From Rhodobiaceae bacterium (GTDB lineage Bacteria > Pseudomonadota > Alphaproteobacteria > Parvibaculales > Parvibaculaceae): a stretch of DNA of 64,000 nt. Shown one piece after another: positions 1 to 64,000 of the stretch. Both the position numbers and the translations under genes were made by a program. Location: contig CP030277.1 in the NCBI GenBank assembly GCA_003330885.1, forward strand, positions 1 to 64,000, given 5' to 3'. The notes under the pieces were generated by a model. That model was not told the DNA's origin, ran no database searches, and saw only the letters and a list, made by a program, of their open reading frames with translations. The number at the start of each line of letters is the position of its first letter. Position 1 is the first letter of the stretch.

Positions 1-1293
1 ATGACCTATCGGTTGAACACACGCGATGCCGATTTCGAAACGTCCTTCCAGGTCTTTCTGACCTCGAAGCGCGAAGTGTCGGAAGACGTCAACACGACGG
101 TTGCCACGATCATCAAGGATGTGCAGGCGCGCGGCGATGCCGCGGTCATTGATCTAACGTCGAAGTTTGATCGTCAGGACCTGACGGCAGAAACATTGCG
201 CTTCACCCAAGCGGAAATCGACGCTGCGTTGGCGCAGTGTGATGCGGAGACTGTGGACGCGCTGAGATTGGCGGCGTCCCGGATCGAAGCATTTCATAAA
301 GGTCAGCTGCCCGAAGACAGACGTTACACAGATGAAGCAGGTGTCGAACTAGGCGAAAAATGGACAAGCGTGGGTGCGGTGGGACTTTATGTCCCCGGCG
401 GCACGGCTGCTTATCCAAGCTCTGTCTTGATGAACGCGATTCCGGCGAAGGTTGCCGGTGTTGAGCGCATTGTCATCACGGTGCCGACGCCAGGTGGGGC
501 GATCAATCCGCTGGTCCTGGCGGCAGCAAAGATTGCGGGTGTTTCAGAGGTCTATCGCATTGGTGGGGCGCAGGCGGTTGCCGCGCTTGCCTACGGAACA
601 GAGACCATCGCGCCGGTTGATAAGATTGTGGGGCCCGGAAATGCCTATGTCGCCGCTGCCAAGCGTCAGGTTTTTGGCACCGTTGGTATCGACATGATCG
701 CCGGACCTTCGGAAATTCTGGTACTGGCGGATGGCGAGAATGATCCGGATTGGATTGCTGCCGACCTCTTGAGCCAGGCGGAGCATGATGCCGTCGCTCA
801 GAGCATTCTCGTGACCGATGACGCGGCTTTCGCGGATCAGGTCGTTGAAGCGGTGGAAGCACAGCTTGGAATGCTCGACCGGGGAGAGATGGCCCGCGCC
901 AGCTGGGAAGAATTTGGGGCGGTGATCCTGACCGAAAGTCTGGACGCGTCCGTACCGCTGGTGGACCGGATTGCAGCCGAGCACCTGGAAATTGCAGTCG
1001 CAGATCCAGAACCGCTGGCAAAGAAAATCCGCAATGCAGGCGCCATGTTCTTAGGCCGCTATACGCCTGAAGCCATTGGTGACTATGTGGCCGGCACCAA
1101 CCACGTGCTGCCGACCGCGCGTTCGGCCCGATTCTCGTCAGGGCTCTCCGTGCATGATTTTGTGAAACGGACATCCATCGTGAAATGTTCGCCAGATGCT
1201 CTGGCGGCAATTGGCCCCGCAGCGATAAAACTCTCGACCGCAGAAGGGCTTGACGCCCATGGGCGCTCGGTGTCAATTCGCCTTAATCGATGA
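1..1293 (+). CDS. hisD: Histidinol dehydrogenase
   Basis: HisD carries out the last two steps of histidine synthesis, oxidising L-histidinol to histidine with two NAD+ and a Zn2+ ion in the cytoplasm. The 430-residue protein has the family's usual length and shows the conserved blocks GLYVPGGTAAYPSSVLM, GPGNAYVAAAKRQVFG, DMIAGPSEILVLAD and AEHLEI, plus the C-terminal TNHVLPT...SGLSVHDF segment that carries zinc-site residues. The ATG is the very first base of the window, so an upstream start cannot be excluded, but the N-terminus aligns with what I expect for the family. It heads a host block that continues with UPF0262, a phosphatase and infA on the same strand. Confidence 0.97.
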   Translation: MTYRLNTRDADFETSFQVFLTSKREVSEDVNTTVATIIKDVQARGDAAVIDLTSKFDRQDLTAETLRFTQAEIDAALAQCDAETVDALRLAASRIEAFHKGQLPEDRRYTDEAGVELGEKWTSVGAVGLYVPGGTAAYPSSVLMNAIPAKVAGVERIVITVPTPGGAINPLVLAAAKIAGVSEVYRIGGAQAVAALAYGTETIAPVDKIVGPGNAYVAAAKRQVFGTVGIDMIAGPSEILVLADGENDPDWIAADLLSQAEHDAVAQSILVTDDAAFADQVVEAVEAQLGMLDRGEMARASWEEFGAVILTESLDASVPLVDRIAAEHLEIAVADPEPLAKKIRNAGAMFLGRYTPEAIGDYVAGTNHVLPTARSARFSSGLSVHDFVKRTSIVKCSPDALAAIGPAAIKLSTAEGLDAHGRSVSIRLNR

Positions 1294-1352
1294 TCTTAAC
1301 CTTGACGAGGCAGGGCTCGCATCCGATCCCTGTTTTAGCTTAGACTATATCC

Positions 1353-1895
1353 ATGGCACATGGATCCGACAGGCAAGGAGCGGCGCAGGTGGCTCATTCG
1401 GACGATACGCCCGGCTCTGCCGGAGGCGATCCCTACCGTTTGATCGACATTACGCTCGATGAGACGACGGTGGTACGTCGGTCTCCAGATATCGAGCATG
1501 AGCGCAAGGTCGCGATCTACGATCTGTTGGAAGAAAACTCATTTCGGCCGAATGGCTCCGATGGTGGGCCCTATAGGCTTCATCTGTCGGTGCAGGAAAA
1601 CCGTCTCGTCTTCGACGTTCGCATTGAAGAAGATGTGGAACATGGCAAGGTCATGCTGTCGCTGGCACCCTTCCGCAAGATCGTGAAGGACTACTTCCTG
1701 ATCTGCGAAAGCTATTACGACGCCATCAAGACGGCGGCACCTGCGCAGATCGAAGCGATCGATATGGGCCGCCGAGGGCTCCATAATGAAGGCTCCGAGC
1801 TCCTGAAGGCACGGCTCGACGGAAAGATCGAAGTGGATTTCGACACGGCCCGCAGGCTCTTCACGCTCATCTGCGTTCTTCACATCAAAGGCTGA
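1353..1895 (+). CDS. UPF0262 family protein
   Basis: A 180-residue soluble protein of the uncharacterised UPF0262 family, which is found in alphaproteobacteria, typically right after hisD as here. The recognisable core starts near residue 28 (RLIDITLDE) and runs to the C-terminal [12 protein letters not shown]. The first roughly 25 residues are Ser/Gly/Asp-rich and not typical of the family, so translation may start at the internal GTG at 1390. No motif suggests a reaction. The next gene begins 3 bases after its stop, which implies co-transcription with the phosphatase gene. Confidence 0.85.
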
Positions 1896-1898
1896 TCG

Positions 1899-2357
1899 GT
1901 GGGAAGAGGCGGACATCCGACGCGCCCAGGTGCGGTACTCTTTGCGTGTTCATTGAACTCTGTCCGCTCACCCATGGCCGAAGCGCTGATGAAACATCTG
2001 CTAGGCACAACGATTTTTGTCGACAGTGCTGGTGTTCAATGCACCGGCCTTGACCCCTTCGTTCTCGAAGTGGTGAGTGAGGTTGGTTATGAGCGTAAGG
2101 AACATCATTCCAAAACCCTCGACGAACTGCAGGACCACGCTTTCGATTTAATCATCGCCTTGACACCAGAAGCCCGCGACAGAGCCGAAGAGGTTGTGCG
2201 GGGAGAAGCAGTCGATGTTGAATATTGGCCCGTCGAGGACCCGACCCTGGAAGGAGGGTCGCGGGCGCAACGGCTCGATGCTTATCGACGCCTTCGCGAT
2301 GATCTGATCGACCGCATAAAGGACCGATTTGGCTCAGACGTCGCCGAAGCCAGCTGA
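1899..2357 (+). CDS. Low-molecular-weight protein tyrosine phosphatase family protein
   Basis: The 152-residue protein has the LMW-PTP/arsenate-reductase fold signature near its N-terminus: the P-loop CSLNSVRS (C-x5-R-S) following the strand AVLFA. A downstream WPVEDPT segment supplies the general-acid Asp-Pro pair. Members dephosphorylate phosphotyrosine or reduce arsenate; no extra Cys pair typical of ArsC reductases is evident, so phosphatase is preferred. The start is a GTG 3 bases after the UPF0262 stop. Substrate unknown. Confidence 0.85.
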   Translation: MGRGGHPTRPGAVLFACSLNSVRSPMAEALMKHLLGTTIFVDSAGVQCTGLDPFVLEVVSEVGYERKEHHSKTLDELQDHAFDLIIALTPEARDRAEEVVRGEAVDVEYWPVEDPTLEGGSRAQRLDAYRRLRDDLIDRIKDRFGSDVAEAS

Positions 2358-2478
2358 GAAACCCCGCGAGAAGTCCAAAATCCGCAAAAAAGCAGCGATT
2401 TGTGCCTCAATGAGCGCTCAGGTCTTGATTTCCCGGGCGCTCTTGCGCATTCTCCGGCGAAATTAACAAAGGGCGATT

Positions 2479-2697
2479 ATGGCCAAGGAAGAACTTCTCG
2501 AATTCCCAGGGACAGTAGTAGAACTGCTTCCCAACGCGACGTTTCGGGTGCAGCTCGAAAACGATCACGAGATCATTGCGCATACAGCAGGCAAGATGCG
2601 GAAGAACCGTATCCGTGTGCTGGCGGGCGACAAGGTGCTTGTCGAAATGACCCCCTATGATCTCACCAAAGGCCGCATCACCTACCGCTACAAATAA
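2479..2697 (+). CDS. infA: Translation initiation factor IF-1
   Basis: The 72-residue protein is a full-length IF-1: a single S1-like OB-fold domain with [24 protein letters not shown] at the start, then the [16 protein letters not shown] strand region and [10 protein letters not shown] at the end. IF-1 binds the ribosomal A site during initiation. About 120 bp of non-coding DNA precedes it, probably with its own promoter. The Maf gene follows closely. Confidence 0.98.
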
Positions 2698-2723
2698 TGT
2701 AGTGGGTGGGCAGAGCGCCGCTC

Positions 2724-3338
2724 ATGACAAATTCAGACACATCTCCAGATCGCCCGGCCTTGGTGCTGGCGAGCGCGAGCCCGCGCCGTCTTGACCTGCT
2801 GCAGCAGGTGGGGATTGTGCCGGATGTGGTGGCACCTGCCGATCTGGATGAAACACCCGGAGCGACGGAGTTGCCGCGCGTTTATGCGGAGCGACTGGCG
2901 GGAGAAAAAGCGCTGGCGGTCGCTGCAAGTCATGAGGACGCATTTGTTCTCGCTGCAGACACTGTCGTTGCCTGTGGACGCAGAATTTTACCCAAGGCCG
3001 AGACGCGAGAAGCAGCGCGCACCTGTCTTAATCTGCTCTCTGGCCGTGCCCACAGAGTTTATACGGGCATTTCGCTTGTCAAAGGCGATACGCAGATCAC
3101 CAAGTCGGTCATGACCCGCGTCCAGGTTGCGCGGCTGAGTGACGCGGCATTGGACGCTTACCTTGCGTCCGGCGAATGGCAGGGCAAGGCAGGCGGCTAT
3201 GCTATTCAGGGGTATGCCGCAGCGTTTATCAGGGGTCTGAATGGATCCTATTCTAATGTTGTAGGCCTGCCGCTTCACGAGACGGTTAACCTCCTTAAAG
3301 GAAGCGGGTTCCCGCTCTACCAAGCGCCAGAATCTTGA
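2724..3338 (+). CDS. maf: Maf family nucleoside triphosphate pyrophosphatase
   Basis: Maf proteins hydrolyse non-canonical or canonical NTPs (dTTP/UTP or m7GTP type) to the monophosphate and pyrophosphate. The 204-residue protein begins with the diagnostic LVLASASPRRLDLLQQVG (S-x-S-P-R-R) and contains FVLAADTVVACG and YAIQGYAAAFIRGLNGSYSNVVGLPLHE, the conserved Q-G motif and C-terminal loop. The ATG at 2724 is chosen because it sits just before the first family strand; an in-frame start at 2706 would add six residues. Located between infA and rng, a frequent arrangement in alphaproteobacteria. Confidence 0.93.
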   Translation: MTNSDTSPDRPALVLASASPRRLDLLQQVGIVPDVVAPADLDETPGATELPRVYAERLAGEKALAVAASHEDAFVLAADTVVACGRRILPKAETREAARTCLNLLSGRAHRVYTGISLVKGDTQITKSVMTRVQVARLSDAALDAYLASGEWQGKAGGYAIQGYAAAFIRGLNGSYSNVVGLPLHETVNLLKGSGFPLYQAPES

Positions 3339-3423
3339 GTTAGGATTGCGGGGTTCGGGGGAACACCACGGCCACGCCGCTTTGCGGCAGAAGGCCATCA
3401 TGCCAGGGGGCAGGTCGGAGTCG

Positions 3424-4944
3424 ATGACCGAAGAAGTCTTGATCAATGTAGGGCTGGGCGAAATCCGGGTTGCTGTCCTGGAAGAGGGCAAGCCTGTTGA
3501 GTTCGTGCTCGAACGCACAAGCGAAGACGACCTGAAAGAGAAAACCGGACGCGCCGGACATTCTCTCTTGGGCAATATTTTTTATGGCCGTGTACAGCGT
3601 GTGCTGCCGGGCATGCAGGCAGCCTTTGTGGATGTGGGCCTACAACGCGCAGGCTTTCTGGGCGCGCGGGAGGCCAAATGCCTCTGTGAGCTGACCGGCT
3701 TGGATGAAGGCACGCTGCCGCCCATCTCATCTTGTGTGACCGAAGGCCAGAGCATCCTGGTGCAGGCGACGAAAGACCCGATCGGGGAAAAAGGCGTGCG
3801 GCTCTCCGCCAACGTCACTCTGCCGGGGCGCCTGCTCGTGATGGTGCCAAACCAATCCGGCGTGGTCATGTCCCGGCGGATCGAGGATGAAGCAGAGCGC
3901 GAACGCCTCTCCATTGTCGTCTCGCGCATCGCTGAAAAGCTGAACGCGCTGGGCGTGACCGGCGAGCCCGCAGGCTTCATTGTTCGCACAGCGGCCATCG
4001 GCATGGAGGAAGCAGCCCTCGAAGAAGATGCGCGCCGTCTCGCTGCCGATTGGGCAGAGGTCCGCGCGGCGGAGAAAAATGCAAGCCCGCCTGACGTGCT
4101 CTTCCATGATCTTGACCCTGTCGCCAAAACCATGCGCGACTTTGTCAGCATGGATACGGCCCGCGTAGAGCTCGATGATGCCAAGGCCTATCAGGAGGCC
4201 GTGCGCTATTGCAACCGCGCCATGCCGCATATGGCAGAGCGGGTGAGCCTTGTAAACGGTCCGGGCTCTGTCTTTGACGAGCATGACATTGACGGTGTGA
4301 TTGAGCAGGCGCTTGACCCGCGTTTTGAATTGCCGTCCGGCGGCTGGATCACCATTGAGACAACTGAAGCCCTCACCGCCATTGATGTGAACTCTGGTCG
4401 CTACACCGCCTCGACAGGTTTGGAAGAAACCAGCGTGCGCACCAATATCGAAGCGGCAGAAGCCATTGTCGATCAGGTGCGCCTACGCGGCACCGGCGGG
4501 CTCATTGTGATCGATTTCATTCACATGAACGACCCATCGAACATTGAGAAAGTGCTCGATACGCTGAACAAGGGTTTTGAGAAAGACCGTGTGCCGACGC
4601 AAGTCTCCACCATGTCGGAATTTGGCCTGGTGGAAATGACGCGGAAGCGCGTCCGCGAACCGCTGGAGAAATTGCTGACCGAGCCGATCTATGGCGATGG
4701 GCGTGCACGGGTGAAAACTCGCGCGACGGTGGCCAACGAACTTTTGCGCGCCATTGACCGGGTGGCGGCCCGCTATCCGGGTGCCGAAATTTCCGCTCGC
4801 GCAGCGCCGGGTGTCATCTCCTGGCTGGAGGGAAGTCATAGCCGTCTCGTTCGCGAGCTTGAGACCCGTGTCGCGGGCACGGTCTATCTCGAGCCCATGC
4901 CGGGCTTTGACCGGGAACAGATCGATGTGGGGCCTGCCCGGTAA
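3424..4944 (+). CDS. rng: Ribonuclease E/G family protein (RNase G-like)
   Basis: This 506-residue endoribonuclease would cut single-stranded, 5'-monophosphorylated RNA in rRNA maturation and mRNA decay. It has the S1-domain start (LGNIFYGRVQRVLPGMQAAFVDVGLQRAGFL), the RNase H-like domain and the two metal-binding aspartates in LTAIDVNSGRYT and GGLIVIDFIHM. It ends shortly after the DNase I-like domain and lacks the long disordered scaffold of full RNase E, so it is G-type in length. I chose ATG 3424 (MTEEVLIN); an in-frame upstream start at 3346 would add 26 non-conserved residues. Its TAA overlaps the yacG ATG by one base. Confidence 0.92.
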   Translation: MTEEVLINVGLGEIRVAVLEEGKPVEFVLERTSEDDLKEKTGRAGHSLLGNIFYGRVQRVLPGMQAAFVDVGLQRAGFLGAREAKCLCELTGLDEGTLPPISSCVTEGQSILVQATKDPIGEKGVRLSANVTLPGRLLVMVPNQSGVVMSRRIEDEAERERLSIVVSRIAEKLNALGVTGEPAGFIVRTAAIGMEEAALEEDARRLAADWAEVRAAEKNASPPDVLFHDLDPVAKTMRDFVSMDTARVELDDAKAYQEAVRYCNRAMPHMAERVSLVNGPGSVFDEHDIDGVIEQALDPRFELPSGGWITIETTEALTAIDVNSGRYTASTGLEETSVRTNIEAAEAIVDQVRLRGTGGLIVIDFIHMNDPSNIEKVLDTLNKGFEKDRVPTQVSTMSEFGLVEMTRKRVREPLEKLLTEPIYGDGRARVKTRATVANELLRAIDRVAARYPGAEISARAAPGVISWLEGSHSRLVRELETRVAGTVYLEPMPGFDREQIDVGPAR

Positions 4945-5180
4945 TGGCGCCGGCTTCTAAAGACGCCCTGGATAAAAGCGAACATAAGCAGGGGGAGGCT
5001 AGCGAGACTGTGACGCCTTTTCGCGGAGCCCGGCCCTGTCCCATTTGCAAGAAGAAGGCGACGCGGGAGTTCCACCCCTTCTGCTCCAAACATTGCGCAG
5101 ATGTGGATCTCAATCGCTGGCTGAACGGGTCCTACGCGATTCCCGCAGCCGAAGAGCCCGAAGAATGGTCAGAAGACTAA
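4944..5180 (+). CDS. yacG: DNA gyrase inhibitor YacG
   Basis: A 78-residue zinc protein of the YacG family, which binds GyrB and inhibits gyrase. The zinc site is visible as CPICKK followed by FCSKHCADVDLNRWLNGSYAIP (C-x2-C and C-x3-C), with an acidic C-terminus (EEPEEWSED). It is translationally coupled to rng by a TAATG overlap. The N-terminal 25 residues are low-complexity and charged. Confidence 0.93.
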   Translation: MAPASKDALDKSEHKQGEASETVTPFRGARPCPICKKKATREFHPFCSKHCADVDLNRWLNGSYAIPAAEEPEEWSED

Positions 5181-5305
5181 GGGCAGGCGAAATTCCGCAC
5201 GAAAGCGCTGAATAAGAGGGCTCATAGCGCTGGACAGGGCGGGGCACTTCGCCTATAAACCGCGGACTTCTGCGGTCAATGTCTGTCCGGGCTCTAGCCA
5301 TGTCC

Positions 5306-5332
5306 CCCAAAAAGTGGGAACCGGTTTTTGGG
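5306..5332. repeat. Intergenic palindrome (CCCAAAAA...TTTTTGGG)
   Basis: Between yacG and the tRNA, CCCAAAAA at 5306-5313 pairs with TTTTTGGG at 5325-5332 around an 11-base centre ending in ACCGG. The reverse complement resembles the short AAAACCGGTTTCCACTTTT-type palindromic elements scattered in many Hyphomicrobiales genomes. It could act as a terminator for the upstream block. The rest of 5181-5357 shows nothing else. Confidence 0.5.
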
Positions 5333-5357
5333 TTTCAGGACTTGGCCAATAAAGAAG

Positions 5358-5433
5358 GCCCGGGTAGCTCAGTTGGTAGAGCATGCGACTGAAAATCGCA
5401 GTGTCGGTGGTTCGAATCCGCCCCCGGGCACCA
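5358..5433 (+). tRNA. tRNA-Phe (GAA), prophage integration site
   Basis: A 76-base tRNA with a perfect acceptor stem (GCCCGGG with CCCGGGC), D-arm AGCTCAGTTGGTAGAGC, anticodon arm TGCGA-CTGAAAA-TCGCA giving anticodon GAA, T-arm GGTTCGAATCC and an encoded CCA. The last 15 bases plus two downstream bases form the left copy of the prophage att repeat, so integration rebuilt an intact tRNA. Confidence 0.97.
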
Positions 5434-5435
5434 CT
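5419..5435. repeat. attL core (17-bp direct repeat)
   Basis: The 17 bases CGCCCCCGGGCACCACT at the tRNA-Phe 3' end occur again at 45642-45658, where no tRNA is present. The bases immediately before and after differ between copies, so 17 bp is the exact identity block. The tyrosine integrase gene begins about 90 bp inside this end. Confidence 0.9.
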
Positions 5436-5474
5436 GAAATTTTTTATTCAATAAAATCAATGACTTACGACGCA

Positions 5475-5519
5475 AAAAGTGTCCCACTTTTCGCATCAGG
5501 TCAAAAGTGGGACACTTTT
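5475..5519. repeat. Perfect 17-bp inverted repeat in the left prophage arm
   Basis: AAAAGTGTCCCACTTTT (5475-5491) is followed after 11 bases by its exact reverse complement (5503-5519). The 15-base core AAAGTGGGACACTTT recurs in the right arm at 45545-45559. The position beside attL and after the integrase stop fits integrase or excisionase arm-binding sites; it may also serve as a bidirectional terminator between int and the tRNA. Confidence 0.7.
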
Positions 5520-5528
5520 GTTCCCGTT

Positions 5529-6575
5529 TTAGCCTTTGGAGAATTTATCCATTGCGCTTTTTGCCATCGTGCGCTGCCTGGCGGCCTTGGTGTAGCGGAT
5601 CACCTCTTTTGAGGTCTGGTGGCCCGTGATGGCCATGATCTCGTGCTCGGTGCAGCCCATCTCCGCGAGCTTCGCCGAGGCGGTCTTCCGCAGGCCATGA
5701 GCCGAGCAGTTCTTGAGCCCTGCTTCGTCGCACCACTTGCGGAAACGGTTGCCAAAACCGCCGTCGCTAAACGGCCGGCCGAACTCTGAAACCAGGAAGG
5801 TGAGGTCGCCGGTCTCACTCGCATCAATGATCTTTTGCAGCTCCTCAATCACGGGGATCGAAAGCGTCACCGGCTTGCGATCTCTGTTCTTGTGTTGGGT
5901 GAAGTGCAGCCAGCCGTCGCGCAGATGTTGCTTCCCCATTCGAACAATGTCGGAGCGGCGCTGCCCGGTATAGAGAAGCAGGGCGAGGGCCAGCCGCGCC
6001 TTGGTGCCGATAGGGTGGCAGGCTTCAAACCGGGCAACCTCCTCCAGCGACCAGGAATGAAAGCCCTGGGAGCTTGATCGCATATAAGGCACATCCCGCG
6101 CCGGGTTCCTGTCCGCTAATTCATACTCAACAGCGAAGGCGAAAAGCTGCCGCAGGGATTTGATGATGCCATTGGCTGCTTCCGGCTTGTCCGCCCGCTT
6201 GTCTCGCATGGCGCGCACATGCCGTGCCTCCAGCAGGGCGAAGGGCGCCGTCCCGTTCTCTTCGCAGATCCTGTCGAGAAGCCCCCGGCGCACATATTGC
6301 GTGCGCGGGCTCAACCGCTTGAAGGGTGCGGAGACGAAATATTGCTCGCAAAGCCAGCGGAAGGAACCTTCCTTGTCGCCCGCCGCAGCGCGGACACTCG
6401 GCCGCGCGCGTGGCTTCTTCTCAGCAAGGGCCGCGTGATAGCTCGTCCAGAATGCAGGCGAGCCCAAAGGCCCCACCAGCCGAACCTTCGCATGGCCTTT
6501 TCGCCGCAGATAGATCCGCACATTGCCGTGCCGATCCATATCTTCCACAACGTGCTTTACGCGAATTTTCGGCAT
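5529..6575 (-). CDS. int: Tyrosine-type site-specific integrase
   Basis: The 348-residue integrase catalyses insertion at and excision from the tRNA-Phe att site. It has an N-terminal arm-binding part with AT-hook-like basic residues, a SAM-like core-binding domain (about 70-165) and a C-terminal catalytic domain. Catalytic residues can be placed: R206 in YTGQRRSD, K229 after FTQH, H293 and R296 in HGLRKT, H319 in ITGHQTSKE and nucleophile Y328 in VIRYTKAA. All are present, so the enzyme looks active. It lies next to attL and transcribes toward it, downstream of the small HTH gene, as in many tRNA-integrating elements. Confidence 0.95.
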   Translation of the reverse strand: MPKIRVKHVVEDMDRHGNVRIYLRRKGHAKVRLVGPLGSPAFWTSYHAALAEKKPRARPSVRAAAGDKEGSFRWLCEQYFVSAPFKRLSPRTQYVRRGLLDRICEENGTAPFALLEARHVRAMRDKRADKPEAANGIIKSLRQLFAFAVEYELADRNPARDVPYMRSSSQGFHSWSLEEVARFEACHPIGTKARLALALLLYTGQRRSDIVRMGKQHLRDGWLHFTQHKNRDRKPVTLSIPVIEELQKIIDASETGDLTFLVSEFGRPFSDGGFGNRFRKWCDEAGLKNCSAHGLRKTASAKLAEMGCTEHEIMAITGHQTSKEVIRYTKAARQRTMAKSAMDKFSKG

Positions 6576-6581
6576 AGACCA

Positions 6582-6830
6582 TCACGGCTGTTTGTCCCAG
6601 GGATTGGGGTCATCTTCTCCGTCATGGGGGAGCTGGTCAAATTTGGCTTCCAGCTCCCGCAAATCCCACACCACACGGCCGTCAATTCGCCGCGCGCGGG
6701 GCATGCGGCCGTCACTCACCATCCGGTCGAACAGGGCCGGGCTGACGCTCAGCCAGGCCGCCGCCTGCTCCCGGCGCAACCCACGTGGCGGCAGGTTGGC
6801 GGGCAATATATGGGCGCGCTCTTTCCTCAT
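6582..6830 (-). CDS. Small helix-turn-helix protein, excisionase/AlpA-like
   Basis: An 82-residue protein with a MerR-type winged-helix core (LRREQAAAWLSVSPALFDRMVSDGRMPRARRIDGRVVWDLRELEAKF). This pattern is typical of AlpA/Xis-like DNA-binding proteins that direct excision or regulate the integrase. It sits between the primase gene (overlap of 4 bases at its start) and int (6-base gap), so the three are probably one leftward operon. Excisionase is inferred from size and position; the C-terminal tail is acidic. Confidence 0.7.
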   Translation of the reverse strand: MRKERAHILPANLPPRGLRREQAAAWLSVSPALFDRMVSDGRMPRARRIDGRVVWDLRELEAKFDQLPHDGEDDPNPWDKQP

Positions 6831-9502
6831 GGCGCGTTCTCAAACACCCAGCACTTCACCGTGCGCCCTTCCTGAAAGCCGAACTGATCCTGTATCGCCG
6901 TCTTCACGGTTTTAATGTCTTTGAACTTCCGGCTCTTCGAGGTTTTCAGATGCCGCTTTAAGTCCTGCACAATGGGGATCTGCTGTTTCTGATGGGACGC
7001 CACCTTGATGAAGTGGTTGAGGTTCACCGCTATCTCTTGGTTGTTCTTGCTGTGATTGAGGATCTGCGTGTCTCCGCTGCCAGCATTGAGATAATCAAAC
7101 GTCTCCCAGAACTCCCGAACGATCGGGTGGTCGGCCGTAATCGCCGCCTGCCGCTCCAGCGCAATGTCACAGACAGTCTGGTGGATCTCTTCCATCTGCA
7201 TGTCAGACAGCGACACAAGCTCGCCGAGCGCATCCACCAGAGCCAATATCTGCGCATGGTTTTTGGCAATACGAACTGACTTAAGCCCGTCCAGGCCTAT
7301 CAGGCGTTTTTCGTGGAGTGGCGTCTGCACCTTCACGGTCTCCATCACCTGAGCCTCCTGCTTGCAGGCAAGCTCCAGAAAATGACTCACATGGGACAGC
7401 GGCATACTCTCCAGCTTCTCCGCCGCCACCTTGGTGGCAGGTGTGTGCTGAGTGCGATCAAAACCCAGATGCACAATGCGCTGCAAAATAGCGTCGCTCG
7501 CATTCACGTCTGCATTTTGCGAAATGACGATGGATCCGCGAAAGGGCGGCTCATAGGTTTCGTTGCCGCTGGTCTTCACGCCGCGCGCCCGGCTTGCCCG
7601 GCCATTGTAAGCGGTCTTCAGCTCGTCCCAGTCAAACTTGCGGGCCTTGGCTGTGTCTTCGTCCCGGTCGGCTTCAATCAGCACCACGGGCAGGTTGCTC
7701 ACCTGGGCAAAGTTGCGAGAGCGCGCCGCCATGGTGGATTTCGACGGATCAAACCCTTCATAGTCCTGGCGGCCCACAAGTTTCCACAGAAACTCAATAA
7801 GGGTGGATTTCCCCGCACCAGGCTCCCCCACCACTTCCAGAAATGGATAGCTCTTGTGGTTGGCGCGAATTTGCTCGGCAAAGAGAGAGCCAAACCAGAA
7901 GGCAACGGCAATCATGCCCTTCGCGCCAAAGCACTCCCACACAAGCTGCACCCACTCGTCGGAATAGTCGCCTGCCTCCCCAATATTCAGATGCACAGAC
8001 TGGTTGAGGCTTTTGAGCGACAGCTTCCCCACCTCAAAATAGTCTTCATCATTGAGCGCCACCGTCTGCCCGGCAGAGACCGCCACATCGTTGAACACAT
8101 AGGCGCCATGCTCTTTTGAGTAGCCGATGAAATCCACCGTCTCCACGGTTTTGATGGCATAGAGCTGCCGCTTCAAAAACCGGTCAAGATGGGTTTTGGA
8201 CCCGGTGAAGATGGAGCCCGCCGCGATAGAGAGCATCCGTTTTTTAAACTCAGTCGGTGCGGAAAGCTGCCCGCCGGTAAACGTGTTTTTTACAGGCCGC
8301 GCCCCGTGGGGAAAATGGATCGAGGCATAATACCAGCTCTCATCCGTCAGGGCGTTTGCCTGAAAATAGAGAAACTTCGGATTGCAATTGGCAATCTCCT
8401 GCAGCGTGTTGGCATTCTCCGCCGCCTTGGCGCGCATTTCATCCTTGCTGTGCTGCTCACCGTCATCCGTGTCTTTCAGCGTTTCCAGCGCCTTGGCATA
8501 TTTCTCCATATCAAGCTCAAACCAGAAGAGCCGATTATCGAACTCAAAATCAAAAGCGTTGATGTTTTTGGCTTGCCAAATGATGAGCGCCTTGTCGAGC
8601 GCGGTTTCCGCAAGCAAGAGGCTGCCGTGATACCGATAGTCGGTAAGGTGCTTGTGGCTAAGACGCCCTGCCTTGTGCGCATCATTAAAGTCCGTCTTGG
8701 TGCGACCCTTTTGCGGAATAAGCGCTGAGAAGACTTGTGGCACCCCCGCGTCCCGCATCGTGAGCGCATGCTTCACATTATAGCGCCGTCCCGCTTTGTC
8801 ATTGTCGAGCGCCCACACCCATTTGATGTTCTTGTGGGCATGCTCGCAAAGTTTGCGCGCGGGATAGTTGGTGCAGGTAAGTGTCGCAACAGCTTTCTGT
8901 CCGTTGAGGGTGAGCGATATGGCATCAATACAGCCTTCCACCAGCCACACTTCATCGCCCTCTTCAATTGTCATGCCGGGCGGTTGCCACCAGAGCCCGC
9001 GATAGGAGCCATTGAAATGCGCCTTGCGGGTGGTGAGTGTGCCGTCTGAGGCACGAATGGTGACGGGCTCAATCAGCCGCTCCATGTAAACGTCGTTCGC
9101 GCGATCAATGTCAAAGCGCACGGTGGCGCTGCCCTTGTTCCCCACAGCATTAGGGTGCCAGAACTTTTCCTGCCGGTAGAAGCCGCCCATGCGTTTTGGG
9201 TCGAGACCTCGCATGAGCTTCATATAAGCATCAGCTGTGGCATTAGGCTCTTTGGGGCTCGGCTTGTAGCGCTTGTTAAAGTCCTGGAAGAGATCGGGAT
9301 AGAGATCGCGAATGTTGAACTCAGCCCCGCATTTGTTCTGCCGCCCGCAGCGCAGCACCCAGGGACTGTTGGCACTTGTGAAGAGTTCTTTCTTGGCACA
9401 CGCCGGGCACTTCCCTTCCTGCAGCCAGTCAGCGCGCATCTTAAATCCATAGTCAGATGTTAGGCGGGGCGTGACTTCTCCTCTCAGAATATCGTCCATC
9501 AT
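6827..9502 (-). CDS. P4-type phage primase-helicase (CHC2/TOPRIM/AAA)
   Basis: A 891-residue replication protein. The N-terminus has a zinc-binding site (C32, C35, C52, C58), followed by a TOPRIM primase core (E189-G-C-I-D193 and the D-N-D motif at 233-235). A C-terminal helicase ATPase follows, with Walker A GEPGAGKST at 559-567 and a Walker B-like strand VVLIEAD near 606-612. This primase plus helicase plan resembles the alpha protein of P4-type elements rather than the rolling-circle A protein of P2, so DNA replication differs from the phage that donated the virion genes. ATG ATG at the start allows either methionine. It overlaps the small HTH gene downstream. Confidence 0.88.
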   Translation of the reverse strand: MMDDILRGEVTPRLTSDYGFKMRADWLQEGKCPACAKKELFTSANSPWVLRCGRQNKCGAEFNIRDLYPDLFQDFNKRYKPSPKEPNATADAYMKLMRGLDPKRMGGFYRQEKFWHPNAVGNKGSATVRFDIDRANDVYMERLIEPVTIRASDGTLTTRKAHFNGSYRGLWWQPPGMTIEEGDEVWLVEGCIDAISLTLNGQKAVATLTCTNYPARKLCEHAHKNIKWVWALDNDKAGRRYNVKHALTMRDAGVPQVFSALIPQKGRTKTDFNDAHKAGRLSHKHLTDYRYHGSLLLAETALDKALIIWQAKNINAFDFEFDNRLFWFELDMEKYAKALETLKDTDDGEQHSKDEMRAKAAENANTLQEIANCNPKFLYFQANALTDESWYYASIHFPHGARPVKNTFTGGQLSAPTEFKKRMLSIAAGSIFTGSKTHLDRFLKRQLYAIKTVETVDFIGYSKEHGAYVFNDVAVSAGQTVALNDEDYFEVGKLSLKSLNQSVHLNIGEAGDYSDEWVQLVWECFGAKGMIAVAFWFGSLFAEQIRANHKSYPFLEVVGEPGAGKSTLIEFLWKLVGRQDYEGFDPSKSTMAARSRNFAQVSNLPVVLIEADRDEDTAKARKFDWDELKTAYNGRASRARGVKTSGNETYEPPFRGSIVISQNADVNASDAILQRIVHLGFDRTQHTPATKVAAEKLESMPLSHVSHFLELACKQEAQVMETVKVQTPLHEKRLIGLDGLKSVRIAKNHAQILALVDALGELVSLSDMQMEEIHQTVCDIALERQAAITADHPIVREFWETFDYLNAGSGDTQILNHSKNNQEIAVNLNHFIKVASHQKQQIPIVQDLKRHLKTSKSRKFKDIKTVKTAIQDQFGFQEGRTVKCWVFENAP

Positions 9503-9549
9503 GCCGCCACCCCTTGCGACAAGGCGCCGAGTCGAGTCACAGTTTCACT

Positions 9550-10542
9550 ATGGACAGACGAAATGAATTTTTGATTCTCGCAGGCCTTTTTGCGCTTTGG
9601 TTGGTCAGCTTGACCGTCTGGTACGTCGCAACTGGCCTCGGTCCGCCTGAAGGGTGGAGCAGGTTCGCTAGTGATTGGGGATCGGTAATAGGCGGTTCGC
9701 TGGCAGCAGTCGCTGCTGTTGGAACCATCCTTGCTATGAGACACCAAACCGAAAGAAACATTGCCGCTGTGCGCCAACAGACAGTGGAGACTGTCGCAGC
9801 GACCAAAGCGCAGTCCGACGAAATCAGAAAACAAACGAGTGAGCTGCGGTCTTTGGAAGATCGTCGTGCCGCTTTGGAGCACGCTGCTTATCTTCGAACC
9901 ACGGCCAGTGAAATCACAAGTATCACGAATGATTTTGTGTGGACGGCAGTTTTTGTATTCCGAATAGTGAAGAAGGTTCAATCGGATGACGGGTTGCGCT
10001 CTGTAGGAAGAATGGAAGCGAAAGAAAAGTACGGTGCGGATGTCTCTGAGGCGATGATTGATCTGTTCGCAACCAACGCTCGAAGAGAGGCGTTCAAAAG
10101 ACATTTGGAAACACATAACGACATAGGACACATCAAGCCCATAAATGTCGGGTTTTTGCCGCATGCATTGCGGGCATACATGCACAGAGCTTTTGAACGC
10201 TTCAATGATCAAGCTGACACTTTCAACAAGACTGAAGAAGCTTTTCATGCTGTGTCGGCATTTGCGCAGCGGACCCTCAACAACTGCGCCGAGCTTGAGG
10301 TTAAAGTGAAATGGTCTATTGCACTTCTGGAAGCTACTGCTTCGTGTATAGAAGAGAGAGAAAATGTCCAAATAGAGCAGGCGAGTGTTGTAGAAGCTGC
10401 AAAGCAGTTTTTGCAGGACGGCCACCTCTACCTGCTTATGCCAAGTCTTTTTGAGCAATATGATCTTACGCTTGAATTGACTGGTGTTGAAGAATCTCTT
10501 GCAGACTTGTTTGAGTGGAAATCGATTGACGCTGGCATCTAG
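9550..10542 (+). CDS. Two-TM coiled-coil protein, prophage cargo, unknown function
   Basis: A 330-residue protein with two N-terminal membrane segments (about residues 6-29 and 44-63), then a heptad-rich stretch (about 65-105, many Q, T, E and K) and a helical cytoplasmic domain with no motif I recognise. The topology is like putative AbiC-type abortive-infection proteins. It runs against both neighbouring phage genes and starts just 48 bp from the primase start. The gene's A+T content is visibly higher than that of the primase. ATG 9550 is preferred; a start at 9514 would add 12 residues. A role in exclusion of other phages is inference from topology and position. Confidence 0.7.
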   Translation: MDRRNEFLILAGLFALWLVSLTVWYVATGLGPPEGWSRFASDWGSVIGGSLAAVAAVGTILAMRHQTERNIAAVRQQTVETVAATKAQSDEIRKQTSELRSLEDRRAALEHAAYLRTTASEITSITNDFVWTAVFVFRIVKKVQSDDGLRSVGRMEAKEKYGADVSEAMIDLFATNARREAFKRHLETHNDIGHIKPINVGFLPHALRAYMHRAFERFNDQADTFNKTEEAFHAVSAFAQRTLNNCAELEVKVKWSIALLEATASCIEERENVQIEQASVVEAAKQFLQDGHLYLLMPSLFEQYDLTLELTGVEESLADLFEWKSIDAGI

Positions 10543-10556
10543 TGTTTTGAGTTTCT

Positions 10557-10886
10557 TCATGCCCGGACCTCCGCGAGGCCGCGCTGCTGAAAGGTCCAGT
10601 CGGCGATTGATTGTGAGCGGAGCATTCCTTCCGCTTCGTCCTGCGGGGTGTGGGCTAGGATCTGCAACAGGATCAAATGACGAATGTCGGCGAGGGCTTC
10701 GAGCAGGGGCTCGAGCCCATCCTCTTCCCACTCTTTTGCATAGCGATAGTTCACGGCGTCCACGAGCGCATGAATGTGCCCAAGGTCGCAGTAGTAAAGT
10801 GCCAGCGTAGTGAGATCGAGGGTCGGAAGTCTCTCTTCCAATTCCCCAAATAGGGTTTCGGGCAGAGCTTGAGTCTGGTTTGGCAC
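10557..10886 (-). CDS. Hypothetical phage early protein (109 aa)
   Basis: A small acidic, helical protein (LPETLFGELEERLPTLDLTTLALYYCDLGHIHALVDAVNYRYAKEW...). The chosen GTG start at 10886 has a strong GTAGGAGG ribosome site 6-8 bases upstream; the reading frame stays open much further upstream, but there it crosses a structured-RNA region and is probably not translated as this protein. The stop is in an ATGA context (10557-10560), a typical coupled junction, yet the next leftward gene (primase) begins 1 kb away because an opposite-strand cargo gene intervenes. Function unknown. Confidence 0.65.
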   Translation of the reverse strand: MPNQTQALPETLFGELEERLPTLDLTTLALYYCDLGHIHALVDAVNYRYAKEWEEDGLEPLLEALADIRHLILLQILAHTPQDEAEGMLRSQSIADWTFQQRGLAEVRA

Positions 10887-10953
10887 GGGTGGCCTCCTAC
10901 GGTTCAAATGAACCCGGCCACTGATGTTCCAAAATCTGGTGGCCGGACGAACA

Positions 10954-11089
10954 GGATTGGAACTACCGTCCGTAGGAACGGCGAGCCCGAAGGCTCTCCC
11001 GAACGCCCGACCATAAAAAGAAAACCGCGCAGACCTGAAGACAGGTGTGGCGCGGTTCGAGCGCCTACGGATGTACAGGGTTCCAATCC
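10954..11089. ncRNA. Candidate structured RNA / Ash-CI-like immunity region
   Basis: The segment can fold into a closed multibranch structure. The outer stem GGATTGGAAC (10954-10963) pairs perfectly with 11080-11089; a second stem TCCGTAGG (10969-10976) pairs with 11064-11071. Inside are GAGCC-CGAA-GGCTC (10983-10996) and AACCGCGC (11023-11030) with GCGCGGTT (11050-11057), which itself encloses ACCTG-AAGA-CAGGT (11033-11046). On the minus strand the last hairpin is followed by TTTTCTTTTT, an intrinsic-terminator layout; on the plus strand the outer stem is followed by TTTTT at 11100-11104. Overlapping minus frames encode peptides such as MVGRSGEPSGSP and FRSARFSFYGR that recall Ash/Icd-type frames of P4-like immunity loci. 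Strand and function are not proven. Confidence 0.55.
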
Positions 11090-11215
11090 CGGCACGCCCT
11101 TTTTCGACGTGCGCACACACGTTGCGCTGATTTGCCCAAAACGTCAACGCCCTCATGCCGCCACCTTGAGATAAAAGCACCGATTTGCCATTGTTGGGGC
11201 GCAATAGGGGGGCGC

Positions 11216-12517
11216 ATGTGGAAGAATTTTTTGAAGGTATTGAGTTTCTTTACCAGGAGGGAGCGTAAGTACCGAAAAATAGCGCGCGCAAGCATCCAGC
11301 GTACAGCCAGGCGAAATGAACGTTCGCAAAGAACGCACTCTGAGGAAGTCTTCCAACAGCCTTCGGACTATCCCTCGGGTGACGCCACAATTGTATTGTT
11401 GAAGCGGATCTCTCTTGCTGCGCGCGTTGTTGTTGTATGTGTGCTCTCCGTGGGTGCTGCATTTGTAGTGTGGCACCTCTGGCAGGTGGCTAGCGACAGC
11501 TTCGTCGAAGCGAAGGAGCACGTGCGTGCATCGATTTCGGGCGTTACTTGGGCGGTCGTCCCCGAGCCGTGGAACTGGACCAAAGCTTCGGTTGAACGAG
11601 CCAGGGACTTTATGCTCCTTGTTCTTGCGCCGTTCGGTTTTCTTTTGCTTGTTCTGCGAACGCGTGCGGCCAGTAGGCAAGCGCTTCTTTCGGATATGAG
11701 CCTTAATGTCGATAGATTCAGAAAGGGAGCGGAGCTCCTCACTGATGCTCACTTTACCGCTAGGCATGCGGGGATCGTGACGCTGAAAGAGCTGGCGCAT
11801 TCCGAGCCATCTGAATACGGAGTTCTGATACTTGAGGTTCTGACAGGTTTTCTCCGAAATCCAGATAATCTGGAAGATCCAGCTCGACCTAAAGCAAGCT
11901 ATGACAGACCGGATATAGCGATTGCTATTGATACCGTTATAGATCTCTGGAAGGAGAGTGAGATTCGAAGGATATATGCAATTCGAACTCAAAAAGAGTT
12001 GCTTGATCTTCGGGGAGTGCAAATATACGGAGGGAAATTCTCCAAGTATGCCTTTGAGAATATGGATTTTTCGGGGGCCTTTTTCCTCGATTGTGATTTC
12101 GATGATGCAGGCCTGGAAGACTGCAACTTGATTTCTGCCGTTTTTCAGAGAAGTTCTTTGAGTTGGGCGTCGCTTCAGCGCTCGGATCTTGCTTTCACGC
12201 GCTTCCTTGGATGTGACTGCAGCTACCTTGAAATGGACAAAGCAAGGGTCCACAAAACTGAATTTGCTCATTCCGTAACGATGGAAACGAGTGTTGGGGA
12301 GGGTATGCAGGATTCTAGAGAGACGGTCCTCTCCGTAGAAAGTTTCATTGGTGTCCCATTTCTGGGTGCATCGCCAGAAAGCGCGTTTGTTGGGCTGGAG
12401 GACTGTGACCCACCAGTTTTCCTGGTTGGTGCAAAAGTAACATTCCATGCTGGAGGCAAAATGATCGAAGTTATGGAGTTCAAAATTGATGACGCGCAAG
12501 GCGAGGAGCTGCATTAA
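11216..12517 (+). CDS. Membrane protein with pentapeptide-type repeats, prophage cargo
   Basis: A 433-residue protein: a basic N-terminus (about 1-45), two membrane segments (VVVVCVLSVGAAFVVWHLW and FMLLVLAPFGFLLLVL), then a cytoplasmic domain with the block RFRKGAELLTDAHFTARHAGIVTLKELAHSEPSEY. This block is shared with many pentapeptide-linked membrane proteins. A degenerate pentapeptide region follows (LRGVQIYGGKFSKYAFENMDFSGAFFLDCDFDDAGLEDCNLISAVF). The ATG at 11216 follows a G-rich ribosome site. It begins a three-gene plus-strand cluster with 12533 and 13694 in the middle of a minus-strand early operon. Possible role as a sensor or exclusion protein is inference; no enzyme motif seen. 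Confidence 0.75.
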   Translation: MWKNFLKVLSFFTRRERKYRKIARASIQRTARRNERSQRTHSEEVFQQPSDYPSGDATIVLLKRISLAARVVVVCVLSVGAAFVVWHLWQVASDSFVEAKEHVRASISGVTWAVVPEPWNWTKASVERARDFMLLVLAPFGFLLLVLRTRAASRQALLSDMSLNVDRFRKGAELLTDAHFTARHAGIVTLKELAHSEPSEYGVLILEVLTGFLRNPDNLEDPARPKASYDRPDIAIAIDTVIDLWKESEIRRIYAIRTQKELLDLRGVQIYGGKFSKYAFENMDFSGAFFLDCDFDDAGLEDCNLISAVFQRSSLSWASLQRSDLAFTRFLGCDCSYLEMDKARVHKTEFAHSVTMETSVGEGMQDSRETVLSVESFIGVPFLGASPESAFVGLEDCDPPVFLVGAKVTFHAGGKMIEVMEFKIDDAQGEELH

Positions 12518-12532
12518 GGGAGTCCAGGAAGC

Positions 12533-13693
12533 ATGTTTGCTATTGCTGATGTTGAAAAGAGAGCGGCGAACCTCGCCGCGTGGCCGCTGGCGGCGGCGGC
12601 GATTGTCATCGCGATCCCTTTTTACCAGACGGTTGGTGAGTATGAGATGTTGGGCTTCAAATATTGGGGCGGCGAAGGCTTCAACCGGATGGAAGTCATC
12701 CGCAACTTCGCACTGATCGTCGGTGGCTTCCTCGGCCTTTGGCTCGCCTGGCGCCGTATTGTCCTGATGGACCAGCAAACAGAAGTCGCCCTCCAAGACT
12801 CCTCCCGGACGGAAAAGCAAAATATTGCTGAGCGGTTTGAGCGCGCGGTGGATCTTCTCAATTCCGAAGAACTTCAATTCAAGCACTATGGTGCAATCCG
12901 TATGATGGGCATTGCTACCGCTGATCCGGACGAATACCTCACGCCCGCGATCCACTTGATGTGCGTGGCGGTTCGTGAAATTGCAAACAAGGAAACCATA
13001 TCGCGCGAGCACAGTGGTCCGGTGCATGACGTTGTGCGCGAGATCGTAACTTATATATTTGATTTGGGTGAAACCTTTGAGTTGAGCCTCGGTGATGAAG
13101 CTCCCATTGATTTGAGGAACACCTATCTTCATGGGATGACCCTGGTTGATAGGCATGTACGCGGGGACAGTGTCTCCGGGTGTGTCTTTAACGACTTTGA
13201 TTTTGAAGGATGCACATTCAAAGGCTGGTTCGGCGAGGATCTGGAATTTCAAGAGGTGGAGTTTCGCGATTGCGATCTTAGGCGTGGCGCATTCCGAAGC
13301 GCCCAATATGTCGAGTCTGGCTTTTTGCGTAGTGTTGTGGGAGATCACTCTTTTATGGGATGCCGCATGTCGGGAACGTTGTTCAACGTGCTTTTGTGGC
13401 CCACGAACACCCAACATATTTTCACTCGCTGCGATCTCAGCGGAACAGATTTCGCGTATGCAGACGATGACGAAGATCTGCAAAGATATGAATTTCAGAA
13501 GGATGCCGTCCACACTGCTGAATACACTCCAGACAGTTTCCGGGCCTGTACCGTCGAGCACGAAGATGCATTGCCAACTGGACTCGAATTTAACGAGCCT
13601 CCGTTGGCAGCAACGGCGGTAAAAAGCGAAACAGGCAGCGGTTACAACCTCGTCGTAGATTTTCGAGATAGGAAGGAACGCGAAGATGATTGA
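12533..13693 (+). CDS. Second membrane protein with pentapeptide-type repeats, prophage cargo
   Basis: A 386-residue relative of the upstream protein, with two N-terminal membrane segments (AAWPLAAAAIVIAIPFY and FALIVGGFLGLWLAW). The shared core block is RFERAVDLLNSEELQFKHYGAIRMMGIATADPDEYLTPAI, and the degenerate pentapeptide sheet is DLRNTYLHGMTLVDRHVRG...CVFNDFDFEGCTFKGWF...CDLRRGAF. It starts 15 bases after the previous stop behind AGGAAG and ends directly against the next ATG. Two paralogous-like proteins in tandem suggest a hetero-complex. Function unknown. Confidence 0.75.
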   Translation: MFAIADVEKRAANLAAWPLAAAAIVIAIPFYQTVGEYEMLGFKYWGGEGFNRMEVIRNFALIVGGFLGLWLAWRRIVLMDQQTEVALQDSSRTEKQNIAERFERAVDLLNSEELQFKHYGAIRMMGIATADPDEYLTPAIHLMCVAVREIANKETISREHSGPVHDVVREIVTYIFDLGETFELSLGDEAPIDLRNTYLHGMTLVDRHVRGDSVSGCVFNDFDFEGCTFKGWFGEDLEFQEVEFRDCDLRRGAFRSAQYVESGFLRSVVGDHSFMGCRMSGTLFNVLLWPTNTQHIFTRCDLSGTDFAYADDDEDLQRYEFQKDAVHTAEYTPDSFRACTVEHEDALPTGLEFNEPPLAATAVKSETGSGYNLVVDFRDRKEREDD

Positions 13694-14479
13694 ATGCACA
13701 GCGTCATGAAGAGTTCGAACGATCTCCATTTCGGTGTCGCGATTGGGGGTGCTGTGGTTATCGGCATCATTGCTGTGTGGGGCATATTCGCCACGACGGA
13801 TGGATGGGAACGAAGCGACTTCATCAACATTTTGGTGGCCATAGGGACTATCGGTGCGACCGTCGGTGCATTCTGGGGCGTGCGAGCGGCAAGGCGTACG
13901 CAGGAGCGCGAATGGAAGAATACCGCACGTGTTGCGCGCGATGCGGAGGTGAGGAGGGGCAATGCAGTTCAGGTTGCAGTGAGCATGGAGATGAAGCGCC
14001 TTTGTCAACAGCTGGATGAAGTTGGTTGCTCGCTCAATGTGTTTATTGGGAGGCCTGTTGGTACAATGGCGGTCGAAGAGTTGAAGCGGTTGCGAGCTAA
14101 GTTGCTTGAAGACACCCCCGCCTTTTCGGCACTGATCGCAGAAATTGGCGATTTGGATCCAGCTATAGCTCAGGCCATCTTTGACTTCTATACCCAGTAT
14201 CGTTGCAACAGGCGGTATTTGCTGACGCTTCTCGATCAAGCCGGTTCGGAAGATAAAGTTGGTTTCCTCCAGAAAGACGGTGGGGACCTGGACATATACT
14301 CGGCTCGAATTTGGGTGTGCTGGGAGAAATTCAGGTGCAATTCCACAGCTGAAATCGCTGAGGAACCTGAGCTCAAAACTACTCTGATTAGCAAGGTGCC
14401 TGATCTGGAAGCGACGTGGGGCGAGACGCCTGCAGAATGGGCTAAGCAGGCTTTGGACTACATCGGTCATGGTGATTAA
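13694..14479 (+). CDS. Two-TM cytoplasmic-domain protein, prophage cargo
   Basis: A 261-residue protein with two membrane helices (about residues 12-33 and 43-66), a basic juxtamembrane coil (RAARRTQEREWKNTARVARDAEVRR) and a helical C-terminal domain without known motifs. The arrangement is the same as in the 9550-10542 product, with no clear sequence identity. Its ATG directly abuts the TGA of the second pentapeptide protein, so the two are surely translated from one message. The gene converges with the minus-strand gene at 14488, only 8 bases apart. Unknown function; membrane-associated effector of the cluster is a reasonable guess. Confidence 0.7.
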   Translation: MHSVMKSSNDLHFGVAIGGAVVIGIIAVWGIFATTDGWERSDFINILVAIGTIGATVGAFWGVRAARRTQEREWKNTARVARDAEVRRGNAVQVAVSMEMKRLCQQLDEVGCSLNVFIGRPVGTMAVEELKRLRAKLLEDTPAFSALIAEIGDLDPAIAQAIFDFYTQYRCNRRYLLTLLDQAGSEDKVGFLQKDGGDLDIYSARIWVCWEKFRCNSTAEIAEEPELKTTLISKVPDLEATWGETPAEWAKQALDYIGHGD

Positions 14480-14487
14480 ACCGCCGG

Positions 14488-14841
14488 TTAATGCGCCTGG
14501 GACGAATGCTCGAGCGCGTGAACAAGGTCGGGGATGGTGAGTGCGCGCAGCTCGCCATTGCAGTTGATGAAGACGCAGGTGGACGTTGTCTTATCCACGT
14601 CGACGCGGGCAGGGGTGCTGCGCGCGGCGTGCTCCCCAATTGCTTTCGCCGCATGGAGCTTCGCGGCACGGCGGGTGCAGCCGCACTGATCTGTGAGATA
14701 GCGCACGGTCGCCTTCAACATCTCGTCGCGGTCTTCCACACCCAGCCCGTTCAGGCGCGCAATGTGGGTCTCGGCAGTTTCGGCAATCTGTTCTTGTGCC
14801 TGCACACCTGGTGTTGAGCTCGTTGTCATGTTCGCCTTCAT
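14488..14841 (-). CDS. Hypothetical phage early protein (117 aa)
   Basis: A soluble 117-residue protein with a helical middle (DEMLKATVRYLTDQCGCTRRAAKLHAAKAIGEHA) that could be helix-turn-helix-like, and a C-terminal part with CVFINCNGELRALTIPDL. The start has AAAGGAGA about 8 bases upstream. It follows the Ogr-like gene after a 15-base gap, so both probably belong to the same leftward transcript. No function assigned. Confidence 0.65.
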   Translation of the reverse strand: MKANMTTSSTPGVQAQEQIAETAETHIARLNGLGVEDRDEMLKATVRYLTDQCGCTRRAAKLHAAKAIGEHAARSTPARVDVDKTTSTCVFINCNGELRALTIPDLVHALEHSSQAH

Positions 14842-14856
14842 GGAACTTCTCCTTTG

Positions 14857-15126
14857 CTAGACCCGCTTCACGTCTTTGAAGAGATCGTCTGTCACCCGGT
14901 CCACATCCACGTGGCGGGAGAGAGGGATGAAAATGCCGGGGTCGGGAATGGCCGACGGGCTTAAAATCCGCACCGGCGTGATTTCGGCCACAAACACGCA
15001 GCCGCATTTTTCGTTGGTGCAGTGGCAGGTGACCTCGCGGCAGGTCGCCGTAATCTGGCTGGTCTTGCGCACATGGGTCGGCCGCTTGCAGTGCGGGCAG
15101 GGAATGCGTCGCATCACTCCGCTCAT
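14857..15126 (-). CDS. ogr: Ogr/Delta-like zinc-finger late transcription activator
   Basis: An 89-residue protein of the Ogr/Delta family, whose members bind upstream of late promoters and recruit RNA polymerase through its alpha subunit. The zinc ligands are visible: C10-P-H-C13 near the start and C35...C40-x-C42 in TCHCTNEKCGC, within MRRIPCPHCKRPTHVRKTS and VFVAEITPVRILSPSA, which follow the family pattern closely. Its stop is 15 bases from the next gene, and its start overlaps the Cro-like gene by 4 bases. Likely targets are the palindromes at 29920-29942 and 35764-35786. Family assignment is strong, targets inferred. Confidence 0.87.
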   Translation of the reverse strand: MSGVMRRIPCPHCKRPTHVRKTSQITATCREVTCHCTNEKCGCVFVAEITPVRILSPSAIPDPGIFIPLSRHVDVDRVTDDLFKDVKRV

Positions 15127-15377
15127 GACCGTCTGCCCTTCTTTGAAGGTTTCGGGCGCGCGATCTTTTTTGGCCAGGTCGTCCCTTCCGGCCAGTGATC
15201 TGACAGATATTGGAGCATGCGTTCTGCCCGCTGGATCGTGATGGGCTTGCCCTGGCGAATGCGATCCACCGTCGCGCCGCTACCACTCGCCAGCCTAGAA
15301 ATCGTGCTGGGCGCGCGGTTCGTCGCCTTTGCGAGGCGCTCACATAATTGGGGGATATGTTCGGCCGTGTTAATCAT
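15123..15377 (-). CDS. Cro/Cox-like HTH protein
   Basis: An 84-residue basic protein starting at the ATG at 15377 (MINTAEHIPQLCERLAKATNRAPSTISRLASGSGATVDRIRQG). The segment about 10-50 fits a helix-turn-helix (LAKATNRAPSTISRLASG). It is divergent from the S24 repressor across a 53-bp region rich in operator-like half-sites, the classical position of Cro/Cox. A longer open frame to 15698 crosses into the repressor gene and is not credible. It overlaps the Ogr-like gene by 4 bases. Confidence 0.75.
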   Translation of the reverse strand: MINTAEHIPQLCERLAKATNRAPSTISRLASGSGATVDRIRQGKPITIQRAERMLQYLSDHWPEGTTWPKKIARPKPSKKGRRS

Positions 15378-15386
15378 AGCACAATA

Positions 15387-15446
15387 TGTGTCACGACTAA
15401 CACTTGCTTGCAAGTGACAAATAGCTTTTCGTGTCAGACATGACAC
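15387..15446. promoter_or_regulatory. Divergent operator region of the lysis-lysogeny switch
   Basis: Between the Cro-like gene and the repressor are dyads suited to repressor binding: CACTTGC-TT-GCAAGTG (15401-15416) and GTGTCA-GACA-TGACAC (15431-15446), plus further GTGTCA/TGACA half-sites near 15389 and 15414. The second dyad overlaps both possible repressor start codons (GTG 15431, ATG 15440), suggesting autorepression. Exact promoters are not resolved. Confidence 0.6.
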
Positions 15447-16342
15447 AGCCTGACCTGGAGATTCTGCGCGTTGCGGTGCGGGAACAGATTGAAAAAGAGG
15501 GTCTTCGGCCATTTTCCGAGCGGACGGGCGTACCGCTGGGAAGGGTGCGGGGCTTCCTCGATGGGCGCGATAGTCCGTTTTCCAGCATCCGACAGTTGGC
15601 GGAAGCTGTAGGCATCGATTGGTACATCGGCGCGACGGGGCTTTTCGGTGAACGCATAAAGATCGCGCGCGAGGAAGCAGGTCTTTCCGTCGCCGCACTT
15701 TCCAGGCGTACTGGCAACATCACCGCATCGGCGATCAGCCAATTGGAGTCAGGACAATCGAAAGGTGCAAAGCCGGACAACCTGGTGGCGCTTTCCAAAG
15801 CACTTGGCGTTGAGGTCGTGTGGCTGGCGACTGGCGAGGGGCCCATGAAAAAGGGGCCGCGATCAGTTGACCAATTGAACGAAACTGCTCACTTTATGAA
15901 AGAAGCAGGCGCGGAGGATGAAAACACCGAGCCGGTGGATGTGCGGCGCCCGGGGCGTGTGCCGCTGTTGAGTTGGGTTCAAGCGGGGGAGTGGACCAGT
16001 GTCGAAAGTGCCTTTGAAGCACACCAGAGTGATGAATGGGTTTTGTGTCCAGTGCCCCACAGTGAGAAGACCTTTGTCCTGCGCGTTCGCGGGGCGTCCA
16101 TGGAACCAGAATATCACGACGGCGACTGGATCTTCATCGACCCGGAAGGGGCATCGGAAAACGGCTCCCATGTTGTTGTCATGCTCGACACGGGCAAGGA
16201 AGCAACCTTCAAGAAGCTTGTCGTTGAGGGGGACGAGAAGTTCCTTGAAGCCCTCAACCCAGACTGGCCCGACCGCGTCATCCGCATCAATGGCAACGCG
16301 TCCATCCTCGGCGTCGTCGTGTTCTCCGGCAAACCTCGGTAG
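15440..16342 (+). CDS. Self-cleaving phage repressor (XRE HTH + S24 peptidase)
   Basis: A 300-residue CI-like repressor. From the ATG: an HTH-like region (about 25-60), an XRE helix-turn-helix (about 70-125, LSVAALSRRTGNITASAISQLE), a linker, and a LexA/CI S24 domain. The cleavage site is A182-G183 in LSWVQAGEW. The catalytic dyad is S220 in RVRGASMEPEYHDGDW and a Lys near 258 in EATFKKL. It should hold the prophage silent and be inactivated by RecA-stimulated self-cleavage after DNA damage. An in-frame GTG at 15431 adds three residues; neither start has a good ribosome site, so a leaderless message is possible. Confidence 0.88.
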   Translation: MTQPDLEILRVAVREQIEKEGLRPFSERTGVPLGRVRGFLDGRDSPFSSIRQLAEAVGIDWYIGATGLFGERIKIAREEAGLSVAALSRRTGNITASAISQLESGQSKGAKPDNLVALSKALGVEVVWLATGEGPMKKGPRSVDQLNETAHFMKEAGAEDENTEPVDVRRPGRVPLLSWVQAGEWTSVESAFEAHQSDEWVLCPVPHSEKTFVLRVRGASMEPEYHDGDWIFIDPEGASENGSHVVVMLDTGKEATFKKLVVEGDEKFLEALNPDWPDRVIRINGNASILGVVVFSGKPR

Positions 16343-16428
16343 GTGGAGTATCGTCACCCAGCCACAATTGAGCACGATCAGCGCTGTTATCCCCGGCGAA
16401 TGGTCAGCTTGCTTGGGTGTTTTTTGAC

Positions 16429-17607
16429 ATGCCAGACCGAAAGTTAATTCAGAATATTCTAAAAGGGGAAGGGCAAAGATCTGATTTGTCCTTCAAGGAT
16501 CTGAAGCGAGCCAAGTTGGTGAGATGTGATTTGTACGGGGCAATTCTGGTTGGCACTGATTTTAGATCGGCCGACCTACGGAATTCCGACCTTTCAGAGA
16601 GCAACTTAACGAGAGCAACATTGAAGTCGGCAAACCTCAGTGGAGTGAAGTTGAATTATGCAGAGCTGAAGCAGGCAAACTGTTGGAAAGCGAACTTCGA
16701 AGCCGCAAACCTTCACTCCAGCAGTTTGTTTGAGGCCGATCTAACCGAAGCAAAGCTTATAAATGCAAACATGGAATGCAGCGATTGTGTCGGGGCCACA
16801 TTTCATTCGGCGGTACTTCGGGGCGCAAATTTTAAAGACGCCAATCTGACGAAAGCGCTGTTGCATGGGGCCGACCTTACCGCAGCCGATTTATTTGGTG
16901 CTGACCTAAATCTCGCATCCATTGACTTTGGAACAAAGATCGAGCTTCCAGCGGGATGGGAGGTTAGGGGCGATAAAATTCGGCGCATACACGATGACAC
17001 TATTGCGGGGACAGGGCGGAGGTCGTCTGTTGAGGCGCTCTCTACGGACGCAAAAGGTGATGCGGTTGATCAAGAAACCGCAATTCTCGGCATTCAGAAG
17101 CATATCTCCAAAGATCCGAACCTTTCTAACCAGCAATTGGCTTCGTTTGTTCAATTGTTTGAAGAACAGGTCTCATGGTTCAAAAGCAGAAAACCTAACA
17201 ATGCAGATGATCTCTGGGAAGAGCAGCTGGAGTTTCTGAACAGGACGTTTGACGGTTTCGTTTCCCTCCTCAACTCAATGCGCGCATTTGAGATGGAACC
17301 AACAGACGAGCGAGCGCGACATGCAGCCACTGAAGCTCTTTCTATCCGGACAAAATTGGCAACGTGGTGGGAAAAGAACAACCAGAAACTACTAGATGAA
17401 GTGGTTCCATCGGCCAGCACCGCAGTAGTAGGCGCCGCACAACTCGCAATCATAGGGGGAGCAACGGCGGCATTGACGGCTGCCACCGGCGTACCCGCGT
17501 TGGTTGCGCTAGGGTTATCAACAGCGGCAGTTGGAGGTGGAGCTCTAGGCAAGCAAGTGAAAAGTCTATGGAACAGCAGCGGCAGCCAAAAAGATTCAGA
17601 TAGCTAA
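16429..17607 (+). CDS. Pentapeptide repeat protein with hydrophobic C-terminal hairpin, prophage cargo
   Basis: A 392-residue protein. Residues about 18-165 form some 29 consecutive pentapeptides of the A(D/N)LXX type (RSADLRNSDLSESNLTRATL...), predicted to be a right-handed beta-helix. A helical middle follows (about 210-320). The C-terminus has two Ala/Gly-rich hydrophobic stretches (VVGAAQLAIIGGATAALTAA and VPALVALGLSTAAVGGGALG) that could insert in a membrane. ATG 16429 is preferred over GTG 16417. It lies just after the repressor on the same strand and may therefore be expressed in the lysogen. Function unknown; a lysogenic-conversion or exclusion role is inference. Confidence 0.8.
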   Translation: MPDRKLIQNILKGEGQRSDLSFKDLKRAKLVRCDLYGAILVGTDFRSADLRNSDLSESNLTRATLKSANLSGVKLNYAELKQANCWKANFEAANLHSSSLFEADLTEAKLINANMECSDCVGATFHSAVLRGANFKDANLTKALLHGADLTAADLFGADLNLASIDFGTKIELPAGWEVRGDKIRRIHDDTIAGTGRRSSVEALSTDAKGDAVDQETAILGIQKHISKDPNLSNQQLASFVQLFEEQVSWFKSRKPNNADDLWEEQLEFLNRTFDGFVSLLNSMRAFEMEPTDERARHAATEALSIRTKLATWWEKNNQKLLDEVVPSASTAVVGAAQLAIIGGATAALTAATGVPALVALGLSTAAVGGGALGKQVKSLWNSSGSQKDSDS

Positions 17608-17616
17608 CTGGCCATC

Positions 17617-18210
17617 CTATGGTTTCCGGCTTAGGCCATTGAGTTTGTCGAAAAGAAACGTGATCCCATAGATGCTCAGGAGCGCATAGTGTGCGATGAA
17701 AAACAAAACAACGCCAATAGATATGTCGCGTACCAGCGGAAAATAAACACCAGAAAGATATTGGAAATCCAGCACAGTTAGCAAAATGTAGACAATGATG
17801 AAGACTATACCAAGTGTGCAAAGGTATCCGAAGAGCAAGCTGATATATTGCCGTAGTGTGAGTTGTTCTAGGAAATATTCATGATCTGTATTGCTCCATT
17901 TCCAAATTTCAGCCCGCGTCCCCTTTAGCTCTTCGTCAAGGAGCTGTCGCTCGAAGGTTGCAAAGGCACCTAGTGCGGCTAGGTGAAATGGAACAACAAA
18001 GACCATGAACTGGAAGACATTCTTCGTGATAGACGTGATGAAATCAGCAATGAAGGCATCCGGAAACTGGCAGTACAAAAAGAGCATGATTGCCGTAAAA
18101 CCTGTCGGGAGTACGACCTCATACATGCGCTTGGATTTCCAAAAGCCATTGTCACCTTGAATGGAAAGAAAGCGCGTAGATGAAAATATCTCCTTCAGCC
18201 ACCAAAACAT
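17617..18210 (-). CDS. Four-TM membrane protein of a coupled two-gene cargo operon
   Basis: A 197-residue integral membrane protein with four hydrophobic segments (about residues 31-48, 66-87, 123-146 and 158-182) and a hydrophilic loop between the second and third (FERQLLDEELKGTRAEIWKWSNTDHEYFLEQ). No family recognised. Its ATG begins only 2 bases after the stop of the 335-aa gene, so translation is coupled. It converges with the pentapeptide gene (9-base gap). Such a soluble-plus-membrane pair fits a sensor/effector abortive-infection pattern, but that is inference only. Confidence 0.75.
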   Translation of the reverse strand: MFWWLKEIFSSTRFLSIQGDNGFWKSKRMYEVVLPTGFTAIMLFLYCQFPDAFIADFITSITKNVFQFMVFVVPFHLAALGAFATFERQLLDEELKGTRAEIWKWSNTDHEYFLEQLTLRQYISLLFGYLCTLGIVFIIVYILLTVLDFQYLSGVYFPLVRDISIGVVLFFIAHYALLSIYGITFLFDKLNGLSRKP

Positions 18211-18212
18211 TG

Positions 18213-19220
18213 CTAGCTCCAGTTTGACTTATTTGAAATAGCCTTTATCGCTGCCGCATGAAGTTGTGGGTGCAGCTTTCCGATGATTTCTGGAATTTTG
18301 TCAGTTACGCCTTTGGCGAGAACCTTTTTGCAGTAACGCATATCGGTAGTGTCCAGATCTTTCAGCTTTGCCGCTCGGGGGTTTTGGATTGGATCGCCGT
18401 CATCATCTACAAGTTCCAATTGGTAGTCTTCAAAATTCACCTCACCTAGCGCCTCTCGAACGTGGCCGATCAGAGACTTGACCTTTGAATATTCCTTTGT
18501 GGGAACAATGCGAGCATGAAGTTGAACGTCTAGCTTGTTGATCTTTGGTTCATCAGCTTCTCCATCGAAGTCCTTAGTCCCTCGTTTGAGCTTAAAGCCA
18601 CCGATTTTTCCTTCCTTTAGGTCATCCTCAAGTTTGGCATTTTGTTGCGGATGGAAGCGAACAGTCGGTAGATAAAGGATTTCCTCGGGCTTCTCTCTTT
18701 TTGAGCGTACTTTTTTCTTGGCGGTGTATTTATCCGGGTGGTCCTCAGCGTATCTCACAAGAAGTTTGGCGAAGTAGTCCCTTGCCAAAATTCGACTAAT
18801 ACCAGGCGTTTGTTCCATTGCCATAGGGTACCGACCAGCGTCAGTGCCTGCAATTTCCTGCTTCGAAATAACGATGTGGCAGGATGTGCCCGGAACGAAG
18901 CCTTCTTCTGTCGTCTCTATAACGGAAATTTCTTGCGTCGTCGGGTTCACAAAGCCAGGTAGCGCTTTGTCGGGATTGCCTCTGATGAGCAGGACAGAAA
19001 AGTATTTGTCATTGTCATCTAAGTCAGCAATGTAAATAGCATTTGACTGATCATCTGGATTGCCGGTTTTGACACTGGCACCGGCGATGAATGCGACTGT
19101 CTCCTTCTTCTCGTGGTAGTGCTTACAGGTGGCGACAAAATCTTGGAGTGTTACAGTTACATCGACTGCTGGTCTGCGCCCCATGCCTGCCTTGAGAAGA
19201 TGAAAATAGTGCTCGGCCAT
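18213..19220 (-). CDS. Soluble 335-aa protein of a coupled two-gene cargo operon
   Basis: A soluble, charged protein with no motif I recognise. The N-terminus (MAEHYFHLLKAGMGRRPAVDVTVTLQDFVA) looks like a mixed alpha/beta domain; a lysine/arginine-rich linker lies near residue 165-180 (TAKKKVRSKREKPEE), followed by a second alpha/beta half and a helical C-terminus. ATG 19220 is chosen because GGGGAGG precedes it by 4 bases; the frame is open to 19355 but without such a site. The gene is upstream of and coupled to the four-TM protein. It lies next to the late gene D, a usual place for morons in P2-like phages. Confidence 0.75.
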   Translation of the reverse strand: MAEHYFHLLKAGMGRRPAVDVTVTLQDFVATCKHYHEKKETVAFIAGASVKTGNPDDQSNAIYIADLDDNDKYFSVLLIRGNPDKALPGFVNPTTQEISVIETTEEGFVPGTSCHIVISKQEIAGTDAGRYPMAMEQTPGISRILARDYFAKLLVRYAEDHPDKYTAKKKVRSKREKPEEILYLPTVRFHPQQNAKLEDDLKEGKIGGFKLKRGTKDFDGEADEPKINKLDVQLHARIVPTKEYSKVKSLIGHVREALGEVNFEDYQLELVDDDGDPIQNPRAAKLKDLDTTDMRYCKKVLAKGVTDKIPEIIGKLHPQLHAAAIKAISNKSNWS

Positions 19221-19347
19221 GTTGCCTCCCCTTGTTACAACAATGGTACTTGTGTGATATTTCCATGCAATGCCTATTTTACCAAATTGAGGCTTACTGA
19301 CTTCCGAAATTCTTGAGTTTGTTGGGGAAATGGAGAGTGGGGACAGT

Positions 19348-20334
19348 TTACTCATTTGAGTTCAGCTCCGCTTTCGTCACCAATCCGCTGTCATTGAGCG
19401 TGTGCTCCACCGGACCACAGATCCACCTGTGACCTGTGATTTCTGCTTTCCACCCCACAAGAGTCACAGGTGTTTCCGGCAACAGGTCCGGCCTGCCAAT
19501 GGCGAGGGTGAGGGACATGGTGTAACGCCCGCGCTCAATGCGGTTCCACTCTGCCTTTGCGGCGGCTTTCGCTTCTGCCTCTGATGCGAATGTCTCCAGG
19601 AGGGTTTTGAGTTTCCTGGCATCGCTCTCACTCTCCGCCAGGACGGCCCGCGTCACAGCGCCCGCCACGTCGTACCAATTGGCTTTCACGCCTGAATAGT
19701 CGGAACTGCCTTCAAGGTTCTGAAAGCTGTGACTGTCCCCATCCTGCCTGTTGATCGTAATGCCGGGCAGGGAGGTGCCGCCTGCCGTGGTGCCGCGCCC
19801 CATTGGCATAAACAGAACCCGTCCTGCTTTCACCGTCGCAATGGCATCATGCAGGCGGCCGAGCCGCGTGAGCAGGTGCCCGTCGCTTTCATCTGTCTGG
19901 TCAATATGACCGGGGTTTGTCCAGGCAAGGCTTTCTTCAATTGCCGCCTCAAGCCCATGATCGCCTGCAATGGTTTTTAGAATGTCGCCGAGAGGCATGT
20001 CCCTGAAGGACCGGCGTTTCTGCTCGTTGAGAGACTTATGGTAATCGGCAGAGCGTGCCCTGAGTGTCAGCCTGTCCGGCGGGCCAGAATGGCTCGCTTC
20101 ATCAACAATATAGGTGCCCTTGTCCACGAGCCCGGTCTCCTTGAAACCGAGAGAGACCTGCACTTCAGCCCCACGGCGTGGGATGTCCAAACGTCCGTCT
20201 GCATCGTCGAGCGTGAGGGACAGCTCATCTGCTTCAAAGCCTCTTTTGTCAGAGAGCGTCAAGTCGATGAGCCGACCAGAGATCGTAGGCGTGATAGAAC
20301 GCCCGGCGACCGAAATGTCATAATCAGGTGTCAT
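19348..20334 (-). CDS. D: Phage late control protein D (baseplate hub)
   Basis: A 328-residue GpD-family protein, which forms the tail hub between spike and tube in contractile tails. Family features include the start PDYDISVAGRSITPTISGRLIDLTLSDKRGFEADELSLTLDD, the LRGAEVQVSLGF-like strand, LTLRARSADYHKSLNEQKRRSF and the C-terminal GHRWICGPVEHTLNDSGLVT. It overlaps gene U by 4 bases and is the last gene of the leftward tail operon. Confidence 0.92.
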   Translation of the reverse strand: MTPDYDISVAGRSITPTISGRLIDLTLSDKRGFEADELSLTLDDADGRLDIPRRGAEVQVSLGFKETGLVDKGTYIVDEASHSGPPDRLTLRARSADYHKSLNEQKRRSFRDMPLGDILKTIAGDHGLEAAIEESLAWTNPGHIDQTDESDGHLLTRLGRLHDAIATVKAGRVLFMPMGRGTTAGGTSLPGITINRQDGDSHSFQNLEGSSDYSGVKANWYDVAGAVTRAVLAESESDARKLKTLLETFASEAEAKAAAKAEWNRIERGRYTMSLTLAIGRPDLLPETPVTLVGWKAEITGHRWICGPVEHTLNDSGLVTKAELNSNE

Positions 20335-20765
20335 GCAAAGCCCGTTGCCTGCAGGTCTGCGCTTGTGAGGTCAGCCAAATCCACAATGTCGTCTGGCTCA
20401 TGATGCAGCCTCATATTGAAGTCAATCTGGCGGGCCACGCCGTCTTTCAGGAAAATCTTCCGGGTCTCGCTTAAGGACCGAATGGTCCAGTAGCCCATCA
20501 TGGCCCCTTGACCATCCATAAGGGCATAGGCCTTGCCGCCATTCATCATGGCGCGCAGGAGATCGAGATTGTCTGCACCGCCGGTAAAGCCTGGGTGTAG
20601 CGTGCCCGTTAGAGTGATCGTGTCAGCGCCCGGCCCTAAGAATTGCGAGGACGCGCGCAGCCCCACACGATTGTTCTTTCCAAATTCGGCACTGCTCGAT
20701 CGCTGCAATTCCTGATAGGCGGCTGTGGGCACGGAAAAGATAAAAACACCGAGGCTCATCATCAT
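20331..20765 (-). CDS. U: Phage tail protein U
   Basis: A 144-residue GpU-type protein, which P2-like phages need to terminate tail tubes. Recognisable by MMMSLGVFIFSVPTAAYQELQRSSSAEFGKN...LGPGADTITLTGTLHPGFTGG and the MMGYWTIRSLSETRKIFLKDGVARQIDFNMRL block. It lies between T and D with 6-base and overlapping junctions, the canonical P2 order. Confidence 0.9.
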   Translation of the reverse strand: MMMSLGVFIFSVPTAAYQELQRSSSAEFGKNNRVGLRASSQFLGPGADTITLTGTLHPGFTGGADNLDLLRAMMNGGKAYALMDGQGAMMGYWTIRSLSETRKIFLKDGVARQIDFNMRLHHEPDDIVDLADLTSADLQATGFA

Positions 20766-20771
20766 TTTGGC

Positions 20772-23291
20772 TTACCTCTGATCAAAGAGGGAGGAGCGAT
20801 TGCGGGCTTCACGTTCCCGGTCGCGGGCGTCGAGCTCTGCGCGCACCTGGCGAGCGATCTCGTGCGCATCCATGCCCGGTGCGGCATGAATATGGATTTC
20901 CACGTTGCTCTGGCTCACGCTGTTTTGCGGTGCGGCCCCCGCGTAAGCTGGAACCGCTGCCACTGTTGCGGCCACGGCTCCTGTTGCCAGCGTGCGCGGC
21001 AGAGAACCTCCGAGCCTGGAAACCGCATTGACGGCCTTCTGTCCGCTTCCGGTGATCCCATCTGCCAGGCCTTCAGAGACGAAACCGCCCAGGCGGGCGA
21101 ACACCCGGCTTGGAGAGCGAATGCCCATAACCGAGCTGAAGGTGCCGGTGATCAGGTCACCAATGTTGCTGATTGTCTCGGTAAGGTCGCTCCACGCGCC
21201 CACAATGCCGTCTATCAGTCCGTCCACAAGGGCGGCGCCAAAGCCTGTAAAGGTCTCCGGCAGCTCCGCGCCGAACCAGTTCAGCACGGTCGCAAAACTC
21301 CGATAGAAAAGCCCCATGGGCGACCAATTGATGATGGCGGCTGTAATTGAGCCAATGCCCCCGGCGAAGGTGGCTTTTACCTCCGCCCATTTGGCGCTGA
21401 AGAATTCGCTGATTGGCTCCCAGTTTCTATAGATGAGATAGGCCGCTCCGGCTATGAGGGCGATGCCCCCGATGAACCATCCAATGGGTGTGAATAGGAG
21501 CGTATTCCCTAGAAACAAGACGGCGCTTGCGACTTTCATGAGGAGGGGGCCGAGCAAGGCAGCTTTCAGTCCCACGGTTGTGAGGGCAAATTTGGCTATG
21601 GCAAAAGGCCCGACAATGCCCGCAACGGCAAGAGCCAATCCTCCCACGACGGTCCAGAGGGCCGCTACTGCGCCCACAATGGTGAAGAGCGTGCCCGCCA
21701 GGCGTGGGTTCTCCCGCACCCAGGTTGTGATGCCTCTTGTGACGCTGGTAATGCCCTGAACAATGCTGCGCAAGCCGCCGGTCTGGGTATCAGACAGGGC
21801 AATGTTCAAGCCCTCCCAGGCACTGGCAAGTCCCTTCAGGTCGCCCGCCGTATTGTCCGCCATCTCGCGCGCCACGCGGGCAGCTTCCCCATGGGCATTG
21901 TTCAACACCTCAATGAACTGCATGACGGCACCAGCACCACTATTGCCGACGAGTTTTGCGAGCGCGCCGCCTGCGCGCAAGCCCGCAATGTCATTGAAGA
22001 AACCAAGGCGCTCAGACGACCCCAGATTTTCTGTTTTAAGCGCAACTTCCGCCAAAAGGTCCGGTATCGCTCTCATGTTGCCGGCCGCATCATCTGTCTT
22101 GATGCCCAACTTGTCGAAGGCCTTTGCCGCCGCGGCAGGGCCAGCAGCAAAGCGGGAATAGATGGAGCGAAGCGCCGTGCCTGCATCACTTGCCTGAATG
22201 CCGGAATTGCCCAGGAGGCCCGCCATGGCAGATGCTTCCTGGAAGGAGGCGCCCAGCTCGTTTGCCACGGGCCCTACATATTTCATGGTCTCGCCCAGTT
22301 GGCCCAAGTCCACATTGGAGCGGGTGAAGGTGGCGGTGAGCGCGTCGCCCACTTCCCCCATGCGGGAGGCGTCCAGATCAAATGTGGAGAGAATGTTAGA
22401 GGCTATGTTCGCCGTTTCGGCTAGGTCTGTACGCCCTGCCTTTGCAAGATCAAGCACACCTGGCATAGAGGCGATGACCTCAGTGGCGTCAAAGCCCGCC
22501 ATGGCCAGAAACTCCATGCCCGCCGCTGCTTCACTTGCCGAGAATTGAGTTGTGGATCCAAGCTCCAGGGCCTGCGCGCGCAGGTCCGCAAACGCCTTGG
22601 AGCTTTTATCCACGCGGGAAATCGCCCCAACAGCGCTCATCTGTTCATCAAAACTAATACCTGGTGTCACAGTGCTGGCCAATCCGCGCAGGGCCATGCC
22701 ACCGGAGGCCATGCCCGCCGCTCCCACAAAGGCCGCCCCTGATTGGGTCTGTAAGGTCTTGCGGTAGCGCTCGCTTGCTCTGCGCAGTTTGTTTTGGTTT
22801 TCAGTGGCCCGCCGAAGAGCGCGTTGTTGTTGGTCCAGACGTCTATTCGTCGAGGCGATTTTCTGGGCAGTACGGACCTGTTCCTGACCCAGCTTTTTGA
22901 CGTTGATGCCTGCACGGGTCAAAGCCGAGCGGCTGGCTTGCAATTCTGTACGGTGAGCTGTCTGCTTGAGTTTTAGCTCTTTGACACGCTTTGCTGCTGT
23001 CTGCGCAGCGCGTGCCATTTTGTTGGTTCGGTTCGCTGTGGTTTTATAGGCGCGGGTGAGCCTCTGGGCTTCTTTCTGGGCTTTCGCGAGTTCAAGGCTG
23101 GTGGCTTGTGATTGACGCTTGAGGCTCGCAAAGCCTGTCATGCGCTTCTGAGTGTCATTCAGCGACTTAAGTTCCTTGGCTGTCTTGCCAAGGGTCTTTT
23201 GCATCGTGCCGGATGTCTTGATGATGTTCTTGAAGGGCTTGGAGGCCTTGTCAAACCCTTCAGCTGTGATCTTGAATTTCAGATCTTTCAT
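20772..23291 (-). CDS. T: Phage tail tape measure protein T
   Basis: The 839-residue tape measure protein sets tail length and acts in DNA entry. Residues 1-190 are a long lysine/arginine-rich coiled coil; then comes the TMP core domain (ASTVTPGISFDEQMSAVGAISRV...SEAAAGMEFLAMAGFDATEVIASMPG). A hydrophobic zone with several potential membrane segments follows (about 535-650), then the MGIRSPSRVFARLGGFVSEGLADGI motif. It starts 13 bases after the E' stop. Length is within the usual range for P2-like phages. Confidence 0.93.
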   Translation of the reverse strand: MKDLKFKITAEGFDKASKPFKNIIKTSGTMQKTLGKTAKELKSLNDTQKRMTGFASLKRQSQATSLELAKAQKEAQRLTRAYKTTANRTNKMARAAQTAAKRVKELKLKQTAHRTELQASRSALTRAGINVKKLGQEQVRTAQKIASTNRRLDQQQRALRRATENQNKLRRASERYRKTLQTQSGAAFVGAAGMASGGMALRGLASTVTPGISFDEQMSAVGAISRVDKSSKAFADLRAQALELGSTTQFSASEAAAGMEFLAMAGFDATEVIASMPGVLDLAKAGRTDLAETANIASNILSTFDLDASRMGEVGDALTATFTRSNVDLGQLGETMKYVGPVANELGASFQEASAMAGLLGNSGIQASDAGTALRSIYSRFAAGPAAAAKAFDKLGIKTDDAAGNMRAIPDLLAEVALKTENLGSSERLGFFNDIAGLRAGGALAKLVGNSGAGAVMQFIEVLNNAHGEAARVAREMADNTAGDLKGLASAWEGLNIALSDTQTGGLRSIVQGITSVTRGITTWVRENPRLAGTLFTIVGAVAALWTVVGGLALAVAGIVGPFAIAKFALTTVGLKAALLGPLLMKVASAVLFLGNTLLFTPIGWFIGGIALIAGAAYLIYRNWEPISEFFSAKWAEVKATFAGGIGSITAAIINWSPMGLFYRSFATVLNWFGAELPETFTGFGAALVDGLIDGIVGAWSDLTETISNIGDLITGTFSSVMGIRSPSRVFARLGGFVSEGLADGITGSGQKAVNAVSRLGGSLPRTLATGAVAATVAAVPAYAGAAPQNSVSQSNVEIHIHAAPGMDAHEIARQVRAELDARDREREARNRSSLFDQR

Positions 23292-23303
23292 CTCAGCACA
23301 CTT

Positions 23304-23779
23304 TCATCGCTGCTTGTTGGCGCGCTTTACGTCGTCATTGCGCTCATGGGCGATCTTTAGCCAGTCCAGAAACTCATCTAGCGACATGTCACTCAGCAGG
23401 CTTGGCGGCCATCCCCCACCGAACACGAGGTTGATAAACCCCCAGGCCTGCGCAATGTCGGCGGGAATTACTTTCCCTCAATCATCTCATTTGTGGCTTT
23501 GATCAAAGACATGAGGTCAGCAATGTCCACATGTGCCACAACCTGCTCAGATGTCAGCGCGGGTGTGAGGACGCGCGGCAGATATTCGTAATAGGTGTCG
23601 GCGTCCGCCTGGAGAAGATTGCCGATGGACAGTCCGCGAAGATCACCGGGTGTTGGACGGCGGATCGTCAACTTGTCGATTTTGTTCTCACCATTGCCGC
23701 TCAGGTCGAATGGCTCTGTCAGGGGTACGGTGGTTGATGTTTTCTTCGCCTTGGTTGGCACTTGGGCTTTTTCTGGCAT
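23304..23779 (-). CDS. E': Tail assembly fusion protein E+E' made by -1 frameshift
   Basis: Gene E (start 23779) reaches its TAA at 23468-23470. Just before the stop is the heptamer GGGAAAG (23471-23477), which in frame reads G-GGA-AAG and fits X-XXY-YYZ. Slipping back one base continues into an open frame ending at TGA 23304-23306. This adds 55 residues: VIPADIAQAWGFINLVFGGG then WPPSLLSDMSLDEFLDWL and a charged tail. The W...WPPS.L..MSL.E...W pattern is that of P2 E'. The E+E' fusion (about 158 residues) is the tape-measure chaperone; the ratio of E to E+E' is set by the slip. Confidence 0.85.
23468..23779 (-). CDS. E: Phage tail assembly protein E
   Basis: A 103-residue GpE-family tail assembly chaperone (FDLSGNGENKIDKLTIRRPTPGDLRGLSIGNLLQADADTYYEYLPRVLTPALTSEQVVAHVDIADLMSLIKATNEMIEGK). 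It resembles Mu/P2-type tail chaperones with a compact helical C-terminus. It lies between the tube protein and the tape measure gene and is the zero-frame product of the E/E' frameshift. Confidence 0.87.
   Translation of the reverse strand: MPEKAQVPTKAKKTSTTVPLTEPFDLSGNGENKIDKLTIRRPTPGDLRGLSIGNLLQADADTYYEYLPRVLTPALTSEQVVAHVDIADLMSLIKATNEMIEGK
23471..23477 (-). promoter_or_regulatory. Programmed -1 ribosomal frameshift site (GGGAAAG)
   Basis: On the minus strand the codons GAG GGA AAG TAA end gene E. The heptamer G-GGA-AAG lies directly before the stop, allowing both tRNAs to re-pair on GGG and AAA. The downstream -1 frame encodes an E'-like extension of 55 residues, the expected product in P2-like tail operons. 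Confidence 0.8.
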
Positions 23780-23870
23780 GGGGTCTCTCCGGTCTGTTGT
23801 GGTGTGGGTTCAGCGTCAATGTTTGAGGTGGGGTGTCAGTGGCGATAGTCGCCACCAACGGGTGTGTGGT

Positions 23871-24383
23871 CTAAGTCAGTCCGAGGATTTGGCGAATGTC
23901 GGCGGCAAGGTCTGTCGAACCGATCTTTTCAATGCCGTTGATGAAATCGAGTTCAATGACCGGTTCGTTGTTCCGCGATAGCTTGAAGTAGGTAAGAGGC
24001 CATTCTGTTTCAAACTCTGTCAGCTCCCCCAGTTTCGCGGTTCCGAAGTCAAGAGAACCGGGCTGGCCACGCGCGACAATTTCAAGCCCCACGGGCCCGA
24101 CGCCCGGGCGGGTCGAGCCGTATGCGCCAACAAAACGCAGGCCGGTTCCATCCACGCCAACCTTGGCAAGTTGGTTCATGATGTGTGTGGGATAGCTCAA
24201 GAATTTGATGCCCAGCATCATCTCCTCCCATCCCAGCTCCATTTTGGCGGGGCCGGGCATGCCTCCTGCTCGGTAGTCGGCAAAGACATGCGAGAGTTTT
24301 GGAAGAGTCACTTCATCGATGACAGAGAGAAATGATCCACCTTCTATAAACATATCGAAGCGTTTAAGGCCTTCTGCACTCAT
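23871..24383 (-). CDS. FII: Phage major tail tube protein FII
   Basis: The 170-residue tube protein (GpFII family) polymerises inside the sheath. Family hallmarks: FDMFIEGGSFLSVIDEVTLPKLSHVFADYRAGGMPGPAKMELGWEEM, the central GARG-like strand and the C-terminal YFKLSRNNEPVIELDFINGIEKIGSTDLAADIRQILGL. It follows the sheath gene FI after 48 bases. Confidence 0.93.
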   Translation of the reverse strand: MSAEGLKRFDMFIEGGSFLSVIDEVTLPKLSHVFADYRAGGMPGPAKMELGWEEMMLGIKFLSYPTHIMNQLAKVGVDGTGLRFVGAYGSTRPGVGPVGLEIVARGQPGSLDFGTAKLGELTEFETEWPLTYFKLSRNNEPVIELDFINGIEKIGSTDLAADIRQILGLT

Positions 24384-24431
24384 GACTTTCTCCTAAATAA
24401 ATCCGGGTAAGTGGAGGTTGTGGACGGCGGC

Positions 24432-25610
24432 TCAAGCCGCAGCGACAAGCGCCGCAAAATCGAGCAGATAGCGATCCGTGATGCGCTGCTGGAATTGCAG
24501 ATTCTCAATGGGCGGCACCGGCGTGTAGTCGTAATCGATATAGAGCTTCCCGGCTTTGAGTTCCGTTGGCACGTTCAACTCAGGATCGAACCAGCATTCA
24601 CCGCCCAGCAGATACCCTTGTGTGGTGAGCGTGCGCAGTTTCGCATTCACCCCCTCAATCACGTCTTTCACATTGGCTGGCGACATGACGCCATCGACAA
24701 CCCACATATGGGCTTCTGCCATGGTGTCGGCGAGCACTTGCGCCGTGCGGGTGTAGTTTTCAAACGGGTAGAGGCTTGAGGGCCCCGCACAGGTGCGTGA
24801 TCCCCAGAAACGGAAACCATCTTCACGAATGAGCGTGGTTACGTCATTCTCATTCAGATAGCCCGCATCTGTTGCAGGGTTTTGCAGATCCCAAAACACG
24901 TCATGAGAAATGCCAGTGACGCCATTGACGTTCACATTGGAAAGCGTCTTGTGCCAGCCAATCTGTTCATCGATCTTGGCGCGCAGGCCCACGGCGCGGG
25001 CTGTCGCAAAGGCCGTATCTGTCACCTGGGTAACTGTGTTGAACTTCTGGAAGTCAGGCCAGATGACCATGATCTCCCGCTGTCCAAAATTGTCGCGATA
25101 GGCTTTCGCTTCTTCCTTGTTTGTGGCGCCATAAGCAGACACATAGGCGAAGGCACGCAGCTCTTGCGCAATGGAGACAAGTTCTGTGGCAACGGGCAGT
25201 GTATCGAGCCCTGGCACCGCAAGGATGCGTGGCTGTGCCCCCACCTTTGCCTTTGCCATGGTCAGTGCCTTCACACCGGTTCGTGTACCGTCTGCCTCTA
25301 CCGTGCCAACAATATTGGCGGTGGTTTCGGCTTCGTCAGCGCCCTCTTCCACGCGGACAATCACCATGGCCGGATTTGTCTGGTCTCGAATGGCATCAAG
25401 CGCGAAGGGGAGGGTGCCTGTTTCACCAGCTTTGGCAAGCGCGGTGTAAATGTCCGTCACCAACACAGGCTGGTTGATCGGGTAGAAATTGGCATCAGCC
25501 GCAGGCCCGGTGCAGACAAGGCCGATAATGCCTGTATTGATGGTGCGGATGGGGCGTGTGCCGCCGTCCAGTTCAATGACACGAACACCGTGATGATAAT
25601 CTGCTGGCAT
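24432..25610 (-). CDS. FI: Phage tail sheath protein FI
   Basis: The 392-residue contractile sheath protein. Features: the N-terminal YHHGVRVIELDGGTRPIRTINTGIIGLVCTGPAADA, the middle GVTGISHDVFWDLQNPATDAGYLNENDVTTLIREDGFRFWGSRTC (the conserved sheath core) and the C-terminal strand exchange region LYIDYDYTPVPPIENLQFQQRITDRYLLDF. GGAGAGA lies 4 bases before the ATG. The length is typical of P2-like phages. No Ogr-type palindrome is seen before it, unlike before V and P. Confidence 0.95.
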   Translation of the reverse strand: MPADYHHGVRVIELDGGTRPIRTINTGIIGLVCTGPAADANFYPINQPVLVTDIYTALAKAGETGTLPFALDAIRDQTNPAMVIVRVEEGADEAETTANIVGTVEADGTRTGVKALTMAKAKVGAQPRILAVPGLDTLPVATELVSIAQELRAFAYVSAYGATNKEEAKAYRDNFGQREIMVIWPDFQKFNTVTQVTDTAFATARAVGLRAKIDEQIGWHKTLSNVNVNGVTGISHDVFWDLQNPATDAGYLNENDVTTLIREDGFRFWGSRTCAGPSSLYPFENYTRTAQVLADTMAEAHMWVVDGVMSPANVKDVIEGVNAKLRTLTTQGYLLGGECWFDPELNVPTELKAGKLYIDYDYTPVPPIENLQFQQRITDRYLLDFAALVAAA

Positions 25611-25661
25611 GGGTCTCTCCTTTAAGCCGTGGGGCTGATAGCTTTGTTACGACGGACTGGG

Positions 25662-26339
25662 TTAACCGTCGGAAGGTGTGGGCCAGGTGAGCCCGTCCAG
25701 AATGGCTTCAATCTCTTCATGGGTGGTGGTTGCGTTGACCGCCTGCTTTGCGCTCTGGCGGGTGCGTTCAATCTCCGCGCCGATCAGGGCCCACTCAGCC
25801 GCGCGTGTCCGTATTGTCTCGCCGACCTCTTCCAGCGTGTCGCCGTCAAGGCCAATCATGGCGGCAAGCATGGGATAGTTAGCGGGGTCTGGATTGGCAT
25901 CTTGCGCAAGCGCGTGCGCTTCAGCATCTTTTGCCTGATAGGTCATGGCTTGACCGGCACCCGGTGTCAGGAAGAGCAGCCTTGTCGCTTCAGCCTCGCT
26001 GTCAATGCGGGCACATGCATCACTCTTCATGTCATTGAGCGGCACTGGCGGCATCTCTTCGAGTGCACCCGCTGGCGGCTCAATACCCAGCTCGGTGATC
26101 GTGTGTTTCGTTCGGTCGGCATGCCAGTACGTGTGGCCGCGCCAATCTGGAACGATGGACCAAGCGCCTTCTGAATACACAGGACATTCATGTTCGTCAG
26201 CCTCTGGAGGCTCTGTCAGAGTCGCAAAGGCAGGAACGAGACAATCCCCTTCAACCTCTGGGTTTGGGTCTGCAACATCCTGCCCCTGATATTCCCCCGT
26301 TGTTGGATGATAGTGATAGGTTTTTGGAAGCGCGTTCAT
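25662..26339 (-). CDS. G: Tail fiber assembly / chaperone-like protein
   Basis: A 225-residue protein. The first 90 residues form a Trp-rich receptor-like region (TYHYHPTTGEYQGQDVADPNP..., GAWSIVPDWRGHTYWHADRTKHTITELG). From about 105 a helical domain follows (CARIDSEAEATRLLFLTPGAGQAMTYQAKDAEAHAL), typical of tail-fibre-adjacent proteins with DUF4376-like ends. It overlaps the fibre gene by 4 bases, the position of G after H in P2. Role as fibre chaperone is inferred from order. Confidence 0.7.
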   Translation of the reverse strand: MNALPKTYHYHPTTGEYQGQDVADPNPEVEGDCLVPAFATLTEPPEADEHECPVYSEGAWSIVPDWRGHTYWHADRTKHTITELGIEPPAGALEEMPPVPLNDMKSDACARIDSEAEATRLLFLTPGAGQAMTYQAKDAEAHALAQDANPDPANYPMLAAMIGLDGDTLEEVGETIRTRAAEWALIGAEIERTRQSAKQAVNATTTHEEIEAILDGLTWPTPSDG

Positions 26340-27247
26340 GGATTGCCCCGATATTTGATGATGGGTGTGTAGGCGATGTTCACCATGCGAGTTTCATGCG
26401 CTAGGCGTGGTGCGCCGTTTGAGCCATCGGACAGGAGCGATGTTGCAGTGTTCTGAAATATATTTGAGCTAGGGAAGGTGCCCAAGCCGACCGTTAGTGG
26501 GCCCCCGCTGGTGCCTGTATAAGGGTAGGAAATTTCGTGGTGATGGCCTTGCAATGCATCAAGCTGGAAGCTGCCCAGAGCCCGACCCGTGTCGTGACCG
26601 TAGCCGTCATCCCATCCGCGAATGACGAAGGAGCGCCCTTCGGGTAATCTGAAACTTGTTGCGCCATCTCCTTCGCCGAAATGGCCCTGCATGCCGCCAG
26701 CCCAGGCCGCTTCTGAAACGACAAGTCCGTTTCCACTGGCGAAAGCCCAGAGGTCCGCGAAAGTCACCCGTGAAACCAATGCACCATTTCGCTTGAGGTG
26801 CGCCGTAGGCGGCGTTGCCGTCATGCAATATGACGGTGTGCCAATGGGTATGCCGTCGAGAATGTCTGCCTTGCTCGCGAGCGCGGCGGCCATCGTTGCG
26901 GCAAAGTTTGCATCATCCCCTAACGCGGCAGCCAGTTCGTTCAATGTGTCTAGAGTTGCAGGGGAGCTGTCCACCAAGGCTGCAAGGGCTGTGGCGATGA
27001 ACGCTGTCGTTGCAATCTGAGTTGTGCTTGTACCGGGTGCTGCTGTTGGTGCCGTTGGGATGCCGGTCAGTGCCGCGTCAATCAGCGGCGCGCGCTTCTC
27101 TACTTCATCCTTCAGATAGAGTGTGCGGTTGGTGAGGTGTTTCAGTGGCTTATTGTCGACGCCATCCGGCCCGCCTTCCACAGCGTCTGTCTTTTCAAAC
27201 TGATAAACACCAGGCTCCCAAATTGATTGTTCAGGCAAGTTGGCCAT
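26336..27247 (-). CDS. H: Phage tail fiber / collar-domain protein
   Basis: A 303-residue receptor-binding fibre. The N-terminal 50 residues (PGVYQFEKTDAVEGGPDGVDNKPLKHLTNRTLYLKDEVE) form the usual baseplate-attachment domain. A segment rich in T and A (TTQIATTAFIATALAALVDSSPATLDTLNELAAALGDD) is typical of phage fibres. The C-terminal half has the collar motif (GDGATSFRLPEGRSFVIRGWDDG) and HHHE-containing tip. It is shorter than P2 H, with one repeat region, so the host range is probably set by this tip alone. Confidence 0.85.
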   Translation of the reverse strand: MANLPEQSIWEPGVYQFEKTDAVEGGPDGVDNKPLKHLTNRTLYLKDEVEKRAPLIDAALTGIPTAPTAAPGTSTTQIATTAFIATALAALVDSSPATLDTLNELAAALGDDANFAATMAAALASKADILDGIPIGTPSYCMTATPPTAHLKRNGALVSRVTFADLWAFASGNGLVVSEAAWAGGMQGHFGEGDGATSFRLPEGRSFVIRGWDDGYGHDTGRALGSFQLDALQGHHHEISYPYTGTSGGPLTVGLGTFPSSNIFQNTATSLLSDGSNGAPRLAHETRMVNIAYTPIIKYRGNP

Positions 27248-27821
27248 CTATGACCCCCCGTGAGTATGTGCCATCGCGAAGAATGGCGGCGTTATGGAGA
27301 TGGAGCGCTTCGTCATAGTGGACGGCGTAGAGTTCGCAGGCTTCACGGGCACAACGTTCGATGATGCGACGGACCTGTGCTGCTTGGCGAATGGCAACAG
27401 GGCGGTGAATGATCACGCGATAGCGCGCCCAGTTTGCGTAAGTGCTATAGAAATAGCGGCCATTGCGACGCTTGGCTCCGTCGCGCGTGCGGGCGTCCAG
27501 ACCGTCAATGATGTCGACTTCCCCATATCCTGCTGCGCGCAGTGCGTCTTTGATGGCGCCTTGCGTGCCTTTGCGCCGATGAACGGCCAGGCTCTTTTCT
27601 GTCACATTGCGCTTTGCCTCTTCCGACCAATCATCGTCCCAGAGATCGACTGAGAAGGCGTGTGCCAGGAAGGGCAGCATGTGCATGGGTACTTGGTCCG
27701 GGTTCCAAACAACGCGAATGCCGGTCTCGCCCATGCCCGGTACCATGCTGAAACGTTTTCCCAGCGTTTCATCAACACGGCGTTCAAGGAGGGATGCGTT
27801 AGGAGGAAGAAGGTCAGACAT
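27231..27821 (-). CDS. I: Phage tail/baseplate protein I
   Basis: The 196-residue GpI family baseplate wedge protein. Visible signature: LPPNASLLERRVDETLGKRFSMVPG, VRVVWNPDQVPMHMLPFLAHAFSVDLWDDDWSEEAKRNVTEKSLAVHRRKGTQGAIKDALRAAG, and the GRYFYSTYANWARYRVIIHRP strand. It overlaps J by 8 bases and H by 17, consistent with tight translational coupling of the baseplate genes. Confidence 0.93.
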   Translation of the reverse strand: MSDLLPPNASLLERRVDETLGKRFSMVPGMGETGIRVVWNPDQVPMHMLPFLAHAFSVDLWDDDWSEEAKRNVTEKSLAVHRRKGTQGAIKDALRAAGYGEVDIIDGLDARTRDGAKRRNGRYFYSTYANWARYRVIIHRPVAIRQAAQVRRIIERCAREACELYAVHYDEALHLHNAAILRDGTYSRGVIDGQLA

Positions 27822-28788
27822 TTACCGCCTCCACATCGACCGTGAAGCCTGTGCAATGTGCGGTCTCGTGCCGTTCGGGCGCTATGTCGGCAAACCCATT
27901 TAGTACGACCTTTTCAACACCAGGGACGGTAAGGGCTTCATGGAGTCCGCTTTCTGTCACCCGCAGGCCGATGCGGTGTCGGGTTTCTACATAGGCGGCG
28001 AGCGCTGCTTCAGCGCTTGCCTTGATGATGGGTCCCGCGGGGCCGTCCAGCGTCTCAAGCGTGGCGTTAATAGCGTATTCAACCACTTCAACCGGGCGCA
28101 CGATCACCGTGTCACCAAGGGGGCGCACATGTTCATCGTTCAAGTGAGCCGTGATGGCATCTAGGGTTTCTTGTGACGGAACTCCGGTGCCGCCCCAGCC
28201 CATAATCACAATTGTGACCTCGCCCGGATTGCTCATATAGGCGTCACTATCTTTGGCGAGCGCAGCCAGATTGTCCGTGAACTCGTAACGGATAAGCACG
28301 ATGCCGGGTTCCGGGCTTGTGATTTCGGATCTCGCCGGTTGTTCACCCGCTGTCAGGGCGTTGAAGATGTAGCCGCCTCTGGGGCCCGCGACGGAGAGGG
28401 CTTCCGGGGCTAGCTGAATGCGTCGTCGGAAGGCCTCGTCCTTTTCAGGAGTTGGCGGAATGGGTGGGATCGCATTTGCATCACCTGGATCAATCAGCTT
28501 TCGGGCGACCGCAAAGCGCGCACCAATATGATCAAGGTCTGTGTCTTCCGCGAAGGCGAGCATTACCGCACGGGCATCATCATTGATTTGGCCACGCAGG
28601 GTGACTTCGCGATAAGCGGCGGTCTCCATGAGCTTCACCAGCGGTTCGCTTTCAAGATCTGCTGAGAAGTCGGGATAGCGCCCGGCATAGTCGGCCTTGA
28701 GTTCGGTCAACGCTGTTTCAAAGTCGAGCGGTACAATGACGTTCGGTTTCCCAAGCTTGCTCAGATCAATGTCGTCAAACCGGCTCAT
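27814..28788 (-). CDS. J: Phage baseplate assembly protein J
   Basis: The 324-residue GpJ wedge protein (gp6 family). It starts RFDDIDLSKLGKPNVIVPLDFETALTELKADYAGRYPDF, contains the FAEDTDLDHIGARFAVARKL block, PEALSVAGPRGGYIFNAL, and the TVIVRPVEVVEYAINATLETLDGPAGPIIKASAEAALAAYV repeat-like domain. It overlaps W and I by 4 and 8 bases. Confidence 0.94.
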   Translation of the reverse strand: MSRFDDIDLSKLGKPNVIVPLDFETALTELKADYAGRYPDFSADLESEPLVKLMETAAYREVTLRGQINDDARAVMLAFAEDTDLDHIGARFAVARKLIDPGDANAIPPIPPTPEKDEAFRRRIQLAPEALSVAGPRGGYIFNALTAGEQPARSEITSPEPGIVLIRYEFTDNLAALAKDSDAYMSNPGEVTIVIMGWGGTGVPSQETLDAITAHLNDEHVRPLGDTVIVRPVEVVEYAINATLETLDGPAGPIIKASAEAALAAYVETRHRIGLRVTESGLHEALTVPGVEKVVLNGFADIAPERHETAHCTGFTVDVEAVNV

Positions 28789-29126
28789 GAAACAGCGAGC
28801 CCCACAAGTGAGATGGTGTCGCCGGTTTCGGAATATTCAAGATCGAGATCGATCGTCACCCGCCCGTCTTTGCTCATGTCAGAAAGCGCAACACGGATGA
28901 GGCGCACACGCGGCTCCCATTTTGCAAGGGCGTGCGCACAGACAGCCTTCAGGAGCATGTGTCCGCTCGCATTCGCCGCCTGGTCAATCAATTGAAAGGC
29001 TAGGGAGCCATAATCCCGGCGCATAACCCGGCTTCCAAGCGGCGTGGTCAGAATGTCCGAGATGGATTGGCGAAGATGATCAATCCCGTCGAGCGACGCG
29101 CCGTTATGTGCGTTCATGCCCTTCAT
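28785..29126 (-). CDS. W: Phage baseplate assembly protein W (gp25-like)
   Basis: A 113-residue gp25/W family baseplate wedge protein, with the diagnostic SISDILTTPLGSRVMRRDYGSLAFQLIDQ and a C-terminal RVRLIRVALSDMSKDGRVTIDLDLEY. Despite the historical name gp25-like lysozyme, the family is structural. Overlaps its neighbours by 4 bases on both sides. Confidence 0.93.
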   Translation of the reverse strand: MKGMNAHNGASLDGIDHLRQSISDILTTPLGSRVMRRDYGSLAFQLIDQAANASGHMLLKAVCAHALAKWEPRVRLIRVALSDMSKDGRVTIDLDLEYSETGDTISLVGLAVS

Positions 29127-29401
29127 GTCTCGTCATCCGGTAGAGTGAACCAGGAGCGCCCGGTTGAGGCATGGCCGCAGGTTGCTTTGTGCCCTTCCTG
29201 GCAGACAGGCACACCGTCGAGGTTCATCCAGCTTGAGGCTTCTGCCATGACGGGCGATGCGTGGGGTTGTAGCCCATGGCCCTGGACCGGGTCACCAAGC
29301 AGCACCACGTCTTGGCCGTCCACTTGAAAGAAATTTTGGCCGCCCGCCAGTTGCACGCCACCGGCGCTGTCCAGTGCTTTCACAACGATACCCTTACTCA
29401 T
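29123..29401 (-). CDS. PAAR-like spike-tip protein
   Basis: A 92-residue protein with GIVVKALDSAGGVQLAGGQNFFQVDGQDVVLLGDPVQGHGLQPHASPVMAEASSWMNLDGVPVCQEGHKATCGHASTGRSWF. The many G, H and C residues and the repeated short strands fit the PAAR fold, which caps the contractile-tail spike and may bind a metal through these His/Cys. It is located between V and W, where such caps are often encoded. Confidence 0.75.
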   Translation of the reverse strand: MSKGIVVKALDSAGGVQLAGGQNFFQVDGQDVVLLGDPVQGHGLQPHASPVMAEASSWMNLDGVPVCQEGHKATCGHASTGRSWFTLPDDET

Positions 29402-29874
29402 GAGCGGACCCCACGGAATTTCGGACTTGTCAGGGTGACTTCCGCATCACGAAGCGAGAGGGTGGTACGACCGACTTTGAAAATGAATTCGCCGCTCTCT
29501 GGCAGGTCGATTTCAAGGGCATGGGCTCCCTTGTCATAGGAGGCTATCGCGCCGTCTTCCCAATGGTGGCATGTGACGTCGCGGTCACTGTCTGGCGCGG
29601 GATGGGCTGTTTGGTAGAGGCCAAAGAGCGCAATGCCGTTGCGATAGTCGCCGGACTCTGAGAGGAGAAGAACCTGCTCGCCGACGCTGGGAGGAGCCCA
29701 GCTTCGGTCGGTTCCGGCGCGAAGGGTCATCCAGGGCACCCAGTCAGTCTCAGTGTCTCCGATCTTCACGCGCAGACGCGCCGCGCCGAGATCAAGTTCG
29801 GCAACGGTGCCGCGACGAATGAGATTTTCCTGTCGGCGGAAAAGGTCTGACAATTGGAATGCGTGTTCTGACAT
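29398..29874 (-). CDS. V: Phage baseplate assembly protein V (spike)
   Basis: The 158-residue GpV spike protein: an N-terminal OB-fold (LSDLFRRQENLIRRGTVAELDLGAARLRVKIGDTETDWVPWMTLRAG) with the SVGEQVLLLSESGDYRNGIALFGLYQ motif, then a triple beta-helix stem. I chose ATG 29874 (MSEHAFQLS); an upstream TTG at 29940 would start inside a palindrome. The ATG lacks a clear ribosome site. It is the first gene of a leftward late operon and lies 57 bp from the centre of the palindrome at 29920-29942. Confidence 0.93.
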   Translation of the reverse strand: MSEHAFQLSDLFRRQENLIRRGTVAELDLGAARLRVKIGDTETDWVPWMTLRAGTDRSWAPPSVGEQVLLLSESGDYRNGIALFGLYQTAHPAPDSDRDVTCHHWEDGAIASYDKGAHALEIDLPESGEFIFKVGRTTLSLRDAEVTLTSPKFRGVRS

Positions 29875-29919
29875 GAGACACAAGGTGCGGGGGGCGCACT
29901 CTTCTGTCACGCGCCCTTG

Positions 29920-29942
29920 GGTTGTTAGCTTCGCTAACAACC
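29920..29942 (-). promoter_or_regulatory. Predicted Ogr-binding palindrome of the V late promoter
   Basis: GGTTGTTAGC (29920-29929) and GCTAACAACC (29933-29942) are perfect 10-base arms around 3 bases. The layout TGT-N11-ACA is close to the TGT-N12-ACA element bound by P2 Ogr. An identical-arm copy precedes the terminase gene, and the centre-to-start distance is 57 bp in both cases. The opposite strand has a T-run 8 bases beyond the arm, so a terminator for the other direction is a weaker alternative. Confidence 0.75.
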
Positions 29943-30023
29943 AGGCATATTTTTTGCGCGTTCCCGGACAGAAAACCGCTGAACACTTTTCTTGGGAACG
30001 CTTTGAGTTTTCTTTGCGCGTTT

Positions 30024-30563
30024 CTAATCGTAGTCGGGCAGACCTTCGAGCGCACGGCCCCGGCCAATGGTCAGGACTTCGCCCCGGTTTTCGCCCTCAA
30101 CATAAGACGCATGCACCCAGCCGGAGGTTGGTTTCCCCCAGACATGAAATTCCAGAATGAGTTGATCAAACTCCAGATTGTCGCGCATCCACTTCGCGAG
30201 CTCATAATTTGAAATGCCGGGCAGCTCCAGGTCACCTGCGCAGCCCTTCGGGTGTTGCTTGCGATCAAAATAGATGGCCCAGCTTTCCTCATCCGGTTCG
30301 CGCTTCCGGCGCTTGCACCAATTGATGAAAGAGGTCCAGCACAAGCGGCGTTCCAGAGTTTCGCAGCGAAACCAACTTTGCGGGGAATAGGGAATACCAA
30401 AATGGTCGCGGACAGGTTCGAGGATGTTTTCAGCAAAGGCGGCGAGGACTGGAAAAGTGTTTCGTGGGGGAAGGTTGTCAATGCCGTGGCGCACGGCTTC
30501 CTGGCTGCGCATGGCCTCGGCCAATGTGAAGTGTCGGGACGGGCGAAAGTCGATGGCATTCAT
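30024..30563 (-). CDS. Peptidase M15-type endolysin
   Basis: A 179-residue protein of the M15 D-Ala-D-Ala carboxypeptidase-like family used by phages to degrade peptidoglycan. The core SRHFTLAEAMRSQEAVRHGIDNLPPRNTF is the typical start; the zinc-binding His and Asp residues are probably in HPKGCAGDLELPG and EFHVWGKPTSGWVHASY. It lies after S and before V, replacing the lysozyme K of P2, in the lysis module near the holin genes. Confidence 0.85.
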   Translation of the reverse strand: MNAIDFRPSRHFTLAEAMRSQEAVRHGIDNLPPRNTFPVLAAFAENILEPVRDHFGIPYSPQSWFRCETLERRLCWTSFINWCKRRKREPDEESWAIYFDRKQHPKGCAGDLELPGISNYELAKWMRDNLEFDQLILEFHVWGKPTSGWVHASYVEGENRGEVLTIGRGRALEGLPDYD

Positions 30564-31051
30564 GAGGCAAGCCCTTCTTTGTCAATATGGTGGAGGATCA
30601 TCTGGCCCAGCTCCTTCTGGTCTTGGCCTGAAAGACCCAGAAGCTTTCGTTCGGCGAACTTCACCAATGATCCCTTCTGGGGGCCCTTCCCACCCTTTGG
30701 TGCGGACAGGCGGTCGCGAAGGCCATAGTGATGAATGCGGCCGATGCGGCCTGCATTGCCGCTATAGCCCACCGACACGCTCTCCGAGGTCGCTTTCACT
30801 TTCATGTGGCGGGCCTTGCGAAAGCCCAGAAGCATTTTGCGTTTGCGCGCGACTTTGCCTTCCTGCTTCTTTCGAGGTTTCCAGCGGCGGCCATTTGCAT
30901 CCGTCTGGCGTGTGATGCGTTTGGAATTTGACCGCCGGAGACGAACCCCCATGCGCCGCAATAGCTTCTGGCGTTCGCGGGGACTGAGGCTTGCAAGTAG
31001 GGCCTCCGCCCATGTCTCCAAGCGTTCCAGATCTTTGAGCGCATCTTCCAT
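30560..31051 (-). CDS. S: Phage virion morphogenesis / tail completion protein S
   Basis: The 163-residue GpS-type protein (Phage_tail_S family): LERLETWAEALLASLSPRERQKLLRRMGVRLRRSNSKRITRQTDANGRRWKPRKK is diagnostic, as is the RIGRIHHYGLRDRLS motif. It is needed to complete the tail before joining to heads. Overlaps the endolysin gene by 4 bases. Confidence 0.9.
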   Translation of the reverse strand: MEDALKDLERLETWAEALLASLSPRERQKLLRRMGVRLRRSNSKRITRQTDANGRRWKPRKKQEGKVARKRKMLLGFRKARHMKVKATSESVSVGYSGNAGRIGRIHHYGLRDRLSAPKGGKGPQKGSLVKFAERKLLGLSGQDQKELGQMILHHIDKEGLAS

Positions 31052-31054
31052 GGG

Positions 31055-31474
31055 TCAGCCGATGTCTATATCGGTAAAGCCGGTGAGACTGTCTGCATCA
31101 TGATTTGGTTCGGGGGCGAGGGTCAGGTGTTTTCCGTCTTCCCGCACGTCCACCAGCCAGTCTTCAGCCAGCTCCACCTGAAAGCCCAGATCAACAGTTT
31201 CTTCTGACAGGATGTCCACATCAAAGCGCAATGCATCCGCGGCGCCCATCGGGTTGTGGGTCTTCAACCATTCCACAAAAAGAAGGTAGAGGGCGATTGG
31301 ATCGCCGGAATAGCCTGACAGGATCACATTGGCTTCATAGGTGAGCCGAAAGGCCTCTGTCTCACCCTCATGGGAGGTGACGTGCCCGGCCTCCGCAAAG
31401 GTGTGCATCTTCTCGGCGTCAAGATCCAAGACACTTGTCAGCAAATGCTCTCTCAAGGCAGCGAGTTTTTTCAT
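31055..31474 (-). CDS. R: Phage tail completion protein R
   Basis: A 139-residue GpR-type protein (MKKLAALREHLLTSVLDLDAEKMHTFAEAGHVTS...ANVILSGYSGDPIALYLLFVEWLKTHNP), which with S completes the tail end for head joining. The start overlaps the holin-like gene by 4 bases, and S follows 3 bases after its stop, as in P2. Confidence 0.88.
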   Translation of the reverse strand: MKKLAALREHLLTSVLDLDAEKMHTFAEAGHVTSHEGETEAFRLTYEANVILSGYSGDPIALYLLFVEWLKTHNPMGAADALRFDVDILSEETVDLGFQVELAEDWLVDVREDGKHLTLAPEPNHDADSLTGFTDIDIG

Positions 31475-31986
31475 GGGCGGGACATTAAGCGTTCAATGAG
31501 GTCGTTCTTCGCTGAAGAACCTGCACTTGACCCGAAGTAGAAATTGCCGATTGCCACGACCAGTGACCCGAGGGATCCGAGCATGACATTAAGGGGTGCC
31601 TCGGAGGATGGTGGGAGCTCGACAAAGACCATTGCGAGCAGGATGCCAAAGAACCCAATGAGTGCGGCGGCGGCAATGATGCCGGGCATGCTGTCGCTGG
31701 TTTTGGCCTGGCGTTCGCGGGCGCTGTTTCTGTCATCCGCATGCAGACGCTCAAGATCAATTTCCAGCTCTCGCATTTCTTTTTGAAAGTCGAGTTCTGC
31801 CTGCTTGAGCTTCATCAGTTCGGCTGGGTTTGCCGCCAGCACGGCTTGTTCAACATCCGCTTCGCTCGCCGCTTCGTCACCCAACAACGCGGAAGCGATC
31901 CCGCGCACCGCAATACCCGCCATTGGCCCTCCGAGCGCCGTTGCCAAACCGGGAGCAACTGTCGAGACGATTGATTTCCAATTCAT
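31471..31986 (-). CDS. Holin-family protein (3TM-type)
   Basis: A 171-residue protein: an N-terminal Gly/Ala-rich hydrophobic region (VAPGLATALGGPMAGIAVRGIASALLG), a charged helical coil (about 55-95), then two membrane segments (PGIIAAAALIGFFGILLAMVFVEL and LNVMLGSLGSLVVAIGNFYFG). This matches 3TM holins of alphaproteobacterial phages, which permit endolysin release. It sits beside a second small membrane gene, making a two-protein lysis membrane set. Confidence 0.8.
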   Translation of the reverse strand: MNWKSIVSTVAPGLATALGGPMAGIAVRGIASALLGDEAASEADVEQAVLAANPAELMKLKQAELDFQKEMRELEIDLERLHADDRNSARERQAKTSDSMPGIIAAAALIGFFGILLAMVFVELPPSSEAPLNVMLGSLGSLVVAIGNFYFGSSAGSSAKNDLIERLMSRP

Positions 31987-32180
31987 GCTTTTTCCTCCAG
32001 GAGAGCGGCTTTCCTTTGCTCAAGCCGATAGTGCAGGTATCTGAAAATGAGATTGGTGAGGAACGTTGCAGCAGCGAGGGCGAACCCGCCAAGTGCAAGC
32101 CACTGGTTGAAGGTGAGAAGCCCCCAAACACCGACACTACCGCTGGCGGCATAACTCGCGGATGAAACAAGACGGTCCAT
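31983..32180 (-). CDS. Small membrane protein, holin-like
   Basis: A 65-residue protein with one or two hydrophobic segments (GSVGVWGLLTF and WLALGGFALAAATFLTNLIF) and a basic C-terminal tail (RYLHYRLEQRKAALLEEKA), the pattern of HP1-type holins. It overlaps the 3TM holin gene by 4 bases and follows X after 3 bases. Holin or antiholin cannot be decided from sequence. Confidence 0.75.
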   Translation of the reverse strand: MDRLVSSASYAASGSVGVWGLLTFNQWLALGGFALAAATFLTNLIFRYLHYRLEQRKAALLEEKA

Positions 32181-32183
32181 AGG

Positions 32184-32426
32184 CTAGTCCCACAGGTTGA
32201 TGGTTTTGGGTTTCGAGGGAGCGAGTTCCCGTGGTGACGGCAGGGTGACCGGCGTTCCGTGGGGTAGGACCGCACCTAAGCTCGCCAGCCCTCTATTCAT
32301 ATCAAGCACCGCCTCTGTCACGCCGTCGGTGCGGCCATAGAACCGCGCGCAGATAAGATCCACCGTGTCCCCTTGCAGCGCATGGGTGATGCCATTTTCG
32401 GGGAAGGGCGCACGTGCCACACTCAT
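32184..32426 (-). CDS. X: Phage tail protein X (LysM-like)
   Basis: An 80-residue GpX family protein: HALQGDTVDLICARFYGRTDGVTEAVLDMNRGLASLGAVLPHGTPVTLPS is the LysM-like core of X. In P2 it is needed for tail assembly. The ATG overlaps the L stop (TGATG). Confidence 0.9.
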   Translation of the reverse strand: MSVARAPFPENGITHALQGDTVDLICARFYGRTDGVTEAVLDMNRGLASLGAVLPHGTPVTLPSPRELAPSKPKTINLWD

Positions 32427-32899
32427 CAAAACAGCTCCGCAGTGACAGAAGAGCGACCGATGATTTCAGCCAGGGCTTCGCGCACATGGCGAAAATGGTC
32501 TTCGATGGCTTCATCGGCAAAGTCCGTGGCGTCGGCTCCCTCACTGGTGAGGTCTATGTCGCGGCCGGCTTCTGTGAGCAGGCCTTTGGCCCTGTGATAG
32601 ACGGCGGCTTCATAGAGAAGGGTGAGCTTACCTTCGTCCCCATATTCCTCCTGAGGAATATCGGTGAGGGTCAAAAAGCCTTCGGCTTCTTGTGCCAGCC
32701 GCCAGTCATGCAGCTCCCGATTGGTGGCCATCACCGCGCGCTTTAGCTGCCAGACAACCCGACCTTCTGGCAGATCAGAGAGAACTTTCATGCGTTCACG
32801 AAACGCGGCGAGAGAGATGTCCGGGAAGAAGGCGAGATTGCCTATCTCCGGGTCTGGTTCCTCTGGCCGGTCATTTGGAATGAAAACACTTGCGGACAC
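32426..32899 (-). CDS. L: Phage head completion protein L
   Basis: A 157-residue GpL-type protein (DPEIGNLAFFPDISLAAFRERMKVLSDLPEGRVVWQLKRAVMATNRELHDWRLAQ) which closes the head connector after DNA packaging. Located after M and before X as in P2. About 110 bp separate it from M. Confidence 0.9.
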   Translation of the reverse strand: MSASVFIPNDRPEEPDPEIGNLAFFPDISLAAFRERMKVLSDLPEGRVVWQLKRAVMATNRELHDWRLAQEAEGFLTLTDIPQEEYGDEGKLTLLYEAAVYHRAKGLLTEAGRDIDLTSEGADATDFADEAIEDHFRHVREALAEIIGRSSVTAELF

Positions 32900-33009
32900 T
32901 CAGACGGCTCCATCGCTGGGGTGAGGGGTAAGGCCAGTCTTTCGGGCGACACTTCGGGAGGAGGAAGACCCTCCAGACTGGCCTTCCTGGCGCTGGGCCA
33001 GAGAGGGGG

Positions 33010-33699
33010 TTAGGTGTTAGAGGTTTCCTTTTCCAACCGCTTCACCAATTGCTCGCGGCGTTTCTTGACACCGTTTTTGGTGGGGTTGAGCTCGATGGTT
33101 CGGTCATAATGTTCAAGGGCCGTGAGGAGGGCCTGGGGCTCGTTCTCCTCTTCCAGACCAAAAGCAATGGCTTTGTGCAGTTTTGCCCGCACCTGATCTG
33201 GCATGTCTGCCTCTTTCAGGTCTTCAAGAAGTGTCACCAACAGCTTGACCGGCGGGACCTGCCTGTCGTCCTTGCCGTCTGCCTGAATGGCCGCTTCGGC
33301 AAATTCTTCTGCGAGATAGGTTGGCAGGGTACGGTTGAAGCGTTCGGGCATCACAAGCCCATGTTCAAGGGCGTAGCCAGCAATCTCATATGCGCGGTCA
33401 AACTGACCGGCATCGAGCCGCCAGATCATCTGCGTGACCATGACTTCATCCTGCAGGCCCGGTGCTTCTGCCAGAATGCCATCCACGTAAGCGTCATAGT
33501 CAGAGATGAAGCCTTGTTTCATCTCGATCTTTCTAGCCTGGCTCTGGGTATTTTTGAGCTGCGCCATGTGGGTTTGCAATTGTCCCAAATGCTGCTCATA
33601 GGCATTGAGGTTTTCCATAGTTAGCTCATCGCTTTCGGCTGCCTGTTTGGCGGCTTTCGCGGCGAGGGTCTTTTGGTAGTGGGTGCGGGCAAGGCTCAT
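33010..33699 (-). CDS. M: Terminase endonuclease subunit M (small terminase)
   Basis: A 229-residue GpM family protein with the motif SLARTHYQKTLAAKAAKQ at the start and IWRLDAGQFDRAYEIAGYALEHGLVMPERFNRTLPTYLAEEFAEAA in the middle. It recognises cos DNA and, with P, packages the genome. The cos site itself was not located. Confidence 0.92.
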   Translation of the reverse strand: MSLARTHYQKTLAAKAAKQAAESDELTMENLNAYEQHLGQLQTHMAQLKNTQSQARKIEMKQGFISDYDAYVDGILAEAPGLQDEVMVTQMIWRLDAGQFDRAYEIAGYALEHGLVMPERFNRTLPTYLAEEFAEAAIQADGKDDRQVPPVKLLVTLLEDLKEADMPDQVRAKLHKAIAFGLEEENEPQALLTALEHYDRTIELNPTKNGVKKRREQLVKRLEKETSNT

Positions 33700-33753
33700 G
33701 ATTTTCTCTCTGGTCCAGCGTCAACGGGGGTGACAAACGAAGGCAGGCGCGCG

Positions 33754-34767
33754 TTATGTCCAGCCATCCGCGCCGTCTGGCACGGAGATGTTTTCGATGA
33801 GGCACGCGGCGGAGAAGTCCTCCACCACGTAATCCTCGCGGACGGACTGATAGTCGACGACGCGGCGCTTCTCCGGCTCTTCCTTGATGTGGCGGCGGCG
33901 CGTGCCTGCCTGGTGGTAGATAGAGAGATTGGAAAGCTTGGTAATCAGGGCCGCATTGGCGGGGAAGAAGGGCACCATGATGGCCTTTTTGCCACCGATC
34001 TGCTTATTGGTAATGATGCTATCAAGCGCCACCTTTTCTGTTGGCGCGTTATGATCATTGGCAAGCGCCACATATTTGTCGCTCACCAGATTGCGGCCGA
34101 CAATTGCCACAAGGTCTGTGTCATCGGCAAACCAGTCAGCAATGAGATTGTTGGTGGCATCCATGACGGCCGCATCAATGTTCTTATAGTCATTGCCTGC
34201 CTGATCGCCGACCTTTGGCGCATCCAACACACGTTCGGGCGCATGGGTGCGCAGTTCCTGAAGCCAGCCAATATTCACATCTTGCAGCTTTGGATTGGCG
34301 ACAAGATCTGAGGTGGCAGCAATGCTGGTGCCGTTCCAGCCGATCATGATGCGGTCGCGGGCCTGCTGTTTCGTCACCGCGTTGCGAAGTCGTGTCTGGA
34401 AGTCCGGAAACTTTGCCCACATGTCGAGCTTTTGATAGGTGACGAAGGTATCAAAGTCTGTCTCTGAGCACTCATAATCCTGAGGACCGAGGTCTGTTGG
34501 ATCCGTCGGTGTGCGCTCATCAACATTGGTGTCGGTTCTGGACGCAATGGGCGAACTCACATCAAGGCCAAGTTTCTGTCCCTTCATCTCGGGTACTTCA
34601 ACAATGTTGATCTGCTGCAGGAAGCCGGACGATTCCCGAATGCGGTCTTCAAGCTTTTGACTGATTGTTGGTTCGACGGAGAACTGGTCTCTGGCGGAGG
34701 CAATGCCGTTGAGCTTCGCCTGGCGAGAAAGATAAGCGTTGAAGTGTTCTCGGGTTGAATTGAGCAT
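33754..34767 (-). CDS. N: Phage major capsid protein N
   Basis: The 337-residue P2-family major capsid protein (GpN): LNSTREHFNAYLSRQAKLNGI, ESSGFLQQINIVEVPEMKGQKLGLDVSSPIASRTDT, RDRIMIGWNGTSIAATSDLVANPKLQDVNIGWLQ, and RREEP-type C-terminal part (GTRRRHIKEEPEKRRVVDYQSVREDYVVED). HK97-like fold expected. It follows the scaffold/protease O after 56 bases. Confidence 0.95.
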   Translation of the reverse strand: MLNSTREHFNAYLSRQAKLNGIASARDQFSVEPTISQKLEDRIRESSGFLQQINIVEVPEMKGQKLGLDVSSPIASRTDTNVDERTPTDPTDLGPQDYECSETDFDTFVTYQKLDMWAKFPDFQTRLRNAVTKQQARDRIMIGWNGTSIAATSDLVANPKLQDVNIGWLQELRTHAPERVLDAPKVGDQAGNDYKNIDAAVMDATNNLIADWFADDTDLVAIVGRNLVSDKYVALANDHNAPTEKVALDSIITNKQIGGKKAIMVPFFPANAALITKLSNLSIYHQAGTRRRHIKEEPEKRRVVDYQSVREDYVVEDFSAACLIENISVPDGADGWT

Positions 34768-34823
34768 GATGTTTTCTTTCGAAGTAGTGGGCGAGGGGCG
34801 CGTGGCTTGTCAGTTGGTCGGGA

Positions 34824-35672
34824 TTAGCAGTCAGCCAATTCTTTTGTTCCAGTGAAGCCCTGGGATTCTGGCCGGGCAGGTGTCGCTGGGTCTGGCTCGC
34901 CGGTGATTTTCTCCGTGAGTGTGGAAAGCTGGGCGGACATGGTTTCGACCTGCTTTGCGAGGCCAGCATCCGGTGCCGGGGTGTCATTTCCCGAAGTGGT
35001 GAGGTCCGCCAATTTCTGGTTGAGGCCGTCAACTCCCTTGGCGAGCTCCACAATGCTGATCTCCATGTCGGCAAAACGCTGATCATTGCGCTTCGACGTA
35101 CCGTTCAGGATGTCGGTCACTTTTGAGAAGAGGCCCGGCGCTTGGTCGGGCTTGTCCCCGTCACCTTCTTCAGAGAATTCGAGTATGCCTGCATCCACCG
35201 CTGGCCAGATTTGGGTTTTCGGTTTCTTGTCCCCATCGGCAAAACGGTTGATACCGTCTTGCGCAAATTGAAGGCGTTCGGTGCCAAGGGATGCGGGACT
35301 GTCTGTAACAGCGAGGCCCACAAGGTAGGCCTGACCGGAGCCTGCGAAATCGCCATCCATTTCAATGGAGGTGTAAACCTTCTGGCCCTGCTTGTTCATC
35401 TCCATCAGCTTGTCATTGGGCTGAAGGCGACCATAGAGGGCGAGCTTTCCGTCGCTGTCCTTTTCCGTTTTGAGGTCCACCACATCACCAAGAGCCGGAA
35501 AGGCCCCGTCGGCAAAGAGGCTGCGGAAATGTTCGAGCCAAATGCGCGCGCCATATTTCTCTGGATCGTAGCTCGCGGCCATTTGGCTGAGCTGGTCCGC
35601 CGTGATGGTGCGGCCATCGATGGTCAAGCCTTCTGTGGCGATGCGGACAAAGTTTGAAATCAGCTTTTTCAT
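34824..35672 (-). CDS. O: Capsid scaffolding protease O
   Basis: The 282-residue GpO family protein combines an N-terminal serine protease with a C-terminal coiled-coil scaffold. Visible: WLEHFRSLFADGAFPALGDVVDLKTEKDSDGKLALYGRLQPND, the VYTSIEMDGDFAGSGQAYLVGLAVTDSPASLGTERLQFA protease segment with the S of DSPASLGTE, and a helical C-terminal region (about 195-260). The end AIESQGFTGTKELADC-like tail binds capsid. First gene of the leftward head operon. Confidence 0.93.
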   Translation of the reverse strand: MKKLISNFVRIATEGLTIDGRTITADQLSQMAASYDPEKYGARIWLEHFRSLFADGAFPALGDVVDLKTEKDSDGKLALYGRLQPNDKLMEMNKQGQKVYTSIEMDGDFAGSGQAYLVGLAVTDSPASLGTERLQFAQDGINRFADGDKKPKTQIWPAVDAGILEFSEEGDGDKPDQAPGLFSKVTDILNGTSKRNDQRFADMEISIVELAKGVDGLNQKLADLTTSGNDTPAPDAGLAKQVETMSAQLSTLTEKITGEPDPATPARPESQGFTGTKELADC

Positions 35673-35763
35673 CGGGACGACCTTTGTGTGAAGCGGGCAA
35701 GTTTATGCGCTGGGGCTTTTTCCGAAGGTCGAGCAATTGGGGTTTTCCCCGCAAGCACTGCCG

Positions 35764-35786
35764 GGTTGTTAGCGGGGCTAACAACC
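35764..35786 (+). promoter_or_regulatory. Predicted Ogr-binding palindrome of the P late promoter
   Basis: GGTTGTTAGC (35764-35773) and GCTAACAACC (35777-35786) share identical 10-base arms with the palindrome before V. The centre is 57 bp from the terminase ATG and about 103 bp from the O start, so it may serve the rightward P-Q operon and, at a second spacing, the leftward O operon. Downstream of both palindromes GAGT-N2-GCC occurs at the same distance. Confidence 0.75.
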
Positions 35787-35831
35787 AGACGGGCCAGAAG
35801 AAATGAGTAAGCCGCCGCTAGTGTCTGGCTC

Positions 35832-37622
35832 ATGGACACGCCTGATAACGAGACCAAACCTGCTGCTGACAACACGAACGGAGCGCTGTTGCGCAAGCGT
35901 GCCGCCCAGCTTTTCTGGCAGGGCTATACGGTTGCTGAGATTTCCAAGCAGCTTGGCAAAAGCTATTCAACCATTGATAGCTGGAAGCGCCGGGACGGCT
36001 GGCGCGAAGCCCCGGTGCATGAACGGGTCGGCTCCACCCTAGACCGCCGCCTGTGCCTGCTTGTGGACAAGGAAGAGAAAACACCCGGTGACTACAAGGA
36101 GATTGAGGCGCTTGGCAAACAGCTTGAGCGCATGGCCCGTGTGGAGAAATTCCAGAACGGCGGGAATGAGGCGGACCTCAATCCCAAGGTGAAAAACCGC
36201 AACAAGAAACGGAAGGGCAGGAAGCACAAGAACGCGCTCACGGACGAAGAAGAAGCGGCACTGGTGGCTGAGTGGGAGAAGGCCCTCTTCAACTATCAGA
36301 AGTTGTGGAATGCGCACCGCGATCAGCGGATACGCGACATTCTAAAATCCCGCCAGGTGGGGGCGACCTGGTACTTCGCTCGCGAAGCCTTCATGGATGC
36401 CCTGGAGACGGGCGACAATCAGATTTTCCTTTCAGCCTCCCGCAATCAGGCAGAGGTGTTCCGCTCCTACATTATCGAGTTTGTGCGCGACGTGACCGGC
36501 AAAGAGCTGAAGGGCAATCCGCTGGTTCTGGAAAATGGCGCAACGCTCTATTTTCTTTCCACCAATAGCCGCACGGCGCAGAGCTATCACGGCCATCTCT
36601 ATGTGGATGAGTATTTCTGGATCCCGCGCTACAAGGACTTGAACAAAGTCGCCAGCGGCATGGCCGCCCACAAGAAGTGGCGCAAGACCTATATCTCTAC
36701 ACCGTCGACACTGGGCCATGAGGCCTATGGCTTTTGGTCAGGTCGGGACTTCAACAAGGGCCGGGCTGACGAAGACAAGGTTGAGATTGACATTAGCCAT
36801 GATGCCCTGAAGCACGGCATGCTGTGCGCCGATGGGCAATGGCGGCAAATGCTCACCATTGAAGATGCGGAAGTGGCGGGCTGTGACCTGTTCGACATTG
36901 ATGCGCTGAAGTTGGAATATGCGCCGGACGATTTTGCCAATCTCTTCATGTGCGTCTTCATTGATGATGCGCATTCGGTCTTCAAACTCGCGACCCTGCA
37001 AAATTGCATGGTGGATGCCTGGTACGCCTGGGATGATTTCCGCCCTGTGCGCAAGCGCCCCTTCGGCAATAAAGAGGTGTGGATTGGCTATGACCCAAGC
37101 CGCACGCGGGACGATGCAAGCTGTGTGGTGATTGCGCCACCAGGCCTGGATGGCGGCAAGTTCCGAGCGCTTGAGAAGCTGCGCTTTAACAATATGAACT
37201 TTGAGCACCAGGCGAAAGAAATCAAAAAGCTCACCGAGCGCTACAACGTCACCCACATTGGCATTGATGCGAGCGGCATGGGCGTAGGGCTCTATGAGCT
37301 GGTGAAAGGCTTCTACCCGCGCGCGCTCAAGATTACCTATTCCGTTGAGGTGAAAAACCGGCTGGTGGCGAAAGCCAAGCAGGTGATTGAAAACGGGCGC
37401 TTTGAATTTGATGCCGGGTGGACGGATATGGCGAACGCCTTCATGACCATTCACCGATCCGTCACGGCCAGTGGAAAACAGATCAGCTATCAAGCAAGCA
37501 GAACCGAAACAACCGGCCATGCAGACCAGGCCTGGGCCGTGATGCACGCGCTCGCGCAAGGCGACATCGTGTCTTTGGACAGTGCGGGCAGGCCCAAAAA
37601 ATCAACAGTGGAGATTTTCTAA
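35832..37622 (+). CDS. P: Terminase large subunit P (ATPase)
   Basis: A 596-residue GpP family packaging motor. It has an N-terminal HTH (YTVAEISKQLGKSYSTIDSWKRRDGW), the ATPase core (ILKSRQVGATWYFAREAFMDAL, Walker-A-like; LYVDEYFWI, Walker B), and a C-terminal RNase H-like nuclease (WIGYDPSRTRDDASCVVIAPP, THIGIDASGMG). First gene of the rightward pair and overlaps Q by one base (TAATG). The ATG has no strong ribosome site, as also seen for V. Confidence 0.95.
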   Translation: MDTPDNETKPAADNTNGALLRKRAAQLFWQGYTVAEISKQLGKSYSTIDSWKRRDGWREAPVHERVGSTLDRRLCLLVDKEEKTPGDYKEIEALGKQLERMARVEKFQNGGNEADLNPKVKNRNKKRKGRKHKNALTDEEEAALVAEWEKALFNYQKLWNAHRDQRIRDILKSRQVGATWYFAREAFMDALETGDNQIFLSASRNQAEVFRSYIIEFVRDVTGKELKGNPLVLENGATLYFLSTNSRTAQSYHGHLYVDEYFWIPRYKDLNKVASGMAAHKKWRKTYISTPSTLGHEAYGFWSGRDFNKGRADEDKVEIDISHDALKHGMLCADGQWRQMLTIEDAEVAGCDLFDIDALKLEYAPDDFANLFMCVFIDDAHSVFKLATLQNCMVDAWYAWDDFRPVRKRPFGNKEVWIGYDPSRTRDDASCVVIAPPGLDGGKFRALEKLRFNNMNFEHQAKEIKKLTERYNVTHIGIDASGMGVGLYELVKGFYPRALKITYSVEVKNRLVAKAKQVIENGRFEFDAGWTDMANAFMTIHRSVTASGKQISYQASRTETTGHADQAWAVMHALAQGDIVSLDSAGRPKKSTVEIF

Positions 37623-38653
37623 TGAGCGATGCAGGCAAGAGTGCGTCAAAGGTGACAGCGGAGGTCTTCACCTTTGGGGATCCGGTGCCCATGCTCGAGG
37701 GCCGTGAGGTGATGGACTATCTCCAGCTCATGGATAACGGGCTTTATTTTGAGCCACCGATTTCTCAAATGGGGTTGATAAAGAGTTTTCGCGCGAACGC
37801 GCATCATGCCTCGGCCATTCACCTGAAACAGGCGATCCTTACCTCGACCTTCAAGCCGCACCGACTTTTGTCGCGGCAGGACTTTAGCCGCTGGGTGCTC
37901 GACTATCTCATTCTTGGAAATGCCTATTTGGAGAATGTGGCAAACCGCTTGGGTGGATCTGCGAAGCTGCGCCCCACGCCTGCCTTGCAAACACGGCGCA
38001 TGAAAGACCCGAGTAATTTTCTTTGGGTGAAGTCCTGGGCGGACACGCACCAGTTTAAGGCCGGGTCGGTGTTTCATCTACTGGAGCCGGACCCGGCGCA
38101 AGAGATTTACGGCATGCCTCAATATCTGGCGGCGCTCAATTCAGCCTGGCTCAACGAAAGTGCCACCCTCTTTCGCAGGAAATACTATGAGAATGGAAGC
38201 CATGCGGGCTTCATCCTCTATCTGAATGACGCGAACCTGGAGCAGAAGGACGTGGACACGATCCGCGAGCAATTGAAGAAGTCGAAAGGCATTGGCAACT
38301 TCAAGAACCTGTTTTTAAACGCGCCAGGCGGTCAGAAAGATGGCGTGCAGCTTATCCCCATTTCTGAAGTCACCGCCAAGGATGAGTTTTTCAACATCAA
38401 GAACGTGACGCGCGACGATGTACTGGCCGCGCACCGCGTGCCGCCCCCTTTGATGGGCATCGTGCCGAGCAACACAGGCGGCTTCGGTTCGATTGAAGCG
38501 GCAAGCAAGGTCTTCGTGATCAACGAACTAACGCCGCTGCAACAACGTTTCCGCGAAGTGAATGACTGGGTGGGGGAGGAAGTTGTCGCCTTCGAGCCTT
38601 ATGAGGTTGGTGTGAAAGATCCAGCTGTCGTGCCGGTTGAGTCGAGGGTCTGA
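37622..38653 (+). CDS. Q: Phage portal protein Q
   Basis: The 343-residue GpQ portal: EVFTFGDPVPMLEGREVMDYLQLMDNGLYFEPPISQMGLIKSFRANAHHASAIHLK, LDYLILGNAYLE, GMPQYLAALNSAWLNESATLFRRKYYENGSHAGFILYLND and the PPLMGIVPSNTGGFGSIEAA motif. The ATG 37622 overlaps the terminase stop; the upstream open frame inside P is not coding. It is the last recognised virion gene on the right. Confidence 0.95.
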   Translation: MSDAGKSASKVTAEVFTFGDPVPMLEGREVMDYLQLMDNGLYFEPPISQMGLIKSFRANAHHASAIHLKQAILTSTFKPHRLLSRQDFSRWVLDYLILGNAYLENVANRLGGSAKLRPTPALQTRRMKDPSNFLWVKSWADTHQFKAGSVFHLLEPDPAQEIYGMPQYLAALNSAWLNESATLFRRKYYENGSHAGFILYLNDANLEQKDVDTIREQLKKSKGIGNFKNLFLNAPGGQKDGVQLIPISEVTAKDEFFNIKNVTRDDVLAAHRVPPPLMGIVPSNTGGFGSIEAASKVFVINELTPLQQRFREVNDWVGEEVVAFEPYEVGVKDPAVVPVESRV

Positions 38654-38666
38654 CGGCGATAATCTC

Positions 38667-40445
38667 TCACGGGATTGATGCAGTTTCCAGCGGCAAGGGT
38701 GCCGACAATGCGAACCCTTCCTCGGTTCCCGGTGTACACACTCCAGGCCAGCTTTGTTTCCTGTCTAGGATGCCCTCAACCTTTGCAACATCAAGAATGT
38801 CCAATTGCGCCATTTTCTCAACCCCGTTTGCATCTGAATCGAAATACATAATCATGCCTAATTTCACGGATGACGTGGGGGTAGGCCCTTCTACGCTAAT
38901 AATCGCACCCATGAGCGCTTCATCCAAACTACTGTTGCTTCCACTGTCAATTATCCGTGGGCAATGGGGATTGCTCAGGTAGGTATGAATTGCTTGGATT
39001 GCTGCGTCCCCAGTGGTGTCTCGTTTTTCAATGTTTAGTTCGGCCCGCAATTCACTATCGTTGATACGCAGGACGAACGATGGGACGTCAATGTATTTTC
39101 TGTATCCTGACTCTCGCTGGAGGGTGATTAACCTTGCGACCGCATTATATCGGTCATTCAAGGTCTTCTGCTCCCTCAATGCTATGTCGCGAGCCAGACT
39201 CGGCAAACTAAATCGTTTTCCTGGTAGACCGTTGAGCGTCTTTGTCTCGTCCGTATCGAAACAGTGCTCGGATTGGAGGTCTGGTCTTTGGCGATAGCCG
39301 AACCTTTGCTCTAAGAACGCAAGACGTGCAACAGCTGAGTCGCGGGGGGTCATTATTGGATGCAGTGCGTCTCGGAGTGTATTGCAGTATGTGTGAAAGA
39401 CACTTGGGGCAACTTTACCAGAGTCCGGAGGTTCCGTTGCATTCAGGAGGATTGAGTTCAATGTTCTCCTCTCTGCACCTCGCCCAAAAGCCGTGTTGTT
39501 AATCATATTTATGCTGGGGTATTCTTTTCCATTGCTGTGGAAAAGTGAGTCTCGGTATTCGAGGAAGAGGGTGATTTGCCGATGTTCTTCCAAAAAATTG
39601 TACCCGGTGGAAGTGGTCTCGACACCAGCAGAGCGTATGGTCTCGGTTTCCGTAGTGCTGTTTAGATAGCTAAGTTCTCCCGGCACATCTCGCTCGAACG
39701 GAGACAAGGTTATTGTTCTCGAAAATGCACTTTTGTTCCGCAGTTCGTTCGTCAGGTGGCCATCGATTGTGTCACGTGCGCGTCTTGCTGCAGGTGTAGT
39801 GGCAAAGGCGAGTTCACTGATGCCCGCTGCACCACTAAGTGCAGCTATGGCCGAAACAATAGTCTTCGCCGCGGTGATGTTCGGGTTCCGATCAGTTTTC
39901 GTTTGAACTTTCACTGTAAAAACATCACCCATATCGTTCATTGGATAGTAGCTTGATGCGTAGTTGTTGAGTACAGCTTCGGTACACCCTTCGTTATCGA
40001 CTTCGGAAGCAGTCGTATATGCCAAAGGCAACACTTCTGGCTTTTGTCCGCCGTCACCCGAAAATGCAATGTTGCGACCAGGAAATGTGACCTCCGCATC
40101 GAGCAATACAGATACTCTGTCCTCTTTGAAGAATTGCCTTGCGAGGGACAAAAAACTTGTATCGACACACTCGCCATTCATCCTAGCCCCGGGGGCGCTC
40201 GTGCCTAGTCTTGCGTAGAATGTCTTCTCTACTCTTGTTTTTCCATCACCAGCTATGCTCTCAGCAGGTGGCCGAGTGGGGTACTCTTGGTTGGCCGCTT
40301 CTGTAGGTTGATTTGTTGCACGTTGATCGAGATTCGGATTTAAGACGGGTTGCTTTCCACCAGCAAAGCAGCCCGTGAGTGCGATCATCGCTGCTCCCAC
40401 TAGAATTGGCCGTGAAAGACAACTTCCCGAGAGCAAAGCATGCAT
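38667..40445 (-). CDS. Large lipoprotein, prophage cargo, unknown function
   Basis: A 592-residue protein whose signal sequence ends in a lipobox (LVGAAMIALTGC then F), so it should be lipid-anchored. Mature sequence starts with a Pro/Asn-rich linker. The rest is a mixed alpha/beta ectodomain with an Ala/Gly-rich segment (AAKTIVSAIAALSGAAGISELAFATTPAARRARDTIDG) and paired cysteines, but no family I recognise. ATG 40445 follows GGGAGA; a frame extension to 40499 lacks this. It converges with the portal gene and diverges from the Septu genes. Lipoprotein morons often block phage adsorption or injection, but function here is unproven. Confidence 0.7.
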   Translation of the reverse strand: MHALLSGSCLSRPILVGAAMIALTGCFAGGKQPVLNPNLDQRATNQPTEAANQEYPTRPPAESIAGDGKTRVEKTFYARLGTSAPGARMNGECVDTSFLSLARQFFKEDRVSVLLDAEVTFPGRNIAFSGDGGQKPEVLPLAYTTASEVDNEGCTEAVLNNYASSYYPMNDMGDVFTVKVQTKTDRNPNITAAKTIVSAIAALSGAAGISELAFATTPAARRARDTIDGHLTNELRNKSAFSRTITLSPFERDVPGELSYLNSTTETETIRSAGVETTSTGYNFLEEHRQITLFLEYRDSLFHSNGKEYPSINMINNTAFGRGAERRTLNSILLNATEPPDSGKVAPSVFHTYCNTLRDALHPIMTPRDSAVARLAFLEQRFGYRQRPDLQSEHCFDTDETKTLNGLPGKRFSLPSLARDIALREQKTLNDRYNAVARLITLQRESGYRKYIDVPSFVLRINDSELRAELNIEKRDTTGDAAIQAIHTYLSNPHCPRIIDSGSNSSLDEALMGAIISVEGPTPTSSVKLGMIMYFDSDANGVEKMAQLDILDVAKVEGILDRKQSWPGVCTPGTEEGFALSAPLPLETASIP

Positions 40446-40887
40446 TGATCCGTTCTCCCCATAAAACAGATTGTTTCCAAGAAGTATGAGGCGCAACAAG
40501 CTGAATGGCGAGTCAAAAGTTTTACCATAAAAGGAAAGTATTCCTTTAAGGCTGTATCAACATGAGAGAACGCAAAGAAGTAGGCTAGTCGGTTGAGGAG
40601 GGATTTGTTGTTTGAAGGGGTGAACCACTTCACTCATCTTGCACAAAACGGCAACATAGGCGGAGGATCAATCGGAGGTGCGCCGTCCGGCAGCAGATCA
40701 AGGGAACACCCTTCATTGGCCTGTTCGGCCGTTGCCCGCGAGGTTTTTGGGAAAGCACAAACTCAGGCCCACTCCCAATGGATTCCTTCTTCGTTCGAAA
40801 TAGTGGTAAAGAACTTTCGAAGTGCTCAACCTGAGCTAGTCGGTGGAGGTGTGCCGTGACGACAAACAATGCACAGAGAGCTCGCAA
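40446..40887. other. Intergenic region without a confirmed gene
   Basis: This 440-bp divergent region lies between the lipoprotein and Septu genes and must hold their promoters. A short open frame at 40593-40859 reads a low-complexity sequence with no ribosome site and no resemblance to known proteins. I see no strong hairpin or repeat. Confidence 0.5.
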
Positions 40888-42414
40888 ATGAAGTTTCATA
40901 TATTACCATTGAAGAGCCAGCCGCCGCCGTCGTCCGGCTGTAACGAGGTCTATCTCACTATTGATAACTGGAATGACTACTCATTTGTCACGAGCTTTGC
41001 CGTTCATGCATTCGATGAATACGGTACAGGCCACAGCTTGTCGCCCGTAAGAATAGGATTCGTCGGTCAAACTAAAGAGATTTCAACCTACGCAACGCTT
41101 GGCGATACTTTCGATAGATTGGGAGAAGGCTATTTCTCTCTCGGAATGAGTGTCGAATATTACAAAGCTTTATTCGCCGAATTCAGTGAAGAATGGCAAC
41201 GCGAATTCCTGACGTGCATGCGTGATGTCGTTTGGGATGATGACCTTCTCGAAGCGATAAAGAGTGAAAGGGTCTTTGAAGTCTCTCATCTCCGCTCGAT
41301 CTCGATAAGCCAAATTCGAGATCAATTCGCCAGCGTGCTTAAAGGCGACGTTCTCCTAACTGACTTTGAGTTTGGGTTTTGTCTGCCACCTTCCGAAAAA
41401 TTTGCCGGTTTCGATCTTCCGTTTGAAGTTAGGGCAAGCTCGACACCTAGTACGAACATGCACGCTTTGATTGGTAGAAATGGAGTTGGCAAAACAACGC
41501 TTTTGAACTCAATGGTCAAAGCGGTTGCCGATCACGTGGAGACGGAAGCATACTTTTATACAGACACCATTGGAGGGGCTGTAAAAAACAACAGATACTT
41601 CAACAGTTTGGTGTCGGTTGCTTTCAGCGCCTTCGATCCCTTTGACCTTCCCGGCGAAGGTGATGAGACGCTGTACACATACATCGGCTTGACTGAATAT
41701 GCCGATGCTGGTGGCGCGCTCATAAAATCAAAAGACCAGATGTTTAAAGAGTTTGTCGACGGTTTAGCCTTCTGCTTGGAAGATGGTCGTAGGCGAAATC
41801 GGTGGGTCCAAGCGATCGAGACTCTTCAAAGTGACGAGAATTTTGCCGACATGAAGCTTTTGTCATTGGCGGATTTGCGCGGCGAGGAGTTGAAGGAACG
41901 TGCGCTCTTTTTGATTGGTAAGATGAGTTCAGGGCACGCTGTCGTGATCCTGACAATGACTCTCTTGGTAGCGAAGGTTGAAGAGAAGACATTGGTATTA
42001 TTTGACGAGCCGGAAAGTCATCTTCATCCGCCTTTGCTTTCTGCCTTGATGCGAAGCCTGAGCCAACTCCTGCGTACGCGAAATGCCGTCGCTATAATCG
42101 CGACGCATTCACCGGTCGTTCTGCAGGAAATCCCTGGGTCCTGTGTATGGAAGGTTTTTCGCAGCAAGCTCGCATCAGAGAAAAAGCGCCCTGACACTGA
42201 GACATTCGGAGAAAATGTAGGCGTCCTGACCCGAGATGTCTTCCGTCTTGAGGTCTCTCGATCAGGGTTCCACACAGTACTGTCCGAGTTGGTCGGGCAA
42301 GGAGGGACGTACGATGGAATTATGGAGAAGTTGGGCGGAAGTCTAGGTAATGAGGCTCGGGGAATTCTCAAAGCGATGATTATCAATCGTGATGAGAAGC
42401 CTAAGGAAGAATGA
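40888..42414 (+). CDS. ptuA: Septu-like AAA ATPase PtuA
   Basis: A 508-residue ABC-type ATPase of the OLD/Septu class. Walker A is GRNGVGKTT (196-204), the signature-like SSGH (347-350), Walker B LVLFDEPE (369-376) followed by SHLHPPLL, and the H-loop His407 in IATHSPVVLQE. The first 190 residues precede the Walker A, unusual for compact SMC-like ATPases. Its stop overlaps the HNH gene start by 4 bases (ATGA). Together they make a Septu-type defence pair in which the ATPase controls the PtuB nuclease. Start chosen at MKFHILPL; an upstream start at 40843 is less likely. Confidence 0.8.
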   Translation: MKFHILPLKSQPPPSSGCNEVYLTIDNWNDYSFVTSFAVHAFDEYGTGHSLSPVRIGFVGQTKEISTYATLGDTFDRLGEGYFSLGMSVEYYKALFAEFSEEWQREFLTCMRDVVWDDDLLEAIKSERVFEVSHLRSISISQIRDQFASVLKGDVLLTDFEFGFCLPPSEKFAGFDLPFEVRASSTPSTNMHALIGRNGVGKTTLLNSMVKAVADHVETEAYFYTDTIGGAVKNNRYFNSLVSVAFSAFDPFDLPGEGDETLYTYIGLTEYADAGGALIKSKDQMFKEFVDGLAFCLEDGRRRNRWVQAIETLQSDENFADMKLLSLADLRGEELKERALFLIGKMSSGHAVVILTMTLLVAKVEEKTLVLFDEPESHLHPPLLSALMRSLSQLLRTRNAVAIIATHSPVVLQEIPGSCVWKVFRSKLASEKKRPDTETFGENVGVLTRDVFRLEVSRSGFHTVLSELVGQGGTYDGIMEKLGGSLGNEARGILKAMIINRDEKPKEE

Positions 42415-43289
42415 AGAGGTTAGACGCGCCGCCTTATGCGTCAATAGATCTGTACGATGAAAGCGTGGCAGGATTGACGGATGGGGTACTTCAAACGAAG
42501 TTTTTGGACAATCGACCGGCTGTCGTCGAAGCGTACAGAAGGTTTGATGAAAGCTCTCAGACCAAAACTTGGTGCTATCTCCCTAGGGCTGTTCGCGGGC
42601 ACTCGGAGGTGATCATTTTGGGCACCCTCTCAAAAGGGGAATTGGTTAGCCTATACGATGATGGCGTTGTGAAATCTAAGGGGCAACCAAGGAACATCTA
42701 CGATCAGATCAAATTGTCCGCCCGTGAAGAGTGCCCATATTGTGGAGGATCGGGGGAAATGGGAGAAGAAGGTGAACTAGCCACTGCAGATCACTTTTTG
42801 CCTAAGGCATATTTCCCAACTTACGCCGTTCTGCCACTAAATTTGGTTCCCGCATGCCAAGTATGCAACAGAGGGATGGGAAGTAGTTTCCCGACGGATG
42901 AGAACTCCCAGCCACTGCATCCGTACTTGGACGAAGACCATTTTTTTCTTGAGAAATGGACATCTGCATCCATTCGTCATGAAGAGCCTTTGGTCGTTGA
43001 TTTTGAGGCGAGGCCACCAGCTGGTTGGCTCGAAAAGGACCGACAACGTGTCGTAGCACACTTCAACGCTTGCAATCTTGCGAAACGGTACCGCTCTCGC
43101 GTATGGACGGAACTCACTCCGTTGATATCTCAGCGCAAGTCCACACTAAGAAAATTTAGCGCAGAGCAACTCCGCGAGCACCTTTTAGTGATCGCGAATG
43201 AGCCGAACTTACCGATAAATGGTTGGAAGCGGACGCTGTATTCTGCCTTGGCTGCCTCGCAATGGTTCTGCGAAGCAGATTTTGCTTGA
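42411..43289 (+). CDS. ptuB: Septu-like HNH nuclease PtuB
   Basis: A 292-residue HNH endonuclease. The zinc-stabilised HNH core includes C108-P-Y-C111, D127-H128 in ATADHFLPKAYFPTY, N144 in LPLNLVPAC, and C149-x2-C152-N153. Flanks are helical and unassigned. It is coupled to the ATPase gene by ATGA overlap. In Septu systems the nuclease degrades nucleic acid on phage infection. Pairing with the ATPase and the C/H/N spacing support PtuB. Confidence 0.8.
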   Translation: MKRLDAPPYASIDLYDESVAGLTDGVLQTKFLDNRPAVVEAYRRFDESSQTKTWCYLPRAVRGHSEVIILGTLSKGELVSLYDDGVVKSKGQPRNIYDQIKLSAREECPYCGGSGEMGEEGELATADHFLPKAYFPTYAVLPLNLVPACQVCNRGMGSSFPTDENSQPLHPYLDEDHFFLEKWTSASIRHEEPLVVDFEARPPAGWLEKDRQRVVAHFNACNLAKRYRSRVWTELTPLISQRKSTLRKFSAEQLREHLLVIANEPNLPINGWKRTLYSALAASQWFCEADFA

Positions 43290-43384
43290 GAGCGTGACAC
43301 TTCCGAACTGTGACCAAGCCGCTGTGCCTTAATGCCACCGCTTCAAAACGGCAGCCCAGCATGTGAGGATCCCTCTTGTGATGT

Positions 43385-43708
43385 CTATAGGTATGGCCGG
43401 AACCAGTGGGTCCGGTGGGGCTCTCGGCAATAGGAGAGGGCCTTCAGCCACCGTCCCTGCTGATCCCTCATACCCACAGAGATGGTGGTTTGCGTCCGAT
43501 CGCGACCTGCGTACTTGCACAAAATGCATGTAACTCTGATCTCACGTTTCGGATGACCGCGACCAAAGCGCTTTACGAGGTCATATAGGTCTAGGCGAAC
43601 CGGTACATCGCATTTGTCGCATTTGGGGTTGTTGCACGTCGCGAAGAGACCGAACGCGAGATCATCGCGGATCATGTCCTCCACGCCGCCCAGCGTCCAA
43701 GGGTCCAT
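43385..43708 (-). CDS. Small cysteine-rich protein, putative zinc-binding
   Basis: A 107-residue protein with C-x4-C-x2-C in CNNPKCDKC and a C-x2-C in CILCKYAG, spaced like a zinc ribbon (MDPWTLGGVEDMIRDDLAFGLFATCNNPKCDKCDVPVRLDLYDLVKRFG...). ATG 43708 is preferred after GAGAGAG; a GTG upstream at 43732 is possible. It runs opposite to the Septu and XRE genes. Function unknown; small zinc proteins in phages often regulate transcription. Confidence 0.55.
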   Translation of the reverse strand: MDPWTLGGVEDMIRDDLAFGLFATCNNPKCDKCDVPVRLDLYDLVKRFGRGHPKREIRVTCILCKYAGRDRTQTTISVGMRDQQGRWLKALSYCREPHRTHWFRPYL

Positions 43709-43870
43709 GACCAGCTCTCTCACAACCGCCACACTGCGTTATCTCAAAATAGGAACATAAACCTATTTGGATGAGCGTGGCGAGTCTTTCGTCTCACCCC
43801 ATAGTGCGGTCTCGACTCCACGCCTCGCCAGGCGCATGGTATCAAGGTTGTCGCGCAAGTGACGTTAAAG

Positions 43871-43907
43871 TGTCGTCATTTGTCGCCATACTGTCGCTAT
43901 AATGTCT
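43871..43907 (+). promoter_or_regulatory. TGTCG repeat array over the XRE promoter
   Basis: TGTCG occurs at 43871, 43881 and 43892, and TGTCT at 43903, i.e. every 10-11 bp on one helix face. A good -10 hexamer TATAAT (43898-43903) is inside the array; no strong -35 is seen. The layout fits autoregulation of the downstream XRE regulator. Confidence 0.5.
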
Positions 43908-43986
43908 TTGTGGTGCAGCTAACCTGCCGTCGGCGCAATTCTCGGGGGATGCGATGAATAAGCCATCAAATAAAAGGAGGCCAAGC

Positions 43987-44700
43987 ATGGCACTTGATGG
44001 TGAAAAACTGCGCAATCTTCGCGCTGCAAAGGGAATGTCCCAAGAGAAACTGGCGATATTGGCTAACGTCAATAAGCGCACGATCCAGCGAGCCGAAAAG
44101 GGCGATTCAGTCGGACTGGAAACAGCTGCCTTTATCGCTGAGGCAGTCGGAGTTTCCGCTGCTTCTTTGCGCGGGCGTCAGCCTGATCTCTTCGACGTTG
44201 ACAAAAAAGAGTGGGACGAAGTCGTTTTGGTTCCTGTCAATTCTGGGCGGCGTGTCATCGACGCGTTGCGCTCAAGCCACGACGCGGAAATTTCATTCGA
44301 TGTAGAGCCAACTCAAGACAACATCGAACCATTGGCGAAACTTGCTGGGATGTTGGAACCGTTCAATCCCAATCCATGGGAAAACCCACATGAACGGTAC
44401 GAACCTGCGCAAGCGGAGGTTTTACAAAAGCAGGCAGACGTAAACACGCTTCTTCCGTCACTTCTAGAAATGGGTATCAACGTCTATCTGGGAACGTACC
44501 AAGCAGGGCGGCAAATTCCATCCTATGACATGCATGAGGGCATGATGTCTCGCCGCGTCAGAGCACCGATTGAGTCGGTTCCGGTTTCGTTGGTGGTTGT
44601 AAGCGATACATCATCATCGCACCTTTTGAGAAAGCCTGATGACGTTTACACAGAACCTAAGGGCGATGGTGTGGACTTGGAAGACGATATTCCGTTCTAA
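43987..44700 (+). CDS. XRE-family HTH regulator
   Basis: A 237-residue protein with an N-terminal XRE helix-turn-helix (LDGEKLRNLRAAKGMSQEKLAILANVNKRTIQRAEKGDSVGLETAAFIAEAVGV) and a long C-terminal domain of unknown function (about 75-237). No peptidase motif. ATG 43987 follows AAAAGGAGG by 7 bases; an in-frame ATG at 43954 is the alternative. Located near attR, it may regulate the cargo or the integrase, or control the adjacent repeat cluster. Confidence 0.75.
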   Translation: MALDGEKLRNLRAAKGMSQEKLAILANVNKRTIQRAEKGDSVGLETAAFIAEAVGVSAASLRGRQPDLFDVDKKEWDEVVLVPVNSGRRVIDALRSSHDAEISFDVEPTQDNIEPLAKLAGMLEPFNPNPWENPHERYEPAQAEVLQKQADVNTLLPSLLEMGINVYLGTYQAGRQIPSYDMHEGMMSRRVRAPIESVPVSLVVVSDTSSSHLLRKPDDVYTEPKGDGVDLEDDIPF

Positions 44701-45143
44701 GTTCATGAGACACTTTTTGAAGTGAGTGTTTTCGCTGATGCAACAAACTGCAGTTTCGTCGGTGTTGCGGTCACCCGACCAATGCTCGGGTGGGGGTTCG
44801 AAATGTTGGAGCCAGACCACTAGCATTAGTGGCGTTTGCAACTATCGCTGAGCATCATGGCGGATCGTTGCCATGGTGGACTTGGATCGAATGTTTGTTA
44901 TTGCCAGTCTTTCATCTCTCCCCGTGCGGCGCTCTCAACTCCCCGCCTCGCCTGCGCGCTTTGTGGATCGTTTTTTCTTCAACTGCAGTGGCGATAAACA
45001 CCTGCACGCCAAAGGGAATGGGATCGGTTGCTTGTCGGTTATAACTCCGCAAAATTGGGTGTGGATTTGATGCACCGAGAGGCAGCCCGTTCACCCTCAA
45101 GCAAGTCGCTGGGACAAAAAGTACCCCACCTCCTCCGGAAAAG
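44701..45143. other. Gene-free DNA in the right prophage end
   Basis: No convincing gene is seen. Short frames lack ribosome sites or protein-like composition. Sequence at 44752-45000 is mixed and carries no repeat I can support. Beyond 45144 begins the GGTNACC repeat cluster. Confidence 0.5.
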
Positions 45144-45370
45144 GGTAACCCGGGTCACTAGGCCAAAAATGGCACCTAACTTATTGATATTGTTGAGGTT
45201 CGTGGTGACCCCTAAAAGGTCACCAAAGGTAACCCAAAAGGTAACCGTTTCTAACCTATTGAAATAACTTACTAATTTTTTTGAGCTGGTGACCCTTCCA
45301 AAAGGTAACCGGTCACCTTTTGGTGACCTTTTGACATTCGAAATTTCCCTTTAAAAACAACGTGGTCACC
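45144..45370. repeat. GGTNACC repeat cluster
   Basis: Ten exact GGTNACC heptamers lie at 45144, 45204, 45218, 45228, 45240, 45288, 45304, 45311, 45322 and 45364, with near copies at 45153, 45373 and 45382. Many are 10-12 bp apart in two groups, with A+T-rich spacers between. This could be a binding array for a DNA-binding protein or an origin-like iteron set. Frames on the minus strand read VTKVTKVTT, so a decayed protein repeat is the alternative. Confidence 0.6.
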
Positions 45371-45544
45371 TTTGTGACCTTTGTCACCTTTTTCCGACGG
45401 CCAAATTTTTTTTCGACTACTCTTCTGCAGCGGCCAGAAAATTGTGCGCCCTTTGGAGGCGACTGTGCCCACTCAACCATCATCAAAGTGATTGATTTCA
45501 AATAAATCAGTAGACGGAATAAAGGGGCGCTAGGGGGTGCAAAA

Positions 45545-45602
45545 AAAGTGGGACACTTTCGTCATAAACATAAGTAAACACTAGAAAATAAAAGTGTCCC
45601 AC
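45545..45602. repeat. Right-arm inverted repeat matching the left arm
   Basis: AAAGTGGGACACTTT (45545-45559) equals 15 bases of the left-arm repeat. AAAGTGTCCCAC (45591-45602) is the inverse of its GTGGGACACTTT part, spaced by 31 bases. Presence in both arms close to att is what is expected of integrase arm-type or excisionase sites. Confidence 0.65.
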
Positions 45603-45641
45603 CGGCGCGTAAGTCACTGACAAATAAAAACCGTTGGAGCT

Positions 45642-45658
45642 CGCCCCCGGGCACCACT
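45642..45658. repeat. attR core (17-bp direct repeat)
   Basis: CGCCCCCGGGCACCACT, identical to 5419-5435 at the tRNA-Phe 3' end. No tRNA body precedes it. This is the distal end of the prophage; chromosomal sequence resumes at 45659. Confidence 0.9.
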
Positions 45659-45708
45659 TTTCTCTCAAAACAGCATCTGTTGCGAATGTGAATGCCAAGC
45701 TTTCTGAT

Positions 45709-46755
45709 TTACTCAGGCAGGGGGCAAACCATAACGTGACCATCTAACACCGCCCCGACAATCAGCGTGTTGTTATGCATAGCGCCGATGCTCGCAGCGT
45801 TGATCTCTCCTGCTGTAGAGACAAATACGTCCGACCTTTCCAGGGTCTTGGGGTCGACCTTCACGATGTGGGAGGGCGCATCGACATTTGCGTCCCGTGT
45901 ATGCGCGGCATAGTCAAATATCCGAGTATGTCCGGCAATCCAAAGGTTGCCATTCTCATCGACATCAAAATTGTCAGGTGCGGTATTGAGATCAATCGTG
46001 GAACGCCCTGTTAGCGCGCCTGTCTCAGCGTTTCTGTCAAAGGCGCTGATGCGGCGCTTAAGAACTTCAGCAATGTAGAGAATGCCCCCGTCTGGAGAAA
46101 GATTGATTCCATTGGCGTAGACGAGACGGTCCTTAATCAGCCGTCCCTCGCGACCATCAAAATAGACCGCGGAAGCCCACGGCAAAGCGAAGAACTGTTC
46201 TAGAACCGATAAAACCCCGCTCTTATAACCACGGCTGTTGGAGGCGTAGAAAGACCGCGGGCCGACCGCCACGACATCATTGGGCAGGTACATTGCGTCA
46301 AACGATATGCTCTCCAAATGCTCCAGCGCACCTGCCACACCAACACTGAATATCTCAACGGAGTGAGCCCCAGCTGCCGTATGGCTGATGGCGAACAATC
46401 GAGTCTCACCGGCGTCTTGCCATAGGCTGATACCGTGTGGATGAAAATCAGGCATGTTGTTTGGAGACACCCGGATCACCGCAGATGGATCAGAGAGGGC
46501 GAAAGCATAAATTCCATCATTTGCGTTATCTCGAACCGTGCGCCTGCGATCCGTCGCTGAGACAAATGCAACACCCGTCGCCCGATCAATAACAACATCT
46601 TCTGTACCTGCGTGAACAGGCACCTTCATGCAACGCTCGACAAGCTTGGGGTCCAGGGCTTGGAATTTGCCTGATACGGGAACGACAACGGATAGAATCC
46701 AGGCAACCATGAGGCCAAGAACCGCTGCAAATGCGATTGAGATCTTTTTGAACAT
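45709..46755 (-). CDS. PON/SMP-30-like beta-propeller lactonase or arylesterase
   Basis: A 348-residue protein with a membrane-anchoring N-terminal helix (about 6-28) and a six-bladed beta-propeller. Calcium-site-like motifs: HAGTEDVVID, MPDFHPHGISLW, YLPNDVVAVG, YANGINLSPDGGILYIAE and DNFDVDENGNLWIAGHTRI, the pattern of the arylesterase/paraoxonase and SMP-30 group. Members hydrolyse lactones or aryl esters. ATG 46755 is used; a 14-residue extension is possible. It ends 50 bp from attR, so it belongs to the host and is not interrupted. Confidence 0.8.
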   Translation of the reverse strand: MFKKISIAFAAVLGLMVAWILSVVVPVSGKFQALDPKLVERCMKVPVHAGTEDVVIDRATGVAFVSATDRRRTVRDNANDGIYAFALSDPSAVIRVSPNNMPDFHPHGISLWQDAGETRLFAISHTAAGAHSVEIFSVGVAGALEHLESISFDAMYLPNDVVAVGPRSFYASNSRGYKSGVLSVLEQFFALPWASAVYFDGREGRLIKDRLVYANGINLSPDGGILYIAEVLKRRISAFDRNAETGALTGRSTIDLNTAPDNFDVDENGNLWIAGHTRIFDYAAHTRDANVDAPSHIVKVDPKTLERSDVFVSTAGEINAASIGAMHNNTLIVGAVLDGHVMVCPLPE

Positions 46756-46898
46756 TGTTGGTCCTGTGAATGACGGGCCGTGCTTTTCTGCCGGCAATTT
46801 CTACCAGATAGCTTTTTCGCCAGCGGGAAACCAGCGCAATTTGCTATTTTTGGCGCTGTAGACCGCCTCCCAGAACATCAAAACATGTATGTGTTTTT

Positions 46899-46974
46899 GC
46901 GCGGGTAGCGCAGTTGTTAGAGCATGCGACCGAAAACCGCCGCGTCGGTGGTTCGAATCCGCCCTCGGATGATG
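46899..46974 (+). pseudogene. Decayed tRNA-Phe copy
   Basis: A 76-base stretch aligns end to end with tRNA-Phe at 5358-5433, differing at about eight scattered sites in the body (e.g. C to G at 3, T to G at 12) and completely at the last eight bases. The acceptor stem has mismatches at 2-71 and 3-70 and wobbles at 1-72 and 6-67; no CCA follows. The anticodon stem is also broken. Anticodon GAA is still readable. Probably not functional. Confidence 0.8.
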
Positions 46975-47105
46975 TTCCCAAAAATTTGATCTATGGCTTC
47001 AGACGAGAAGCGTCCAATTGTTGTGGATGTGTGTGTGAGACCTGAGCAACAGTACACATCGAGTAAGTAGGCTGAATGTGGCATATGTGCTAAAGGTTGG
47101 AAATC

Positions 47106-47378
47106 ATGAGCTATGCAGTCGGTCCAGGCGATCTTGTTTTGTGCGTAAACGCGGCCCCGAACCATATGACGGGACAGCCGGTGCCGCTTGTTGCCGGGGA
47201 AACCTACCGGGTCTATGACGTCCTTGAGTTTATGTGCCCCTGCGGACGTTCCGATGCGCTTTTGGATGTCGGCGTCGATTTCGCCTGGTGCCAGTCCCGC
47301 TTCCGCCTTCTGCCCAAACCAAAAATCGAACAAAAGCCCCGCAAAGTCTCTGCGCCGAAAGAAACAGAAAAAGTGTGA
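47106..47378 (+). CDS. Hypothetical small protein (90 aa)
   Basis: The sequence SYAVGPGDLVLCVNAAPNHMTGQPVPLVAGETYRVYDVLEFMCPCGRSDALLDVGVDFAWCQSRFRLLPK has the layout of small SH3-like proteins common in phages and rhizobial genomes, with a CPCG knuckle. ATG 47106 or 47097 possible. It lies between the tRNA relic and TetR. Function unknown; a remnant of a former element is plausible. Confidence 0.6.
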   Translation: MSYAVGPGDLVLCVNAAPNHMTGQPVPLVAGETYRVYDVLEFMCPCGRSDALLDVGVDFAWCQSRFRLLPKPKIEQKPRKVSAPKETEKV

Positions 47379-47449
47379 CTTGGCGCAGCACTTGTCTGGT
47401 GCCCGGTTTCGTGTCGTCGAGCGATTGCTTCGCGGTCTTGGCCGCTTGA

Positions 47450-48094
47450 TCACCCGTGAATGGTGGCCCGGCGTTCGGTCAATGCAGTCTCGAAGTCACG
47501 TTTGGCGGAGGCAATGAGGCAGGGCAACAGAACAGCGTAATGATGTTGAATTCCGCGCTCCTGATCCGACCAGGTGATCTGCTCCAGACCTTCAGAATCG
47601 CGCAGATAGTCCATCCAATAGCGGCTAACGATCCAGAGCGATCGGGTCAGCACATGCAGATCAAGCGCCAGGTCACGTCGAAACAAGCCTTCTTTCTTGA
47701 TCCGCTTGAGCAGGCTTTCCAGTTCCTGATAGTCCGCAACCTCTTCAGCATTGGGTTGGGAGGCGGTTGAGAGGTCCGCAAAGAGCACGCGGTCTCGGAG
47801 CAGGAACCGATTGTCCCAGGTAATCTCCATCCCGAACAGCAGATGCTCCACATAATCGTCCTGAATGGTGCCTGATGTGAGATTGGCCCGGCGGGTTTTT
47901 GTCCGCAGCCGGGCTTGCTCCTGCAGTCTTGTCGCCAGATCATTCTTGGTGGGGAAGTGATAGGTGAGGTTCCCCTGGGAAATACCCACAGCCAGCGCGA
48001 TCTCCGTCAAGCTTGTTGAGGCATAGCCCTTTTCGTTGAAGATCCTGCGGGCGGCTTCAAGAATCCGGTCCGCGGTGGTTGAGCGCGATTTCAT
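47450..48094 (-). CDS. TetR-family transcriptional regulator
   Basis: A 214-residue repressor with an N-terminal TetR DNA-binding domain (RILEAARRIFNEKGYASTSLTEIALAVGISQGNLTYHFPTKNDLATRLQEQ) and an unassigned ligand-binding domain with a C-terminal TetR_C-like pattern (LLFGMEITWDNRFLLRDRVLFADLS). It is divergent from the GMC gene over a 120-bp region with two matching dyads, its probable operators. It likely represses the oxidoreductase cluster and responds to its substrate. Confidence 0.9.
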   Translation of the reverse strand: MKSRSTTADRILEAARRIFNEKGYASTSLTEIALAVGISQGNLTYHFPTKNDLATRLQEQARLRTKTRRANLTSGTIQDDYVEHLLFGMEITWDNRFLLRDRVLFADLSTASQPNAEEVADYQELESLLKRIKKEGLFRRDLALDLHVLTRSLWIVSRYWMDYLRDSEGLEQITWSDQERGIQHHYAVLLPCLIASAKRDFETALTERRATIHG

Positions 48095-48129
48095 TTAGCA
48101 GCGATTCCCTGATGTCGAGCGAGGGTGTG

Positions 48130-48174
48130 TTGACAAAATAGGTTATACAACCTAAATATAGGTTATGGTACCTA
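48130..48174 (+). promoter_or_regulatory. Promoter with twin TetR operators
   Basis: TAGGTT-ATAC-AACCTA (48139-48154) and TAGGT-TATGGT-ACCTA (48159-48174) are dyads starting 20 bp apart, i.e. two helical turns. They overlap TTGACA (48130-48135), a 17-bp spacer, and TAAATA (48153-48158), a good sigma-70 promoter directed toward the GMC gene. Binding by the adjacent TetR would block it. Confidence 0.75.
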
Positions 48175-48214
48175 ATTATGCTTCAGATGGTCAGCAATAA
48201 GGCGGAGATATCAG

Positions 48215-49705
48215 ATGGGGAACAAAACCAGGCATATCGTCATAGTCGGTGGCGGCACCGCAGGGTCTGTACTGGCGGCGCGGTTGAGCGAAGCATCAGA
48301 TATTTCCGTGAACCTTCTCGAGGTTGGGCCCGATGATGACACGTACGGCGCGGACGTTCTTGAACCAGCGCGCGCCGCGGATGCATGGTCAGGCGCGACT
48401 CCGATTGCGGTCAACGTCATGGCGACTGAGTCCGGCGTGATCCCCATGCTGCAAGGACGCCTCATTGGCGGCACGTCGGCCGTCAATGGTCTGGCCACAT
48501 TGCGAGGCCTGCCCGCAGACTATGATGGATGGGCAGCTGCGGGCCTTGAAGGCTGGGGCTGGAAGGATGTGGCCGATACATTCATTGCCGCAGAACGGGA
48601 CATGGACTTTGGCGCGTCACCGCTCCATGGCGACGCGGGACCTCTGTCCGTCCGCCGCTGGCACCGCGATGAATTCAGCCATGCGCAGCGCACCTATTAC
48701 GACGCCTTGATCGACAAGGGGGAGGCGGCGGTCGACGACGTGAATGATCCCTCCCAGCTTCCCGGAATTGGTGTGTTCCCGGTCACGGTCGACGATGAAG
48801 GCAAGCGCCTTACCACAAGTCGTGCGTATCTCACGCCCCAGGTGCGCGCCCGCGAAAATCTCACGATCCGCACAGGCGCCGAAGTCGCAACCATCGCGGT
48901 GACCAACGGACGCGCTTCTGGCGTCACTCTGACGTCAGGCGAGCAGGTTGAGGCAGATGAGGTCATTCTGGCGGCAGGCGCCATCTCATCGCCTGTACTG
49001 TTGCTGCGTTCGGGTATTGGCCCCGCCGATCACCTCTCCGAACACGGTATTGCGGTTCATGCAGATCTCCCAGTCGGGGCAACAATGAGTGATCACTTGG
49101 GGCCCGGCATTCCCTATCGCCATGACGGTCCCCGCGGCGGTGTCGGCGGGCCGGCACAGGTGGTCCTCGTCGGGGCCTCGAACGGAACGGATGTGGATTA
49201 TCACGCATTCCCCGTTGCGCCTGCGCCAACTGACGATGCAACAGACTTCATGATGGCGGTCTTCCTCATGCGCTCCAGCGGACGCGGAAGCGTGCGACTG
49301 GGAGACACGGCGCGCGCAGATCCGATCATCACGGCACCACCGCTCCCTGATGACGCGCATGAGCGTCTTCGTCATGGGTTTGACCGGATTGCCGCCTGGG
49401 AGAGATCAAGCTATGCGCAGGAACTGGGCTGCCATCCCGTCGAGGCCCATGACCTCACAGCACCTGATGCCGTCAGCGAGGCTCTGGAGCGTCTCACCCT
49501 GAGCTACTACCACATGACCAGCACCTGTCCGATGGGTCCGGTGCTTGATGCGGATTGCCGCGTCCATGGAATTCAAGGCCTGCGCGTGGCGGATGCTTCC
49601 GTGATGCCCACCATCCCGACGGGCAATACCTATCTGGGCTGCGTCATGGTTGCCGAGCGCGTGGCCAGCAAGATGTTGGCCGAAGAACAAGGCCGCCATA
49701 CCTAG
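48215..49705 (+). CDS. GMC-family FAD-dependent oxidoreductase
   Basis: The 496-residue flavoenzyme oxidises an alcohol to aldehyde or acid. It has the FAD Rossmann start (VIVGGGTAGSVLAARL), the GMC signature 1 around GRLIGGTSAVNGLATLRG, signature 2 in [24 protein letters not shown], and the C-terminal catalytic part (YYHMTSTCPMGPVLDADCRVHG...ADASVMPTIPTGNTYLGCVMVAERVA) with the active-site His. First gene of a TetR-controlled plus-strand cluster. Substrate unknown. Confidence 0.9.
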   Translation: MGNKTRHIVIVGGGTAGSVLAARLSEASDISVNLLEVGPDDDTYGADVLEPARAADAWSGATPIAVNVMATESGVIPMLQGRLIGGTSAVNGLATLRGLPADYDGWAAAGLEGWGWKDVADTFIAAERDMDFGASPLHGDAGPLSVRRWHRDEFSHAQRTYYDALIDKGEAAVDDVNDPSQLPGIGVFPVTVDDEGKRLTTSRAYLTPQVRARENLTIRTGAEVATIAVTNGRASGVTLTSGEQVEADEVILAAGAISSPVLLLRSGIGPADHLSEHGIAVHADLPVGATMSDHLGPGIPYRHDGPRGGVGGPAQVVLVGASNGTDVDYHAFPVAPAPTDDATDFMMAVFLMRSSGRGSVRLGDTARADPIITAPPLPDDAHERLRHGFDRIAAWERSSYAQELGCHPVEAHDLTAPDAVSEALERLTLSYYHMTSTCPMGPVLDADCRVHGIQGLRVADASVMPTIPTGNTYLGCVMVAERVASKMLAEEQGRHT

Positions 49706-49738
49706 GGTAAAGCCAACACCAACGGAAGGAACGCAAAT

Positions 49739-50389
49739 ATGCCAGCGAACATTGATGTCTTCTGGTCGTTTAGAAGCCCCTATTCCTATCTGATCACCCC
49801 GGACCTCCTGCGTCTGCGCGCGGACTTTGATGTGACCGTTTCGCTCAGGCCGGTACTGCCAATCGCCGTCCGTGACAAGGCGTCGGTTTTTGATGCGAGC
49901 GACAAAAAGCGCCCGCGCTACATCGTCATGGACTCGCTGCGTCGTGCGGAGCTTCTGGGTCTGCCAATGGTCTGGCCGAAGCCGGACCCGGTTGTTCAGG
50001 ACAGGGAGACCTTCGAGGTGCCCGAAGACCAGCCTCTCATCTGGCGTCTTACCGGCCTCGGCGTGGAGGCGGAGCGACGGGGCAAGGGCATTGATTTTGC
50101 CTCTGCGGCAGCGGCCTTGATCTGGGGCGGAACCCGTGACTGGCACGAGGGTGATCACCTTGCACAGGCAGCCGCTCAGGTTGGTCTTGACCTGTCCGAC
50201 ATAGAAGCCGCTATCCAGGAAGAGGATGTAAGAGCGCAGGTCGAAGATCACCATGCGCAGCTGGAAGCCGCAGGACATTGGGGTGTGCCGACCATGGTGT
50301 TCGAGGGCGAGCCGTTTTTCGGCCAGGACCGGGTGGACACCTTGCGCTGGCGACTTGAGCAGAAGGGCGTACCGGCGCGTAACAAGTAG
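49739..50389 (+). CDS. DsbA-family HCCA isomerase-like protein
   Basis: A 216-residue thioredoxin-fold protein of the 2-hydroxychromene-2-carboxylate isomerase group (kappa-GST-like): IDVFWSFRSPYSYLITPDLL with the Ser-Pro-Tyr-Ser glutathione site instead of CXXC, and GHWGVPTMVFEGEPFFGQDRVDTL at the C-terminal part. These enzymes act on aromatic ring-cleavage products using glutathione. It follows the GMC gene after 33 bases. Confidence 0.85.
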   Translation: MPANIDVFWSFRSPYSYLITPDLLRLRADFDVTVSLRPVLPIAVRDKASVFDASDKKRPRYIVMDSLRRAELLGLPMVWPKPDPVVQDRETFEVPEDQPLIWRLTGLGVEAERRGKGIDFASAAAALIWGGTRDWHEGDHLAQAAAQVGLDLSDIEAAIQEEDVRAQVEDHHAQLEAAGHWGVPTMVFEGEPFFGQDRVDTLRWRLEQKGVPARNK

Positions 50390-50434
50390 ATCAAAAAAAA
50401 CCTAAACAGATGGATCAACGAAGAGGATCAGGAT

Positions 50435-51229
50435 ATGGACCTGGAAATTCGAGGTAAGAAGGCAATCATGGCTGGCGGTAGCGCTGGCATGGGGCGGGCA
50501 ACAGCAGAGCGGCTCGCGGAGGCTGGTGTCGATCTGGTCATCACAGCGCGCCGCGAAGAACGGCTGGTTGCTGCAGCAAAGGAAATCTCCGAAAAATATG
50601 GTACCAGCGTTACGCCAGTGGTTGCTGACTCGTCGAAAGAAGAAGGCCGTCAGGCGCTCTTCGCGGCCTGCCCGGACCCGGACATTCTGGCCATCACCAT
50701 CAAGCCGCCAGCGCCAAATGGTGATTTCCTCAAGCTCAAGCCGGAGCACTGGCGAGACTCAATCGAGACCGCTCTCATCGGCCCCATTGAAATCATGCAG
50801 AACTATATCCCGGTGATGAAAGACAAAGGTTGGGGGCGCATCGTCAACATCGCGACTTTCTCTGCCAAGAATCCCATGTTGTGGCGCCTCATGTCCGGTC
50901 CCGCCCGCTCTGCATTGATCAATTACACGGCAAGCGTCTCCCGCGAGATCGCACAGCATGGCGTGGTGATCAACAACATCTTACCGGGCATGTTCCAGAC
51001 CGAAGGCGCGTCGGAAATTCTCAATGATTATGCTGATGCGTTTGGTCTTGAGCCTGATCCGGATATTGTTCGTGCACACTTCTTTGAGAACAATAAGATC
51101 CCAGCCGGGTTCATCGCGGAGGCCGCTGACATGGCGCCTATGGCCGCGCTCCTGTGCAGCCCGCTCTCCCGCTTCATTGTGGGCCAGAACATCGTCATTG
51201 ACGGTGGTCAGCACTACTCGCTCTTTTAG
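50435..51229 (+). CDS. SDR-family oxidoreductase lacking the usual Tyr-Lys
   Basis: A 264-residue short-chain dehydrogenase: NAD(P) site AIMAGGSAGMGRATAERLAEAG, acidic beta2 end VITARREERL, and the ending GGQHYSLF. The usual YxxxK is replaced: the aligned block is SGPARSALINYTASVSRE with Ser and Arg at the Tyr and Lys positions. Atypical SDRs of this sort exist, so it may still be an enzyme, but chemistry differs. Third gene of the cluster. Confidence 0.85.
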   Translation: MDLEIRGKKAIMAGGSAGMGRATAERLAEAGVDLVITARREERLVAAAKEISEKYGTSVTPVVADSSKEEGRQALFAACPDPDILAITIKPPAPNGDFLKLKPEHWRDSIETALIGPIEIMQNYIPVMKDKGWGRIVNIATFSAKNPMLWRLMSGPARSALINYTASVSREIAQHGVVINNILPGMFQTEGASEILNDYADAFGLEPDPDIVRAHFFENNKIPAGFIAEAADMAPMAALLCSPLSRFIVGQNIVIDGGQHYSLF

Positions 51230-51376
51230 GAAGTGGGCGACCCGGTTGGCCGGTCACAGGTCGGCCATCCGGTGTTTCCTGCGCCGGGGACGCATCTACG
51301 GTGAGCCTCATCCTCGGTCAGCGCCCTGTAGCCATGGGCACAATAGCCAGTGGCAATTTTGAGAACAGGAGTCGAT

Positions 51377-52623
51377 ATGTCCAATTTGTTGATGCAAGAG
51401 GGCGAGTACATCATCTACGGAATGTTCTGTTCCTACTTTACTAAGAAGCTCGAGACCTATTTCCGCGTGAAGGGCATTCCCTACAAATTCGTGGAACTGG
51501 ACAGCCCGGGCTTCGCACAGCATTCCCGCAATGTGGGTGTCATGCAGATCCCGCTGGTGCAGTGTCCTGATGGAACATGGATCAGCGACACCACACCTAT
51601 CATTCAGCAGTTTGAATCAGAACTGTCTGAGACGCCGCTGCGTCCCAAGGATCCGCTCGCAGCGTTTTGCAGCTACTTTCTGGAGGACTGCTTCGACGAG
51701 TGGCTGTGGGCGCCGGCCCTCTATTATCGCTGGGCATTCCCCATGGATATGAACAGGCGAAGCGAGGAATTCACCTATACGATCGCTGCCAACGGCTTCA
51801 AGTTTCCCCGATTTATCCTTCGCCGCATCATTACGTTGCGTCAGAAGGTGTGCATCTGAAGGAAAACGGCATCACAAGTGCCGCCCATTCACGGCAGATC
51901 GAGGAGCTTTACATTGATCTGATGGACATGCTGCAGCCGATCTTCGAGAAGCGCCCCTTCCTGTTCGGGGAGCGACCCTGTGAAGCAGATTTCGGATTGC
52001 ATGGCCCGACATTTCCTCACTTTGCAAATGACCCGACCTCGCAGGAGATCATGCAAGTACGCGCGCCCCATGTGTTTCGCTGGGTGGCACGGCTGTGGTC
52101 AACACGGCCGGACGAACTCAAGACCGCCGGTGAGATCACCTCAGTGCCAGACGATCTCAAACCTCTGATGCAGAAGTTTGCATCAGAATATCTACCGTAC
52201 CTGGTGGCGAACCGAGAGGCGTACAAGGCTGATGCGCCGCGGACCCTGTACACACTCAATGGTCTGGAATGGGATGTCGTGACGGCACCTTACCGGGTCT
52301 ATTGTCTGGCGCAGCTGCAGGAGCGGTATCAGGTTTTGACTGAAGAAGAGCGCAACAAATGCAGGGACCTTCTGGGCGACGGGGCCGTAGATATCCTGGC
52401 AGGCGAGATATTCTGCCCACCGGCCATGCAGAATATCACGGCCGCCGAGCCTGCAAAACTCGTGGAAGACGGTGTGCTATCTCGCCACTGGCAGTTAAAA
52501 TCGCCGTTTGAGAAGTTCCTCGAGTCGTCGCGCGCTAAGAACCCGACAAAGCGGGGTCCAGAGACGAAGGAAGTCGGATCAGATTGGCTGCCAATCTACT
52601 TCAAACACCATCGTGCGAAGTGA
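51377..52623 (+). pseudogene. Glutathione S-transferase-like gene with a frameshift
   Basis: The first frame (51377-51859, start MSNLLMQEGEYIIYG after AGGAG) encodes a GST N-terminal thioredoxin domain (YGMFCSYFTKKLETYFRVKGIPYKFVELD...VMQIPLVQCPDGTWISDTTPIIQQFE) and ends in a TGA at 51857. The GST C-terminal domain continues one base back in the other frame (HLKENGITSAAHSRQIEELYIDLMDML...RPFLFGERPCEADFGLHGPTF) to 52623. The frame changes between about 51790 and 51850. No slippery heptamer is present, so this is a one-base deletion in the genome or in the read. The full protein would be about 415 residues. Confidence 0.75.
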
Positions 52624-52761
52624 CCTCCTTACCTCAGATGTCATCACAGGAGTGCGGCTCATAGCCCGATTGTGCTAGACAGTGTCTGTTGCAAATCTCG
52701 GGGACACTCATGGCTATAGAACCGGCTGGACCGGCCTCATGCGATGGCAGGCAGGAAAAAA

Positions 52762-53688
52762 ATGACTGAAACATCTGTGGCGGGTTTGCCGCTGATCATT
52801 GAAGCCTCTCTAAATGGTTCGACGAGCAAGAAGAAGAACCCGTCCGTCCCCTACAGCGATGACGAAATCGTGCGCGATGCTGTGGCCTGCATGGAGGCAG
52901 GCGCTGCATTGATCCACAATCACACCCAGGAGCCGATCATAGGCGGCACTGGTATTCTGGACGCGGAGCAATACGCCAGACCTTGGCGCGAACTCTTGAA
53001 GATACGCGGTGATGCGATCCTTACCCCCACAATGCCGGTGGGGCAGGAGGGCGTCTCCGTCGAGACCAGATACGCCCATGTAGAGCAGATGGCAAAAGAA
53101 GGGTTGCTGGCGCAGGGCCTATGCGACCCCGGGACGTTTAACGCGTCAGTGATGGGGGAGGATGGCCTTTTTGCCCCGAGCACCTACCTCTATCGCAACG
53201 ACATGCATGATTCGCACTACTATGTGGAAACGTGCCGTCGCCTTAAGATCGGTCTTAGCATCTCCATTTTTGAACCCGGATTCTTGAAATTCATCCTGGC
53301 CTATGACCGGGCTGGAAAAATGCCTCAGGGAGGCATGCTGAAATTCTACTTCGGTGCCATGGACCTGTCCTTCGGGCTGCCGCCCTCAGCGGCCAGTCTT
53401 GAAGCTTACCTGGGCATGTTGGGCGGTTGCACAATGCCGTGGCTTGTTTCCAGTTTCGGAGATGATTGCGTGGGCTGCGGTCTTGCAGAAGAAGCTATCA
53501 AACGCGGTGGGCATGTGCAGGTTGGTCTGGAGCCCTATGTCGGGGACCGTCGCCCGACCAATGTTGAACTCGTCGAGGAAGTTGTCGCTATAGCCCAACG
53601 CTATAATCGTCCAGTCGCGACCCCAGAACAGGCCGCAAAAATCCTCAATCTCCCAACCCATCCTGTCGCCTATGCGCGTGCAAGTTGA
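52762..53688 (+). CDS. BKACE-family 3-keto-acid cleavage enzyme (DUF849)
   Basis: A 308-residue TIM-barrel beta-keto acid cleavage enzyme, which transfers acetate or acetoacetate from 3-keto acids to acetyl-CoA using Zn. The family is recognised from LIIEASLNGSTSKKKNPSVPYSDDEIVRDAVACMEAGAALIHNHTQ, GLCDPGTFNA, FEPGFLKF, and VGLEPYVGDRRPTNVELVEEVV. HNH in LIHNHTQE is the metal site. The start at 52762 has AGGA upstream; 52744 is possible. Closes the oxidoreductase cluster. Confidence 0.9.
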   Translation: MTETSVAGLPLIIEASLNGSTSKKKNPSVPYSDDEIVRDAVACMEAGAALIHNHTQEPIIGGTGILDAEQYARPWRELLKIRGDAILTPTMPVGQEGVSVETRYAHVEQMAKEGLLAQGLCDPGTFNASVMGEDGLFAPSTYLYRNDMHDSHYYVETCRRLKIGLSISIFEPGFLKFILAYDRAGKMPQGGMLKFYFGAMDLSFGLPPSAASLEAYLGMLGGCTMPWLVSSFGDDCVGCGLAEEAIKRGGHVQVGLEPYVGDRRPTNVELVEEVVAIAQRYNRPVATPEQAAKILNLPTHPVAYARAS

Positions 53689-53822
53689 CCGTCATCTATA
53701 GGCGCGTTACCTCCGATTAGATTGTAGCGTACCGGTCAATCGACAATTTCGCTCCAAATGGGGCAGCGGCTTGGACGTCAGAAGATTAAAAACAGCCAGC
53801 GCGCGCCGCGCTTCGCTGGTCT

Positions 53823-54143
53823 CTATGCGTTCAGCTGTGTCTCTCCGAACTTCTTCATCGCGCGAATGACAGGCAGAACCGCCTTTGCCTTTTCTGTCGC
53901 TACATAATGGTGACGAACCGGCTTCTCCTGATAGGGAACTTTTCTGAGGAACCCCGTCTCCACCAGGCGCTTCAAACGATCGGCCAACAGGCTCGTCGGA
54001 ATATTCTCTGGGCTTTGTTCAAACTCAGCGAAGGATTTGGCCTTAAACACAAGCGCGTCCCGCAATATGAGCAGCGTCCACTTGTCGCCGACAAGGTCAA
54101 GTGTCCGCGCTATGGGACAGGGAGAACGGTGGGATGGATGCAT
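53823..54143 (-). CDS. HxlR-family transcriptional regulator
   Basis: A 106-residue winged-helix regulator with the HxlR hallmarks CPIARTLDLVGDKWTLLILRDALVFKAKSFAEFEQSPENIPTSLLADRLKRLVETGFL. C at the N-terminal CPIA pattern could sense redox or electrophiles. It follows the MATE gene after 2 bases, so regulator and pump are co-transcribed. It likely acts on the inverted repeat at 55530-55575. Confidence 0.92.
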   Translation of the reverse strand: MHPSHRSPCPIARTLDLVGDKWTLLILRDALVFKAKSFAEFEQSPENIPTSLLADRLKRLVETGFLRKVPYQEKPVRHHYVATEKAKAVLPVIRAMKKFGETQLNA

Positions 54144-54145
54144 GT

Positions 54146-55501
54146 CTAACCTCTCTCCAGATTGCGCCAGGCGCCAAGCTTCAAGGACGCGGCGATCATT
54201 ACGCCATAGATGAACATGGCGGCGGCAGCGCCAATGAAAATACCCTCAAGCCCCAAATCGAAAGAGAAGGCGAGCACCCAGCCGCCCCCGACGGCAAATA
54301 TGAAACGCACGATAGTCGCGGCGATCGGCCACCGCATGGCGCCAGCCCCCTGGCTTGCAAAATAGAGTGACAGTCCCAGGCCCTGAAAAGCAAAGAAAGG
54401 GCCCACAAATAGGATGTAAATACGGGAGGCCTCAAACGTCTCCGGGTCACTGGTAAAAGCAGATATCCAGACTTCCGGGAAGAGCGCCAGCAGCAACCCG
54501 ACAATACCCGCAAGGCCAGCGGCGAAAAGGCCGCCGGTCCAGCCAATATGTTCGGCCCGCTCGACATTCCCCGCGCCAATGCTCAGGCCTACCAGCGACG
54601 TCATGGCGGCACCAATGCCAAACACCAGCGGAATGAGCAGAAATTCAATTCGGGAACCGATGCCATAACCGGCGAGCGCCGCTTCGCCATAGGTCGCGAC
54701 CATGGCGGTTAGAAACAGAATGCCAAAGATTGTCAGAAGCGGTGACAGGGAGGCAGGCAGCGCCACTTTAAAGATGTCTTGAAAGAGCGGTTTGGAAAAG
54801 GCAATGAATTGGCGATCCAACTTGATGACGTGGCTCGGGCGGCTCAGCACAAAAAGCATGACCGCGCTGACCAGAAATCCGGTTGCAACCGTAGAGATCG
54901 CGGCCCCCACAATGCCCAACTGCGGCGCGCCGAACAGGCCAAGCACCAACACGCCCGAGAGCGGTACCTGGATGAAAGCGCTGATGACCATCAATAAAGC
55001 GGGGAGCTTCATATCTCCCATGCCACGAAAGACCGCGCCGACCACACCGATCATCCAGACAAACAGGCCACCTACAAACAGGACCAGACAATAGGATGCC
55101 GCCTGATCCAATATCTCACCGGTGCCCCCAAGAAACGCGAGCAGCGTGCGGCCAAACAACAAATACACCAGAAGAAAAAGAGCACTGCCCATCGCCGCGA
55201 TGGCAAGTGCATGCCAGATCAGTTTGTGGGCCCGGTCGCGATCCCCTGCGCCCAAAGCGCGGGCAATAGATGATGCAACCGCTCCGCCAAGCGCCCCACC
55301 GGACATGGCCTGCATGAGCATAAGCAGGGGAAAAGCCAGAGCAATGCTTGCCAGCGCACTTGTTCCCAATTGTCCAATAAACCAGACCTCGATCAGACTG
55401 ACACTTGATTGGATCACAAAAGCCAGCGAGTTGGGCGTTGCCATCCTGACGAGAAGGGGAGCTGGCGCAGAGGTCAGCAAGTGTCGGGTACGCTCATCCA
55501 T
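54146..55501 (-). CDS. MATE-family multidrug efflux transporter
   Basis: A 451-residue inner-membrane pump with 12 predicted membrane segments in two MatE halves (LLVRMATPNSLAFVIQSSVSLIEVWFIGQLGTSALASIALAFPLLMLMQAMSGGALGGAVAS; GYGIGSRIEFLLIPLVFGIGAAMTSLVGLSIGAGNVERA). Exports cationic or aromatic compounds using Na+ or H+. Co-transcribed with the HxlR gene and divergent from a GMC gene. Confidence 0.92.
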   Translation of the reverse strand: MDERTRHLLTSAPAPLLVRMATPNSLAFVIQSSVSLIEVWFIGQLGTSALASIALAFPLLMLMQAMSGGALGGAVASSIARALGAGDRDRAHKLIWHALAIAAMGSALFLLVYLLFGRTLLAFLGGTGEILDQAASYCLVLFVGGLFVWMIGVVGAVFRGMGDMKLPALLMVISAFIQVPLSGVLVLGLFGAPQLGIVGAAISTVATGFLVSAVMLFVLSRPSHVIKLDRQFIAFSKPLFQDIFKVALPASLSPLLTIFGILFLTAMVATYGEAALAGYGIGSRIEFLLIPLVFGIGAAMTSLVGLSIGAGNVERAEHIGWTGGLFAAGLAGIVGLLLALFPEVWISAFTSDPETFEASRIYILFVGPFFAFQGLGLSLYFASQGAGAMRWPIAATIVRFIFAVGGGWVLAFSFDLGLEGIFIGAAAAMFIYGVMIAASLKLGAWRNLERG

Positions 55502-55529
55502 TCGGTCGGGTACTTTCTTGTTCTTATTA

Positions 55530-55575
55530 AGTGACTTTGGATATTGAAGTAGTGGCTTTTAATATCAAAGTTACT
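55530..55575. promoter_or_regulatory. Long inverted repeat, probable HxlR operator
   Basis: AGTGACTTTGGATATT (55530-55545) faces AATATCAAAGTTACT (55561-55575). The arms match in inverse with one mismatch and one extra base, spaced by 15 bp. It lies 29 bp upstream of the MATE start and between two divergent genes, so both could be controlled. Confidence 0.65.
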
Positions 55576-55697
55576 AAGGAAGTCGAAGGAATATCACGCG
55601 GGTGCGGTACTCTTTTCTCACAATAGTGTAGAGATAAGGGTCTAAGCTATCGAAGCGGGTGATCTTGCGCGCGGGTTTCGCAGAAAAGGATGCCCGC

Positions 55698-57383
55698 GTG
55701 GCAGATAAGACATTTGACTACATCATCGTTGGCGCTGGCTCCGCAGGCTGTGTGCTTGCCAATCGATTGACGGCGTGCGGTAAACACAGTGTCCTTCTTC
55801 TGGAGGCTGGTGGCAGCGATAAGAACATTCTTGTGCAAATGCCAACCGCATTGTCCTACCCCATGGCGTCAAAAACCTACAACTGGGGATACGATTCCGA
55901 GCCCGAACCAGCAGTCAACAACAGGAAGATCACGAGCCCCCGTGGCAAAGGTCTTGGTGGCACCTCGACTATCAATGGCATGGTCTACGTCCGCGGCCAT
56001 GCATGTGATTTCGACGAGTGGGAAGAACAGGGCGCTCCAGGGTGGCGATATGCCGACTGTCTTCCTTATTTCAAGCGCGCCGAGAGCTGGCAGGGTGGTG
56101 AAGATGTCTATCGCGGTGGCGAAGGCCCGCTTGGGGTAACCGGCGGCAATAATATGGCGGGGAACCCACTTTACCAGGCCTTTATCGATGCAGGCGTGGA
56201 GGCGGGCTACCCCCGCACCGACGACTATAATGGCTTGCGTCAGGAAGGCTTCGGCCCCATGCACATGACAGTGCGCGGTGGTGTGCGGGAGTCGACGTCG
56301 AGAGCCTATCTCCGGCCAGTGATGAAACGTCCAAATCTCACCGTCATGTCGAATGCACTTGTTGGTAATGTTCTCTTTGAGGGCAAGCGCGCTGTAGGTG
56401 TGGCAGCACGGCGCAACGGCAGAGATCTTACCTTGCGCGCCGGCAAGGAAGTGATCCTCTCAGCGGGGTCATTTGCTTCGCCAACGATATTGCAACGCTC
56501 AGGCATCGGACCCGCTGATGTACTGAAAAAGGCGGGTGTGACACCTGTTCACGCACTGTCGGGCGTTGGGCAGAACCTTCAAGACCACACAGAGGTTTAC
56601 TTCCAATTTCATTGCAAATTGCCTGTGAGCTTGAACAGTAAGCTCAATCTCTTTTCAAAATTTCTGATTGGCGCGCGCTGGTTCTTCTTTAAAAACGGTC
56701 TGGGTGCGACCAACCATTTTGAATCCTGTGCGTTCATCCGTTCTGAAGCCGGACTGAAGTCGCCTGATATCCAATACCACTTCTTGCCAGCCGCAATGCG
56801 TTATGACGGCACGTCGTCAGTTGATGGGCATGGGTTCCAAGTCCATGTCGGGCCGAACAAGCCGAAGAGCCGGGGGCGCGTTGCCATTTCATCGTCTGAT
56901 CCAGAGGCTGCGCCGAAGCTGCTATTCAACTATCTGCAGCACGAGGCGGATGTTGCAACCTGGCGCCGCTGTATCAGGTTGACGCGTGAAATCATCGATC
57001 AACCTGCAATGGACATCTACCGCGGTGCAGAAATCCAGCCAGGGCTCGACGTCTCATCTGACGATGAGATCGACACGTGGGTGCGTACCAATCTCGAGAG
57101 TGCCTACCACCCGTGTGGGACAGCGAAAATGGGACAACCGGAGGATCAAAGCGCTGTCGTGGATACCGAGTGTCGCGTGTTTGGGATTGATGGTTTGCGT
57201 GTGGTGGACGCCTCCGTTTTTCCGACCCTCCCTAACGGGAACATCAATGCCCCAACCATCATGGTTGCCGAGAAGGCCGCTGACATGATCCTTGAAAAGA
57301 AAAGCTTGCCGCCGAGTGATGCGCCCGTTTGGTTCTCAGAAGATTGGCAGACCAGGCAGCGCGAGCGGGCTCCACTGCGCTAG
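55698..57383 (+). CDS. GMC-family choline/alcohol dehydrogenase
   Basis: A 561-residue flavoprotein, with [19 protein letters not shown] at the FAD site, [44 protein letters not shown] and the C-terminal [10 protein letters not shown] and [19 protein letters not shown]. Similar to choline dehydrogenase-like alcohol oxidisers of broad substrate range. GTG 55698 (VADKTFDYI) has AAAAGGA upstream; a longer start at 55659 adds 13 residues. Divergent from the MATE gene. Confidence 0.9.
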
Positions 57384-57550
57384 CAGCTTAGGAACCGCTG
57401 TTCCGGCGCCAGCCTTGGTCGACTGCCGGCCAATTCATCTTTTGCCGCAGGGTCATAAAGGCGCGGAAAGCAGCCGCTGTGCTCCGCCCCGAAATGTGCC
57501 AACATGCCTTTATCGAAATTCAAAAGAAAATGAAAACGGTGGAGGACGCT

Positions 57551-58777
57551 ATGATTGATTTTGAAATTCCCGAAGATGCGAAGATTATTCGCGAGACGGT
57601 GCGCAAGTTTGTTCGCGACCATTGTATTCCGGCAGAAGAGGGGCTCACAGCAGAGACCTTCGATGAAAAGCTGGCAGCCCTGCGCGTGAAAGCGCGAGAA
57701 GAAGGTCTCTGGTGTCCGTTCATTCCGGAAGAACATGGCGGCATGGGGTTGAAGCCGCTCGCGAATGCCCTTGTACAGATGGAGCTGGGTGAGAGCATTC
57801 TGGGCGCGCTCTCCATGAACACGCAGGGGCCAGATGATGCGACTATGCTCACTCTTCTGACCCACGGGACGGACCATCAGAAGGAGAAATTTCTGAAGCC
57901 GCTCCTGAATGGCGAGAAGCGTATCTGTTACTCCATGACCGAAAAAGCTGCAGGCGCTGATGCCACCGGCATGCAGACAAGCGCGGTCGCCGATGGTGAC
58001 AATTTCGTTCTGAACGGCGAGAAGTGGTTCAGTTCTTCGGCTGATGTTGCAGACATCGCTGTCGTGATGGCGAAGACCAACCCGGAAGCCCCGCGGCACC
58101 GCCAGTTCACCACCTTCATCGTGGAACTGCCAAACCCTGGTTACAATATCATCCGCAACATTCCGACCATGCATGGCGAGTCACCACTCATGGAAAAAGT
58201 CGGTGCCACACACTCCGAGATTGAAATCAAGGATCTGGTCGTTCCAAAGGAAAATGTCCTGGGCGGCCTTGGGGGTGGTTTTGAAATGGGGCAACACAGG
58301 CTGGCTTATGGCCGCCTACGCCACGGCATGCATAATGTCGCGCGCGCCCAACGTGCGCTCGACCTCGCTGCCAAACACGTAACGAGCAGGGACACGTTTG
58401 GCTCGCGCCTCGCGGACCGTCAGGGTGTACAATGGATGCTCGCAGAATGCGCAAGTGAGCTTTACATGGCGCGCCTCATGCTGCTCCACATTGCTTACAA
58501 GGCAGAAAAGGGCATGGATCTGAGGCAAGAAAATTCCATTGCCAAGGTCTTCCTCGCCCATATGGTGCACAAGGTAGTGGACACAGCGCTCCAGCTTCAC
58601 GGCGCCCTGGGCTACAGCCACGACACGCCACTTGCTGCCTGGTACACAGCCATCCGCAGCCAGCGTCTGGTAGATGGGCCTGATGAGGTGCATAAATGGC
58701 GCGTGGGCAAGAATGTCATTCGGGCCTACGAGCAATTTGGAACCACCGCGTCCGCCGCCGGTGGCGACCTTCTGTAA
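57551..58777 (+). CDS. Acyl-CoA dehydrogenase
   Basis: A 408-residue FAD enzyme that introduces a 2,3-double bond in an acyl-CoA. Features: IRETVRKFVRDHCIPAEE, CYSMTEKAAGADATGMQT (FAD loop), FVLNGEKWFSSSADVADIAVVMAKT, VQWMLAECASELYMARLML and LHGALGYSHDTPLAAWYTAIRSQRLVDGPDEVH. ATG 57551 follows GGAGGA. A phosphotransferase gene follows after 14 bases, an association known from ACAD10/11-type pathways of hydroxy or branched acids. Confidence 0.9.
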   Translation: MIDFEIPEDAKIIRETVRKFVRDHCIPAEEGLTAETFDEKLAALRVKAREEGLWCPFIPEEHGGMGLKPLANALVQMELGESILGALSMNTQGPDDATMLTLLTHGTDHQKEKFLKPLLNGEKRICYSMTEKAAGADATGMQTSAVADGDNFVLNGEKWFSSSADVADIAVVMAKTNPEAPRHRQFTTFIVELPNPGYNIIRNIPTMHGESPLMEKVGATHSEIEIKDLVVPKENVLGGLGGGFEMGQHRLAYGRLRHGMHNVARAQRALDLAAKHVTSRDTFGSRLADRQGVQWMLAECASELYMARLMLLHIAYKAEKGMDLRQENSIAKVFLAHMVHKVVDTALQLHGALGYSHDTPLAAWYTAIRSQRLVDGPDEVHKWRVGKNVIRAYEQFGTTASAAGGDLL

Positions 58778-58791
58778 GGGTAAGATGAGAG

Positions 58792-59859
58792 ATGAGCGCA
58801 CAAGAAAAGAGCCGGGATCTGCCTGGCTACAAGGTCGATTTGGTAGAAGACTGGGTCCGGGAGAATGTTTCCGGACTCACCCCACCTTTTGAGTGGGTTC
58901 AACTGCAAGGCGGGCACTCGAACCTGACCTACCGGCTGAAAGATGTTAATGGCCACGAAGCCGTTATTCGCCGACCACCGGAAGGGGAACTGCTCCCAAA
59001 GGCCCATGATATGGGTCGGGAATGGTCAGTGATCTCCGCCCTTGATCCCACTCCAGTGCCTGTTGCCTCACCGCTTGGGTTCTGCGAAGACAAAAGCGTA
59101 ACCGGCGCGCTCTTCTATCTTATGTCCTGGGTGGATGGGCATTCGCTTCATGCCGCCCCTCACGCGGAAGAGCATTTGCCGGAAGCATCGAGAACCAAAG
59201 CTGCGCAATCATTGATTGATGTGCAGGTGGCGCTTCATTCCCTCGATCCTGAAGAAATTGGCTTGGGTGGTCTCGGCAAGCATGATGGCTACGTCGCGCG
59301 CCAATTGAAGGCCTGGTACCGGTCGTGGACCGCGTCAGCCGCCGACTCAAAACTGGAAGACCAGCGCGCTCACGACCTCGAAGCATTTCTGACAGCGAAC
59401 ATTCCAGACCAGGGCGCACCTCGTGTCGTTCATGGTGACTATGGCATGCACAACGTCTTGTTCGGGGCAGATCACACTGTGGCCGCGGTGATTGACTGGG
59501 AGATTTGTACGCTTGGCGATCCCATTGCTGATTTTGCCTACACGCTCAATCAGTTCACCGACCCGTCAGACCTTGAACCACCGCCGCCAGAAGCCGTCTC
59601 GGCGCTACCAGGGTTTCCGACACGCACTGAGCTTGCGGCGCGTTATGCTGAAAAATCAGGACGTGATCTCTCACTCCTCGACTATTACATCGCGTTTAAT
59701 CACTGGAAGACGGCGTGCATCGTGCAAGGTGTGGTGGCGCGGTACCGGGCCGGTCAGAAATCAACAGAGGGGATTAATCTGGACCTTCTGGATGACCGTG
59801 TGCTGCGGTCTCTCGCTCGGGCGACAGAAGCCGTTGGGCGTTTGAAAGCGACCAGCTGA
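58792..59859 (+). CDS. APH-like phosphotransferase, ACAD10/11 type
   Basis: A 355-residue kinase-like protein with the APH fold: LQGGHSNLTYRLKDVNGHEAVIRRPPEGELLPKAHDMGREWSVISAL, then HGDYGMHNVLF (catalytic HxDxxxxN) and VIDWEICTLGDPIADFAYTL (Mg site). Such enzymes phosphorylate 4-hydroxyacyl-CoA or similar before the dehydrogenase. The preceding gene is an acyl-CoA dehydrogenase, consistent with that pathway. Confidence 0.9.
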   Translation: MSAQEKSRDLPGYKVDLVEDWVRENVSGLTPPFEWVQLQGGHSNLTYRLKDVNGHEAVIRRPPEGELLPKAHDMGREWSVISALDPTPVPVASPLGFCEDKSVTGALFYLMSWVDGHSLHAAPHAEEHLPEASRTKAAQSLIDVQVALHSLDPEEIGLGGLGKHDGYVARQLKAWYRSWTASAADSKLEDQRAHDLEAFLTANIPDQGAPRVVHGDYGMHNVLFGADHTVAAVIDWEICTLGDPIADFAYTLNQFTDPSDLEPPPPEAVSALPGFPTRTELAARYAEKSGRDLSLLDYYIAFNHWKTACIVQGVVARYRAGQKSTEGINLDLLDDRVLRSLARATEAVGRLKATS

Positions 59860-59887
59860 GGAAATAACAAAAAAAGTGGAGGCCAGA

Positions 59888-60553
59888 ATGGCGGACCCAA
59901 AAGAATTCTATTCCGATGCTCAGAGAAAGCTCCAGGCGGAGCAGGATAGCACGAACCTCGCTGAAGCGATGGCGGCAACCATTGTCTTTGACGAATTGCA
60001 GGAAGATCACAGCGACTTCATCGCAAGTCGCGACTATTTCTTTCTCTCAAGTGTTAATGCAGATGGGGAGCCGACTGTTTCCTACAAAGGCGGGCCAGTC
60101 GGTCTCGTGCAGGTGTTGAGTCCCAAGAAACTTGCGTTCCCAAGCTTTGATGGCAACGGGATGTTCTATTCCATGGGGAACGTTGCCGAGGCGGGCAAGA
60201 TCGGCATGCTGTTCATTGATATGGAAACGCCGCACCGGGTCCGCGTCCAGGGGACAGCGTCGGTCAGTAAAGACCCGGATCTGATGAAGCGCTTTCCTGG
60301 TTCAAACATGGTGGTTGAAGTGGAGGTGACATCAGCTTTCATCAACTGTGCCCGCTATATCCACAAACATAAACGTCTTGAAACCTCTAAATACGTGCCC
60401 GATGAAGATGGCGCTCAACCATTCCCATCCTGGAAGAGAATTGACCTACTGCAAGACGCACTACCCGGAAAAGACGTTGGTGGGGCAGAGGGCGCAGGCG
60501 GACTGATCACCATTGAGCAATATCAGGAAGCCTTGGACAAAGGTGAGTCCTAG
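59888..60553 (+). CDS. Pyridoxamine 5'-phosphate oxidase-like flavoprotein
   Basis: A 221-residue PPOX-fold protein: DFIASRDYFFLSSVNADGEPTVSYKGGPVGLVQVLSPKKLAFPSFDGNGMFYSMGNVAEAGKIGMLFIDMETPHRVRVQGTASV. FMN-dependent reduction or F420-type function is possible; true PdxH is unlikely since its C-terminal motif is missing. ATG 59888 follows GGAGG. Substrate unknown. Confidence 0.85.
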   Translation: MADPKEFYSDAQRKLQAEQDSTNLAEAMAATIVFDELQEDHSDFIASRDYFFLSSVNADGEPTVSYKGGPVGLVQVLSPKKLAFPSFDGNGMFYSMGNVAEAGKIGMLFIDMETPHRVRVQGTASVSKDPDLMKRFPGSNMVVEVEVTSAFINCARYIHKHKRLETSKYVPDEDGAQPFPSWKRIDLLQDALPGKDVGGAEGAGGLITIEQYQEALDKGES

Positions 60554-60582
60554 GCTGGGAACCCAACTCTTATCGGATCTGC

Positions 60583-61113
60583 GTGCAAACCCTCTCGCAG
60601 GCGCGGCTTGAGGGGCGCTTAAAACGAACTGGAGAAGAAGTTTTGGCGCTACGCGAGCTTGTTAACGGATATGCCCAACCAGGAACTGTCATGTGGATTG
60701 GCGTGCGTCCGGAACGGCGCGCGCCTCTTCTTCCACTTTCATCCGTCCTTATCAATGAAACCGGCATTGAGGGGGATCATCGGGTGAAGGCAGGCAAGCG
60801 GGCTGTGAGTATCATTCAATGGGAACATTTTCCGGTAATCGCATCACTGGCCAACAAAGAAGACGTTACCCCCGAAGAGCTTCGTCGAAACTTTGTGGTG
60901 AGCGGAATTAATCTACTGGGACTGCGAAATCGAACTTTTCGTATCGGTGGGGCTGTTCTTAGAGGCACGGGCATCTGCGCGCCCTGTTCTCGCATGGAAG
61001 AAAACCTGGGGCCAGGAGGCTACGCAGCGGTGCGTGGACACGGGGGCATCACCGCCGACATCATTTTGCCGGGTGAAGTCTCCCTGCAGGATCAAGTTGA
61101 ACCGGTGACCTGA
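60583..61113 (+). CDS. MOSC domain-containing protein
   Basis: A 176-residue protein of the MOSC superfamily (molybdenum cofactor sulfurase C-terminal domain): GTVMWIGVRPERRAPLLPLSSVLINETGIEGDHRVKAGKRAVSIIQWEHF, ELRRNFVVSGINLLGLRNRTFRIGGAVLRGTGICAPCSRMEENLGPGGYAAVRGHGGITADII. The C-terminal C-x2-C is the expected Mo-cofactor or sulfur site. GTG start. May bind Moco or handle sulfur carriers. Confidence 0.9.
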   Translation: MQTLSQARLEGRLKRTGEEVLALRELVNGYAQPGTVMWIGVRPERRAPLLPLSSVLINETGIEGDHRVKAGKRAVSIIQWEHFPVIASLANKEDVTPEELRRNFVVSGINLLGLRNRTFRIGGAVLRGTGICAPCSRMEENLGPGGYAAVRGHGGITADIILPGEVSLQDQVEPVT

Positions 61114-61139
61114 ATACGGGGTGCCTGACAACAGACGGT

Positions 61140-61517
61140 TCAAGAGCTTGCTGCTGGATCCTGCTGCAGCTCGAGCGTATTGCCAGCGGGATCTTTGAAC
61201 CAGATAATCTGATTGGGTCCCTCGCCAAAATGAAGGTGGTCATCTGTCATTTCTTTGACCTCAGCGACGGCGGCATCAATGTCCTCAACAAAAAGAGACA
61301 AGTGCGTGTTGTTTGGCATTTCCAGCCCGCCTTCAGCGGGGTCCGTCACAACATGTACAATCGGGCGGTCTTGCCCGAACCAAAAGCCATTCACCAATGT
61401 CGCAGCACCTTCACGTTCAATATCGCCAAGTCCGAGAAACGAAGTGTAAAACTCTCTGATCTCATCATGTTTCCCGGCGGCATTTAGGCCAATATGGTTG
61501 AATCCTGTGATGCGCAT
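61140..61517 (-). CDS. VOC-family glyoxalase-like protein
   Basis: A 125-residue vicinal oxygen chelate fold: ITGFNHIGLNAAGKHDEIREFYTSFLGLGDIEREG, and THLSLFVEDIDAAVAEVKEMTDDHLHFGEGPNQIIWFKDPAGNTLELQQ. His and Glu metal ligands are visible. ATG 61517 gives the usual N-terminus. Substrate unknown; probably detoxification or ring metabolism. Confidence 0.85.
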   Translation of the reverse strand: MRITGFNHIGLNAAGKHDEIREFYTSFLGLGDIEREGAATLVNGFWFGQDRPIVHVVTDPAEGGLEMPNNTHLSLFVEDIDAAVAEVKEMTDDHLHFGEGPNQIIWFKDPAGNTLELQQDPAASS

Positions 61518-61581
61518 TTTGGTGTCTTCCTTCTGTATTGGGGGAGTCTGCGGGCAAAGCGATATTCGGTGCAACGGGCGC

Positions 61582-61995
61582 TTAAGCGTCCGTCGTTTGC
61601 GGCGAGCCAGGATACATCAGGATCCAGCCGAGGTAGAAGCCGACAACCTGCGGACCATGAAGGTAGTAGGCGCCATTCTCATCAATAGCCCCACCCCATA
61701 TCTCCGCTAAACCGCCGGTAGACCATCCGAGGAGAGAGGCGATCCAAAAGGGCAGGACAACAATGGACCCAAGCGCGCCGAGGACGAGCCACTCCCGTCT
61801 TGTCTGCACACGCAAACTGAGCCGGATCGCCAATGCGGCCAGAACGACACCAAAGATCACTTCCCGGATAAAGTGGTTTTTTACATAGTCAGCGATGAGA
61901 TCGTTTGAGAGCGAGGTCGGCAGGAAATTGCTGTACGCAAAAAACAGCAGAGCCAGCGCTAGGATAACAATTGCTCGACCAATTTTCTGTCTCAT
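61582..61995 (-). CDS. Membrane protein of unknown function (137 aa)
   Basis: Three to four hydrophobic segments (about 6-21, 44-61, 71-90 and 113-128), e.g. AIVILALALLFFAYSNFL and WLVLGALGSIVVLPFWIASLLGW. No family known to me. Starts at ATG 61995, 19 bases after the TetR stop, so the two may be an operon. Confidence 0.7.
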   Translation of the reverse strand: MRQKIGRAIVILALALLFFAYSNFLPTSLSNDLIADYVKNHFIREVIFGVVLAALAIRLSLRVQTRREWLVLGALGSIVVLPFWIASLLGWSTGGLAEIWGGAIDENGAYYLHGPQVVGFYLGWILMYPGSPQTTDA

Positions 61996-62014
61996 TCCGA
62001 TCTCCCAGGTTGTT

Positions 62015-62593
62015 TCAAGAAGCGGCGAGCCCCTTCCACACAATGTCAAACGTGTCGCGAAGAAGCGCTGGTTTAACGTTCTTTTTGTCGCGTGCGGCAG
62101 ATTTTGCCAGTTGCACAGCTGGCGCCATGAGAACAGCCTGAATGGAAGCAGTTGGTGCTTTTGCGAGCGTGCCGTCCTTTATTGCCTTGGTCATGACGCT
62201 TTCAATCTTCTTGATCTTCTTTGCAATGCTCGCTTCGTTCGATGCATCAATCAGGTGGGCAGCCCCAACCGTTTCGGAAAAAAGAAAGTCGTTTGGTCGA
62301 TCAACAACAAAGTCAAAAAGCGCAAACCACATATTGCGAATTTTGGCCGCGGAGTCGTCGCCGCTATCAGCGGCAGCAAACATGGTCTCAAACCAATCGG
62401 TTTTGATGTCCAGATAGGTCTGCTGGATCAGTTCTTCTTTGTTGGCAAAATAGAGATAAATCGTGCCCGCAGACACACCAGCCCGCTTTGCGATCTTTGA
62501 GACCGACACGTTGGCCAGCCCTCCTTCGATAACAACAGCGATGACCGCGTCGCGAATGGCTTGCCGTTTTTCTTCGTCTTTTGGTCGCGCCAC
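62015..62593 (-). CDS. TetR-family transcriptional regulator
   Basis: A 192-residue repressor: ARPKDEEKRQAIRDAVIAVVIEGGLANVSVSKIAKRAGVSAGTIYLYFANKEELIQQTYLD is a clear TetR DNA-binding domain, followed by a TetR_C-like ligand domain. GTG 62593 (VARPKDE) is the family-like start. It likely regulates its own operon with the small membrane protein gene. Confidence 0.9.
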   Translation of the reverse strand: MARPKDEEKRQAIRDAVIAVVIEGGLANVSVSKIAKRAGVSAGTIYLYFANKEELIQQTYLDIKTDWFETMFAAADSGDDSAAKIRNMWFALFDFVVDRPNDFLFSETVGAAHLIDASNEASIAKKIKKIESVMTKAIKDGTLAKAPTASIQAVLMAPAVQLAKSAARDKKNVKPALLRDTFDIVWKGLAAS

Positions 62594-62666
62594 GATTACC
62601 CCTACTCTTGAACGGGGCGGAGTATGACATTTTGAGGCCAAAGACCAAAATTTCTTGGAAAACAGC

Positions 62667-63347
62667 CTAAATCATTGAAAAACGGCGAGAGGCATCCACT
62701 AAGGCTGCGGCTGTTTCCTTTGGCGCCAGGGCAGGGTGAAGGTGAGTTCCCGTTAGACGGATCACGGGCCAACCCAGTTCTTCTGCGCGCCTGGCTTCGT
62801 CATGAAAGACTGGCGAGGTTTGGATGAAGCCCCGCTTGGCACATGACCAATCTGGCATCTCGAAGGAATCATCAAACCAAGCAAGAGGCAGGCGAGGGAG
62901 CTCAGCCAGGAAGGTTGTTTTGAGACCAGGCGATATGGGCGCCTCCGCGAGAAGGTCTCCTTCCCACCAGTCTGTCCAGATCGGCAGCAACCCATCTGTG
63001 ATTGGCAGAGATCGAACGAATTTGAGAAAGGCTGGTTCAACAGGAGGTGTCACGCCGCGTTCTGGGGGCATCATTGCATCGAGGCAGATAAAGCTTTTCG
63101 CGTTAAGGGTGCCTGCGAGAAACGCTGCCAATAAACCGCCGGCACTGTGACCAACCAGGATCGGATCTTCCAGTTCGGGCAGAGTGTCAAGCAGTCGAAG
63201 CGGCCATTCGCACCATCTTGTATGACTTGCCGGTGCATTGGGCGTTGGGACATAGGTTACAAATCCCAAGGCGCTCAAGGCGTCAGCGGTGGGAACGAGG
63301 GACGATGGCCCAACAAGCGGGCTATGGATGAGTACAAACTGAGGCAT
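62667..63347 (-). CDS. Alpha/beta hydrolase
   Basis: A 226-residue hydrolase fold: FVLIHSPLVGPSSLVPTADAL at the N-terminus, catalytic Ser in LVGHSAGGLLAAFLAG (GxSxG), and His near the end in IRLTGTHLHPALAP. Acts on an ester or thioester. It is divergent from the sulfatase gene and transcribed away from it. Confidence 0.85.
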   Translation of the reverse strand: MPQFVLIHSPLVGPSSLVPTADALSALGFVTYVPTPNAPASHTRWCEWPLRLLDTLPELEDPILVGHSAGGLLAAFLAGTLNAKSFICLDAMMPPERGVTPPVEPAFLKFVRSLPITDGLLPIWTDWWEGDLLAEAPISPGLKTTFLAELPRLPLAWFDDSFEMPDWSCAKRGFIQTSPVFHDEARRAEELGWPVIRLTGTHLHPALAPKETAAALVDASRRFSMI

Positions 63348-63421
63348 TGCAGTCTCTCAGCAGCCTATCGGGACTACAGTGGTAGCATAATAACGACGGA
63401 CAATTTTATTGGCATTGATAG

Positions 63422-63451
63422 TGTCAATTCCGTAAGGTGTGCAAATTGACA
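63422..63451. promoter_or_regulatory. Inverted repeat upstream of the sulfatase gene
   Basis: TGTCAATT (63422-63429) and AATTGACA (63444-63451) are perfect 8-base inverted arms around 14 bases, ending about 30 bp before the sulfatase start. It looks like an operator or a divergent promoter element. Confidence 0.5.
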
Positions 63452-63481
63452 ATGAGTGCGCTGGCAAAAAGGGGATGCATC

Positions 63482-64000
63482 ATGTTTCAAGGGGTTCTTC
63501 GTGCGATGCCATGCACTTTGCTTGCGATAGGAGCCATGCTGGGCGTCTCTGCGACAGGGGCATCTGCAGAAACACGACCCAACGTCGTGGTTCTGCTCGT
63601 CGACGATGCGGGTCTGATGGATTTTTCAGCCTTCGGTGGCGAAGCGAACATGCCTAACATCGACCGGCTTGCTGCAGCCGGAGCGATGTTTACAGGTTAT
63701 CGGACCTCGCCTTCTTGCGCGCCATCAAGAGCCATGTTGCTCACCGGTGTCGACAATCACCGAACGGGCATTGCCACCATCCCTGAAATTGTTCGCTCGG
63801 AAGACCGATCTAAACCCGGTTATTCCATGAGCCTTGAACCCGGCGTCCAGACGGTGGCGGATCGATTGAAAGCGTCAGGCTATCGCACCTATATGACCGG
63901 CAAATGGCATCTGGGAAGCGATGAAGGCGACCTACCAAATCATCATGGATTTGATAGATCGTTTGCGCTAGACGCTTCCGGGGCCGACAACTGGGAACAA
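63482..64000 (+). CDS. Sulfatase (arylsulfatase family), cut by window edge
   Basis: The first 173 residues of a secreted sulfatase: a signal peptide (VLRAMPCTLLAIGAMLGVSATGASAETR), metal-binding LLVDDAG (D41, D42), and SPSCAPSRAMLLTG with Cys79 in C-x-P-S-R, the formylglycine site, followed by MTGKWHLGSD. The reading frame is open to the window end, so the protein is incomplete. AAGGGG lies 9 bases before ATG 63482; an in-frame ATG at 63452 is the alternative. Probably hydrolyses a sulfate ester; substrate unknown. Confidence 0.9.
   Translation, partial: MFQGVLRAMPCTLLAIGAMLGVSATGASAETRPNVVVLLVDDAGLMDFSAFGGEANMPNIDRLAAAGAMFTGYRTSPSCAPSRAMLLTGVDNHRTGIATIPEIVRSEDRSKPGYSMSLEPGVQTVADRLKASGYRTYMTGKWHLGSDEGDLPNHHGFDRSFALDASGADNWEQ

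Follow-up and report, generated by a model that had tools for sequence, protein, structure and literature searches.

The window analysed here, 64,000 nucleotides of contig CP030277.1 from Rhodobiaceae bacterium (assembly GCA_003330885.1), contains a prophage of about 40 kb bounded by a 17-bp direct repeat, and its host, as had been proposed, is an alphaproteobacterium, of the family Parvibaculaceae. Inside the prophage, a leader RNA, an antisense RNA and an open reading frame follow each other on the minus strand, and two short recognition segments of the antisense RNA (a' and b') have complementary words on both sides, a1 and b1 in the leader and a2 and b2 ahead of the reading frame. The features, in the order of minus-strand reading and followed by the protein repressor and the repeats, are these:

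11119..11147, minus strand: probable leader promoter, TTGACG - 17 nt - CAACGT, recognised from conserved hexamers only
11018..11112, minus strand: IsrK-type leader RNA, equivalent of P4 seqA, with the first copies of both words (RF01394, 40.7 bits, E 3e-7)
11080..11089, minus strand: a1 word GGATTGGAAC in the leader, 10 exact pairs with a' (the outer 10-bp stem)
11064..11071, minus strand: b1 word TCCGTAGG in the leader, 8 exact pairs with b' (the 8-bp stem)
11015..11057, minus strand: hairpin of intrinsic-terminator type with a T-rich tail, from folding, abutting the 5' end of C4
10935..11018, minus strand: C4 antisense RNA (RF01695), with P1 at 11013-10997/10956-10940, P2 at 10996-10983 and P3 at 10982-10965
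10969..10977, minus strand: b' recognition segment TCCTACGGA in the P3 loop, complementary to b1 and b2
10954..10963, minus strand: a' recognition segment GTTCCAATCC, complementary to a1 and a2
10926..10934, minus strand: a2 target word TTTTGGAAC in a hairpin loop, 7 exact pairs with a'
10893..10902, minus strand: b2 target word CCGTAGGAGG, overlapping the Shine-Dalgarno sequence, 8 exact pairs with b'
10557..10886, minus strand: target ORF following C4, 109 aa, GTG start, predicted helical
6827..9502, minus strand: primase (phrog_1139, 1093.5 bits)
6582-6830, minus strand: small regulator, downstream of the primase
5529-6575, minus strand: integrase (PF00589), adjoining tRNA-Phe
15431..16342, plus strand: CI-like repressor with HTH and peptidase S24 (PF00717 1.5e-26, PF01381, phrog_4)
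5419-5435 (3' end of tRNA-Phe) and 45642-45658: repeat CGCCCCCGGGCACCACT, likely attL and attR

The stretch 10954-11089 sits among early genes of the prophage. Cargo lies on both sides of the cassette (9514-10542 and 11216-14479, both on the plus strand, with a pentapeptide-repeat protein at 11216-12517), and two other loci, L034 and L035, carry different cargo at the same two places. Elsewhere in the window, a gene for a PtuA/PDC-M01A-type ATPase (40843-42414, plus strand) is followed by one for PDC-M01B (42411-43289, plus strand), which together resemble a Septu defence pair near the right end of the prophage; a gene at 17617-18210 (minus strand) matches the PADLOC candidate defence family PDC-M53B (4.6e-15); and 14857-15126 (minus strand) encodes a zinc-finger-type protein like the Ogr/Delta late-control regulators of P2-like phages. 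A further tRNA-like fragment, at about 46918-46965, is a possible trace of an earlier integration.

Scanning the minus strand against Rfam revealed a match of positions 11018-10935 to the C4 antisense RNA (RF01695) that scores 66.8 bits against a gathering cut-off of 45 and covers the whole model, positions 1-87 of 87. Judged by its sequence, the minus-strand element is a C4 antisense RNA of the known family. The C4 RNA alone folds with a z score of -4.5, and the 136 nt from 10954 to 11089 fold with z scores of -7.1 and -6.4 for the two strands, energies that none of 200 shuffles matched. Covariation among homologues, on which the original prediction of a structured RNA of P4 CI type was to stand or fall, was looked for in C4 RNAs from 25 distinct sequences or loci, aligned with a covariance model together with those of P4 and Gifsy-1, and was found: in the fold of three stems, in which P1 closes P2 and P3, two-sided changes occurred in 19 of the 27 stem pairs, a structure-fitted alignment of partly related loci favouring the structure, yet the margin being large. 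In this alignment, 93.9% of the cells were paired, none of 500 shuffles scored as high on any measure, and sliding the structure by 1-3 columns left only 29-49% paired.

The stems and hairpins from which the RNA had been predicted are all present. The outer stem of 10 bp is formed by GGATTGGAAC and GTTCCAATCC, the second stem of 8 bp by TCCGTAGG and CCTACGGA, and the two inner hairpins are one of terminator type at 11057-11015 on the minus strand, which carries a TTTTCTTTTT tail, and one of sequence GAGCC-TTCG-GGCTC. They do not belong to one simple stable fold, however, since the outer and second stems are C4 segments pairing with their leader copies and compete with the C4 fold as an alternative to it. 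The compact element of 136 bp likewise held up in its parts but not in its extent, as promoter, leader, C4 and target site span about 11147 to 10884.

In the case of the leader, the match to the isrK model (RF01394) was obtained at permissive settings and its 40.7 bits are under the gathering score of 50, and given this score the leader is named here IsrK-type and not isrK. Control scans of known systems gave 74.9 bits for C4, 60.8 for isrK and 44.1 for c4-a1b1 in P4; 69.0, 79.3 and 48.1 bits, respectively, in Gifsy-1; and 68.8 bits for C4, 51.0 for c4-a1b1 and 35.1 for isrK in P1, whose leader likewise fails the isrK cut-off and is outscored by that of the window. The c4-a1b1 model (RF03163), which P1, P4 and Gifsy-1 match, found nothing in the window at E 1. 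Besides being complementary to the downstream C4, the window leader carries a terminator hairpin, and its promoter is seen as conserved hexamers alone: a TTGAC(x)-17-xAxxxT pair lies 72-112 nt 5' of C4 in most of the homologous loci and 108 nt 5' in Gifsy-1, and a hairpin of GCGCGGTTT type precedes C4 in nearly all alphaproteobacterial loci. A generic sigma-70 promoter and terminator scan called neither the leader promoter nor the terminator. The order of leader and then C4 is common to P4, Gifsy-1, P1 and the window, and this order together with the matches in the controls therefore identifies the window locus as the known two-part cassette. The proposal of a P4 CI-type RNA proved right because the same leader-plus-C4 cassette occurs in P1, P4 and Gifsy-1: C4 scores well over its cut-off here, and the P4 CI region belongs to the same family and has an isrK leader upstream. 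On sequence grounds, the element is a phage lysis-control switch of a known kind, a C4 behind an IsrK-type leader, in an alphaproteobacterial prophage.

The layout resembles that of P4 (seqA - CI RNA - seqC), where a leader matching isrK, a terminator hairpin, a C4-family RNA and a primase downstream are found as in the window, and where two words recur on both sides with the downstream copy at a Shine-Dalgarno site. The target genes of P4, however, are unrelated to that of the window, and the spacing of leader and C4 differs, being about 107 nt in P4, 25 nt in Gifsy-1 and none in the window, where the terminator abuts C4. Gifsy-1 (isrK - STnc1160(C4) - orf45 - anrP) shares with the window complementary words in leader and target and is also a full prophage with a protein repressor, but it regulates an antirepressor gene via orf45, whereas the window element is without a recognisable antirepressor. 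P1 immI (c4 - icd - ant) has a C4 and a c4-a1b1/isrK-type leader like the window, but its words TTGACAG and GTTAGTG, present on both sides, differ from those of the window and its target is icd-ant. Expression has been reported for several of these RNAs: IsrK and STnc1160 are expressed in Gifsy-1, with anrP under IsrK control (PMC4825925), IsrK and C4 are transcribed as a single unit in Burkholderia cenocepacia (PMC4603805), and in Acinetobacter C4-like RNAs are expressed and undergo processing at a GGW motif (PMC5320573). The C4-like sRNAs of Acinetobacter baumannii and the isrK-C4 of B. cenocepacia are thus expressed family members, but from gamma- and betaproteobacteria.

For b' (TCCTACGGA), the matching words in the window are TCCGTAGG in the leader and CCGTAGGA, which sits on the Shine-Dalgarno sequence of the next ORF; for a' (GTTCCAATCC), they are GGATTGGAAC, again in the leader, and TTGGAAC, ahead of the ORF. 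The words vary by locus (CTCAAGG in L003, CCTATGG in L002 and CACGAAGG in L013), in most loci the locus-specific word is retained at the two other sites as well, and b' changes together with its partners. When cognate and non-cognate combinations from 23 sequences, including P4 and Gifsy-1, were compared by permutation, the mean exact complementarity at the four contacts was 6.96 versus 5.28, 7.52 versus 5.01, 7.13 versus 5.17 and 7.04 versus 4.97, and cognate complementarity was longer at all four (p 5e-5 each). Duplex energies agree, with p 0.006 for the contact of b' with the leader and 5e-5 for the other three. Nothing supports use of the pairings more strongly than these covarying words, because neither the Rfam model nor a single-sequence fold supplies them. 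For pairing of the leader with the 5' strand of C4 P1, cognate combinations were no better than non-cognate ones (p 0.16). A further hairpin joins 10946-10939 with 10921-10914 (minus strand), that is, the 3' strand of C4 with the sequence after a2, and places a2 in its loop; it excludes the C4 fold, its cognate combinations beat non-cognate ones (p 1e-4 by exact match, 5e-5 by energy), and within the C4 3' strand and the next 40 nt it is also possible in P4 and Gifsy-1.

That the window C4 might be a functionless relic deserves mention, as decay does occur among the homologous loci: locus L010 has lost complementarity to its downstream site and L025 is leaderless. The window copy, however, retains each of its four contacts, at 7-10 exact pairs apiece, and L003, a close relative, keeps its own, different words on all sides, so that degeneration is a very unlikely explanation of this copy.

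The same stretch had also been read as protein, from two peptides in minus-strand frames that were likened to the Ash/Icd frames of P4-type loci. Both peptides are there in the frames, but no Ash protein is: no frame of the window matches Pfam Ash (PF10554) even at E 10, and the genome contained no match either. The Pfam model does match an ORF of P4 formerly called cI, at 59.7 bits over residues 22-85, and this match lies across the P4 C4 RNA; the window frames resemble Ash because Ash in P4 is a translation of the C4 RNA. Among 26 sequences, each of the three frames through C4 is open in only 15-18, the MVGR frame is broken in 11, and none stays open across the loci. A real Ash/Icd-type protein with merely incidental folding could appeal to the open frames of the window and to a peptide of like sequence in the corresponding frame of Gifsy-1 (MVGRMGEPKGSP), but the substitutions follow base pairing, and together with the broken frames and the missing Pfam match this led us to reject coding, which we regard as scarcely credible. 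Unmatched to Ash and broken across loci, the frames therefore indicate that the two peptides pointed to the RNA and were not evidence of a protein. Ash-like frames annotated at such loci can be RNA read as protein, and caution is needed.

The ORF after C4 begins about 37-57 nt past it across the loci, taking the first start codon with an open frame. In several relatives, this ORF encodes an antirepressor, of the type AntA with or without KilAC (L004, L008), Bro-N (L014, L021), pRha (L017) or P22_AR_N (L005). The 109-aa ORF of the window gave no match at E 0.01 in Pfam, NCBIfam and PHROGs and none in PADLOC or phage records, and although AlphaFold models it as four helices (pLDDT 81), structure searches returned no neighbour with E below 0.5; neither these protein families nor the structure searches identified an antirepressor domain. 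Homologues with 92% and 27% identity follow C4 in two related prophages, and the three proteins, of 101-109 aa, match no known family. We infer that C4 would silence this ORF in place of the usual antirepressor.

The best explanation, to which we assign a probability of about 0.8, is a leader-plus-C4 cassette of the P1/P4/Gifsy-1 kind in which C4 silences the 109-aa ORF. We observe the elements and their order, the conservation of the fold, and the way in which C4 covaries with both partners from locus to locus; transcription, partial termination, processing, repression, leader-mediated lifting of the block and trans-acting immunity are modelled on P1, P4, Gifsy-1, Acinetobacter and Burkholderia. 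Transcripts from the leader promoter would mostly end at the hairpin at 11057-11015 and yield a short IsrK-type RNA, and read-through would give a precursor from which a C4 of roughly 80 nt would be cut. In P1 and P7, the C4 precursor is cut by RNase P. C4 would then bind b2 and a2 (the target-side binding region being 10934-10893) with b' in its P3 loop and a' before its closing stem, and so mask the Shine-Dalgarno sequence, so that the ORF and probably the genes behind it would be off in a lysogen. The C4 of the lysogen would likewise silence an incoming phage bearing the same words, and the leader with both words would titrate C4 and lift the block when abundant. Polarity onto the primase may also be involved. 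Primase, small regulator and integrase lie in the same order in L034 and L035, and each of the three prophages examined has, between ORF and primase, a variable gene in the opposite orientation (9514-10542, plus strand, in the window); because this cargo gene intervenes, control of the primase or of the whole operon by C4 is uncertain.

Two further mechanisms overlap with each other and with this explanation. C4 could act mainly as in P4, pairing with the leader while this is being made (seqA) as well as with the site downstream (seqC), and ending transcription of the operon prematurely, with any effect on translation secondary. P4 shares this layout and its CI RNA acts by termination (summarised in PMC4825925), an intrinsic-terminator hairpin lies between a1/b1 and C4, and the downstream genes are primase and integrase here and primase in P4; b2, however, overlaps the Shine-Dalgarno sequence and does so at a comparable position in nearly all loci, which fits a translational block instead. 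As the P4 site falls on a start region too, the sequence does not discriminate between translation and termination, and we hold primary action by termination to be possible but rather doubtful. Alternatively, the short leader could be a trans decoy for C4 that turns the target on, as shown for trans-activation by IsrK in Gifsy-1 (PMC4825925), which would make the cassette chiefly an induction switch and not an immunity device. For both segments of the window C4, the leader is a stronger pairing partner than the target (-15.5 versus -9.5 kcal/mol for a', -15.7 versus -14.9 kcal/mol for b'). Such a decoy is compatible with repression by C4, and we give a switch of this kind a realistic chance, if one short of even.

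The prophage had been proposed to combine a protein repressor with RNA immunity, and its protein half is borne out by the S24 repressor in the same prophage; we infer the RNA half. P4 immunity rests on RNA alone. The window prophage, unlike P4, carries this repressor in addition, and protein and RNA control together are therefore plausible, as in P1, where an RNA and a protein repressor act within one phage (PMC8198154). A palindrome, CACTTGCTTGCAAGTG (15401-15416), lies in the gap between the S24 repressor gene and the early genes that diverge from it and is a candidate operator. An operator shared by this region and the leader promoter was considered and rejected, as they have no common words of 8 or more and the window holds a single exact copy of the palindrome core.

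C4 matches over the cut-off were found in 5 of the 385 genomes of a class-wide sample (about 1%), in 4 of 40 genomes of the family and in 9 of 297 (3%) of one other order, and the nearest named relative is Parvibaculaceae bacterium Mf 1.05b.01. On each of four contigs, two or three C4 cassettes are packed into about 13 kb: G591:C27 (L019, L024 and L025), G464:C1 (L015 and L020), G590:C6 (L011 and L022) and G650:C126 (L013 and L021). Cassettes on the same contig mostly differ in their recognition words, as if mutually orthogonal; L025, the leaderless copy, lies 309 bp from L024. A more far-reaching reading would join these points: in this prophage lineage, the cassette would have moved from control of an antirepressor to that of a new kind of target, a small helical protein ahead of primase and integrase, the leader fused to C4 would be a built-in decoy, with the balance between termination and read-through at a single hairpin setting the repressor RNA against its own sponge, and fast diversification of the words would allow several cassettes of one genome, or even of one prophage, to be mutually orthogonal. 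As a whole, this is speculative and we think it unlikely.

The cassette, both of its halves and its pairing rules were already known, as was the isrK-C4 transcription unit from Burkholderia (PMC4603805). We found no report of the cassette in Alphaproteobacteria in the open-access literature, which is weak evidence of absence, and the taxonomic range, the leader terminator fused to the 5' end of C4 and the unusual target gene are mildly novel. The locus adds alphaproteobacterial prophages to the range of a textbook phage RNA switch and provides direct evolutionary evidence for its base-pairing rules, and since the natural changes of the words make pairing specificity testable, immunity groups therefore become testable as well.
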